Shown here one piece after another: positions 1 through 64,000 of a stretch of 64,000 nucleotides of DNA. The notes below the pieces were generated by a model. That model saw only the letters and a list, made by a program, of their open reading frames with translations, did no database searches and was not told where the DNA came from. The stretch is from Thunnus maccoyii. Taxonomy: Eukaryota > Chordata > Actinopteri > Scombriformes > Scombridae. The DNA is taken from positions 8,355,155 through 8,419,154 of the forward strand of contig NC_056544.1 of NCBI RefSeq assembly GCF_910596095.1. Reading direction: 5' to 3'. The position numbers and the translations under genes are program-made. Position 1 is the first letter of the stretch. Each line of letters begins with the position of its first letter.

Positions 1-174
1 GTCAGTGTGTTGGTTTGTTGGTTTACGTTGGTATTTTTGCTTTGTGGTGTAGATGTAGTGTGTACAAGTGTATCAGCCAAGTGTGTGTGTGTGTGTGTGT
101 TGTTGCTTCCTGTAGATTTACTCTTGTACAACATGTAATCTGATCAAGAGTTGATTGTTTTCCTCGTTGTTCAG

Positions 175-3100
175 GCTACGGGGATCTATGGGATGATATA
201 CAAAACCATCAAGAAACAGACTATGTTCATGGCGTGAGTGTCAGTAGCGAGGAGGCAGAGGGAAGCAGAGAAAGTAGTGAGATCGAGAGAAAAGAGGAAA
301 GTAGTGATTGGAAGCAAAGTGAGGAGGAGGAGAATGGTGACGAAGAAGACAATACAGAAGATGAAGACAAAGAGAAGGAAGAAGGTACCAGTACGTAGTT
401 TTAGTTGTTAGCTGTTATGTGCTGTGAAGTTTTCTGCGTTGTAGACATGACAAACACCAACAGAGCACCAAGTATTTTTTTACATAATTTGAAAAAGCAA
501 ACTACCTTTTCACTGAAAATGCTTTGTCAACAGAACTAAGTGCTTTTAAATATGATTTAAACATGTCGAAAAATGTATTACAAGGACTGTGGTTACATAT
601 GTACCATGTATGATACATTGTATGTTCATCCTCATCCTCATTTCTATGCATTCATGTTGTATATGCGCTACTTTCTTTCATTTTTCTGTCTATTCTCAGT
701 TTAAAACGGAAGGGGAACAATTGTCACTGAAGACCAGTTATATTTCCACTGAAGTATAGCACCCTTGAGTTCACTGTTCAGTTCATTTGAAGGGTGTGAA
801 ACATACATAGTTTCCATGTGAAGCGACTGAACATGATGTGTTTTTCCTCTGAATACATTCACATAAATGACTTATATTTAGAATGGTATTTTGGTGACAT
901 AAAAGAAAAACATTTGCATTAGGTTCACCCAGGGTGAATAAATAAAAAGGCATATTAAAAAGTACTGTGATTCTTAATTTTCTCCATCAAACTATCTCTC
1001 CTTTCTCTCTCCCCCACTCTCTATTGCTCTCGCCTTGTCTCAGAGTGGAGGCCTGACCCGAGGATGCTGATAGTGGAGGGCAAAAGGTGGAGGTCTGACA
1101 CCAGGGGGTCCAGCAGCAGCGTGGAGCCCAGCATGTCCTCCTTTACCAACGGGACCCACAGCTCCCTCAACAGCGAGGTGGAGGAGGAGGAACTGGCCTG
1201 TTTCATAGAGCCCAGTGCACAGAATAACTTATACATGCACTTTAATGGACACTTGAGTGGTAAGAATATACATTTGTGCACAAATTACATATATGGTTGT
1301 ATAACAGTGTATAAAAAAGCAGAGATTTAATAACACATACCTCAACAGTCTATGTTGATTACTACTCTGTAGAATCTTTGCTATATAAAAAGATAAGATA
1401 AACAGAAAGATAAATTATTCCTGTAGGGAAATTTGATTATTGCAGCATCAAAACAGATAGTCCACCATAACAGCTCAAGTGCACAAAGAATGTAAAATAA
1501 GCAGTAAACGGAAAAAAATGCACAAATGTCAAAATATTTAAACATGTATGTACAGTATGTAAGACATACTATGTAGTACTGTATAGTCCTTATGGTAGAG
1601 CATATAGCTGTGACTTATAAATGCTACCAACAACTCCCTACTTAAATAAGGATAATTAAATGTGAAATACAAAGGTTAATAAACGTTGCCTTTTAAAAAT
1701 ATAAAAAATATTCTTTTACTCAGTAGATGTACAGTAAACAACAGTGAATTAACCTTCATGTTTTTTCATCATTGGCATGTTGTGATTTGCACCTTACAGA
1801 TCATAAAGATGCTGTTCCTGAGAAAAACTACCGATCCACAGACTCGGATAATGAGGAATTCTGTGACTCAATGGAGCATCTAGCCATGGAAGAGGTATCC
1901 ATCCTCTTAAGTGTGCTCCATATTAAATGATTAGTTTCCACAATTTGGGAAATACACAACATTTGCTTTCTTGCTTAGAGTTAGATGAATGGGTTGATAT
2001 CACTCTTAATGTCTGTATGGTAAATATGAAGCTACAGCCAGGAAACAGTTTGCTGGCGCTGTCATTGGGTTAAAAAAACATCCTCTACTCTCAACCTCTA
2101 AAGCTCACTACACGACAAGACTTCAAGAAGCTGCTGGCCAAGAAATATTTCAGCACATAACCTCCTGTAAACCCACAACTAGTTGTTTTTACTGTTTGGT
2201 CTTAATACAGATTAAATAAATGAGATATAACATGGCAATAGGCTGTAGCTTCATATTTTATGGGTCGATATTTGAGTCTCAATATGAAAGCGAATATGTG
2301 TATTTCCCAGAATGTCAGACTGTTCATTTACTGTAATCATGTTACACACATAACATACAACATAATAGAAACAAAGTCGTAAAGAGCTACATTACAGTCC
2401 AACAGGAATTTAAGGTGCTCTGGCTTATCGATGGCTATTCAAACTGCAGTTGACTCTCATTTTTGTCCAACAAGGGGCTGTCGACATCAAAAGTCCAGTC
2501 ACATGGATCAGGAGCTGCCTCAGTGAGGCAAAATGATCTTTGGTTTGAGAGCAACACCACTCTGAATGGAGGAGAGGATCAAGTACTCATAGAAGATTCC
2601 TACCTTAAAGAAAATAGTAGCATAACCAATCACAGCAGCTCCTTGTCAAGAAGAGAGAGAGGTGAGACTACAGGAGTGAACTTTTTGACTTATACTGACA
2701 CTGTATCCCTGTATCCCTAATTTATGTTCCTTTAATGTCCTTAATTTACCTTCCTAAGCATTTAAAGGCATCACAGGTTGGCACACAAACAACACTGCAC
2801 GTTGCACCTTTCAACTGTCACAGTCTGGCTCCTGTTTCAGGGTCTCAATCGCCAAAGACCGCCTGCAGCTCTCAGTTGTGTGTCAGTGTCGACGCTGCCT
2901 GCTGTTGTGTGTCACAGCGCAGACATCCTGACAGCACTTCCAGGGGAAACATCAACGAGCAAATAGCAACGGCTCTGCTTAGGCTGCAGCATGATATGGC
3001 CAATGTGCTGCACAGGCTGCAGAGTCTGGAGGTCCTCACTGTGTCACAGGTGAAAGACTCTGGTCACTACAGTTTGAATGTAGGGGGAAAATATCTCATG

Positions 3101-3502
3101 TCACATTATACTTATTTATTTTTCCTTCAGGCACCTGTGTACAGACATGTAACACAGCTGATAACAGTCTCCATGACTTAAGTATTTACTGATGTTTTTA
3201 TATATTTTCTTCTTTCATTTTTAAGTCAAGATCATCTTCACCAAGGCAGGAGGAGTCCCTACCTGTAGCACGAAAGGTCCCTCTGAAAATATTTTCCATT
3301 GTTAACTAAAGTTTAAAATGACAAATAAGTATCTAGTCTGGAAACAAGCAACTGCCTTCATGCCAGTTCTCTGTTTTTATAGTTTCTGAGACCAACTTGG
3401 TGGCCTTTTGACCATTCTCCAATCACAGTGGCGTTGACCGCGCTCTGGCCTCTCATTGCCCATTGGCTTGTCCAGCTTTACCTACAGCGGAGGAGACGGT
3501 GA
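175..3502 (+). CDS. acbd5: acbd5, acyl-CoA-binding domain protein 5, 3' part (tail-anchored peroxisomal tether)
   Basis: Seven in-window exons join in phase: 175-384, 1044-1259, 1800-1894, 2475-2661, 2841-3049, 3226-3276 and 3383-3502 (stop 3500-3502). The N-terminal acyl-CoA-binding domain lies left of the window. The first exon encodes a Glu/Asp/Ser-rich linker. The third encodes DNEEFCDSMEHL, an FFAT-like motif like the one through which ACBD5 binds VAP proteins on the ER. The fifth encodes a coiled-coil stretch with NINEQIATALLRLQHDMANV. The last encodes PTWWPFDHSPITVALTALWP, then a tail-anchor helix ending in RRRR, as in human ACBD5. Known role of the family: tethering peroxisomes to the ER and supplying very-long-chain acyl-CoA to peroxisomes. 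The weakest junction is the donor after 3276 (GTCCCT). The choice between the a and b fish paralogs is not resolved. Confidence 0.93.
1856..1876 (+). other. acbd5: FFAT-like VAP-binding motif of ACBD5
   Basis: Residues EFCDSME, preceded by the acidic stretch DSDNE, fit the FFAT core EFFDAxE with Cys at position 3. Human ACBD5 carries a comparable CDSMEQ core in the same place. The assignment rests on this match and on its position in the protein. Confidence 0.75.
1945..2325. mobile_element. MITE-like dispersed repeat in an acbd5 intron (family A)
   Basis: The intron between 1894 and 2475 holds a copy of a repeat seen several times in this window (29.45, 30.5, 55.15, 55.65, 58.6 and 62.3 kb). 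Shared landmarks are 'gggaaatacac', 'gttagatgaatgggttgata', 'aaatatgaagctacagccag' and 'ctctaaagctcact'. The two ends are inverted relatives of each other ('gaagctacagcc' near the left, 'ggctgtagcttcatatt' near the right). This suggests a non-autonomous DNA transposon. The boundaries are approximate. Confidence 0.6.
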
Positions 3503-4515
3503 GAAGAATACTGATCAAATATTTCCAGGTCTATCATCACTGCTTTATGGTCACACTATCAACAGACAGACAACTTAAACTCAGTGTTAAACTCTTCTCC
3601 TCACAGGAAAATCACCTGAATTGTTTGAAAACTGTTGGCATCAATCAGTGAATCCTGGGTGAATTAGCTGCACTTGTGTTTGACTCACAGATGAAGCACC
3701 GCAGAGGAAACGGAATGAGAAACTAGCAGAAACTGACTTCAATGAGAGTTTTTAGGTGTTTTACAAAGGGGAGGTTTGTGTAATATTAATATAGGGACAT
3801 TTGATTTGTTACAGTAAATGTAGCATTAGGTGGTGATCTGCTTTTTGACATGTCTCAGTTTGGATCACTGGGAACTCAATATCACATACAGTAACTGAGT
3901 CAACTTTTAATAGTAATAAATTCATGATTATACCATAGCTGTGGACTTTAACTGGTGCAGATTTTCTCTCATTGTCATTTACAATTATTGTATTTGTTGT
4001 ACATTTAACTGTTTATTTAAGGTTCTTTTTGTATCGAATGTTACTCAGTATTTTTTCTGAGGACTAAGGACATCAGCCCTTTATATTGTCTGACATTTCT
4101 TTTTAGACCAAAAAGACATTTAAGGTGACAATATGGTGACATATGTGTATATATGTATTTTATAGCTTCAGTGCAATAGTATCAAAGATGGCACTTTTGC
4201 AAAAGAAAAGTGTAGTACAGACAATCCATATATCTACATATGTATATTCATTCTTCTTTATTGTGAGTTGCACAGTAAACATGGAATGGAAGAATGTTTT
4301 GTTTTAAGCAAGGGCGTAGCGCTTTAAAATATACAGTGTAAAGCATCAGCATATAATTATATGATATATAATTTGATGTTGTTTAACATGCAATAAACAC
4401 ATTCTTGGGACAAACACATTCCATTTTCATGAATTTGAGATTTTGATGTTCAGATGTGTATATGTGCATGAAATATGATGTTTCTGAAGAAATAAAAACT
4501 ATACGCTGAGAAATA
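3503..4515 (+). other. acbd5: acbd5 3' UTR with poly(A) signals
   Basis: No coding signal follows the stop at 3502. AATAAA-type signals occur near 4391 and 4490, in AT-rich sequence before the next promoter. Either could end the transcript. Confidence 0.55.
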
Positions 4516-4637
4516 TAAGGGGTAAGTATGCAGGGCCAATATCGCATTTATCACACTTTAGACTTAATTAGAATATATTATAATTTTAGGATAACTAAAG
4601 CTGGATAAGCGGAACCTTGGCTGGGACACAAAATTTG

Positions 4638-4882
4638 GTCGCGTCTAGATGGTAACCCTAGACCCGCGAAAGATCTCGCGAGAGTGATCATTTAAACCCA
4701 AACCATGATTTTTCCCTAACCCTATCGAAGTGTTTTTTGTGCTTAAACCTCACCAGACTTTAACCACATCGTTGTCACATCATAAAACCTAATTATTTTA
4801 CACAACGAGCACAATGAAGAAACAGCTCGTACAGATCTCGCGATACTTTCGCAAATCTAGGGTAACCATCTAGACAACGACG
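4638..4882. mobile_element. 245-bp MITE with terminal inverted repeats and a 10-bp target duplication
   Basis: The direct repeat ACAAAATTTG flanks it at 4628-4637 and 4883-4892. The ends are inverted relatives: TCTAGATGGTAACCCTAGA on the left and, read on the other strand, TCTAGATGGTTACCCTAGA on the right, continuing into GCGAAAG and TCGCGAGA. A target duplication of 9-10 bp is typical of Mutator-like elements, but that assignment is an inference. The interior has no ORF and resembles short repeats common in teleosts. It ends about 30 bp before the likely yme1l1 core promoter. Confidence 0.75.
4674..4683. promoter_or_regulatory. TCTCGCGAGA palindrome (BANP/Kaiso-type CGCG element)
   Basis: A perfect palindrome TCTCGCGAGA lies in the left arm of the MITE. 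This motif is known as a vertebrate promoter element bound by BANP and, when methylated, by ZBTB33. The right arm has the decayed version TCTCGCGATA near 4835. Function at this site is inferred only. Confidence 0.5.
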
Positions 4883-4892
4883 ACAAAATTTG

Positions 4893-5053
4893 TAACAACA
4901 TGGTAGAGGTCACATCCGGTTTGTTTTCGGCTGTCGGACTTGCTATGCCTGCTACAGAAAGTTAAAGTGAAAGCAGCAAGGACCTTTAACTCTCAGGGTT
5001 GTTGGTACAACTTGCATAGCTTAACGACCGTCTTGTACCTGTGAGAATTCAAA
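4893..5053 (+). promoter_or_regulatory. yme1l1: yme1l1 core promoter and 5' UTR region
   Basis: The sequence directly before the yme1l1 start codon is TATA-less and contains ACATCCGGT at 4912-4920. This is an ETS/GABP-type site of the sort common at nuclear genes for mitochondrial proteins. The transcription start cannot be fixed from sequence alone. Confidence 0.45.
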
Positions 5054-8000
5054 ATGTTTTCTTTGACAATGACCGTACAGCCACAGGTAGGAAACCAAGT
5101 GACGTTAGGCCAAGCTAACATTAGCATTGTTGTTGTTTTGGTCCCAGCCCGGTGAAGTTGAGCGTGCTAGCCAGCTAAGTTAACCTTAGCTCTTATGATC
5201 CATACTGCTGTCGACCTTTCCTATTGTTTTTTTTACGTCAGTAGACATTGTGTCAGTATGGTTGTCTTGAACTGAAATAAATGTGCCGGCCGTTGAGAGG
5301 AGCTAACTTGTTTTAGCCGCAGTGCTCTGTTGAGTTCAGTGTGCCCTTAGCTGCCAGATGGGAAACTAACTGCGTCAGTGAGCAACATGCTTGACTACTG
5401 ACGGCTGACATATAAACAGCAATTAAACCGACTTTTTTTTACTAATAATTGATAATTGCTTATGAATTTAGAACTACATCATAAGCTTGATTCAGTTCAT
5501 GTAAGCTTGTAACAACAGCCGACTGTTATGCTTCACATGTGAGCAACACACATGTGGGCTACTTAACCAATAGGATCTCTGTTCATAATGGTAACATATT
5601 TCTTCAATATTCATAACATGCTACTTCACTCACTGTTGGCTTATATGTGATCACAGGTGACTGTACCCCTTAGTCACCTCCTCAACGTCCTCCACTCTCT
5701 GAAGAGCTCAGTGGGGAGCAGCAGCAGTGCCACCAGCAAATCAAGAATACACAAGGAGCATGCCTCAGACCCAGAACTACACTGCTCAGAGGTACTCGTT
5801 AGTAGGAAATAGTCTTCCAAGCCCTACTCGACTTGAGTAGCAAAAACCTGTTCCAGAATAACTTTGTGGGAAATATAACACACATCTCTTACATAGAAGT
5901 TTGTAACTCATGTGTCTGCAGCCCATGTGGAACCTGCGGGAGCTTGGCTTATCAGACCTGGGAGCACAGCAGCTGGATGAGCTGGTGAATCGTGTGTTAC
6001 CGCGCCTCAGCCCGCAGGAGGCGCCGCTTCCATTTGGTATCAGCGGTCAGACAGCCTGGAGGACTTCTCATCTCTCTACACCCTCCTTTTTCCACAACAA
6101 GCATGGTAGGGATGTGTATCTTTGTTTTGAATAAGCCTCCCACCTGTTACCTTGTATCCACTTCAGTAGATGTGCCTGTCTTCTGCTCATTTTAAACACA
6201 GTGTTGTGCATGGAAATGCAGAGTGTTAGTCAGGAAACTGGTTAGTAGAGGTGGTGAGCATTTGTAAGAAGATTCTGATGCATTTTCTCTTTTGTGATCA
6301 GTCTAATAGGCTACCAGATGACAGTCTTAACAAAGCCTATTGCTTTCATATCCCCTTTTTCCTGAAGGTGTTACAGTAAACAGTGTGTTCATTTCTTTTG
6401 TATGTGCAATAAACATCATTTTTCCTCTGTTTCCAGGGTTCTCATGTGGTCCCATGTCAGCCCCAGTTTTTTCCAGGCAGCATCCCTTATCTCTTCAGTC
6501 TGTCTGCACAGAGCTACAACACTATCCAGGTAACTATGAGTTAGAAACATGTATAAATAGTGTAATAGTTTATCACTGATATAAAGCTTTGTACTTTGTT
6601 GTTACTAATGAAGGAGTAAATTAAGTTGTTTGTATGTAATTTGAATGCAGATACAGAAACAGTACTCCTGAATAGGGATGCATGATATTATCAGCACGTC
6701 ATCGGTATCGGCCGAAATGAACATTTTCTGCTGATTATGAGAGGCTGGTTTCTTGCCTTCTCCTCTGCTGCCTGACTGTGCTTCCCTCCACGGACTGTTT
6801 CACCCTGACGATCCCGGTGCTTCCTCCGCAGGCTCCACTTCACTCAGCTGCCCGTCAGACCCGCTGCTTCTTCTAGTGGAGGCTAGCTGGCTGTGCTTCC
6901 CTCCGGTCATGCTGCGGCTAACGCTCTGCTAGCCTCTCAGCTAACGTTAGCCTCGGCTCTCCGTGCTCTCTGACGGGCAGCTTGAGTGGAGTGGAGCCTA
7001 CAGAGGAAGCACCGGGACCGTCAGGGTAAAATAGTCCGTGGAGGAGCTGGTTAGTCGGCTGCACAGATAGGAAACACCTTGGCTGACAGGATATACCACT
7101 CTGTTTGGAAAAAAAAAGCTTCTTCTTTTTGGTTTATAACGGTGGTTGACAATCAGCGTATAAGGTACATTACCACTTTCTGCTCCGGAGTGTGGACCAA
7201 AGATTAAATCCTACACATTAATCCTGTCTGTATAATGAACTCAAAGAAAACTCTACTGCTCCACCCACTTGGCAGGTTCATTAAAGTTTTAACACTGAGC
7301 TCCTGAACTCCAGTCTTCTTAAGTTCTTCCTTCATATATTGTCTTTCTTGACCATACCTAGTACAATCTATGCTTGCATGCATAATAGTCTCCTCAGCCA
7401 GCTGGGAAAAAAATATGTGCATGTATCAGTATCGGCATCGGCAATCGGCCACAATGAGTTGGAAATATCGACATATCAGATATCGGCAAAAAATCCAATA
7501 TCGTGCATCCCTACTCCTGAAAGAATGACAGATATTCCAGTAATTGTGAAAATGATCCATTTAACTTTATTTTTGCTAATCCAAAAAAATCATATGGTGT
7601 AGAAAAAGTTTTTCTTTTTACTTTACTTAAACATCATCTACTTACTGCACATGTCAAGTCTGGGTCCAGAGCAGAGGCTTTAAGACTTTAAGGAGCAAAA
7701 CCAGAAGACTGCAGTCAGCCTTCGACCGCCCGATAGAATCTGAAGGGTTTACACCATCTTTTATGAAGGTAAAACATCATCCATGTGTTAATAAAGGACA
7801 CAGTTTTAAACTGTTTAACCACTAAGTGTCACTATGTCAGCACTAACATGTTGACGTGACTAAGGCCATGATTGTACAGGATGCTTTCTTTCTCTCTGTG
7901 ATGGGCAAAACAAAGGTGTGCATTTCTTCTATTAGATCTGCTGCAAACAAAAAAAAAAGAGCAAAAGTAAATTGGCAGTCAGTGTTTCTGCCCAGCTGGT

Positions 8001-11000
8001 GTCACCAACAGGCTTATATTTTCATGAGTGAAATGGATGGCATGATTTTTTGTATTAAGTAAATGCAATCAGCTGATATGTTTGCTAAATTATTGACAGC
8101 AGCAGACTTTGCAGTTGCCTAGCAACATAAAAGAATACCTCCAGCTGTTCTTCTTGTGCACTTAAAATACAAGCAGAGCAGGTGCATCTTGTGTTTTCAG
8201 GCCTTGTGTGATCGCCTGGAAAATAAAGGTGTGGTAAAAGTGAAGGAGTGCTTCTAGCTCATCTTGCCTCGTACTGCAGGGTTTCCTGACACGTGACAAG
8301 GGGATTGAAGTGGAAAGTCTAGACAGCATGTTGAAGAGCAAGAACATACCTGATGGACAGCAGGATGCTTTTAAGAGGGGCTTTGCTGAAGGTTTCCTGA
8401 AAGCCCAAGCTCTGACACAACGCACACAAGGCAAGTTTTAATAGAGAGATTATTTTCCCTTGAAGGCGGAAGATGCATCTAATGTCACTTCACCTACCTG
8501 TTTTTTCTCTTCTGGAGGTTGAAATATTGATAGCTTTAATGTACATGACTGCTGTATTAAATACTGCATGAGCCAACATTTTACCATACATAGCCCATAA
8601 ACTGAGGTTCCAATATTAAGCATTAAACAGTATTGAAGTATAGTTTTCCTGTCGTGTATCCATCTGTTCAGACTCTCTGAGAAGGACTCGTCTCATCCTG
8701 CTGGTGCTGCTTCTTGTTGGGCTCTATGGTATCTCAAAGACCCCCTTCATATCGGGTAAAGGCTCCTTTTCCCCTTTAAACCTGTTCATTTCATGGTACA
8801 CATGAAATCTTCTCCATATATGTTAATATATTAATAGATTCAAATATTATTATTAACAATAACCAAGCTCAACATTTGCCTGGCAAACTAATCCTTGCAA
8901 CATTTATTAACCCTGAAAAGAAAAACTAAACTTGTTATGAGTGAACCGTCTAAAACTCCTTGCAGACAAGAATAAATTCTAACTTGTTGAGTTGAATGAC
9001 TAATATATGCAATAGATGTGGTCATTAAATAACTCCCTCCTATTAAATAATAGGATGTGCTTGTTTTGTGCTCATTAACCATGCCATGCAGTGTGATTTC
9101 GAACTTTAATCTAACCATTTTGGACAGTGCGGTTCCGAACCACATCAGGCCTGGACTCGGCAGTGGACCCTGTCCAGATGAAAAACGTGACATTTGAGCA
9201 CGTCAAAGGGGTAGAAGAAGCTAAGAATGAGCTGCAGGAAGTGGTGGAGTTCCTGAAAAACCCACAGAAGTTCACAGCCTTGGGAGGAAAGCTGCCAAAA
9301 GGTAGGCTGATGCTCACTGTGCATTTTAGATGAAAAGTTTTACTTTATTCTTCACTTACAGCACATGTGTTATGATCTAAAGATTGGTCATTAAAGATGA
9401 GTTTGAGACACAGTTCCATTCAAGAGTTTTTTTGTATCTCTCTCTCATTCTGTCTTATTTTTTTGTCCCTACCTGTCTTTACTTTAGGTGTCCTACTGGT
9501 TGGCCCTCCAGGGACTGGTAAGACCCTACTAGCTAGGGCGGTGGCAGGAGAGGCAGATGTGCCATTCTACTACGCCTCCGGGTCAGAGTTTGATGAGATG
9601 TTTGTTGGAGTGGGAGCCAGCCGCATTAGGAACCTTTTTAGTAAGTCTTTTAACATTTTAATGATCCCCTCCCCCCCTTTTTTCTTCTATAAAAGCTGTG
9701 TGAAGTTTACTTTTCCTAACTCAAGGACCGCCTGATTGTTGCACAAACAATCGATAATATTGTGGTACATACAGTATGTCTATCAGTATCACAAATAATG
9801 TCTTGTCTTACTGCTTTTTTTCCAGGGGAGGCTAAAGGTAATGCTCCCTGCGTGATCTTTATTGATGAACTGGACAGCGTTGGAGGGAAAAGGATCGAGT
9901 CTCCCATGCACCCTTACTCCAGACAGACCATCAACCAACTACTTGCTGAGATGGATGGGTAATCAGTTACATTTTTAACTGTTTAATTGTCTGGCATGCA
10001 TGTTGGGTTAGTTTAATTCGTATTTAATCATAAACATATTTGTGGCCAAAAAGCAGTGCTGCATGTGTGTCCAGCAGGAAGGTGGCAATATGAATAAAAT
10101 CTTCTATTATGGTACATGTAATTTTATATTGTGACAGCAATATGCAATGTGATTCAGTATGTTTTTGGAAGTTCAGTCAAAAAACTGTTAACTAGATTGG
10201 AATATCAGGTTTTTGGCTGATCTAGTAGTTATATCAGACAAATCACATTGATGCAAAAATCCTGTAAATCCAATATTGCCATAAGCAAATCCTGCTCACT
10301 GATTTGAAGCATTGTCTGCCATTGGCTTATACAACTACAGATAATTCATGGCAGTCACATTAGCCACAAAGGCGCCCAGCCAGCACCATTAAGTACAGCG
10401 TTGGTCAACACAAGAATAACTGCATTGTGACACAGATTATGAATTTAAAGTGTGCTGAAGATTTTTTTTGCAAAAACTCTGCAGACACTGACCTACATGT
10501 ACACCGTGTTAATATTTTATAGGTTTAAACCAAACGAAGGCGTGATCATCATCGGAGCCACCAACTTCCCAGAGGCTTTGGATAAGTATGTTTACCTCTT
10601 CATTTCTTCCTGCTGCTTAATGAAAATGTCAGAGCTCACGTGTATAAATGTCAGAGTTTACAACCTAGAGAGTCACAGCTTTCCTTGTCAGTCACAAAGT
10701 ATACACTGCAGCCTCGAGGCTGTTTATAATACCGTGCTTCTGAGTTGTATGCTGACATTAGTATTTCACTAACCAACTCATCTTCCCTTTCAGTGCCCTG
10801 ATCCGCCCAGGACGTTTTGACATGCAGGTGACTGTCCCCAAACCAGATGTTAAAGGACGCACAGAGATCCTCAACTGGTACCTGAAGAAGATTAAAGTGG
10901 ATCCAGGTGTGAAATAATCATCAGATAATCCTGGATGTGCCACAATATTTTTTTTTTCATATGCATTAGTATGATATATGATGTTTCAGCTACTATGAAT

Positions 11001-12467
11001 AACTGAATACCTTGGCACGGCACAGCATTGTTATTGTTGATTTGTTGGTACAGTATTTTTTAATGAGGTGACATAAGTGGCTGAATATTTTAAGAATGTT
11101 TGCTTTGCTAAAACATTAGCCCAATCTGAGTACTAGACTGACCATGAGACTTTTGTGGATATTGTGTGTTAATCTCTGCAGCTATTGAGGCCAATATCAT
11201 TGCCCGGGGCACGGTGGGCTTCTCCGGCGCTGACCTGGAAAATCTGGTAAACCAGGCTGCCCTGAAGGCGGCAGTTGATGGTAAAGACATGGTCACCATG
11301 AAGGAGCTGGAGTTTGCTAAAGACAAAATCCTCATGGGTGAGCAGCGACATAGCTTTGCAAGTCCTAGACTAATAGAAAATATTACTAGAACCACTCTTA
11401 TCAAACTAAGAATATGATGATAATGTTTATTTTTCTGTCTCATAACCCTTTTTCTTTTTTGTTGCCATTCCCTCTTCTTCTCTTTTCCTCAAGGCCCTGA
11501 GAGGAGGAGTGCAGAAATAGACAAGAAGAACAAGCTTATCACAGCATACCATGAATCAGGTCATGCAATTGTAGCTTACTACACCAAAGACGCCATGCCA
11601 ATCAACAAAGCCACTATCATGCCCAGGGGGCCCAGTCTGGGACATGTAAGGAAACCTAGAGCTAATACAGTAAATAGTTTAACTCTGAATATTTCTTTAC
11701 ATCACACTTTTAACATTCTCTCTTCCTTTTTCCCCTTGCCAGGTGTCCATGCTCCCGGAGAATGATCGCTGGAGTGAGACTCGCTCTCAGCTGCTGGCCC
11801 AGATGGACGTCAGTATGGGTGGCCGTGTAGCAGAGGAGATCATATTCGGTCGTGAATACATCACAACAGGTTAGGAAGAGCTCCTGAAGGAGATATTGTC
11901 AGTTAAAATTTAAAAAGGCAACATGTACCTGTATGATTACATACATGTCAATTCTTTCTCACCAGGAGCATCAAGCGACTTTGATAGTGCCACCAAGATC
12001 GCTAAGTTGATGGTGACCAGATTTGGAATGTGTGAAAAGGTCTGTTCATAGTATTTGTACAGCGCATGCATCACAATCTACAGTTTTACTATAATCTTAT
12101 GTATATTTATGATCCTGCTTCACTCCCTCTCTCTCAGTTGGGTGTGATGACCTACGCTGACATGACGCAGCAGAGCCCAGAGACACAAGCAGCTGTGGAG
12201 CAAGAAGTCAGGGTGTTATTGAAGGTGTGTGTTTTTTCTATTTTAGGAACAGCTGAACATTAAAACCCACTACAGCGACCCATTCATACTTTTCCTAACC
12301 AACATTTCTCTCACTGTCTCCAGGAGTCTTACGAGCGTGCCAAAGCCCTCCTGAAGTCTCACGCCAAGGAGCACAAGAGCCTTGCAGATGCACTGCTCAT
12401 GTATGAGACTCTGGATGCCAAAGAGATCCAGCTGGTGTTGGAGGGCAAGAACCTGGAGACCAGATGA
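5054..12467 (+). CDS. yme1l1: yme1l1, mitochondrial inner-membrane i-AAA metalloprotease
   Basis: Eighteen exons join in phase to 721 aa (human short isoform 716): 5054-5086, 5657-5791, 5922-6105, 6437-6529, 7659-7768, 8280-8430, 8672-8755, 9128-9301, 9488-9640, 9826-9958, 10523-10585, 10794-10906, 11182-11337, 11494-11645, 11743-11869, 11966-12039, 12138-12224 and 12324-12467. The start [11 protein letters not shown] matches the human start. A membrane helix lies at about 240-262. The AAA+ module has Walker A GPPGTGKT near 327-334, Walker [10 protein letters not shown] near 380 and [10 protein letters not shown]. The zinc protease motif HESGH is near 547-551. The product degrades inner-membrane and intermembrane-space proteins, including OPA1. 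The intron after 8430 starts with GC instead of GT. The vertebrate long-isoform exon between exons 2 and 3 was not seen. Confidence 0.97.
6673..7513. mobile_element. 841-bp hAT-type non-autonomous element in yme1l1 intron 4
   Basis: The termini are TAGGGATGCATGATAT and its inverse ATATCGTGCATCCCTA, flanked by the 8-bp duplication CTCCTGAA at 6665-6672 and 7514-7521. An 8-bp duplication is the hAT hallmark. Inside is a second near-perfect inverted pair (about 6787-6865 and 6970-7045). It also holds a minus-strand fragment (about 7204-7422) resembling the 3' end of a LINE reverse-transcriptase ORF. There is no intact transposase. Confidence 0.85.
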
Positions 12468-14295
12468 AACCAGCAAGGTCGGCAACAACCAGGGGGGTTA
12501 ACGGGGAAGATTTTAAGAGCTCAGGGGTTACGGAGAGAGGCATGGACCCATGAGCCGTGAATCAGAGACAAAGTATGTTGCCGAGTGCTCATGTTGGACA
12601 ACGTCGTATCTTCATGCTGTCACCTTTGTGTAAACTCATAGATATTTCCACATATGTAGCTTTGTTATTAGATACTTGTACATGATTGTCAGGTGTTCAG
12701 AGGTAAGCAGGTGTATGTTGGGGAAAGATGTGTGAAACAGACTGCATGTAGAGCGCTGACGAGTAATGTCGCTGCTCGATTGTTGAAGGTGGAACTCTTT
12801 CATGCTTTCCAGCATAGGAATGTGTTTGATAGATGTCTGGTTCCTTGCAGGTAAAGATAATGTTGTGGATGTCGCTCAGGTCACTTTTATCAGTTGGTGG
12901 GATGAAATAATACATGAATGTCACCTCAAATGTAAAAAACAGCAGCTGGATAGGATTTTTTAAAATGTTAATTGTTAACAAATTATTAGAAATTTGTTTA
13001 AATTCTGTTCAGCCAGGTCTACGTATTCAGTTTTTTATCCTGTCGATGGGAAATTCTTAGTGGCATGTACCTTCAACCCAAAGAGCAACTGTCTGTTGTC
13101 TTCTAGTGTTTGTGTTCATGTTATTTGTCTACTGTATCTTCAAGTCATATAGGCTACACTCATTCTTTAATCATTGAAAAGATCATGCATATATACATTC
13201 TCCTGTCCTGCTGTACCCCTCTGTATATTCCCATATTTGTCTGAGCCCTGTTGCTTATTTTTAAAGGTGGCCTTTTGGGGGAATGTACTGTGTGTGTATT
13301 AAGTTAACTACAATGTCTCAGCACTTTTGGCAAGTGTACAAATCGAAAAGACACTTGTGCACTCTTTATGTTCTATATTTCGATGCTGCGTGTACAGATG
13401 TGAAAGAAAACTGCTGCTCAGCCTCAATAAGCATGCAACAAATACAAACTGTGTTTATGTAGTGATAGAGCATTGGGAGCTTTAGGATTTTTAAAGTCAT
13501 AATGTCGGCCTAATATATTAAAATGGATAACAGATTCTCTTAATCTTAAGATTATTCAAACTACAAGGCCAGTTCTATCTGTTAATATCCATCGCCCGCC
13601 ATCTCCTTTGTTATTGCCTCAACACAGAAGGATTTCTCACTCGCATCTTGTGCTCCATACCTCTCTGTAGTGTAAACAAATTCTTACACATCGCAGTAGA
13701 AGAAAGATGCCTGTGTTTAGTGTTAACTGGCACTGCTCTGAGTGTAAAGAACGGTGTCAAACGCATTGAGCATAAGCTGTAACCGATCATTAATTCTAAT
13801 TGTAAAGTGATCCTTGTTTCTGAATGACATTTCTTCTACGCAGATTGCAGGTAGAAATGTACAGTTATCCATCTGTTAAAATATTGAATGTCTTCATTTT
13901 CAATAGTTCCAGCAACAGAAGTGTATATATCCATATTTTTAGCATTTTAGAACATTGGTTTCTTTGAAGGCAAAGAATTCTTGACAACCTTGTTGTTAAG
14001 ATTACCACCAGGTTTTAAGTTATACTTAAAAAAACTTTTTTTGGTTTCAGTTTGACACAATTCTTCTTTTGTTTATTGGCCTTTTACTAGTGTCTAGCTG
14101 TATATATGATTGGGAAGTAATGGGAACATTGTATATAGATGTATAGAAAAGCTTTTATGCTGTGTGCAAATTGAATGGCTATCTTTTGTTCATTGACAGA
14201 ATCTCTCAACAATGCGATGGTGATGGTTAATGAGCATTTGTGCAGCTGAAATAAATAAAAAGAAGCCCAAATAAAGAGTTGTGATATTTGGTGTG
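12468..14295 (+). other. yme1l1: yme1l1 3' UTR
   Basis: About 1.8 kb without coding signal runs from the stop to clustered AATAAA signals at 14249-14258 and 14269-14274. I saw no repeat element in it. Confidence 0.7.
14249..14274 (+). terminator. yme1l1: yme1l1 poly(A) signals
   Basis: Three AATAAA hexamers (14249, 14253 and 14269) are followed by the GT-rich stretch 'ggtgtgtgggt'. This is the normal layout of a cleavage and polyadenylation site. Confidence 0.75.
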
Positions 14296-14324
14296 TGGGT
14301 CAGTGGGTGGGGATGTACTGCAGG

Positions 14325-14330
14325 TTTATT
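14325..14330 (-). terminator. ptchd3: ptchd3 poly(A) signal
   Basis: TTTATT on the + strand reads AATAAA on the - strand, about 220 bp past the ptchd3 stop. It faces the yme1l1 signals about 50 bp away. Confidence 0.55.
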
Positions 14331-14547
14331 TTTACAAAATTGTACAAAATGTGACTGCACATACTATACCTTTGTTACAAATAGACAGATGGAAACAGAT
14401 TCACACTAATAACATGTCAAACCAGATTAGATTTTAAATAGTTCTCTCTAATCCTTAGTATAACTTTTAACATACACAACAAGAAAATGCAAAAGAAGTA
14501 TTAAAATGTAATGCTTGGAATGGACCATTCCCTCTTTAACACCACTT

Positions 14548-17500
14548 TCAACAGGCCCCAAGTATAGTCAGAAATACTGGAATAAACACCAAGCCATGAA
14601 GCAGCCCGAAAGTAATCACAAGGAACACAATCTTGAAGAAAGTCCTAAATATATAACTCCCAGACATGGACAGCACCACGACTCCTAAAACAGTAGACAA
14701 TGCTCCCTGCACTATTGGATACCCTAAACGGGCCAGAGCGTCAATAGCTTTCTCATTGACGTCACTCTTGGGGCTGGAGACAAATGAGTAAGAAATATGT
14801 GCTGAGAAATCCACAGAGAAACCGATGCACATGACCAGGTTGATCGTAGAAATGGAGTCCAGGTGTACACCCCACAGAGACATGAACCCCGTCACGCCAA
14901 CAGTGACTGAGCAAATTGCAAAAGCCACCCATATGGAACAAAGGGGACTGGGTATCAGGATGAGTGAGACGACTAGCATCACAATCACAGCCACCAGAAT
15001 GGTTTGAATAGTGTTGCCCATAATAACAATATACTGGTCAAAGTAGATGAAAGCAGGGTGATAAACCAGAAGCTCAACTGGACACTCTTCTGCTGTTTCC
15101 CTGAGTCCACTCATCATGTCCTCCATTGTGGTTTTGTTCAGTGTCTGAATGAAAAAGCGAGAGGCCTGAATCTGATTGTCTCCGGTCCAGTTGATGTCCT
15201 GTCTGAACATGGAGTTGAGTTCTAAAAAATGGGGCAGATGGGTTTGGAAAGCTTCTTGTGAACGAATGCTAAGATTAGTCGTGTTTGCATACTGCTGAAA
15301 GGACAGAAACCAACCAAAAGTGCCATTTACATAATTCAAGTTTTCAAAATTTGAAATGCATGAAAAGAGATGCTTCTGCTCATCCTCACCCCAATAGGGG
15401 AAGGGCTGCTTCACTGCCACCATCACGTTACAGCTATATTCAGAAAAGTGTTGCCTTTGAGTGTTGTAGTAATTACTGATGTAGGAATCATCCAGAGCCA
15501 GATTTCTTCTATCGAGTCCCTCTTTTAAGATAAAACAACCATATATACTAACAGCCAGATAACCAGTATAGATTACAATCACACATGCTTTAATCAATTT
15601 GTGGGTGAGAAAGGGGCCATAGCACCGCTCAAAGATTTGACTCATGGGCTCTGTTTCCTCCTTTTCAGTGATTCGATCGTAGCTCCCTCCAACACAACAC
15701 ATACTGAAGCTTTTTGAATCTGTGGGCGGTAAATCCTCTGGGATTTTGGCACAGGTGAACCAGTGTTTGTTCTCTGCTTCCCTCCGTCCGTTCAAAGCCA
15801 TGCAAGCCCCCAGGAAAGTGATGCTGTACAAATAGCAGAAGCAAACAGAGATCCCAGCGTAGAGGCAGAAGGATCGGACTGAGCCAAAGGGCGAGCTGTA
15901 GCCGAGGAAGAGAGCCAGAGCATCGGTTAGGGTGGTGATGGATATGGAGACAGCGGCATCCCTGTAGGTGTCAGCCAGCCTATCCGGAACGCTATCTAGA
16001 ACTCGGGTCCTCTGCCAGCAGGAGATCATGATGAACATGTCGTCGAGTCCAATACCTTTAGATTTAAAAGATAAAAGTTTTTTTAAATGGCAAGTATAAC
16101 CTCTGACTCTTACCTTTGCTTCAGGTTACCTATAAATTGCTCTTTGATAATTTGATTAATTGCACATTTAACAGGAGATTTGCATCACTCAAGCAGCCCC
16201 TGTGGCTCTGTCTTGTAGAGGGCCCTGGGTAAAAATCTACTTGTAAAGGCATAGATAGAACTGTGATTGCAAGTTTTAGCTCCTCAAATAAAGATTATAA
16301 AGATTATATTTGCTGTCCAAATCAAATTCAGGTATATTGTGTGGGTGTATTTCCACTACTATTCCACGCAGCCATTGGTTTCCATTCATTTCTGGACAGT
16401 ACGATAAACAGGTAGCAGACTGTTGAAACTTGCTTAAATTGGCCCTCTAATCCGGCCATTAATGTTGGAAATTAAATAAAAGTATGCTGAACATTACCAG
16501 TGACCATCAAGATTGTGAAACATGGACATGTCCATTGACAACTATACTTGGTCTATAAAAAACAAACTACATGCTACTATTCTATGACATAGCAACTTAC
16601 TGGTGCGGGAAAATAGAAGCAAAAATGTAATGAATCAATGAATGTTTACATTTTTTTTTAGGTTAATAGAAACTATGTTGTTTTCTAACTTTCTGTCGAA
16701 CCTTGGACAGTGGGACCTCATATACCTGGATGTTCAACTCAACCTACCTAATATCATGAAAGGGCAGGAGGCAACTGTCATGACAAAAGGTTGTCCAAGC
16801 AACAACAGCGCACCAAAACCACTCAGGACTGCTAGACCTGTGGAGAGCACCCCACAGGATGCCACCCACACCTTCGTCCTCACATTATCCAACCTTAAAA
16901 AAAAAAATTTAAAAGAGCCATTCAGATCCACCACACAAAACATTTGCTTGTATTTGATCAATCAATCGGAATTCACGTGTTCAGCTGATGTTTTACAGAC
17001 CTCCAGCATGATAGAATAGAAAATGCAATAGCAATGGCGTAGGTGATGGAGAATAAACTGATGACTGAAGCTGGAGATCTCTCAAATTCCCACTGCATCG
17101 ACAGGGAAGTGGAGTATGACACCTACAGTAAAGAAAGTTTAAATACACTCACTTTAGTTTAAATACCACTCACTGAAAAAAGCAGATCATGTAAAAAAAA
17201 AAAAAAAAAAAGAAAATCTGGTTTGTGTTAAAGTTCTGCTTACCTGAATGGAAGATGATGATTCATTTGCAACCAAATGTATGAAGCTTTCCAACCACAA
17301 ATCTGTTTTTGTTTTGTTGTCCTCTCGTAAATAATAATGGAGCTGTACTGCTTTAGCACTTTCAACGACCTCTTTATTCAATTTAACACTTCCCAAACTT
17401 AAATGTAAGGGAATACTCCTAAGGTCAGTGTGATACCACGGAAACGTCAAATTGACAATGTCTATATTATTGGCGTTGTATTCAATAATATCTAGAATGT

Positions 17501-17990
17501 CATTAGAAGTGCAGGATCCCATCACTACTGTACAAACATCCACATATTCAAATGACTGGTTGTCAAACTGCACTGCCATCCTCCTAATTTTAAGGTCCAA
17601 ATCTAGGATGTCCTGAAGTGACTCCACTGTCAGAATATTCCTGTCACTCGTAGCTATGAGTGTTGCATAATTCCCATCTGTGCTCATCCTTAAACTGGAA
17701 AACATGGAATCATTTCCTGGAAACGTTTCTTGGATGTATTTCCTCTCCATCTTGGCTCGTCCATCAACTGGTGTGAACTGGTCTTCGATATTGTTGGACA
17801 TCCTGTCCTTGAGAAAATAGAACCCACTCCCCAAACCTGTCGACAGAATAAGGGGGGCAGTCAGGAACCACCAGGGATGAGATCCAATAAAAGCGCCCAT
17901 CATCTCAAAACAGATGCGTAAAGGTCTCTCTATGCAGTCTGTGTGGTATCTGGCCATAGCTGCAGAAACTTCAAAAATTCTGGCTGACAT
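14548..17990 (-). CDS. ptchd3: ptchd3, patched domain-containing protein 3
   Basis: Four minus-strand exons join in phase to 840 aa: 17990-17244, 17122-17001, 16893-16748 and 16055-14548. The protein has the Patched/RND layout. A first membrane helix (WWFLTAPLILSTGLGSGFYF) is followed by a large extracellular loop, then a sterol-sensing-like helix cluster with DNVRTKVWVASCGVLSTGLA. GIGLDDMFIMISCW is the helix-4 GxxxD(D) motif. A second loop is followed by a second helix bundle with the helix-10 counterpart CIGFSVDFSAHISYSF. These acidic residues match the proton or cation relay positions of RND transporters. PTCHD3 is known mainly from sperm, and its substrate is unknown. A second start (MARYHTD) lies 11 codons downstream. 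The gene is convergent with yme1l1. Confidence 0.93.
16056..16747 (-). other. ptchd3 intron 3, no further feature seen
   Basis: This 692-bp intron separates the last two ptchd3 exons. I found no coding segment or clear repeat in it. Confidence 0.6.
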
Positions 17991-18900
17991 TTAGTACAGA
18001 AACTGACTCTGAGAGATGTGTGGATTCACAACCAGCTGTATTTATTGTGCTGCAGACCCTTTTCAGCTCCTTCATGAGCTGAGATTTGCATAATAACGAG
18101 GTTGGACAGCTCTGTAATGAACAATGGCAGAATAGGTTTGTCGACCAGCTTTATCAAAGAGCCCATTGAAGAAAAGAAGGTGTAGTATGGCTCACTGATT
18201 CCTTCTCAATACTTGGTTCTGTCACTGGTTTCCCATTGCTTCACCCCCAGGTGTTTCCTTTTCATGGTTGAGGTAACATAAATGTTTAGATCTCTTGAAG
18301 ATCAATGCAGTGTAGCAAGGGAACAGAACAAAGACATATTATACTGCATAATGAGGATCTTTATTTAGACCAAATGAATGTTTCCTGCCTGTTGGCTGAC
18401 AGTCATTTTCTATGGTAAAATCTTCTACCAAAAAGGTAAACTGGAAAACAGCAAAAAAAAAATGGCAAAAAACAAACATGAATATATGTTTAAAGTATCA
18501 GTAAAAACATGATAAAAGACAAATGAAGAATGTACATTTTTAGCCAGCAATATTTTTTAAAATTCACAGATGCATTTGATTATCTGTGATTATCTTTTAG
18601 ACTGAATTGTAAAACAGTTTCATCACTTTTATTATTTGCATTTTTATCATAAGAATTATTTTGCATACTATGAATTTTATTTCATTTTATTCTATTTCAA
18701 CTAAACTTTATTCAACATATTCAGTTTCTTTTTCTGTTATTGTAATTATTTTCTTTTCATTTTAACAAAACTTTATTCAAAAAGTGTGTGTGTACATAAC
18801 ACACAATGTCAGCTACAAAACAGAGTATACAATGATAACATACTGTATTAGTGTTTTATTTAATTTTATTTTTTTCATCACTTTATTTGTAGAAAGCGTC
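17991..18900. other. upstream region of ptchd3, AT-rich
   Basis: This stretch precedes the ptchd3 start codon on the minus strand and presumably holds its 5' UTR and promoter. It becomes very AT-rich beyond about 18.4 kb. No ORF, repeat or recognisable promoter motif is convincing. Confidence 0.4.
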
Positions 18901-19099
18901 ACTCACAACATGTGTGACAATAATACAATAACAGAAAACAAAAGATAACATAAAGGGCATGACTTCACTTTCAGTTTGTTGTTCACATTCAGTCCTGGTA
19001 ACAGGACAAAGGGTCAAAGTAATAATGATAAATAAATAGATTGAAAAATAAAAAAGTGGCAATAAAATCAGATTTCTTTAAAAAATTATTAGAGCAAAG

Positions 19100-20340
19100 T
19101 AATCTTTTTTCCCAGAATCCTGATGTATACTGACAGTCATAAAATCAATGTTTAGTTGTGTCTTTTTCATTTTTTACAAAAATCACATTTGTTATCAATA
19201 TCCACAAATCTTTAGACAAATTTGTTATGTATGCACAATTTTTTAATGCACTTCTTTCAGTTTGTTGGGGATAACACATTTATATGGGAGAAGCTGTTTT
19301 GTTTCCCATTGAATGTTATTTTTTTAATTTAATTTTAAGAATGTACAAACAATCAGTCATACCAGTTCATTTAACTAAAGAACAATAACAATAGTTACAT
19401 CAGAAAATGATTGAATAAAATATTTAAAAAACAAAAAGAAAAAAAAGATTCATTCTGGTGACAGAGTTCTTCACACAAACATTTCTGAATAAATTTAAAC
19501 AACATGCATTTCTTATTTGTTACAAATTTAACTCAAAGACTCAAAGTAAAATTCAATTTCAATTAGAAACAACTTAAAAGATGGGCTGAATTAAGAAATG
19601 TAGCTTTATGGATATGAAATTTCCCAAACAGAATAAAAAAGTTAACAATAATGAATACATTGTAATCTTTACATTCAAATTAAGTGATAATATTTTCCCT
19701 TCCCTTTTATAGCTTTTCATTAATTCTAATATACATTGGGTATGGGTTTTATTACTAAGCTAAAGTCTTTGAACTTGATAGGGAATGTTTCCCTCTTAAG
19801 AAAAGCTTCATAGTTAAGTAGCTGACCATCAGAATCAAATAAGTCTTTTAAGAAGATGATGTCTCGGTCAACCCAATATTGTAAATAAAGTGACTTGTTC
19901 CTTTTAGCAGTAGTTCTCAAAGTGAGGTCTTGGAACCCTAGGCGTCCTTGAGGGGGTTCCAGGGGGTCGTCAGCAAAAAGGAGAATCATTTATTTTCACT
20001 AGGCCTATAATTCCTTCCATAAGTAACACAATGACAGAATGTGTGACTATTTTGGTCATAAGCTTCATACACTTTCTGTAATAAAACATCTAAAAGCAAA
20101 AATCTCATCAGATGGGGACCCTGGGACAATATGTAATTTGTGTCAGTTTAGGGGTCCTAGACGTGAAAAAATTTGTGAACTACTGACTTTTATTAATACA
20201 TTCAGTGATCCATATGATAGACTTGTGTGGAGTAAAGTTAACACCATAAGAACTTATTGATAGAATTTACCTTGTAATCTTGTAATACCATAATTATACA
20301 TCAGGAAAAAATTAAGACCTCTACTTTTTTAAGTATGTTG
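19100..20340 (-). pseudogene. L1-like LINE ORF2 remnant (minus strand), split by a hAT MITE
   Basis: The minus-strand reading around 19730-19905 gives NKSLYLQYWVDRDIIFLKDL, followed by FDSDGQLLNYEAF and ending KPIPN. This resembles the post-RT region of fish L1/Tx1-type ORF2 proteins. Upstream on that strand (20186-20340) the reading resumes with stops. A 278-bp MITE (19908-20185) separates the two parts. It is non-functional, and its downstream limit is vague because the flanking DNA is AT-rich. Confidence 0.6.
19908..20185. mobile_element. 278-bp hAT-type MITE
   Basis: The ends are CAGTAGTTCTCAAA and, inverted, CAGTAGTTCACAAA, as in Charlie-like hAT elements. The flanking 8-mers CCTTTTAG and ACTTTTAT agree at 6 of 8 bases, consistent with a decayed 8-bp target duplication. 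It carries no transposase. Confidence 0.75.
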
Positions 20341-20384
20341 TGTGGAATTAAATACCATGATGATAAGTTTTCATATTCGTCAAC

Positions 20385-20534
20385 CTCCGTGACGTCACAC
20401 GTCGCGGCTTGGGCGGAAGTTGCGTGAACAGCAGGCTGTCACCGGAGCTGCTAACCGCCTGCTGCCCTAAAAACAAGTAAATTTTGTCATTAAAAGCGTC
20501 GCCAAGTGGTAGTCAAACTAGCTTCTACAGGAAT
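20385..20534 (+). promoter_or_regulatory. rab18: rab18 promoter and 5' UTR region
   Basis: A GC-rich stretch before the rab18 start codon contains a full CRE palindrome TGACGTCA (20390-20397) and an ETS site CGGAAGT (20414-20420). There is no TATA box. This is the usual layout of a housekeeping promoter. Confidence 0.6.
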
Positions 20535-21512
20535 ATGGATGAAGACGTGCTGACGACTCTGAAACTGTTGATAATTGGCGAAAGTGGAGTCGGGAAGTCC
20601 AGGTATGTCGCTGCGTGCCGCGAGCTTAGCTAAGTTAGCCTGTTGTGAATGTTGACATTCTTCTTGTTATGTAACGTTAAGTTTATTGCCCACAGCTCAG
20701 CAGCTGTTGCTGCTGCTGTTAAATGTTAGTGTAGTTGTCTTTTTTCGACTAATTTAGTCACATAATTGCTGTTGACAAGTATACATTTAGGTGACTTGAT
20801 AACGCCAACGTTATATGCAGTTGTTAAACTTTTCACAGCTGTTTTTGTTTGCTGCAAGATGTGATACTTCTCATCCTCACTCATGATCAACATCAAACAA
20901 ACGTTTTTTTTTATCCTGAGCTCTTCCTGTCACTGACAGAGGCAAATGTTGACAGAGCCTTTACTGTACTGACAAAAGCCCATCGCCCTGCTCATTTCCC
21001 TGTTATCTTTGTTTCCTCCAACAGTCTCCTCCTGAGGTTCACAGACGACACTTTTGATCCAGAGCAGTCAGCGACCATAGGTTTTACTCACATACATAAA
21101 CATACGCGTGCATACACACAGACACACATTTCTGGAAGCCGATTATGTATCTTCATCATCATTTTTCTTTCCCTTTCTTTCTCTCACGACTGATCAGGTG
21201 TGGACTTCAAAGTAAAGACACTCGCCATAGATGGGAACAAAGCAAAGCTCGCCATATGGGTAAGTCATCAGTATGCTACTGTCTGCAGTTTATTTGTGGT
21301 GTTAGGAAAAATATGGTGAAGTACAAGGTATTATCCACGAGATGGCGACATTGCACAGACAAAATCATTAGAAGAAACTCAGGCTGGGTGCTATCCACAG
21401 GACAGCACTTAGTGAAGTCACATGCTATGTGGGCTGAGGCAAATGTAAGGCTCATATTGCATATATAATTTAACACAACAGAGTGATCCTTTTAAAAATA
21501 ATAATAATAATA

Positions 21513-21551
<39 letters not shown>

Positions 21552-23665
21552 TTAGTTATGTCTTTCAGCTAAATTGGATGAAAGCAAATCAATAACATAT
21601 TTTAATAACATCAAGAATAACAACACAACAACATGTAAATTAGATATTTATAGCTATTTCAGTGTTAAGGACTTGGCTTGTCCCCTGAGTAAAATCGTAA
21701 GGATTGCAAAAGAACTGAAGGGCCTAAAACTCTGTATGAGCCTTCAGGCAGTTACCAATTTCACAGTGATCCCTTGTGACATATCAGGAACACATGTCAA
21801 AGTAGGAATCTGGTACTTGGCTAGTGTACTTGTCATTTTCTGATGCTGATCTCATTATTTGTGTTTGTAGGACACAGCTGGACAGGAAAGATTTCGCACC
21901 CTGACACCCAGTTACTACCGCGGTGCGCAGGGAGTCATACTTGGTAAATCATGATCATTTTTTGATGCCAAACCTAGATCAATAGATCTCTTCTTATCTC
22001 TCTGATTTGTGTTTTTTTTCATGTCATTTTACTCATGCATGATCCTTCTGACATCACAGGAATACTGTCAGTAACACCTTGATATTGGTTGCTTGTAATT
22101 TTGGTAACCTAGAAATTGAGACTAAGCTAAATATCCAAACTTATATAACAGCAGTTATGTTTCTTTCAATGTGGAAAGATTGGGAGATGTTACTATAGTA
22201 ACATTATATTGATTCTCTCTAACTCCTTCTCTCTTCCTTTTTTACAGTATATGACGTCACAAAGCGCGACACTTTTACGAAGCTTGAAAACTGGCTGAAT
22301 GAATTGGAAACCTACACAACACGCAACGACATTGTAAAAATGCTGGTTGGGAACAAGATCGATCGGGTGAGTCTGACTAGAATTCACTTTCCCGTCAGCC
22401 CATCTCATCGACAGATCTTTGATTGCTGGTACTAATGTACAGCATATGCAGAAAAGGCTGACGCATGGCTTTAATTTGAACATTATAAATACCTCTAACA
22501 TTATTAATGTTAAAGAAGAAAATCATACAGCACAAAAAATACTCATAAGTGTTTTGTAAATGTGCTCACCAGCCACGGTTATAGCTTTGCATTTTACACT
22601 TATGTGACACATTTTGTTAAAAGACTTAAATCCCTTTCCATGTGTACTCCACATAGAGATAATTGCATATTTTGGTTTTCAGGATGACCATGAAGTGGAC
22701 AGAAATGAAGGCCTGAAATTTGCTAGGAAACACTCTATGCTTTTTATTGGTAAGTATCCATGTTAGAGTGAAGGCAGACGTGGTCAGACATGGTCATTTA
22801 AACTAATAGAGCCATAGAATGTAACTCAAAGCCATTAAAACTTACCATAGTGCTGCACTTTAAAAGTCAGAACTGTAATTGCAAAGTTGGAACAAGTCAA
22901 GACATCACTTCAGTGAGTCGTGCATTTAGTTTGGGTTTGTTATGTTGTTGATACAGCTTTTGGCATTTTTGAGTCTCTACTGTCAGCGCAGCACTGAAAG
23001 ATGCGGCCACTCCAGAAGAACTGCATTACGATTAAAATCTAGCCGGCTTTCATTTATCGAATCCCTGTCTACACGTGTTCCTGATTCCCATCTCCAATCT
23101 GGCCCTCTCTGGGAAATTAGGTTAACATTTCTGTGGAGTTTCCATTTTAGAATGGCTAAATTAAGGGGTTTTGAAAAGGGCAGGGCAAGAAGATGTCATG
23201 GATTTAATCCGCTGTGAAGATGTCTTCATCCCACTGGATGTCTCTTGCTTCTTAAATGAAGTCATTTCATTCTTTGTATGTCATGTTTGTCAACACATGG
23301 ATATTTTTAAAATCTTGTACTATATTCTTAACAAAAAGATGTTTTTCTGTTTTTGATTTAAAAGCTGACATGTAGTTCTATTTTTGTCTTTTGACTCTTT
23401 TTTTGTAACATTTTAGAAAGTGCTCTACCAGTTGTTTTTTTTTTTTTTTTACTGATCTCATAAATCTTGGTAACTCTCTTTCCGTTGTGCAGAGGCCAGT
23501 GCAAAGACCAAAGATGGCGTCCAGTGTGCCTTTGAGGAGCTCGTAGAGAAGATCCTCCAGACTCCGGGGCTTTGGGAGAGTGAAAACCAGGGTCAGAAGG
23601 TCCGTCTGGGGGAGCAGGAGCAGGGCAGTGGCAGGGCATGTGGAGGATACTGTTCCATACCCTGA
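20535..23665 (+). CDS. rab18: rab18, small GTPase of ER and lipid droplets
   Basis: Seven exons join in phase to 205 aa (human 206): 20535-20602, 21025-21080, 21198-21259, 21871-21943, 22248-22366, 22683-22749 and 23493-23665. The start MDEDVLTTLKLLIIGESGVG is nearly identical to human. GTPase motifs are the P-loop GESGVGKSS, switch I ATIGVDF, DTAGQERF (63-70), NKID (122-125) and EASAK (about 149-153). The C-terminus ends CGGYCSIP, where human ends CGGYCSVL; the final CaaX residue is Pro, which is unusual for a prenylation box. Rab18 acts at the ER, in lipid-droplet contacts and in secretory traffic. The choice between the a and b fish paralogs is not resolved. Confidence 0.97.
21517..21548. 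repeat. (TA)16 microsatellite in rab18 intron 3
   Basis: An uninterrupted TA run follows a short AAT-rich tract. Confidence 0.95.
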
Positions 23666-25115
23666 AAGTGGACAAAACGAAAAGAAGCACCACCCTGATA
23701 GGAATGACTACAGACCAGAAACGGGAAAGAAAACAGAGACAGAAAGTGAGCTGGATAGGGGGAAGTGGATGAGTACTTTAAAAAAAAAAAAACGTTCATT
23801 GTTGGAGTAGCTCTGTTGGTCAAATGGACTTTGCTGTTTGCACATTTCCTTTTCAACCATCATCTGTCACATGTCACTGCTTTCTGTATAAAACATGAAT
23901 GAAAGGATCATGCAAAAATAGCCTCTTGTCTAAGGAGTATAGTATTTTAAATTAACTTAACCATGCCAAGTGCACGACTACACGTCTGGTTTGAATTTAT
24001 CTTTTTGGCAACAGTGTTTCTGTTGTACATTAAGGCATTGGGTTAATAGTGTAGTGCCTATAACATGAACCAATTTGTAGATTACAGTACATAGCTTGTC
24101 AAATTTGATTCAAAAATAATTAATTATAATCAATACGGAAGTCCCCTCAATCCTGTCCTTCCTAATTATGCTTTGTGCGCTTGAACTGCAAAGTTAAAAT
24201 ACAGAATGTTCTAATACATATTTGCAAGCTTTATTAAATACATACCACATCACTTAGATTGAGAATGGGAATGGAAGAGACTTGTCATGTGGAGTGTGTG
24301 TTGGCCTTCATTTAGACTTTTATTAAGCTCCAGAACACTGTGAATGCTCCCAAAGATGATGCTTCACAATGGACCCCAGTACTGACACCAGTTCATTTTG
24401 ACTGTTAACTCAATTATTGTTCATTTGATGGTGTTTTCCATCAAATTCTAGTCTTGAGAATGAATAGATGCTTTGAAAAGGAAATTGATTTCCTGCTGCC
24501 CCCCCCCCCCCCCCTTTACACAGAAATATGCAGGACAAGTAATCATTTCTGTCTTGTAGAATTTTCTGCAACCAAACCTGTCTTTGTCTGTGCATGTCTG
24601 ATCTGGACCATAATTTCCAAAAGCTGCAAGTGTGAGGTTTACAGTTTTAAGAGCTCTTGCAATAAAATATGTTCTTTTACTTACTTGAGCTCACTGTTTT
24701 CTTGCCTATCTGCTTTGGTAAAATGACGAGTAGTTTCGTTCATTTACTTGGAGATTGGTCCTGTAAACTTGTTTTTTTCCCCATTTAATTTGCTGTTTCT
24801 GTATGGTGTTGTGGTCCATATATGTCCCTCTGACTTACCAATATTAAAGGCATTACTCACATTATAGTATGTGAACATTCCTAAAAGCTTTGTCAGTATA
24901 GTATGGATTTGTTGTATCGTCACTATTTGTTTGAACTCTGTTTTTGTTCATTGATCCTTTTACCTTTGTACTTTTTCCTGTTGCTTTTGCTGTTTGAATC
25001 ATATTTAGCAATATGTTAAATTGACATCTGCCTTAACATTGAATGAAATTAGCTCGAGTTGTGGTTCAGTAACGTTTGTATTGTTTCAAACTGAAATAAA
25101 TGACAACCTCAAGAT
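23666..25115 (+). other. rab18: rab18 3' UTR with alternative poly(A) signals
   Basis: Non-coding sequence after the rab18 stop contains AATAAA at 24661-24666 and 25095-25100. The vertebrate gene also has a long 3' UTR. A 16-base C run lies at 24499-24514. Confidence 0.55.
24499..24514 (+). repeat. poly(C) tract
   Basis: Sixteen consecutive C residues lie in the probable rab18 3' UTR. Such runs are rare and prone to length change or sequencing error. Confidence 0.9.
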
Positions 25116-25829
25116 GCCGTCACTCAAGACTAACTATTGTTTAATTGCCATTTGAGAGCTTCCATTTAGTTTCCATGTTGTGTAGAAGCCCATCTAATCA
25201 AAAGCAGGTTTACAGTGGAAACAGGAGTGAGGTGCTCTTTCCATAATACTTTGTTGATGACTAGCCTGTTGCACATGCAAGACCGAAAACATTCTTTGCA
25301 CAAAATGTCAAAAAAAACAGACCAAAAACCGGGACACAAGTGGAAAAAGCCTGTTAATCGTGTTTTGTGAAATAGTCGCAGAGGGCAGTGTGTGATTACA
25401 AGCTTATGCTTGGTGTCAGGAAGTCCCCAGATGGAACAGGATGCTCCCCACAAGTCTCTCTTCAGAGTACCAGACATTCTCCTGAGGCTTATCGTGTTCT
25501 CTATATTTCCGATACTAAAGGTTTTTTGGCAGTTGACCTCCATTTTCTGAGGTCAGAAAATTCCTGAGATCTCATTGGGCATTTATGTCATGTTTTAACA
25601 TCAAAAACAGATGACAGTTGTGTGTCTCATCTTTCATAATGATTTTTTCTGTTATAATTATACAAAAAACAAGAGTTTGTTCCTCCTTATCTAATTTTAA
25701 CAGTCTGTTCCAAAAAGTAAACCTGCAATAGCAGAGTTTTGAGATACTTGGGGGTAAGCTGGAAACACAACCCTGACATCATCTTTTAAATTAAATTAGG
25801 ATGCTTGTTAGCAAACAGTTGTCTGTTGA

Positions 25830-26310
25830 CACACCCAGGATACATGGAGCAACATTAGCATTCATTAGGAGTCATGTTTCTGTACACGTGATGGATGAAA
25901 AGTTAATATTCAGTCTCTTTTTAGCTCTGTTTTGCTCTCCACCAACTCCTGAGGGAAATATCTGACTCTTTAGCTGCTAACTGCTCCAAAATGTCCACTT
26001 GCTAGTCACTAACTTTGTCTGTTTGCTGTTTCGTGCTGGGCAGGTACTGTACAGTTGGTCAGTTGGTTTTTGGAGCTTTCATTCTGACAACAGCTGCCGT
26101 TTATGGTCAAAAACGACTCAATAAGAATGAGAACAAACCAAAACAGAAAAGTTGTGGACTGCATAACCAAAACAATGCACTAAAAGTTGCTATCAAGCTC
26201 CAGAGAGCTGAGAGGAACCCAACTGAGGAGTTAACTTAATTATCTGTGGATTAATATGAGTGACCCCTTTCCATTTACACAGTCATTTGATTCATTATTA
26301 CCAGAAAATA
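25830..26310. mobile_element. Dispersed repeat copy (family B) between rab18 and mkx
   Basis: The order of landmarks 'atggagcaacattagcattc', 'agctctgtttt', 'ctccaccaactcct', 'cactaactttgtctg', 'ctgaggagttaa' and 'cagtcatttgattcatt' recurs at 53.50-53.95 kb in mpp7. Two diverged copies in unrelated places identify a mobile repeat. An ORF of 74 codons inside it is not conserved in the other copy. Confidence 0.65.
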
Positions 26311-26985
26311 TTGATTGTAGCAGCTTCAAGTTTGTACCAGAAAACTGCAACGTGTCCCGTATGAGTTTTCATCCTCATCTTTCAAATTTCACAGACATCT
26401 GCTGATTTACTGATTCGTCTTCATCTGGATTGATGCTCGTCACAGGAGCTTTAACCTCAGCACTCTGCTTGAAACCTGCCTCTCTGCTCAGTTCAGTATG
26501 CGACTCTTCTGCCAACATTACAAGCTTTTAAAACACAATTTGAAAATATATAATGACCTACAAGTGCACACATGAAAACTGCCACTAAATACAGTTCAGT
26601 AAAACACAACTATGCAGTTTCAGCCACTGCAAAGCAGTGATTTACTGTAAAGCAAAAGACTGGTCAACAAATTTCACATTGGGTTTATTCAAATAGCTGC
26701 TGTCAAACTCAAGCATTGGACAATAATCCAGTCTCGTGGAAGTTAATATAACTTACTGCAACAGAGGGCAATACGAAGACATTAGGGACATAAAGAAAAC
26801 ATTCAACTATATTAGGTTAGTTTTTCCATTTTACAATATAAAAATGATTGAAAACGTCAAATTTTATCAGCATTGCAAAATAATGGTCTCAGAGGCTGTA
26901 CAGACATTGTAACACACAGGTCATTAAAGCATATGGTTTTCCTGTACGGAATTAAGTGCTTAGACCAGATGCTCACTTTAAATGC
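26311..26985 (-). other. mkx 3' UTR / intergenic
   Basis: This non-coding stretch lies past the mkx stop on the minus strand. TTTATT at 26684-26689 is a possible minus-strand poly(A) signal. Nothing else was recognised. Confidence 0.4.
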
Positions 26986-29900
26986 CTACACACTGTTTGC
27001 CAGGACCACTTTGACAGTCTGGACCTCAGAGATATGAGAGGACTTCTGGATGATGCGGCTGGTGAGTGTGGGCCCAGTGGTGCAGCTCTGCCTCAGAGCA
27101 GAGGTGGGCCCTGTGATGCACATCCTGTCTATGATATTGGTCCTCGTAACGGAGAAGGGCTCCCGGGTGCAGCACAACCCTGTGGCAGCACTAGGCACCG
27201 CCACGCTGCTCTGGTCTGCTGTGCAGCTCTGACCCTGGGCCAAGTCGGTCAGAGCCACGGCAGCGTGGATCTCCCTCCAGCCTTGGTCGTCTCGTCTCTG
27301 CTGTCCTCTGTCCTGCTGCTTATCACTGTGAATATATAAAAGAAAAACAGCTGTATATGAAGTGTGATATTGAATCTGCCTATATTAACCTGAAAAAATC
27401 AGCAATTTTCAAAATCCACTGAAGAAATTGTTCATTTGCTTGGAGATCTCCTCAATATAAAGCCAGAATAATATCAATACAAGGTGGTGATTCGATTTCA
27501 GCAACTGCCAAGAGACACTACAAGAGGTATTACTTTTCAATCTGATGAAAGTTGAAAAGTGCAAACAGCTGATGTGCTTGCAGATTGAGCAATGAAAAAT
27601 TACAATTACCTGTCACATTTAGTTGAAGTATACTCCACTGTGTCTGCAAGAGAGGAGAAAGAATTTACTTAAATATGCCATTAATCAGTTTACCTGACAA
27701 CGGTGAAATTGCAAACAGAATATCCACAGGACAATCAGTGTTTGGGTTAAACTACATACGCAGTATTAACGTATGAATGCTTTTAATTCATAGCACGTGT
27801 GTGACTGCTTGCCTGTGAATGCATTGGCTTAGTGTGTGTTTGTTCATGCGTACAATACATGCTCCCAAATGCAAGTGTTAGTACATTTTTGTAAACAGTT
27901 ACTACTTGTCTGTCCCCTGTATCTGTCTGGATGTCTTTTAGCTGGGCCAGAAAGGTTTGACTCAGTGAAGTGCAGCAGTCTGCCTGTGCTCAGCTACTCT
28001 GGCCAAAACAAATGAAATGCAGTGTTTCTCTTGAGCTTTTCAGAAGGGGAAAAAAAAATCTGATATCTGCAATGTGTCATGAGGACAGACACTTTATTTT
28101 CTGGTTTCCAAAACTCTGCTAGCACCTGTAAAGCTAGTGTACTGTGTGTCATTCATTGTCCCCAACTGCCCAACCACATCAACATCTTTGTTTGAATACC
28201 AATGGGCAAGAGTTTTTCTTATGAATGAATACTTGAGACCCCCATTACATGTGTGATTAAGGGAGGATTAGTCATTCTTTCACAATGCTCTGAAATAAAT
28301 CTCTGGCTAATTCAGAAGCAGGAGCTTAAGAAACTGGAGTCATTTTATATTGCTTGCACAATTTCTGTTTGTGTTCTGTGCATAAGCATGAAATATATGT
28401 AGAACATATTTTCCATTTCAGCTTTGGAATATTGCCTTTTTTCATTGGAGCAGATAAAAGCTGGTCAAAACGGATTTTTCTTCAGAGAGCAATAGACAGA
28501 GAAATTAGAGGCCCAGTGTGAAGCACAGTCTTTCAACGCTAACAGCCCGAAACATCCTTGTCTCTTATTTCTTTAGCCATGCCAGAGCCAAAAGCAACTA
28601 CTTGTTGATCGTAAATCATTTTGCTATTTTATGCTTTTTTGCTACCGAACGTCCCTAAGCATTTCTCTCTTTAGCCATAATATGCTTTGCCAAGAAAGTA
28701 CTTCTGTGCCTCTTTTGTATTTATTACCAAGAAAAAAAACCATTGTTTTTTTTTTACCTCTGGTGAGTTTCAAATTTACAGCAGGGATCAGTTACAACAA
28801 AATTTTACAAGAGGTAATGAAGCTGCTTGCTGCTTTTTTGATATTACATTGTACTGCAGTGGTGCAGTATAGTTATAATTTCATGTTAGAGTAACTTAAA
28901 GATCCCCGTCAGACATGTACTAAGACATACAAAAATACTCTGCTTGGAACAATAATGTGTGTGTGATATTGTCACTTTAAAATCCTTACATCTACTCTTT
29001 CTCCCTCATTAAAAATTCCAGAAATGCAAATATTTTTTAATTTAAAAGTTTAACTGTTGGACACAAGATGTCTCCTACTTCACTGAAAGTCCATTCTCAG
29101 TGTAAAGTTTTAAAGTTTCCATATCACACTTGTGTCATTTGCATACTGGACCAGGATTGGCTCCAAACTAAATGTGATGTCACAAATCCTGCTCATAGGC
29201 CCACCCATTAAAATCAGATTTTCGATGAGTACAGACATATTTCCCCCTTCATTAGATGAATTTGAACACAGCCGTCTAGTGTCAAACTCTGCACATACAT
29301 CATTCTGCACAGTGAAGCTCAAACATTCAACTGTAGGAACAAGAAGAAAAACATTTTTGAATGGAGGAGGACTTTAAGAAATCATCAAGAAATAGTCATA
29401 ACTTGGTGTTGTTAGACTTAGGTTTTTGCACAAATGAAAAAAATGCTGTTTTCCACTGTTTCCGGTCTTTAGGCTAAGCTAAGCTAACCGTCTCCTGGCT
29501 CCAGCTTCATATTGAACAGACAGACATGAGAGTTTATCTTTCCCCCTGCAAGAAAGCAAGTCATTTCCTCAAATGAACTATTTTGGGGAAAACTATTCCT
29601 TCCATATGAAACTTAGACTATTATCTGTATATTATGGGATTTAGCTCTCTATTACCATCATAAATCTTCTATGTAACCCTCTCACAATGAAAAAATGTCT
29701 ACATGAGCTGATTTATGTCTTCGGTGGTCTCCCATAATATGGATTTGAATCCCCTCATATCCTAACGTCAATGACTCTCAGTCAGTCTCAGGTGTGTTAC
29801 TGGAAAACAACTGTGTACTGAGAAAACAATGTAACTACTTATCTCCTCAATGCGGATATGTATTTGCGAACAAGAGACTCCCCTCTCAGCATGTGTGTTT

Positions 29901-32900
29901 TCATTTGAAACAAAATGGGAGGAATACGCAGCATGGCGTCTGTCCAGATATGTTATTTGGTGCTCTGTGTCCAATAAAACACATTTTTAGTCACATTTAT
30001 GGCTCTCCAACCTTTTTAGGGGAAATTCTGAATTTTATGCAAGTAGCCTACCACATCTTATGTTACTTAGTTGTCACATTCACATTTCTGTACTGTAAAT
30101 AGCAACGTCACGCCATGTTTACTGTCGGTGGGATTCAGACTGATATGTTTTAAGCACCCTTGTAAGACGCTGTGTAGTGGCATCACTTACTAGTCCATCA
30201 CTTGATGTTTAGTGACTGTTTTAGCCGTCTCCTGGGTGGAGTATAAACGTGTTAATGGTGTTAGGCCTGTCATGAATCTGGCAGCCTGACTTTCCACTTG
30301 ACCTCCATGGAGGAAGCGTAATGGGTTGCAAACACCCTTAAAATGACCAGCAGGATACATTAAAAGTTTGCACAAACATTTCAACAGTGATGTCCACATA
30401 GTTTGTGAAAGACATCCAAAATTACTCCAAAAGAAATATGATTTGAAGTAAGAGTGTAATGACATAAATGAACACTTCAACATTTTTTGAAATAGGCTTA
30501 TCCGCTTTCTTCCCGTGGTTAAATGAGAATATCGATACCATACAGTAAATATGAAACTAAGACTGAAAATAGAGGGAAACAGCTAGCCTGGCTTATTTGG
30601 AGTCTCCCTGTAAAAAATGAAAATTGGTTTTATACTTCAGTTTTTGTACAGCTTAATTAGTGAACTTCACAGGTGCTGGCAGCCAATTTTTGTTACTTTT
30701 GGTCAGACCCATGCTAACTGTTTCTCCTGTTTGAAATCTTTGTGCTAACTTAAGCTAACCGGCGGCTGGCGGTAGCTTATATTTACAGTACACAAATCAG
30801 TAATGAATGAGGTAAAGAGAAGCCTTATATTACCATTATATAATTCATATAAACACTAATTATGATTTCAAAATGATTCAGTATCTGTTTAATAGTTCTT
30901 GTACCATGTCAAAAATACAAGTCTGTTTAGATTATGAAATATCCTCCAATATTTCAAGTTAGCAATCTGTAGGGAATTTGAGGTGAAACTGCAGTTTCCA
31001 GAATACAGATTAAGCTTCACATACTACAACAAAATCCATCGATGGAACTAGGCTTTATTGTTTTCCAGGAAAACCTAAAATAATAGAAAAGGAATGTAAA
31101 GCATGTCTTGTTTAATTTAAGAGTGAAACTTATGAGAGGTGCCAAAGAGTAGAACTGGTTTCAAAAATCTTTTCACAACTCTAGTCATGTAATGTAAATT
31201 TATATTGATCTTGAGTAGGAAACTAACACTTTAGTGTTAGTTTAGGGGGGAACACACTGCCAAAGCACATGAGTCAAGGAAGCAAAGCTACACCATCAAA
31301 CACTGATGGGAAAAGCCAAATGCATGTTAGTGATCTTGCTCTGCATGGTCTCACAGCTGAGTGGTGGCTCTGACAGTCGCTCTACGAGACATCTTCAGTG
31401 CTTTACTGACAGACTGCTCCATTTCTACGTTTTGGCTGAGGTTTCCACTTCTCACCCTGGGAAGAATAAAGTCTCAGACATTCTGTAATTGTCCTTGAGA
31501 CTGGACTGGACATTTCCACCATGGCAAGAAGCTGAGGCGGAACAAATGGCACATTCTAGTATATGGAAATGATATTTGCGGTGCGCAGCAGCAGCCAGCA
31601 CGAACTCCATCCAATTTTAAAATGAGGGATTTCAGCGTCTGCATGAGTCTTTATTAGTAATGTTTGTAAAGGCTTTGGCTCCTGTGCCTTAGCGGATTTG
31701 AGGCTTGTCAGTGTGCTGTGCTCCCTATAGGTCTGAAAGGGCAACCAGGTGTCAAACTCCCTCCCAGTTTCACTGAAACTTTATAATTGAATCTTGCAGA
31801 GCTTCTGACTTTCAGTGGAATTCCAGAGATTTATTAATGTCAAGGAGCTCTGAGGAGCCATGTGGAAGTTTCTGTTCATTCTGTTCTTATTTTACAGTAC
31901 ACAGTGGTGTGTTAAAAATGAACTAAGGGGAAGGAGAGTAGTTAAACTGACACTTAACTTCACATTCAACATAAATCTGCAATTAACAAGGAGGATGCTT
32001 TAATGATTTCTGTGGACAGGGGGTGCTATCGTATCTTTTCCTCCTAATCTACCCTCTATGTTGTATATACTTAACTCATCATGATTTATGCAAAATGTTC
32101 AGTTGATATGATGTTGCGCATGATGTTTGCATTATTGTAAGTTTTCCCTGATTCTATTCACTTATAATGAGTTGAGATTTTGAGATAAAATGACAATTTT
32201 TCCATTAAAGTAGTAAAGCTTTAGTCTTATTTGTTTAATGTCCCTCACAGAGGCAAAAACTGACATCTCTCACCCATGTGATAGACAAAGTTGGTCTCTG
32301 TTTCATAGGACGACGCCGGGGAGACAACATCTCGATCACATTCGTTGGAGCTGAATGACTCAGAGTGGCTTCTCCTCTTGCGGGCTGCGGTGACGCCATC
32401 GGCCTTCGTCGCCATCATATGCCGCAGGGTGTCGTTCAGATACCGATTCAGTAAACTGCTCTTGTACTTGGATGGGTGCGACGCGCTGTCGTCACTGTTG
32501 GCGGAGTCGGCCATACCCTGTTTCTTGAGTACACTCTTGTGGGAAGATGACCTGCCAAAGTCTGATTGGCTGATAGGTGTTTGTAAGGGACATTCTTCAT
32601 CTGCATTAAACAGAAACAAATGTAAGTAATGAATACTTAAACAAAACTGTGACCTATTTCAAATTCTACCAGTTCAAATGAACATATGAAAACACAAGAT
32701 GTTACAAATAATGATAACATTGCTGGTTCAGTAGTCAAAGTTATACATCTAAATCCAGTCTTCTGACGTTTGTTGATTCCACCTATGTAATAAACTAATA
32801 ACTTAAATACACCCGCCCTTACCATCTGAATTTGTGTCATCACTGCACACACTCAGCCTCTCAGCGTTTCCCTGGATGTATTTATTGTAGAGTTTGATCC

Positions 32901-33837
32901 TTAGGGCCCAGCTCAGGTCTGGCTGTCTCACTGTGTTCTTCAGCCTCCGCCGGGCATTTGCAAACCAGTTTGAAACCTGCACACATTCCATTGATACATG
33001 ACAGCACTGGCTTAATGTTAAGTGACAAAATATATCAACACAGCCCTGAGCATGCTAAACATTTTTATTTCACACCTCCATGACTTGCATGTGCTTGCCT
33101 CACCTGTACCAGTGTCATATGTGAGCCCAGAGCCAGTAGGACCTTCTCAGTCTTGGTGGGGTATGGGTTGTCCCGGTGTTTGTACAACCAATGTTTCAAG
33201 GGTCGGGCCATGTCCTGCAGCACCTGTCTCTTGTGGCGAACTTTGACCCCACCCAAACGAGACCTGGAGGAGTCAAGAATCACCTAATAGATTCACGAAG
33301 GCCACTACATTGCCTTTGTTTGGTACTATGATATTGATAAACCAAACATCTTGAAGCTGTTCTGCCTGCAAAAGCTTCTCCTAATCACATACATATGATA
33401 ACACAATATCATGCAATCAATCTATTATGGTAAATCTTAATCTTATCCTCCATGTCTAAAGAACTATAAAGAACTTTTCTATCCAAAAGACAGATCAACA
33501 ACATTTTAGCATGACATATTGTCTTTTAATATTAATATTAATAGTAATAAAACTGCATTCAATAATTGTAACACAGAAAACAACCCTTTTTTAATACCAT
33601 TAAAACATTAAACTGCATATTTCCAACACAGACAAAAGGGGCGTACCCATATCTTCTGTACTTTATGGGAGAGCTGCTTTCAGTGGTCTCCTGGCATCGC
33701 AGCAGGTCTGTGTTCTGCCCGTCTGTTAAATTGGTTTGAGCTATGTCTACACAGTTCAATCTGCTCCTCTCCTCTGCTCTTCTGCTGTCCTCCAAATGAA
33801 GCAGAGTGTCAGACGTCATCACAGCAACTTTGTTCAT
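26986..33837 (-). CDS. mkx: mkx, Mohawk TALE homeobox transcription factor
   Basis: Six minus-strand exons join in phase to 401 aa (human 352): 33837-33647, 33263-33104, 32976-32823, 32600-32274, 27643-27610 and 27325-26986. Exons 2-3 encode the TALE homeodomain, including [20 protein letters not shown], the loop [14 protein letters not shown] and recognition helix [14 protein letters not shown], followed by the conserved [14 protein letters not shown]. Exon 4 has [20 protein letters not shown] and a Ser-rich repression-type region. The 34-nt exon 5 was found by phase and similarity. Exon 6 ends [17 protein letters not shown], as in human MKX, but carries about 50 extra residues before it. 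Mkx drives tendon differentiation and represses myogenic genes. An in-frame Met 13 codons upstream is an alternative start. Confidence 0.94.
29450..29600. mobile_element. Family A MITE fragment in mkx intron 4
   Basis: It shares 'aagctaaccgtctcctggct' and 'agcttcatattgaacagac' with the copies at 55-56 kb. Only one end is present. Confidence 0.5.
30480..30840. mobile_element. Family A MITE copy in mkx intron 4
   Basis: The left end 'ggcttatccgctttcttccc', then 'gggaaacagctagcctggct' and 'gctaaccggcggctggcggt', recur in the other family A copies. The ends are diverged. Confidence 0.55.
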
Positions 33838-35900
33838 TCTTAAACACGCAGATTTTTCCACAATCAACAGGTGCATCAGCAGACTTCCAAATGTAAATGG
33901 ATGCAGTAGATTCCCATCCTGGATACACTTGATGTAAAAGTAATGAAAAAGAGGTGAAAAAGTTTCCCTTGGTCTTTTCTCTAAGCCCAGACGAGCAGCC
34001 GGAGTGGCCCGAGCAGACAGATGATGACAGTCTCACAGTTACTTATGAGAGAATAATGTTTGAAAAGTCAGAGGATGTTGTCTGGTTTAGTTGAGCTGCC
34101 TGTGGAGAGTTCAAATAACCTGCTGCTCTGCTGCCTATTGGCTCTCCTGCCGTCCAATCGCTTCTCTGGAGAGCTCTGTGAGGAAAAAGCTTGCTGTGCA
34201 GCAGCAGAAGCAGTGGTACCACCCCACGATATGCAAAATATTGCACATGTAAGAATATCAGCAAATGTGGTCATTAGATTTACTAGTGAGATTTTGTCTG
34301 GTGTGACTGCAGCCTGTGCTAAGCAGTTTGACATGCTCTCATATTTTCTACATGAGGCACACGAATCTCATGGAGCTTGTGGTTTTACCAAAAATCGCGT
34401 CAGCAAATAATAGTACATGTTTTACCAGGGGATTCTGGAAATTTATGGGTGTAATTACAAGGTTCCTAATAACCAGTAAAACCACCAAGCTGTGCCGCGT
34501 GGTAGGCAGCGGATCGTGGATTTCAGTACAAATTGGTCCATAATGAAGTCAACACAAGCACTGGAAAATGAAATCTATCTTTGCCTACATGTAATCTTCA
34601 GCCAGTGTTGCATGTCTGGGTCGCATATTTTTGAGTCTGTAAGTGTGTGGCCATGTGCATTTGAGTGTCAGAATTGTGCATTTTTTACACTGTCTGCAGT
34701 CTGAGCAGTGATAATCCAATAAAAATGCACATATTTGCCAGTGTCTCTGTTTTGTTGTTGCATTTAGAAACAGGGAAAAGTTATGAAAAAAACTGGGTGT
34801 GACAGAAGCTAAGCCTTGTCATTAATGTAACAATATGACAACATGTGGGCACTGGGCCCAACACTCAAGGACTCAATGGTTCAACTTTAGCTGTCAACCA
34901 CGTATGTTTTTCCTCTTCACATCTAAACATTCTTATGTAAGACTGTTTGGATATACAGTAATGACTTTGCCATGCAAAACCATAACTTGATAATCCTTAA
35001 GCAAACAAAAGTGATAAAATATGTTTTTGCTCTTCCTGCCTACAGTTGAAACTTTTGATGGTTATGGCCAAAGTCTGAGTGGCACTTGTTCAACCGTTGA
35101 ACATATTAAAGGACTTTATAACTCTCATCCCTGTTCATAATTCAGCAGTATCAGTGGGGAGGCTCAGTTTCAATGGTTTCAAAGCTGAAAAACACATGGA
35201 CCAGAAGCATCCCCGTTAGGTGCAGTAAATTCCTCGCTCACATTCCTCAGCAGTGGTTGGAGAATGCTACATGCTATCACACACCATTTACTCTGTCCCT
35301 CTGTGATATGTTCGCCAGCTCAACTGTTGATATTAGCTGGGAACACACCTACATTCAACAGCCAGGAGACCTGTAAAAACCGCTGTGGAAGGACATATAT
35401 CTCTTCTTGTTTGGATAGTTTGGCACATGTGTGTGTGTCTTCACTAGGCATCAGGCATAGGACCAAACATCTAACAAAGCGTATTGAAGGAATTGTTTTT
35501 TTAATATCAGATATCCAGAAGAAATAACTTTTGCTAATTTTTCATATTGACAGTTATTGTTAATATTTGTCAGTGGGCGTTTCATGCTTTTACATGCCAA
35601 CACTTTGTAACTTTTGCTGAACAGCGGCCACTGTGTCCACAAGTAGAAATCACAGGAAAATTCCCATGATTGTCTTGAGTCAGTTGTTGTAAAGCTGCAC
35701 TAATTGATATTTCTTTATCAACAATGGATCAAATTTGTGTAATGTGAAAAGTGTTGCTGGTAATGATGAATTAAGGCATGGAGATCTATCACTTAGCTAG
35801 TTCTCCTCAGATACAAAGTGCTTAGTGTCTCTCAGTTCAATGTTGAATTGCAACTTTACTGTTTTGGTGTACTCTCATCATTGTCATCAACCTTTTTTCA
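33838..35900. other. mkx upstream intergenic region
   Basis: This holds the expected mkx 5' UTR and promoter and the start of the mkx-mpp7 intergenic region. ORFs here are short and show no family signature. No repeat was recognised. Confidence 0.4.
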
Positions 35901-36099
35901 CAGTTTTGGCACAAAGCTCTCATGTAGGTAGGTGTTACAGAGCTGAAATCCCATTGGCAACTTTTGGAGGGACAGGTCGATGGTCTGGAAGTGCAACAAG
36001 CAGTTCAACTTACCATTGACCTGTCCCTTCAAAAGTAATTGGCCAATGGGGATGCAGTCCTATGACACCTGCCCACAAGAGAGCTTTGTGTCAGAACTG
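35901..36099. repeat. Foldback (hairpin) repeat, ~85-bp arms with a ~26-nt loop
   Basis: The arm 35901-35984 is repeated in inverse orientation at 36011-36099. Paired landmarks are 'cacaaagctctc' with 'gagagctttgtg', 'cccattggc' with 'gccaatggg', and 'gagggacaggtc' with 'gacctgtccctt'. This fits a foldback MITE. A transcript would form a long imperfect hairpin. Confidence 0.8.
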
Positions 36100-38473
36100 A
36101 AAAATTTAAGCAGCAAAACTGAAAAAAGTGACCACAAAAGAGAATTCCTGATCAGTAAAAGAAAAGTGGAGAATACTGTAATCAAATGTAGTACTCTTGT
36201 ATAGTTTTATTGTAAGTTTTTCTTTCTTTAAATTTATTTTTATTTGCTTTCAACCAACATTTTTTTTTTTTTGATTTTTGGGAGATTTTGTTCAATTATT
36301 ATGATACAAATTGAATCCCATTCTTCTGTTTTCTTACATCAAAATCCAATCATGTTTCTTCCTCGTCAAAATATGACATGCGCTTACGTAGGCGTGAACC
36401 AACCAGTTTCAACCAGTAATATCATGACATCCATCAATCAGTCTTTAACTTTTAGTGGAACAGAGCTAAGATTCATTATGACACGACCACTTTTCAACAT
36501 TCGAATCAAATTCCTCCCAAAGTTATGTCCGGCCTGTCTGTCCTGTTTCACTCAGAAATACTTCACAATACGGAAGTTAGATACTCTTGAAATGCCGTTT
36601 CATCTGGACTTCTCATTCGTAGGAGGAGGATTGTGTTATTTCTTTATTCAAAGGTTACGTATTCTCACTTTAATGTGTCACCATCACTACATAGTTGTTA
36701 GTAGATGACTTTGTCTTTGAATTTACAATACTTTGCATGTGAAAACCTTTCCCCTTCCTGATTTCACTTGGTTTAATTTACTCCCATATACTTTTAGCAT
36801 GTGCTTTACTGTGTTGGGTGTTTAAAAGTTATTAATATCTCATGCAACGATGCAGATATAGTTTAACATCACTCATATTTATTTTTACATACTTCAAATA
36901 GACAGTTACATGATTGAGCCAAATTATCCGAAACCAATTGACATCATACTTCTGTGTAATGTTTGAAGTGGGAGCTGCAGTGAACATAAAACGGTGGGTT
37001 TTCATTGGACCACTCTGGTGTCTTTAATGGCATTGTTATGATCTCAGAGGGTGTCTGCAGATTCTCAGTGGTGTGATGAAATTATACTGCCATGCTTGGC
37101 TGAGCTCAGGCTTTCAGGCCTGGCAGAAGTGTAACAGTGGTCCTGACAGTCTCGTTTGTACGTTTTGGTGACCAGACATGAAGACACACTGACGAGTGCA
37201 TCTCCACTCCTCCATCTGTGCTACCATCTTCTTAATGTACTGAATTGTGTTTGACATTGCCAAAGTAAAATAAATACCTGAGACTTTATGGTATGCTCTT
37301 TATCCCTGTAGCCTAATCCACCATGTCAAACCCCACCATGCTTTTACAGTATGCTTTTATGTGCGGTCGTAACTTTCTCCCCGTACGTCTGCGAAGGCCT
37401 GAGTCCCTAGAAAGCCATTACCGTCTCGCCACATCATGCTGCTCCCTCTTCCTCCCAAACACGACATGATAGACACATTAACACTCCTTCACACCCAATT
37501 GAGCACAGCATCCAAAAAGAAGAAGGAAACACCACAAATTTAGAGGAATGCAGCCATCAGAAAGTATTAGATTAGGCAGCTCGTGTGAAGGAGAACAGTA
37601 GAATGTGCACCCTACAGGCAGCAGTGATGCTCAAATATGAGTATTTGTTAATGGAGTGTCACTAAAGATGAGTTGCTACCAATTATTTTAAAATCTCTCA
37701 ATATTGCTTTTGTATAAAAAAAGAGCCCAGGATTAATGATCCAAAATAGAATATATAGTGTATAGTGCTAAAAAATACACAAAGCCTGTATTCTACCATG
37801 TCTGCTGTAATAATTGTGAAACATACACAGTGGTTAAAGCATACATACACAATATGAACACAGTTCTGCAACTTACAGCCATGAAACAGGTTTTCATTCT
37901 GCCTCATCTGAAGGATTTAATTAAATGTTATCTTGTGTCCCTATTTTGTGCAGCATGTTGTTGGCAAAACGTCTCCCTGACTGCTACTAATAATATTTCT
38001 CTGGTGTGCATTACAGTTAATTGAAGTGCAGCAGCTGTCAGAATAATTACATGCTGATGTTTGTGACTTGGCAGGGAAGGATTACACTCAGCCACAAGCT
38101 CTGGAGAGTTTACTTTTTTTTTTTTCTTTGTCCGGCGAGCCGGCGTTCAGTAAATGCCAACAGAAAAACTGGCTCTGAGACAGACAGAGGGAGAGAGAGA
38201 GAGAGATGGATTCTGTTTGCCTAATTAGCTACACACTAAGGGACACTATGGAAAACTGTGGTAATCCCAGGACTTGTTTACAAATGGGAATAAAATTAAA
38301 ATATGACAAAAATTAAATGTTCAGGGTGCTTTACATTTTACATATAATAATTTTAAACTTTAAATAAAAACATTCATATAATCCTCATCCAAGCACAACA
38401 CGACTGTGTTCTTCGACCAGGGGAAACTTCACTACACTGTAGTCATCTTGGTGTCTAAATAAAAGATCAAAGT
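36100..38473. other. mkx-mpp7 intergenic and mpp7 3' UTR
   Basis: No gene was recognised. The 154-codon ORF at 36244-36708 has no family signature or splice context. A pyrimidine run followed by a (GA)n run lies near 38113-38205. ARMC4/ODAD2, which sits here in human, is absent. Confidence 0.45.
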
Positions 38474-40285
38474 TCAAATCCAGCCGCTCAAATGACCACA
38501 ACTTCTCCGCGCTTTTGTTGGCGAGGAGCAAACCCACTCTGTAGGAATCCACTGGACTTCTGCCTCTTCTATCCGCTTGAGGTCTGCCTTGAGCTCTCTG
38601 AAAGCCATGGCGATATCTCCGTTAACAATCACCTTATCAAACAGATGACCGTAGTGGTTCTCCATGGTTTCAGCCGAGTCAAGCATTTCTTCAAAATCCT
38701 CCTCCTGTGAAAAAAAAACACTCGAGTAAATCAAATGTATTTTTAGAATGACAGATTTGGTTGTCAGTTGGTTTGATTTGTGTCACTGATGACTAACAGT
38801 CAAGCAAAAGAAGAAATGCGCTTTGATTTAGCATTCAGTTTTACCTCTACAGTGAAGGAGCAATAACAAAAGAAAGCAATGACATTGATGAGTTCATTGT
38901 TAAATTGACAAATATTGGTGATGGAACAGAATAGCTACAGTCTGACCACATGGTGACAAAAACATCCTCCTAGAAGTTGTTTTAGAAAAATCTGCACATA
39001 CTGTTAACAGGATATGGAACAGATCCACAGGACCGTTCAACTATACTGACCAAAGCGTAGCACATCGTTACATGCTGAGAGGAGAGGATAAGAAGCCTTT
39101 TCACACCAGCTGTAGTACAAGTCGAAAGCGCGGCCCTATAAGATATGCCTGAACTCTCCAAGGGCTGTGGTGCTTGGCAGTGGGCAACCTCAAGCTAGGC
39201 TGAGACACAGGTGTGTGACCTCATGGGTTTAATAAGGGCAACATAGGCAGCCAGGGTCAAACACTGAATGAGAAGCCAGATGGGCATTATGAAAGTGACC
39301 TAGCATATTTTTGTCCAGTTTAAAACACATGTACGGTCAAACATGCACTTTTTTTTTTATACCACCATAGCAACGTAAAACCCCTCCCTCATCTTTTAAT
39401 TCATTACTTATACACACACAGATGTAGCTCTTCAACGTCAGGAAAAAAAGTGTATTTACCTGTTAGTTACGGAACAAGAAACCACCCACCAAGCAGCCTT
39501 GTAACTCCCCCTGTCTCTTAAATGTCTCTTAAACGCAAACCACAGGGTCAACCACGAGCAAGGCAAGGTGTGTGCATGAGTAAGTGAATTTAGGTTTGTG
39601 TGTGTGTGTATGTCTGTGGGGTTGGGTGGGTGTATTGAGGCCAGGGTGTTTGACCTCACACTGCCCTGTTACAAGACACACATGCACCTGACTCCATATG
39701 TGTGTTTTGAGGGTTTTAAGTTCTAGTTTCTCTTACTGAAAAGATCCTGACTGGGTTCGGGTCCTCGTCACAGATGAATTTAGCTCTTCGTCTGGTGAGA
39801 CGTAGCTCCTCGATACGTGGGGGCTTCACAAACACCACATAGGGTTTGAATTCAGATGTGTAGGCATGCTTTATTTTCTGCAGTGACAAAGACAAACAAT
39901 TAGGAGATTAGATGTAGGCTGGAAGACCTATGTATACACCAAGCTTTGGGAAGGTTGGCTTACTGCTCCAAATAATCTATAAAGATTAAGTACACCGTCA
40001 CATTCTGCTAGAACCCTCCCTCCCAGTATATGTAAAAAATGCAACAGAGGAATTGGTGGTATGAGGGGGATCAAACAAGTGTGTGAGGCACCCCTTGTGT
40101 TGTGCGGTCATGTGCTTATCAGACATGAACAGCGACTGTTGGGCTCTCTGTGTCTTTGCTGAGAAGACAGGGAGTCCAGCAGGGCGTTAACAGTCACTAG
40201 AAGTACATTCATGCCCCTTTGAGAGAGTTTCCGCGTGAGTTGGTGTTGTAGCTTGGCTTATATCTCTCCTATAAAAGGCTCCTCT

Positions 40286-40329
<44 letters not shown>

Positions 40330-43300
40330 TTTGGGAAGTGCCTGGACATAGTCAAGTCAAATATCTTGTTAGGCTCTGACTATAGCACACTTATCAGTGT
40401 GGCGATGTGTTGTGTTTACTGCCACAGAAGAAGAATAAATCTCTTGTATACATACAATGTTCCCCATCACTTGGGAAGTCTTGCTAACGTTACTGGGCCA
40501 AATGTCAGCCAGTGTTCTGATTTTATATACTATTTTAACTAAGATGGTTACAGGTTACATATCGTTAGGTAGGGGCCTGAAAATTTGGCTTATTTTTGAA
40601 AACAAAAATCCTGTTTAATATAATATGCCATCAAGAATCTGTAACAATGTGTACAGCTATTAATAATGTTAAATGATGCTACTGAATATTTCTGTGTTGA
40701 AGATTGGTTATATTTACATGATGGAACCATGAGGACCTGCAATCCATGTTTCTGTGGGAACTAAATGTGATGATCAATAGGAGATTGTAAACAGCTAAAA
40801 ATGTGTGGCTGATTAACAGCCCTTACACCGTTTATTATACTGTTTCAATTTATCTATTCTCTTTTTATCTAAATTTGGGATTGGCCAGTTTCTTGTGTAC
40901 CACAGCCCTTGGCCAACTCCAACTCCATATGCTACCCACAATACCACTGGGAGGGCATAGGTTCAATCAGTCGTGCAGAGGTTCACACTAAACCCTCAAG
41001 ATCCCACTCCTGATTGTAAGACCAACCAGTAAGAGTCACTGTTGCAGCGACACAGACATGATCCCTCACTGGCTTCCCACCATGCAATCATTCCCAGCTG
41101 TGTGGAATGCCTGGCAATGTGAAATGAACCCTGCAGTGGTGGGACAGTGTTTCTTCTGTTCTTTTTATTTTTAGAATCTATCCATTTTATATATCTTTAA
41201 CTCAAAGAGCTCTGACAAGCTTTGGATTTTGAACTCATCTGTATGAGTTAAATGTACAGTAATTCATTGACTATTGAGACTTTTAGCAGATCTGTACATG
41301 TTGATTGAACTTAGATTTGTAAAATATCAGTTGAAAACAAAGTATAGAAAAAAAAGGGGAAGGGGTGGTGGGAGCTAGAGAAAAAAATAGTTGCCATGAC
41401 TTTTGAGCTTGAGAGACACTGTCTTCCTTAATCCATGACAAGGTTGAAGCATGGACATAATCTACTAGGTAAACACTGCAGATAAGTCATATATTTGAAT
41501 TCCAACTAAAATATAGACACTTCGTGGTTAACAAGAAAGAAACTGCCAGCGGTGGAGGGAGTCTATATACCTGACAACGGACTATGAATTGAGGCAGAGC
41601 AACTCAATGTTACTGTCTTCAAGGAGGAGAGTGGAGTGTAGTGAGGATTTTCCCTGCTGAGCTACAGCACCAGGAGGTGAGTTGAAATGTCTTTAATTAA
41701 GTCTATTTCCATTAACCTTAGGTGTAGTAATGTAATAACATTAACTATGTAGGTTGTGCTTTTTAATAGCCTGGAAAGGCTAAATTCGTGGCTTTGATGT
41801 TAAGCTATCATTTCCCCCCCTCTGTTATGCCCATGACCTTGTTCTGAGACTCATGATGGCAAATTTCATCAGTCATGCTTTTGATAAAAAGTATAAAATG
41901 TAAGTAATGTAATAAATGTTTATCCGATTGGTTTAGTTTTTAAATGTGACTGCAATATTCATTTTTTATTTCATACCCCACTCGCTCAACACCCCCCACC
42001 CTCCAACTGAACATGAGATAGCTAGTTAGCTAGTTTGCTAGCGTCCACTAACATCAGTAGCTGTTGAGCCAGGTACACATTCAATGCTAAAAGTAGTGTT
42101 ACTCTGCTAAAGGCTCAAGGTTGTAATTCTTGCAGGGTAGTTGCATTATACTAGATATGTTTTAGCTAACCCTAACCCAATAAACTGACTGAGTGTATCT
42201 GAAAATTAGATGCGGAATAGTCGGTTTATACTTTTTTTTTGTTTGTTGTGTTTTGTAGCTAACAAATAACAGTGTTCTTAACCACTTAAACACACAATAT
42301 GTAATTTCAGCCGCTGTCTTTTGTTATTTGTCAATAACAAAAGACAGAGTGTGATGACGGTGTGAAGTAGCAAGGGATCATGGGAGTTGTTAAATAACCA
42401 GCTTCACCAGGATAGGATTACTCCAGTGTTAATCATTCGGGATGTTTTTATCGGAAGCCGAATTACCTGCAGAGGTCTCCTCCTCTCCAGAACAAAAGGA
42501 CCCGGTGATTACAGGTAAAAACACTGAATGAAGCTGTTTCACCTAAAAAATCAGTATTTCTCCAATGATGTACGGCGACCACCGGGCTGTTAGCCGAGCT
42601 GTTGCTAACACTTGTTCGGTTTATTTCTCTTATAACTTAAGATCTAGACGTTCGCCAGGTTTCTCACGGGAGCTGAATTATCCACAGAGGTCTCCTCCTC
42701 TCCAAAAACAAACATACAGGCAGATTAAAATCATTAAAAATACTAATTAAAGCTGTTTTACCTAAAAAACCAATATTTCTCCGACGATGTTCGGCGACCA
42801 CCGGACTTCCTGGAGGGGCTGTTAGCCAAGCTGCTGCTAACGTTTGCCCAGTTTATTTCTCTGATAATTTAAGATCCAGACGTCCAATGACTAAAATCCT
42901 TCTTCCGGCTAAAAGATATAGTTAAAAGTGACCTAAATTTATCATGAAAATGTGGCTTAAAACTGAATAAAAGTCAATTTATAACAGTTTCTGTGGAAAA
43001 ACCACAACGCAGATGTATTGTCTTGTATATGTGTAAGTTATTCTTTGGTAGATGCCATTGTAGTGGACAAACACAGCGCCACTGTATGCATCTTGTGCGT
43101 GTTTACTCTTTGGTAGAGGAGGTATGACGCCATTGACATGCGACCAAATGAAACGGTCTGTTACTTTGATTAAATTACAGATTTCTCTGGGTTTGAAAAT
43201 TGTTGGAAACATTTGGGATAATGTAAGTACACAACTCAACAAAATATATAACATAGGTCTAGTTGTTTTTAGACATTTTAATGTGGAATAATTACATATT

Positions 43301-46300
43301 ACACCTTTAATTGTCTAAAAAAGATTAATAATTTAAGCATTTAGGAAATAAATATGTAAATATTTGGGATTCAATTTTTGTAATACATTGTATTTTAACT
43401 AAACATGCAGTTCATTTTTGTTTTTTCTGTTTACAAATGTCAACAAGCACGTCCAGTTCATGAAGTGGAAATTCTCCTCCAATGGGAAAGGAAGAATAAT
43501 AGAGCATTATAAAGAGCGTCATGAACATCATCAGAGATGTTCAGGACTTGTCTGTATTTATGAAGACTATTTGAGCACATTTTCAACCCAAGCTGAACTT
43601 AAAAACCATTTGAAAGAATATGTAAAAGAAGGTCATGAAATTTTGACTAGGTCATGCTGTAATTTGTGTACATTCTCAGAGTCTAGTAACATTAACAAAT
43701 GTTTTGCTCATCTGAAGACTCATTGGTGGAACAGGGAAACAGTTAAATATCCATTTGCAGGTCGCTCTTTAAAGTCTAGTGTACTGACAACATTTATTGC
43801 TCATAGAAGCTGCTATGATAAGTTTTCCACCCTAAATAGTTTAAGACCAGAGCTTTTTCTACACCATACACTTACAAATGCGGTAATAGAAGAGGATTCT
43901 GTTTCTGATTATCACCTTCATATGATTCTGTCCCTGAGGCTGAACCTGCTCTTGAAAATGGAGAGTCCATTAAACATCAGTTGGCATCTTTATTGCTCCA
44001 CATGCAAACAATTTTACATCTTTCAAATTCAGCAATACAGGAAATAATTGATGAGTTATTTGACATTGGGGAATTTGCTTTATCAAAATGTCAAGGAAAT
44101 TATAGTGAAAATTTTGGAGTAAAGTAACTGTAGCTGATACCTCTATTGTAAAATCATTGTCTGATGAAATACAATCTTTGAACCCACTCAAATTTCTTTC
44201 AACAGAGGGGCCTTTGGGCTCAGAGTGTAAAAAAGTCATTTTATGGGAAGAACTTTACAGTTATTGAACCAGACGAGAATGTGCTAAATGCACAAGAAAA
44301 AAACATCAATTTGTTTATGTACCTATTTTAGATTTTTGCTAAGTACATTGTTGGAAAGAAGTGAGATTCTTCAAACATTACAGACATCCAATGAATGGGA
44401 AGGACATAACAGTTCATTTCAAGATGGTGAATGCTTTAAGGAAAACAAAGAATTCACTGAAGAATTAGGCATAGCTCTTGGGTTATACAATGATGATTTT
44501 GAACACTGTAATCCTCTGGGGACTTCAAAAAGAAACACAAGGTGTGTGGTATATATTGGGTGATGGCCAACTTACCCATAAGACTTAGATCAACATTATC
44601 ATCAATTCATCTAGCTGTATTGTGCAAAACTGTAAAAAAAATACAGTTACAGCAAGGTTTTTGGAGTCTCTGATGAGAGATCTTCAGCATTTAGAGACCA
44701 TAGGTGTATTTGTATAAAGACTTGGGTCTTACGTCAAAGGTACTGTTTTGTATGTGTCTGCAGACACCTTAGGTGCACACTCACTTCTTTCTATGTTGAG
44801 AAATTTTGCAGATTTTGTTTGGCTAACTGTATAGATATTCAACAGCATGATGTCAGAAGTGGGACTTTAACTATCAGTAAAACACTATAACACTAAAATT
44901 GTTTGTTGAAGCTGTTAATGTGCCTAAGACAACTGATGCCTCATGTGTTGATGGTTTGAAGAAAGACTGTCCTTTAAGCAGACTTGCCCACTTTCATCCT
45001 GCAAAAGGGTTTCCACCTGATTTATTGCACAATGTATTGGAAGGAGTTGTACCTGTGGAACTATGCATATGTCTTTCAGATCTGATTGCTAAAATGTATT
45101 TCACATTAAATGACCTTAATGATAGAATGGCATCATTTCCCTTTCAATTTTATGACAAAACTAACAGACCTCAGACAATACAAACAAACTTTTCAAAAAA
45201 TGGAACAATTGGTGGCAGGAGACGTGAGAACTGGGTGCTTCCATGACTTCTTCCACTGTTGATTGGCCACCATATTCCAGAGAGTGAAAAAACTTGGTCT
45301 ACAGTCCTTGAATTGAAAGACAGAGCTGTTATCCATTCCCTCATTCACAACAGAATCCCTGTGCTACCTATGAGCCAAAATCTCTGACGACAGACAGTTG
45401 CTCTTAGAACTATTTCCTGGTATTAAATTACACCCTAAACATCATTATATTGAACATTATCCTGTGCTGATCAAGAAATTTAGTCCACTAATCGAGTTCT
45501 GGACATTACAATTTGAGGCAAAACATTCTTTCTTTAAAAAAGTGGTTCACAATGCTGGCAACTTCAAAAATATTCTGCACACCTTGGCCACAAGACATCA
45601 ACTGATATTAGCATATTATTTGGAGATGCCAACTATTTTCAAACCAAAAATTGAGACTTGGTGAGTATCAGTTGTATCTGTGTAGGCATCTTAGATACTG
45701 CTATCAGAGAGGCAATATGAAATTAGGAGTGATAGCAGCTTTCCTTCGACATGGTATGCAGCAAGGGGGATGTAGTCATTCAGACTGTCAGGATCAACAA
45801 ACACAGTTATCACAGGGTGTCTTTTGGCAAGCTGGTAACACCTGAGATGCTCCAGGAAGGCTGCTGTGACTATTTCTATAATAAATGATATGCAACCATA
45901 CACTACACAGATCTCTAGTACTCTCCCAAAATCTGGCAGTCCACTTGTCTGTCCAACTGAGAGCACCATTCCTTTAGACTATTTTGTCCCATTTAGGTAA
46001 GCAATGTAGGTGAGTGAAACAGAGTCCAGACCTTTAAACTTATTCCATGTAGCCTCTCTGATAGCAGCATCTAAGATGCCCACACTGACAGAACTGATAC
46101 TCGCCCAGTTTCAGTGCTTGGTTTGAAAATACTTGGCATCTCAAAATAATATGCCAATATCAGTTGATGCCTTGTGGCCAAAGTGTGCAGAATATTTTTG
46201 AAGTTGCCAGCACTGTGAACCACTTTTTTAAAGAAAGAATGTTTTGCCCCAAATCATTATTGTCCAGAACTCAATTAGTGGACCAAATTTCTTGATCAGA

Positions 46301-49300
46301 ACAGGATAATTTTCAAGATAATGATGTTTAGGGTGTAATTTAGTACCAGGAAATATTTCTAAGAGCAACTGTCTGTGGTCAGAGATTCTGGCTTGTAGGT
46401 AGTACAGTGATTCTGTTGTGAATGAAGGGCTGGATAAAAGCTCTGTCTTTCAATTCAAAGACCACAGACCAAGTTTTTTCACTCTCTGGAATATGGTGGC
46501 CAATCAACAGTGGAAGAAGCGCCCAGTTCTTATGTTTATCGCCACCAATTGCTCTATTTTTTTGAAAAGTTTGTTTGTATTGTCTGAGGTCTGTTAGTTT
46601 TGTCATAAATTGAAAGGTAAATGATGCCTTTCTATCATTAAGGTCATTTAATGCAAAATACCTTTTAGCAATCAGATCTGAAAGACATATGCATAGTTCC
46701 ACAGGTACAACTCCTTCCAATACATTGTGCAATAAATCAGGTGGAAACCCTTTTGCAGGATGAAAGTGGGCAAGTCTGCTTAAAGGACAGTCTTTCTTCA
46801 AACCATCAACACATGAGGCACCAGTTGTCTTAAGTGCATTAACAGCTTCACTAAACAATTCTAGTGTTCTCAAAGTTAAAGTCCCACCTCTGACATGCTG
46901 CTGAATATCTATACAGTTAGCCAAACAAAATCTGCAAAATTTCTCAACATTGAAAGACTCCAGTATCCAGCAAGTGAGTGTGCATCCAAGTTGTCTGCAG
47001 ACACTTACGAAACAGTACCTTTGACGTAAGACCCAAGTCTTTGTACAAACACAGCTATGGTCTCTAAATGCTGAAGATCTCTATTCAGAGGCTCCAAAAA
47101 CCTTGCTGTAACCATATTGTTTTACAGTCACAATACAGCTCAATAAATTGAGAATAATGTTGATCTAAGTGTTTTGGGTAAGTTGGCCATCACCTAATAT
47201 ATACTACACACTTTGTGTTTCTTTTTTGAAGTCCCCAAAGTATTACAGAGTTCAAAATCATCAATGTATAAGCCAAGAGCTATGCCTAATTCTTCAGTGA
47301 GAAGTTTGTTTTCCTTAAAGTATTCACCATCTTGAAATGAACTGTTACAACCTTCCCGTTGGATGTCTGTAATGTTTGAAGAATCTCACTTCTTTCCAAC
47401 AACGTACTTAACAAAAATCCTAAATAGGAACATAAACAAATCAATGTTTTTTTTTTCTTGTGCATTTAGCACATTCTCAACTGGTTCAATAACTGTAAAG
47501 TTTTTCCTATAAAATGACTGCCTTTTACGTTCTGTGCCCAGAGGCCCCTACGTTGAAGGAAATTTGAGTGGGTTCAAAGACTGTATATCATCAGACAATG
47601 ATGTTAAAACAGAGGCATCAGCTACAGTTATTTTCTTCCAGAACTTTCACTATAATTTTCTTAATTTTTTGATAAACATGTGAAATTGTTTGCATGCAGA
47701 GCAATAAAAATGCCAACTGATGTTTAATGGCCTCTCCATTTTCAAGAGCAGGTTCAGCCTCAGGTACAGAATCATATAAAGGTGATAACTCAGTATCAGA
47801 AACAGAATCCTCTTTATTACTGCATTTGTAAGTGTATGGTGTACAAAAAGCTCTGGTCTTAAACTATTTAGGGGGAAAACCTTATGATAGCAGCTGCTAT
47901 GAGCAATAAATGTTGTACACTAGACTTGAAAGAGCAACCTTTCAAGTGATTGCAATATGATTGTCCAACATTCTTCTTCCTTACAGTGGACCTTATTAAC
48001 ACTTTATACTGAACAATACTAGAATTACAACAACTAGAATAATGGATTATAAATTGGACTAAAATGTATTTAAACAGTGGTTAAAAATACTGTTATTTGT
48101 TAGCTACAAAAATACAACAAACAAACAAAAATGTATAAACCGACTATTCCACATCTAACTTTCAAATACACAGTCAATTTATTTGGTTAGGGTCAGCTAA
48201 AACTTAGCTAAATCACCTTTATGATGGTTAAAATATACAGTTTTGGTTTTGTTGTGTTATAAGTGGTGTTGCTGCAGATTGTGATGTTGAATTTTATTAC
48301 ATTATAAACTGTGGACAAAATACGAGAAACACCTCTCAATATATTCTAATTCAACAGATATGTGCAGAGATAAGGCTGCACAAAGAAGGATGTGACACAG
48401 CAAGGCACATGTCTATACTGACACACCCCTGCGTAGGGCAACCATCAATGCTCCTGGTGGAGTGCGCCCAACACCCACCAGAGGTGTGCAGTCCATTTTC
48501 TCATAGCCCTTGCAAAACGCATCGCCAATCCAATGAGCGAGCCATTGAACTGACAATGGAGCCACCTTGGTTCACTGTCTGTGGAAGACAGATTCAGTCA
48601 AACTTCCAAAGGTTTGTCCTGTTGTCCCAGCAACAGCAAAGTGCAACAACAGGACACAAGATGTGAAAAACACCTCCTCTCTTATTCCCCCTGAGAGGGG
48701 GAAAAAGGCTCTCAGGCCAATAATAATCCTAAACTGGAGGGAGCATGCTGCTGGACTGAAAAAAAAACAATAGCAGCTCCACTGCACCCCTATCCTCATT
48801 AATAACCTGAAAGTGCACAGGCCGAACAATCCCCCACTCTGTGGGCAGAGCAAGGGGCTAAAAAGGGGTCGTCTTCACTGAAACAAAAAATTCAGGTCTG
48901 TCTGCTCCAAGGGCTCAGGGGGTGGGCCTGAGGGACCTTCTGCAACCATCTGGAGATTCCACTGTAGAATGAGGCAACAGGTGGGTTCTCAGTCTGTGGA
49001 CATCCCAGAGAAACCCCTTTTACAAGCAGATGGCTTGGAGCTATGGAGCAGTCGGGGCAATCCTGACCAGCCACATCGCCACCCCAAGGTAGACGTGGTG
49101 AAAACTCCCCCAGGCCCCAACCAACATCATCCGAATCAGGTGTGAGGACTACTTGGTGCCAGGGCACTCTGGTACCACCACTACACCATACCCTGCCCCT
49201 GTGGGGCTTCTGCACCATCAGCTGCAACAGATGACCTGGGTGATGCAGTCACAGTGTGAGTGAATGCATCCCCCTTGAGGGGAGGCATAACTCCCTCGCA

Positions 49301-52300
49301 GGGAGATCCAGCATCCTCCCTGCAAGCAACCAGGCCCAATGAGGCCACTGGCTACACCTTCCATGTTGAGCTGACAGAGCGTCCCATTCCCATCTGTCAA
49401 GCAAGCATACTGAAAAACGGACCTCATATCCGCCACATCCCGGAGATGACAGCTCCTGTGACTGTGCACCTGGTAAATGGTAAATGGACTGCACTTATAT
49501 TGCACCTTTCTAGTCTTCCAGCCACTCAAAGCGGTTTACACTGCATGCCAGTGCCACTGCATGTATATGCCCAACAGATGAGTCTAGCCAAAGCTGGTAG
49601 CAGGTATCCCACTCAGTCCAAGTAGAAACCTGGAGAAGTATGAGGAATGTGGCCACTGTAGTCTGCACACAGTTCGGCTTGTCCTGCTGTAGAACATGCC
49701 AGCGAGCGAAGCAGTGTAGCTAGTGCCAAGCCTGAACAGCAGGTGCTAGCCGGTTAACATGTATGTAGAGCTAGCTTGTGTTAGCAGATGATGCAGCCTG
49801 AGCCTAAAAGGCAGAGTGGTCTCCACCGTAGGTCCTCTGCTTTGGAAGCAACATTGCGACAAACCCAGATGTATTTCACAACCAGCGTGACTTTGTTGAC
49901 CATGCTTGAAGCAGTGCTGCTAACTCATGCTAAACCAGATGGCAGGTGCTGGCAGGACATGATGCAGCCAGAGTTAGCCAGTCTATGTTAGCTAATGACG
50001 CAGCCCGAGCAGCAGTAGCCCAGTAGCTGAAGTGTGTTATCACGGGCAACGGTGACATGAGGCCCCAGCCTTGGACATGACGTTGCATGATTACCTAGAT
50101 TGGGGTAGAATGAACCAGTGAGGGAAGCAGTGTTTCTAGCTCATGCTATGCCAGATAACAGTGCTAGTAATTCTTTCTTTCTCTTTTAGTAATTCCTTTC
50201 TTGTTTACCACAAAGTGTTTATATTTTAGTTAGAAGTCGAGGATAAGACTTATCTGCAGTGTATAACTAGTAGATTATGTCCTTGCTTCAACCTTGCCAT
50301 AGTTTAAAAAAGACAGTTTCTTTCAAACTCAAAAGTCACTGCAAGTATTTTTTTCTCTAGCTCCCATCCTCACCTTTATTCTATGTATTTTTTCAACTAA
50401 TAACCCAAGTTCAATCAACATGTACAGATCTGACAAAAGTTTCAAATAGTCAACACAATGAAAGTTTACCTTTTGAAACTCAAACAGTTGAGTTCAAAAT
50501 CCAAAGCTTGTCAGAGCTCTTTGAGTTGAAGAGAAGAAGTAGGTGGACATAACTAAATGGGGCTGTAATGTTTTACAGTATACTCACAGTTAACATTCTT
50601 TATTCTAAAGTTTGCATAAAACATGATTAATTTTTCAGAGACAGATTGATGATTTTAGTGTCTGATTCTGATTGTTCTTATTGTCACTGTTTCCTTTGCT
50701 TCAAAAGCCATCCAACATCATTTGATTCTCATTTATTTGAAGTGATAATCCTTTCTTAATAACATATTACTCACACTAGGGTGCACGTCCAGAAGGCACA
50801 CCTTGCCCTCTGCCATCACTCTGTGAACAGAGTCCAGACTTGTTCCGTAATAGTGGCCTTTGAATATCCCATATTCTATAAACCTAGAGATAGAAATAAA
50901 CAGGGACAGACAGACAGGAAAGCCAGATAGACACAATAAAATAGTAGAAATGGCGGACATCATTCTCATTAAAAGGGAGAGGAAGGGTAAATTAATAAAA
51001 CACACATAGGGCTATTTTTAACACCATGGGAAAAAAACCTCAAAGGCTACACCTGCGTTTATACCTGTGATTGAGAATGGCCTCTTCAAACATGAGAACT
51101 GATACAAAATGATAATCCATCCCTTCTTTCTCTTGCCTTCTCTTCTCACGTGTGGTGTCTGAAAGAGAAAAGAATGGGAGGCTGACGACAGCTTTAAAAA
51201 GATGAGAAACCGTTTAGTGTGCTGGATGTGAAGGTGACAGTTATGAGACTTGAAGATGTCTGTCTTACGCGGTACAGTGACGCCATAGCGGTCAGGGTCG
51301 GCGATCAGGAGCCTCCTCTTCAGTTCATTAACGCCAACGCCACTGGGCCCTCAGGACAAAGATCAAAACACTGTGTTCTGTATGCGGCTATTCATTCCCA
51401 ATATCACTGTGTACTAATGTTTTCCTCACGACAAGTCCAACATCAAATAGGCTCAGTGATCTGGTGACACATCTGTCTTTATCATCAGAGAAGGAGTTGG
51501 GGAGTAAGAGAGTAAGACAGACAGAGCTCTGATTTCATACTGATTTCAGTCTGAAAATGATTCTCCAACCAACCCTGCTCTTTTTCTTTGTCTGTGTCTC
51601 TCTATCGAACGTTTAATGCTCCTATACCCTCTGGAAAATACATAGCATCACATCTAAATGTGACATCTGCAAAGCCACACAGTATCAGTGTCACTATAGT
51701 GTAGGATGCACAGGATGAAACACACACACACATACAGTGTAGCATCTGGGATTTTCTTCTAACGCAGGTTTCTCCAGCCCCAGATTGCATCAGACTCTAA
51801 TGGAGCGCTGTCTGAAAGTAGGATTCCTGACATACCTGCCTTTTCCATCACAGCGTTGCATGAGCTTGACACATTACAAAATATCAAGTTTATAGACTCT
51901 CCACTCTTACACTGCTAATGTCTTTCGCAGCTGCTCCACAGAGCTGAAGAGGTGCATCATCAGGCACAGTGGATACTTTCTTCTGCCCTTTTTTTTTTTT
52001 CAAGAGTTACACGATCTGTAGGGCTTAAAGTGGCTGGCACTCACTTTCACCAACTTTCCTGGTGCAGAATGGTCTATTGTTTCATTCAAAGTGCATATGC
52101 AATGCAAACAAAAATGATACATTTCCAACCTGGTCAAACATTATCCAGCTGGTCCTGTTTTAGCAATCCAGGTTTTGGTTTTCCTGTCTATAATTCTCAT
52201 TGCCAATAAGCTATATATTCTTAATGATGACCTCCGGTCAATGAAGAGCCTTCACAGCAGACAGTAAAACGTAATCCAGAGTCGGGGTAAGCTCCAACTC

Positions 52301-55300
52301 AATTAAAGAGGTCTAAATCTAAATCCAAGCTGTCTTAACTGTTCTAGTTTGATGATGGAGCACTTGGCTGACATTATGAGGGATCTTATTCACAATCCAC
52401 TCATCCCTTTCTCTCCATTCATCTATCATTTATGTGATCTCTATCTGGTTTTGTTTTTGCACCTCTTCAGTTCATTGTGCTTCTCTTCTGTCTCCCGTCT
52501 ACTTTCAATTTTCTTTTTCTCTTTGTCCATCTCTCCTCTTCTCTGCTTTCTTGTATTTCCCTCAGTCACAGATGACCTACAGTTGTATCGTTATATGACA
52601 TTAAAAAGACCTTCAGCGGGGCTCAATGTAAAATTCCCTGAGGGGAGATACAGCTCAAAAATACATAGAGCAGGCCTGCAGGATTGGCAGAGAAGTGAAT
52701 CTGGGGTGGGCCCATACGTAACTTAAGAGAACACAATATATTCTGACTTGGAGTTTTCTGACAGTGTTTATGTGGGTCTGGGAAAGGATCGTTCTTGCAC
52801 TCAAGAGTGGGAACATAAATCTTCATCAGTGCCTTGCTTTTTCTTTTGATCAACAAAAGCTTCAATAATATTGTCCTTTTAGTGAATGGGATCACGTTAT
52901 TTTGAATTTTTGTATGGACAAAAAAAAGGCAGTGAGATAATATAAAACAGAACACATTTGACCACAACACGCAATACTGAAGATATCCCTACAGTAACCA
53001 CCATGTTATAGGCTTTGTATATAGCAATGTTACATACATGTAACGCATACAGTATATCACACTAGTTGTTCATTGACTAAATTTTTGCAGTTTCCACACA
53101 AGATGGAAACGTGCTTTTTATGCAGGTGCATGTTCAGCTCATACGTACCAACCAGGATGATCAGGCGGTGTCTGTCCTTGGGATCTTTGCAGTAGGGGAT
53201 GACCTCTATGTAGGTAGATGGACAAATTGAGCCGTGAACCCCTGAGCTCCACCTCCTGGATCGAGCTGCCTCTCTGGCCGCACTGCTCTTCCTGCCCAGT
53301 CGGAAACTCCTTCGCAAACCAGCTGGGACAGAGAGAGAGGGGGCCTTAGACTTTGTGAGTGTATCTGTGTGTGTGTGTGTGAACTGTAAGTGGTTGTGTA
53401 TTACTAAGTAGTATACCAACCTACTCGACAGGTGAAAACTGAAAAACTAGTAGGAGGATATCCTTTGTATAATAGTCCTTACATCTGCGTATAAGTTCAT
53501 CAATTGCCTATTTATGCATCCAGCTAACATGGAACAAAATTAGCATTCATTTGGAGTTGTGGTTCTGGCAACCTGGCAGATGTAAGTCTAACATTCAATC
53601 TCCTTTTAGCTCCGTTTTTGGCCTCCATCCACTCCTAAATATCTTGCTCTTAAGAGACTAAATGCTCCAACATGTTCATCACCTAGTTGCTAACTTTGTC
53701 TGCATCATGTTTGCTGCTGGACAAGTAGCGTACAGTGGGTTTTCACGAAAAAATGCTGGGTGCTGTGTCTGGAAATGAGGTTGTGAGTAAGTTGTGGGCC
53801 ATAAAACCAAAACATTGAGCCGAAAGACACTAAAATGCTAGGTAGTGCTGAGGGGAACTGTGAGCCATAATTCTGTGTTGGTTTGTCATTATTTGCAACC
53901 CCTTTCACATTACACAAGGTCATTTGATCCATTGTTAATATAAAAAAATGATTAGTGCATTAGTGTTTAAGAACACCTCTTCATGTTGTTCTTTTTATTC
54001 AAACCAAGCTGGAAAGCTGGATGCAAGCATACTAAAATCTGGGCAAAGTTCTCCATCGTGAAAGTTTATTTAGCCTATTTTATGTCATTTAGTTTTATTT
54101 TGACCACAATTTTGAGATAGTTCACGTGCCTTTACACACAATAAGTTTAATTAGTATGTAAGGCTTGATTTATTCAATACTTAATTTATTTTTTTGCTTT
54201 ACTTCGATTGTTCACCATCCATTTTTACATTGCTCCCCTTGGTGCACCACTAGGACACCACTTAATTAAAAGTGAAAAGAACTGTTACACTGTTAAAACG
54301 CTACAGAGATAACCTGATAACAACAAGGGCTGTGACAGGAGGGAGAGCTACAGTAGATACAAAACTAGCAGTAGCAGTTTAAGAAACCACTGCCACCCAA
54401 AATCTGGTGTCAAGCACCATCTTGATTCAACACTTTGAACTACACAAATCACAGTCAAGAGATGACAGCTCTCGGATCAAGCACCCCAGAATAGTCTGTC
54501 ACGCATGGCTTGTAGGCCGTCTGACAGCCAGCGTCTGACAGCCAGCGTCTGCCATGCGACTGTGGTTAGGCCTGGCTTGGCAGGCTCGTTCTCTTTCATG
54601 ATGTTAACTGCTGCTAAGTGATGATGCCAGGCTTTCTTTGACATCAGCTGTAATTTCACTTTGTAAGCATATCTGTCCATTTCCTCTCCGGGCTTCACTC
54701 TGAGCGACATGGCACTGTGAGCAGAGATTTCAAACTTTTTGTTTACAAGAAACTTATACTGATGATTTCACTTAGAAATGAGCGATACTGTATAAAACCA
54801 AAGTTATACAGCAAAAGAGAAGTCATATTTCCTACAGTGAAATAACGTTCAGGGGAAAACATCTCATAATTATCAGTCTTCAGTAATTCTGAAATTCTCA
54901 TGTGTTACTGAAAATGCTCTTAGTCTTAAAACCTTAGAACATTTTTGGAAAGGCTACAAGATATTTCTGATTTACCGGACAGAGTAAGAGTGACAGGAGA
55001 GATAAGAGCTGCGAGGAGACTGAAGACATGCAACACATGTTGTGAGCTGGGCCTGAACCCTTCATATCAAGATTATATGATATGAGTCACAATTGCAGTG
55101 CAAAATAGTGGACATAAACAGTATGAAGCACTGTAGTCCTCCATAGATACACTGATTCATTTTGGGAAATACGCTTATCTGCTTCCTTGCTAAATATATA
55201 CCCTGCATTCTAAGCTAAATATACCTTAGCTAAATATAGCTTAGCATGAGGGGTGGAAACATGGACAGTCAGCCCGGCTCTGTCTAAAGGTAACAATGTT

Positions 55301-58300
55301 CGCCTGCCAGCACCTCACAAGCTCACTAATTATCACATTAGGCTGTATCTTGTTTGTTTTATTTTGGCAAGGAGCCAGGCAACCAGCTGAGACTTGAGGA
55401 AATTAGTGGTCCCAACCAAGAAATAGTCTGGCACATAACCCAGTAAATTGTCATTTTTACACCTCGGTTTTTAGATGGATTTAACAGATGGGATATAATG
55501 TGTTAATTAGCTTTAGAGGTGCTGGAATGCATCTTTATTTTATGCTGAGCTAAGCTAACTGGCTGCGGTATCAGCTACATATTTACTGTACAGACATGGA
55601 GTGGTATCAATAAAACTGTTGCTTTAGCTGGTACTGAATAATTCGTTTATAGAAAGAATTAGACAACAATATTGATTTCACTCTGATAAAACTGGTAAAT
55701 ATGAAGTCACAACCAGGAGACGGTTAGCTTAGCTTAGCATAAGCTGTGGGAAACACCTAGCCTGATTCTATCCAAGGGTAAAAACAACTTGTCATTTTAA
55801 CACTTAACATTTTGTTTGGATTAAACTAACAACATATAATGTGTTAATATGCATGTTTTTGAGGTGCTGTCATGGCAGATTTTTTATCCTTGACAGAGGC
55901 AGACTAACTGTTTTTCCCTACTCCCAGTCTTTATGCTAAACTAAGGTAAATATTTCCTGGCTGTAGCTTCATATTTACCAGACAGATATAAGAGTGGTAT
56001 CAACTTTCTTGTCTAACTCTCGGAAAGAAAGCTAATAACATATTTCCCAAAATGACAAACTATTCAAGTTCAAACTTTTTCCCCTCTTCACCATGTCTTT
56101 ATTTGTAATACTCCACTATTCCCTTCTCCTTCACTCACTCTCTTCTCTGATTACTTTGCATCCAGTCATTCAGTTGTTCAGCATCAATAAGGGTTTACAT
56201 GCCAGACAAAGAGGAAACACAGTTGAGTTTCTGAGTTTGAACCATGTCCTCAGGTGCAACTTGGCCTGAGATAAGATGAAATTCACATTATTAAATGCAC
56301 ATGACTATTAAAACTGATATAATGCAACATCTGTAATTACCTTGCCTTTGTACAGACGTAAGGGCCTTTTTACAATCAGCCATAAGTGCACGCCCCCATA
56401 TGAACATCCTGCACTGCTCATATGCACACACGAAAACACACACAAGCACATCATATCCAATCCATGAGATCAAGACAAATGGGATAAATGGGACGACTAA
56501 AACCACATTTGCTGTTCTCGTCCTTTCCCCTAAATCTCTAAACCACAAAACTACTTCATCATATGAACTGGTTTGTAAATAGGTTCCCCGGTTTTTCTTG
56601 CTGTTTTTCACCATCTATTTTTATTGCTAGTAACAGTTCTTGCCGAGTTGTATTGTCTTGTATCATACTGGTCCCTTTTCCAGTATCAGCGGGATTTGAG
56701 TGGAACAAGTCAAACATCTCACCAATGTGGATCCCTGTTATAGCTCCGTAGTCTACGTCCTCAGTGACTGGAAAAACAGGAAGAGAGACGAGGAAAGAGT
56801 GAGGAAATCGTGGACACAAACCACAAGGGGATGACATGTGTGTTACTCTGAAATTTCAGCCTCAAAGTATTAGCATATGTTCAAACCCAAATGTCTTCAT
56901 ATTTTACTTAGAAATTATATCCACAATTTAGAAATATTAATAACTACCTTAAAAATGGTTGCTAGTGAAAAATTAAAGCACAGTTCAGTTACTGGATACC
57001 TTAAACCTGCTCGGTTAGAACATGGCTTCATTTAACAGAATTTCTCTCCATTTTGGAAAAACGGAGCGGTGAGCATTACATGACTGTTATCTTTGGATAG
57101 TACAACTCTTTAAATCTTTAAAAACCTCAAACCAAAACCTATAATATACACATGTATTATATCTGGTCAATTATGCTGAGGGTAAGTTTTCAAAAGTGAA
57201 TTCAAACTGACAGTACCTTCCCCCTCATCTGTGGTGCATGTGGAGAAAACAACAGCGGTGAGTACAACAGGAGGACAAAAGAGAGGGATTCACCCGTAAC
57301 CCTGAACTTAACCATGACCTTCAGACGTGACCTCTGACCTGTAAGCTTAGCAATGAAGGAGCTCTAATATGTTTATTGGAAAGTGTTAAAAGCTTTTTAT
57401 TCTTTTCAGGTGCGGTGATTTAATGGAAAAACGTTGGCTTATCACCTGTTGGTGGTTTGACTCGCCGAGGCTTGAACAGGGCTTTAGGTCGCTGCAGTGC
57501 AACTCTCCTGTAGGAAATTAAATAAATTAATGACCTTTTTTTTTTTTGTTCAAATGAGTGTAAAAAGCATAAAAAGATCACCTCTCATGGAGCTGTTGAG
57601 ATGGGATGAGCCCTGCCCGGGTTTTACTGTCCCCAAGGTGACAGGCCTGCCACCAGGCATCATCCTCCTTGCTGACAATCTGGAGGATGTCACCCCTTTT
57701 AAAGGGTACCGCTGCATCCTTGCACGGTACAGTGGGATCCTCACTCGGATCGTAGTCAAAAAGAGTCCGTACAAACAGCTGGGAAAGGAAATGGTTGATT
57801 TTTTTTCTTTTTTAGCCGTCAAAAAGACAAACTGGTGGTGACAGAGAAAAATAGACATTATGAGATCCCAGTCCTGCCAATATTAGCATTCATCCTTCTC
57901 TTTTCCTACTGCAGCTTTGTGAGGATCTTCTGTATCCTGGCAATGGACATAACATCTTTGTCTGGTGCTTTTTCACATATGTTGGTGTCATTTTTGAGAA
58001 ATGACCATGATCACAGAAAATAATTTGTCTTAATCCATTGCAAATGCTCCCTTCTCTAACAGTTTCCAGCTTGGACATCAACTCCATTCATATGTGGTGG
58101 TGGTGGTCTGAACAGAGAGGATTGTGGAACAATAAGGTTTCATCGTTAATGTTAAATACAACTCACTAAACTACTGTGATGTGTGGGAAATTATAAATCA
58201 ACTGTTCAAATGATTCTTAAAAAAGCTTTAAACTAATGAGGTTGTTGAGTGTCTTATCCTTGACTGTCTGATTTGAATTTACTTCTTGACAACCACAGTG

Positions 58301-61300
58301 CTGTAGTGACAGTGCTGTGGCAAAAACACAAAGTATAACCAAACACACAAGATACCACAGATTTCATCTCTTTTTACTGAAACCAGGTGGGCAGCTTTTC
58401 CAATACAGCCAGACTGCATATTAGCGTAAAAGACACACTGCACAGGAATAAGTGTGGTTAATATTTACTGTACCTTCTTCTTATTAGATGGCATTTCTTC
58501 CTTGGAGGAGGCAGGGATGATTTTGAACGTAATTTCACCCTGAGAATGAGCCTGCACAATAACAGTGACATTAAAGGAATAGGTTAACATTTTGGAATAA
58601 TGTTTATTCACTTTTGTGTGAAGAGATAGATGAAAAGATCAACATTCTCATGTTTGCATGCTAAATATCAGCCATTCTCAACCAATGGGCCGCAGCCCAC
58701 AGGTGGGCCTCAGAGAGCCATCTAGTGGGCCACGGAGGCAGTGGTACTGCAAAATGGCTAAAATGATTTTTTACTGATAATTAAGTTTAAGTTCACAAAG
58801 CTAGTTATTTTTATATCTAAATGTACTCAAGAATTCACATAAATAAAAATCAATAAATTAAAATGCATAATTTCAATGACCACTTACGTTTTAATAACAC
58901 CGCGCCAATCACGACACATCATTAGGTAGAGACAAACGTGTTTAGCCACTGTTAGCTCGCTAGCTTTCTCTGTGGATCCTGCTTCATAAGACATGGCTCT
59001 ATCCACTGTGTTGGAAAATGAACTGATGGAACTATCAGCAGACAGCAGCCTGAAGCTTCAGCTCACACAAGTTGACCTTGCTTCATTCTGGATGCTGGCT
59101 GCCAGTCAATATCCCTCTCTGTCAAAATGGGCAATCAAATTTCTCTTGCCTTTCACCACCACCTATTTATGTAAGTCAGGGGTTTCCATTGTGACTGTCA
59201 CAAAATCAAAGGCAAGGAACAAACTGAAAGCAACTTGGAATGCTACTCTGCGTGTCAGCCTCGCACCCATCCCACCATGACTTGATCTCATTATTTCCCA
59301 GAAGCAAGCCCAAGTGTCTCACTGAGGGTACGCAGAATATTTATTTTGGTCATTACAGCTGAGAGTGGCATAACACATATTTACAGCCCAGTTTTTTTTG
59401 TCATGTTATGTTTTTTTTTCCATTTATTAGGGAAGGTGGTCCTTGGAAAATGTGTAACAATCAGAAGTGGGCCTTAAGTTAGAAAACCCCTGCTAAATGT
59501 GAAGTTACACCCAGGAGATGTTAGCCTAGCATAGCAGTGAGACTGGAAACAAGGGGAAACAGCTAGCCTGGATCTGTCCAAAGGTTAAAAATACACCTAT
59601 CAGCACCTATAAAGCTCACTAATCAACATGTTATATCTTGTATATTTCATGTGTAAAAAAAACCTAAGTATAAAAAAATACTTTCTTGGCATATTTTTTT
59701 TAGCTAGGTGCTGCTGCTTTTTCCAGTCTTTATAGAATACAACTTTATATAAAACATCATGAGCTAAGCTAACCATCTCCTGGATATAGCCTCATCTCCT
59801 GGATATAGAGAAGGTCTTCAGTCAGAACAAACAGACTTAGGCCTTGAAGCCAGGGAAGTTGTAAAATAATGAGAGAGAGAAACACATTGTTGGTTTGGGT
59901 GTTTTCACAGGGTTTGTTGACAAAAACAAAAATGTATGATATTTCCAGCTTTCTGGAAAAAGATGTGAGAAGGAAACAGAGACAACAAATGAAGAGAAAT
60001 TAAATCAAACAATATGACAGTAGAGGTGAGACTAACCAGAAGAGGAAGGATTTCTTTTGGCTTCCTGTGCTCCAGCGAGACTCCATTCACCTCTTTCAGC
60101 TCATCTCCTTCATGAATCAGGCCTTCAAAGTGTTACATACATGAAAATATGTATCACATGCATTTCTCTTGAACATGTACATTTATTATGTACCATCATA
60201 ATGTTACCACAGTAAGGGACAGGAAAGTGTAGATTTGACACAACTGTAATAGCAGAGAGTTTGTCAGCTCACCACTCTTGTCGGCTGCACCTCCTCTCAT
60301 GATCCTCGCCACAATAATAGCCCCCGTGGATTTATCCCTCTTTATTGTTGCCCCCTTGAGGACGGTGAATAGTGAATGAATGAGTGATGGACAAACAGAT
60401 GAGCAGAATCCACAATGGCAGAGAGGTCAAGCAATGGAGAGTGAAAATAACATGTTGATCTTATTACAGCCCAGACAAGCTTCTTATTCAGAGTCACTTC
60501 ATTCCAATGAAGGTTATTTGTATCAAGACAAGACCATTTCACCGGCTGCCTTCATGTAATGCACAAAGCGCTGGAAAAGGTTATCCAAATCAGCATTACT
60601 TTCAACAGATGGTATTGATGTGGAGCAAATCGCAATGGAAAGAGCATCTTATGTAGTTGACTACAATCAGCTCATGCTCGGGTGTAACCCTGTTGTCTGG
60701 AAAACTGGAACATGCTGGTTCGATCAAAGAGACCATGTCAGAGAAAGGTCAGTTCCCTTCCAATCTAGTTTTGGGATCAATACAAACGTATGTTCTCTAT
60801 TATTGGTTCTAAGCACATTCCCTTTAGAAGCTCTACCACTAACACACAAGCATACACGCTGCAAAAAAAGTCCATCATTATATAAAATATTTTCATATTT
60901 GTCCTTAAAATCATAGGTTTCTTACAAAAGATTAAACTCCCAGTTGGTTGTGATTATTATCTCTGCCACTGGGGCTATGTTTTTGGGTTAGGGTTAGGGT
61001 TTGTTTGTCTTTTAGTTAGTAGAATATCAAAAATATCAACACTCTGTCAACAGGTTTCAATAACATTTGGTGGAAAGAAAGGCCATAGGCTAAAAAACAA
61101 ATGCTTAGCTTTTGATGTGGATCCAGGAATTTTTTAAAGGAATTTTTAACTTTGCAATTGAGGGCACTTTTTTATTATTTCTGCTATTTTCTAATGAACT
61201 ACTGGACCTACTTGAGTGGAAAAAAAAAATCTGGCACATTTGCCCCATAGCTGTCCATCACTATATGTATTTCATGGAGCTCCTGATCCAGATGCAAATC

Positions 61301-62618
61301 AAAAATTTCAGATTTTTTTTATTATTAAAGTAACAAATTTAGAGGATTTTGGAGCCTTGGCGAAGGGATGTGCTCTCTTAAGTTTCATTAGTTTTCAGTC
61401 CAGTTCCACTTGATCCAGGAAGTTTCCAGAAACAAGTGACAATGGCTTGGAACAAGGTAAATTAGCTATGATTAAAGACCAGCCTTGACACAAGTTGATT
61501 TACATCAGAAACAGCAAAGAAATGATCTCAATCCATTTCAAAGCTCAAAATTGCTTTAAAGCACTCCAATAAAATACATTTCTTTGCTGTGCATATAAAT
61601 ATACACTTGTGTAGAGATGCACACACACACAGACACACACATAACAATGCTGAAACTATGCTGTGCGTCACAGCAGATATATGGCAACAAAGATGTGGAA
61701 GAATTGACTCTGTAAATTCCTGGTTAAAGAAAGCAAACAGCAGTCCAGAGGCAGAGATGATCCAGGCTGCTGTAGGAACCTTTTCTTATGTTTCCTGTCA
61801 TTCCAAAGGCTTTCGTTCTGCTACACCTTGGCATACATGGCTTTAGCAGTCTCACCATTTGACAACATGACATAAATTCAGTTGCCAGAGAAAAAAATCA
61901 GCTTTGAGTCTCTGGGGTATATTTATTTCTCTGAACTGCCTGTGTATATCAGATATTGTTGCCGGACAAATAAGCACAGTTACCCTGTTACATGGTTGTC
62001 TTAACTTAAATACTTGTATTTGTGTATGTTTTGTGTGCATTACAAGGCTAGGTAACAGGCTGACATGTAGGCTGCTAAAGTAAAGTTGTACTTGTTTCAG
62101 AGCCATTTTAAGGATTCTCATGGGTAGTGAAAAATACATTTCTGTGTTTATTTTCAGGGCAAACAAGACTATTTCTGGGTCATCATATGTGACAGACATT
62201 TGTTGACAATGGAAAGCATTCAAGATATTAACATTTGTGTTTGCAGTCTTGAGGTGTTTTTAAGAAGATGTAATCATGAACCTCCTTTCTTGCTGAGAAT
62301 TAGATGAGCAGATTGATACCACTCTTTGATGAGAGCAGTATCGATCTTCTCATCTAACTCTTGGCAAGAAATAAGCGTATTTTCCAAAATGTCGAACCAT
62401 TCCTTTAAGCCAAAAAGGAGATAAATCTAATTTCTAATTTTTCCCTAACTTTACCTTTGAAACATGAAGACATATTTACTGACCAGGGGCTCTTTGGTTT
62501 TGACCAGACTGACAATCTTGACCGAGTCCTCATCCTCCTCCAGCACACCATCAGGTATTGGTGGCAGAGTAGGCTCAAAGTCTCTCCGAGCTACGGCATC
62601 GTGGACAGACAGGAGACT
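38474..62618 (-). CDS. mpp7: mpp7-like MAGUK scaffold (3' 14 exons; PDZ-SH3-HOOK-GK)
   Basis: Fourteen minus-strand exons join in phase to 508 aa: 62618-62484, 60354-60273, 60122-60037, 58551-58474, 57778-57582, 57507-57446, 57228-57217, 56767-56723, 53322-53149, 51349-51269, 51158-51065, 50883-50775, 39877-39737 and 38704-38474. The first exon ([16 protein letters not shown]) is the end of the L27 region; upstream exons are outside. PDZ is at about 46-126 ([20 protein letters not shown]), SH3 at about 128-193 ([20 protein letters not shown]), then a basic HOOK ([12 protein letters not shown]) and a GK-like domain at about 290-505 with a degenerate P-loop ([13 protein letters not shown]). The GK part ([20 protein letters not shown]) resembles MPP7. 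The HOOK exon also resembles MPP3, and synteny with mkx favours mpp7. The 12-nt exon is the least certain. The C-terminus runs about 19 residues past the usual end. Confidence 0.88.
40287..40328. repeat. (GT)21 microsatellite
   Basis: A perfect GT dinucleotide run of 42 bp lies in the mpp7 intron. Confidence 0.95.
42290..43306. mobile_element. 1.0-kb TTAA-flanked MITE inside the left arm
   Basis: TTAA lies at both borders (42286-42289 and 43307-43310). The termini ACACACAATATGTAATTT and, inverted, AGGTGTAATATGTAATTA are inverted repeats. TTAA duplication is the piggyBac hallmark. Inside, a roughly 200-bp unit is tandemly doubled (about 42460-42655 and 42668-42890; 'cagaggtctcctcctctcca' occurs in both). 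The opposite arm lacks the element. There is no transposase ORF. Confidence 0.8.
43418..45720 (+). pseudogene. Decayed transposase-type gene, copy 1 (C2H2-type N-terminus)
   Basis: Broken plus-strand ORFs at 43418-44047, 44288-44563, 44899-45246 and 45398-45664 follow one protein through frameshifts and stops. The N-terminal part has paired Cys and His ([20 protein letters not shown], then [20 protein letters not shown]), suggesting a C2H2-like finger. The core has [20 protein letters not shown]. The distal part reads [20 protein letters not shown], then [11 protein letters not shown] recall similar proteins in many animal genomes as uncharacterised transposon proteins. A CACTA/Tnp2-like or KDZ-like affinity is possible but not established. 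The last ~100 codons are missing in this copy. Confidence 0.7.
45691..47960 (-). pseudogene. Decayed transposase-type gene, copy 2 (minus strand, C-terminus retained)
   Basis: The minus-strand ORF 46379-46924 contains the same core as copy 1, [20 protein letters not shown], with about 50 consecutive residues identical between the arms. The reading continues, with interruptions, to 45691-45969, giving [15 protein letters not shown] and [14 protein letters not shown]. This is a C-terminal segment that copy 1 lacks. The N-terminal finger region is deleted in this copy. It is not functional. Confidence 0.7.
49475..49565. mobile_element. Fragment of a common teleost dispersed repeat
   Basis: The order 'aaatggtaaatggactgca', 'cttttctagtctt'-like and 'ccactcaaagcggtttaca' is one I recall as very frequent in fish genomes. 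It lies inside the right-arm insertion. Confidence 0.45.
49685..50165. repeat. Three imperfect tandem copies of a ~215-bp unit
   Basis: 'gcgaagcagtgtagctagtgc', 'tgaagcagtgctgctaactc' and 'ggaagcagtgtttctagctc' start similar blocks near 49695, 49907 and 50122. Each is followed by related 'gcaggtgctag'-like and 'gatgcagcc'-like pieces. Confidence 0.5.
53500..53945. mobile_element. Dispersed repeat copy (family B) in mpp7 intron
   Basis: This is the second copy of the repeat at 25830-26310, with matching order of 'ttagcattcatttggagt', 'cctagttgctaactttgtct', 'aaccaaaacattga' and 'ggtcatttgatccattgtta'. Confidence 0.6.
54519..54546. repeat. 14-bp unit, two perfect tandem copies
   Basis: GTCTGACAGCCAGC occurs twice without a gap, then GTCTG starts a third copy. 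Confidence 0.9.
55150..56065. mobile_element. Two adjacent family A MITE copies in mpp7 intron
   Basis: Copy 1 (about 55150-55620) starts 'ttttgggaaatacgcttatc' and contains 'caacattaggctgta'-type and 'gctaagctaactggctgcgg' segments. Copy 2 (about 55650-56065) has 'aggagacggttagcttagct' and ends '...tttcccaaaatgacaaacta', the inverse of the left end. The complementary ends show terminal inverted repeats. Confidence 0.6.
58669..59492 (+). mobile_element. 824-bp truncated hAT transposon nested in the MITE
   Basis: The ends are CAGCCATTCTCAACC and, inverted, CAGGGGTTTTCTAACTT, matching the CAGnGGTTCTCAAC type. Flanking 8-mers CTAAATAT (58661-58668) and CTAAATGT (59493-59500) match at 7 of 8. 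It contains a remnant of the transposase C-terminus. Confidence 0.85.
58993..59280 (+). pseudogene. hAT transposase C-terminal remnant (dimerisation domain)
   Basis: The ORF of 95 codons includes [37 protein letters not shown] and [19 protein letters not shown]. This follows the pattern of the hAT C-terminal dimerisation region found in ZBED5/FAM200-type proteins (FW...YP.L...A...LLPF..TYLCE.GFS). The usual Glu and Phe after LC are replaced, and the catalytic part is missing. Confidence 0.8.
60940..61330. mobile_element. Dispersed fish repeat containing telomere-like TTAGGG units
   Basis: 'ctctgccactggggctatgt' followed by GGGTTAGGGTTAGGG at 60985-60999, then 'gatgtggatccaggaatttt', matches the layout of a repeat I recall as common in teleosts. 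It lies in the mpp7 intron between the L27 and PDZ exons. Confidence 0.5.
62285..62405. mobile_element. Minimal family A MITE (both ends, almost no interior)
   Basis: 'gagaattagatgagcagatt' and, inverted, 'gatcttctcatctaactctt' pair around a short middle, then 'gcgtattttccaaaatgtcg'. It looks like an internal deletion product that left the two terminal repeats. Confidence 0.55.
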
Positions 62619-64000
62619 CTGTAAAAGAAACAGAAATACAGTAAAGACGCTGGTCTGAATTCAGGTATTACATTTTGAATTTAACAATGCTGTGAAAAGT
62701 TGTAGCTCTGGGGCCATTATCCTCATTTATTAACTCACATTGTAAAAAAAAAGGCATTGGCTAAGGCAGTATTCTCCACATAAAATGAAAATTGTCATCT
62801 TGGCTGTCAAATTTGACACAAATGCCAGTATAATCACTGCAAAAAATCTGTTTTATTTATATATGGCATCCATTCTAGATTGGGGTGTGCTGTAGAGCCA
62901 GTGCCACCGCAGTTTTACCAACACAGGTTTAGACCATTTGGTTAGGTTAGAGATGGTTACATGTAATTATGAGGTTAGAAACTGTGGTAGGTACTGATAC
63001 AAAAATGCAATCCCTGTTGACTAATTAAAGGTGATTGGGTAGTGAATGAGACTCTACAAAAATTCCAACAAGTCTGGCTGGTCTGCCTGCACCCACTACA
63101 GCAAATGAAGCCAAATACAGCACTTTCTTTTTGGTTGCAGACCTGCACTTTCGCCCATGCCAACATGCCAAATTTGATTTAGTTCGGAATGTACTGCCAG
63201 TCTGTGGGCCACCTGAAAGCAACCCCCCACATCACTAACAGTGTCTCTGCCTGCAGTCCACTGGCTCTGCTCAAACATCACGTCTTAGAAAAAAACGCTC
63301 CTTTTCCAGAGAAGGACTGTGAATTGATCTACGACTCACTATCAATGCCCAGACAGTTCATTTAAGTTCATTTTCTGTTAACTTTGGCAGTGTGAAAAAC
63401 CCCAGGTTTGTTTGCAGAAAAACAATATTCTGGATAAAGCGTAATCTCTTCGTGAGCATGTGCAAAATACAATTCCAAAAAAAGGACTTTACTGTAACAA
63501 GAAAGAATGAGAAGACGGGGAAACATCTGCTCACCAACTTAATTTTAACAATCAGCCAATCCATCTGTCAGTTAGTCTACATGTTATCCCCACGTCCTTC
63601 AACAGTTGCACTGCTTAGAAACTGCCAACGCGTGAGCAATGTGTCTGGCCGCTTTCAGAGACAGGTTTTCAAAAAACAAACATTCATTTACAGAATATTA
63701 AACCCAGTGTCTCTCATAAGTATGTGTGAGCTCCTGCGCTTGAGCCAAGAACAAACAGGTCATTAAGACTGTTAAAACAAACCTGTTAGTTCTCGGCTGG
63801 CTTCAGCTCCTCATTAAGAAAAGCCACAATTTCTGCAGCTCACTGGAAAACCATACACTGTGAGTGTGTGTGTGTGTGTGTCTGAAATATGACTGTCAAC
63901 AGATCTAAAATAAGGAAACATGCATGTGAGTAGTCCGGGTCTCTACATGAGTGAACACTAATAAACATAACTTGGGAGTTGATTAGCTTCAATGCCAGTG
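62619..64000 (-). other. mpp7 5' intron, no exon recognised
   Basis: The next upstream MPP exon should encode the L27 repeats. No segment here, on the minus strand, translates to the expected L27 sequence next to splice sites. The gene therefore continues beyond the right edge. A short GT run lies near 63861-63880. Confidence 0.5.

Follow-up and report, generated by a model that had tools for sequence, protein, structure and literature searches.

A decayed CACTA-like transposon in probable inverted partial duplicate within an mpp7 intron of Thunnus maccoyii, with a long predicted RNA hairpin

Transposons of the CACTA/EnSpm (CMC) group have ends of the CACTG...CAGTG type. Copies of EnSpm elements lying within introns have been published for fish (PMC3485254). 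Inverted duplications arising by fold-back or template switching have been described (PMC10622511) and modelled as MMBIR (PMC2621351), and both papers report short inverted repeats or microhomology at the junctions. A precedent for double-stranded RNA formed by inverted transposon copies in one intron is given by Alu pairs (PMC13189227).

The window, a stretch of 64 kb of the Thunnus maccoyii genome, contains a structure that can be set beside each of these systems. On comparison of its sequence, we regard the structure as real: an old fish CACTA-like transposon, partially duplicated in inverse orientation and since decayed, is present as a left copy (L) and a right copy (R) within one intron of mpp7. 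The rearrangement looks like one of an ordinary, known kind, and would be notable mainly for its unusually long predicted hairpin. With fish CACTA/EnSpm elements it shares the CACTG...CAGTG ends and the intronic site; it differs in that the pieces tried here have no Pfam transposase match, and in that L, R and two relatives from the same genome, C13 and C14, contain only broken frames. As in the fold-back and template-switch duplications, inverted arms enclose a short single-copy centre, neighbouring sequence has been lost, and the junctions are independent of the element ends. In contrast to those described in these papers, the mpp7 structure is interstitial and old, its arms have decayed, and its junction has no convincing inverted repeat or microhomology. 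Like intronic Alu pairs, it places inverse transposon copies in one intron, with double-stranded RNA predicted. Its inner arms measure about 1.9 kb against about 0.3 kb for an Alu, and they are nearest relatives of each other rather than copies drawn from a highly abundant family.

Pieces of minus-strand open reading frames in the window match the L27, PDZ, SH3 and guanylate-kinase (GK) domains of Pfam, those to L27, PDZ and two of the three guanylate-kinase pieces remaining below the gathering score; one host exon also matches MPP5 structures weakly (E 0.002). The name mpp7 is taken from the earlier note and from the neighbourhood: a Homeobox_KN match at 32803-33054 points to an mkx-like homeobox gene, which we take to be the neighbour of mpp7. 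The earlier note had placed the structure between two exons of the GK domain, in a 10.9-kb intron, and this holds: both flanking exons match the guanylate-kinase profile, and the intron runs from its GT donor at 50774 to an AG acceptor whose last base is 39878; of this intron, L and R together (41194-50580) occupy 9,387 bp.

~50.8 kb, minus strand: GK-domain exon (Pfam Guanylate_kin, profile 63-112, above gathering score)
39878..50774, minus strand: mpp7 intron between two GK-domain exons, 10,897 bp, from splice sites and exon frames
~39.8 kb, minus strand: GK-domain exon (Pfam Guanylate_kin, profile 98-135, below gathering score)
~38.6 kb, minus strand: GK-domain exon (Pfam Guanylate_kin, profile 137-178, below gathering score)

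Within this intron, we read 41194-45726 and 45727-50580 as inverted copies of a single decayed transposon, with the following parts.

41194..45726, plus strand: left copy L (self blastn, comparison with C13, alignment of 5' termini)
45727..50580, minus strand: right copy R (colinearity with C13, termini of other copies)
41194-41542 plus and 50532-50193 minus: outer aligned block, the element's 5' end, 80% identity (self blastn)
42152-42286 plus and 48210-48076 minus: third aligned block, 88% identity (self blastn)
43759-44023 plus and 47940-47674 minus: second aligned block, 89% identity (self blastn)
44079-45726 plus and 47676-46039 minus: main aligned block, 88% identity (self blastn)
44937-45094 plus and 46663-46820 minus: 158-nt run identical between the arms, placed by its position in the main block
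42290..43472, unstranded: later insertion(s) private to L, absent from R and C13; 42436-42883 within it is a tandem pair that has diverged
48358..50193, unstranded: later insertion private to R, an unrelated dispersed repeat, absent from L and C13
45726..45727, unstranded: central junction, from comparison with C13
45727..46038, minus strand: single-copy loop of 312 nt, part of the R coding sequence, colinear with C13

When the full 64 kb was compared with itself (blastn, E 1e-10, low-complexity filter on), four of the seven inverse pairs of at least 100 bp were these L/R blocks; the longest of the other three measures 278 bp at 71%. The inverse diagonal is strong in two self-comparisons, one of them, of 39-53 kb, giving the four blocks and the other listing it as 18 ungapped pairs. 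The earlier note's inverted copies of a transposase-bearing element inside one mpp7 intron are thereby supported, as are its inversely matching outer ends at 41199 and 50525 (homologous ends lie at 41194 and 50532) and its identical stretches of about 50 residues, which correspond to the 158-nt run. Its "giant" duplication with arms of about 4.5 kb stands as to the inverse arms and overstates their extent: the four blocks amount to only ~2.4 kb alignable per arm, of ~4.5 kb. Much of the unalignable sequence occurs in one arm only (42290-43472 in L, 48358-50193 in R), in addition to deletions. For the insertion in R, scoring 40 of 1608 first-look candidates in this genome gave at least 46 matches, the insertion itself being one of them.

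Sequencing is known to produce inverted duplicates as artefacts, and a false palindrome assembled from a chimeric or hairpin read would be one. Such an artefact would yield near-identical arms, and the divergence observed therefore speaks against it: the main block carries 144 substitutions over 1615 aligned sites (~9%) plus 13 gap events, and the insertions differ between L and R. We consider an assembly artefact scarcely credible.

Relatives of the element were searched for in the genome (782 Mb in 54 contigs), and all match counts are lower bounds. L and R themselves included, there are at least 8 matches to the main block of L and at least 20 to R 46039-47940. The matches elsewhere, at least a few in number, are fragmentary; the longest is C13, followed by C4, with shorter ones at C14, C3, C20 and others. 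We aligned the 5' termini of R, L, C11, C12, C4 and C14. The family begins with CACTGTAAAA in C4, C12 and C14, and with TACTGTAAAA in C11 and R, which have a T instead of the first C. R keeps its 5' terminus at 50580 (plus strand 50571-50580 reads TTTTACAGTA), 48 nt beyond the last base common to L. L accordingly starts 48 nt inside the family terminus and lacks both ends, the 48 terminal 5' nucleotides and everything 3' of 45726, and the 3' end of R is gone beyond 45727. A search of the window by blastn (E 0.01) for the 3' part of the element, as taken from C14, C13 and C4, gave a single 77-bp match, which falls inside the unrelated insertion of R.

The 3' end, TTTTACAGTG, was picked by motif in one copy alone, C14, where it lies 47 nt past the last stretch common to C4 and 7.1 kb from the other end. 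The terminal repeat of C14 is only 10 bp long, and its flanks, as those of the sole copy with both ends, agree at 2 bp (AA), where CMC elements have a target-site duplication of 2-3 bp; an agreement of this size is frequent by chance. The family thus has a CACTR start and its reverse complement as an end, of which R retains the start and L neither. These CACTG/CAGTG ends fit a CACTA/EnSpm-like transposon; the assignment rests on them because Pfam named no transposase in any of the eight short and broken pieces tried (five from the window, three from C13), the former giving three sub-threshold, unrelated names and the latter none.

The outer 285 bp common to L and R are missing from C13. We considered host flank duplicated together with the element and rejected it, as C11, C12, C4 and C14 all place the 5' terminus at 50580; the outer block therefore appears to be transposon, and C13 to be truncated at its 5' side. 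A CACTGCAG motif at 41474 was likewise rejected as the terminus, the true one lying further out, at 50580.

At the centre, R 45727-46601 runs colinearly with C13 (L009 3819-4675), whereas the match of L to C13 ends at L009 4133; in element coordinates, L stops about 314 nt short of where R does. Both copies break inside the putative transposase gene. The open frame of C13 stops at L009 3796-3798, of which R falls about seven codons short, and beyond this stop C13, C14 and C4 have further sequence in common. With R broken off within the transposase gene and neither terminus left to L, the centre is a rearrangement junction, a break inside both copies with the loop belonging to R. The arms do face each other near 45.72 kb in the orientation that the earlier note gave them, but its meeting of two element tails had to be rejected, both 3' tails being gone, and so had its unpaired centre of about 0.3 kb as a separate spacer: the 312 bp are R coding sequence, colinear with C13.

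The junction, inspected by eye, has no overlap or microhomology between the arms. A 9-bp inverted repeat around it (CTGCTATCA/TGATAGCAG, also found by eye) may be due to chance and is given little weight. The want of a convincing fold-back-priming inverted repeat or microhomology counts against the in-situ duplication favoured below, though later mutation could have erased a junction signal. Mis-paired gap repair via terminal repeats is not favoured, the repeat of C14 measuring 10 bp and L starting elsewhere.

L and R each have their best match in the other, at 88-89%, compared with 66-90% by piece at other places and 79-90% for C13. Against C13 and C4, they have two indels in common: a frame-breaking +TT at L 44333 and, at L 44634, a deletion of 5-6 nt (ACACAT). 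A third, the frame-breaking +TG at L 45683, is common to them against C13 alone, only the first two being open to a check against the second outgroup. Of the remaining gaps relative to C13, most either read as changes in C13 itself, C4 there agreeing with L and R, or are not polarisable. Four gap runs join C13 with one arm, two with R and two with L; they are read as private insertions in the opposite arm. The stretch L 44140-44780 gives 561 columns free of gaps, of which 11 join L with R, against 5 and 4 for the other ways, and in the four-sequence tree L+R has a bootstrap support of 88/100 (200 replicates).

We favour, as probable, a single insertion that decayed and was then partially duplicated in situ in inverted orientation. 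The reading draws on the absence of both termini from L and of the 3' terminus from R, on a loop made of R coding sequence, and on the mutual best matches and common indels. It would run as follows. A CACTA/EnSpm-like transposon, R, would have entered the intron in the orientation of the gene and decayed; an internal part of it would have been copied in place, inverted, by break repair or a replication template switch, an event in which the 3' end of the element would have been lost, with the 312-nt single-copy loop remaining. The arms would then have decayed apart through private indels and insertions, the inner ones perhaps with some gene conversion, and the inner arms, once transcribed into mpp7 pre-mRNA, could form a long imperfect hairpin of about 1,760 predicted inter-arm pairs.

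The competing account, which we hold to be unlikely though worth weighing, has two independent insertions of one already mutated sub-lineage in opposite orientations, followed by two deletions, one removing both 3' ends and the other the first 48 nt of L. It accommodates the family's 5' region on the outer side of both copies and the stronger divergence of the outer arms, and both copies could owe their common indels to one defective source mobilised in trans. It requires, however, two insertions and two deletions, it has to deal with a copy devoid of either terminus, and it sets the two nearest relatives side by side although the genome matches, at least a few, are fragmentary. Codon positions do not discriminate: in nine segments with frames set by hand, L-R differences number 45/464, 37/467 and 31/470 by position (p=0.22), with no third-position excess, and as the differences from C13 likewise lack one (p=0.57 for each of L and R), the test cannot separate the two accounts. 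It indicates the absence of visible coding constraint and nothing more.

Further observations count against a single duplication event. C13 nearly ties with L in one piece of R (47674-47940, 267 bp; 88% for C13, 89% for L), and C13 reaches 90% identity with L over a piece of 136 bp. In addition, substitutions are more frequent in the outer block than elsewhere (48/333 against 173/2008; p=0.001), which a single event is not expected to give without gene conversion. Alignment error may inflate this outer-block figure.

We folded the mpp7-sense strand of the inner 4.3 kb (43700-48000). The predicted minimum free energy is -2934 kcal/mol. Of the 1902 pairs, 1759 join one arm to the other, and the longest helix without interruption has 172. 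All eight dinucleotide shuffles stayed between -1045 and -1100 kcal/mol, their longest helices reaching 12-16. As the region folds far better than its shuffles, a long imperfect RNA duplex in the mpp7 transcript is plausible, and the intronic inverted repeat resembles known dsRNA-forming ones in its long predicted intramolecular duplex. The kilobase-scale dsRNA envisaged by the earlier note is accordingly predicted for the inner arms, not for arms of 4.5 kb.

The mpp7 locus may serve as a case, documented at the level of sequence, of a dead transposon that has turned within a gene, probably with no fresh transposition, into a long inverted repeat, with kilobase-scale dsRNA in the pre-mRNA as its predicted outcome. 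Such a hairpin would lend itself well, as a natural substrate, to studies of how vertebrate cells tolerate or edit these structures; alone, the duplication alters no general view.

The 158-nt identical run was reached in none of 2000 permutations (median 44, maximum 96). Together with the more diverged outer block, it fits, and suggests, gene conversion of the inner arms. The run could instead reflect local conservation, because C13 likewise comes closer than its average (86-90%) in 136 bp overlapping or next to it. A functional hairpin locus kept for small RNAs or edited RNA, with the run as its selected core, would be compatible with the favoured origin of the arms and could call on both the permutation result and the 172-pair helix. 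We find it very improbable: the remaining arm sequence differs freely, and no Rfam family matches the window at gathering score. There is, by the same token, very little to recommend a working long-hairpin RNA locus whose core is held identical by conversion or selection and feeds editing or small RNAs, as the closeness of C13 beside the run lets local conservation or gene conversion explain the identity.

The copies of the transposon at two other places in the genome, L009 (C13) and L023 (C14), have all of their frames broken. A late coding piece of these copies appears to resemble proteins of a SAMD3-like fish family, which would suggest that the transposon family once carried an unusual C-terminal part.

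Within the main aligned block, the two arms are identical over 158 nt (44937-45094), while the block around this run carries about 9% substitutions. Gene conversion is a possible source of the identity.

The insertion private to R (48358-50193) is a dispersed repeat with at least 46 matches in the genome, its own copy counted and 40 of 1608 first-look candidates scored; among the matches listed, one internal stretch of about 80 nt accounts for many. The insertion found only in L contains a tandem pair, and two self-complementary stretches lie elsewhere in the window:

42436-42883, head-to-tail tandem pair, each unit about 216-233 bp long, with 75% agreement between the two
35894-36104, self-complementary, MITE-like, 74% over an alignment of 219 columns
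6785-7044, self-complementary, MITE-like, 71% over an alignment of 278 columns

A C12 locus, L024, is also matched by window positions 6673-7514, at 79%.
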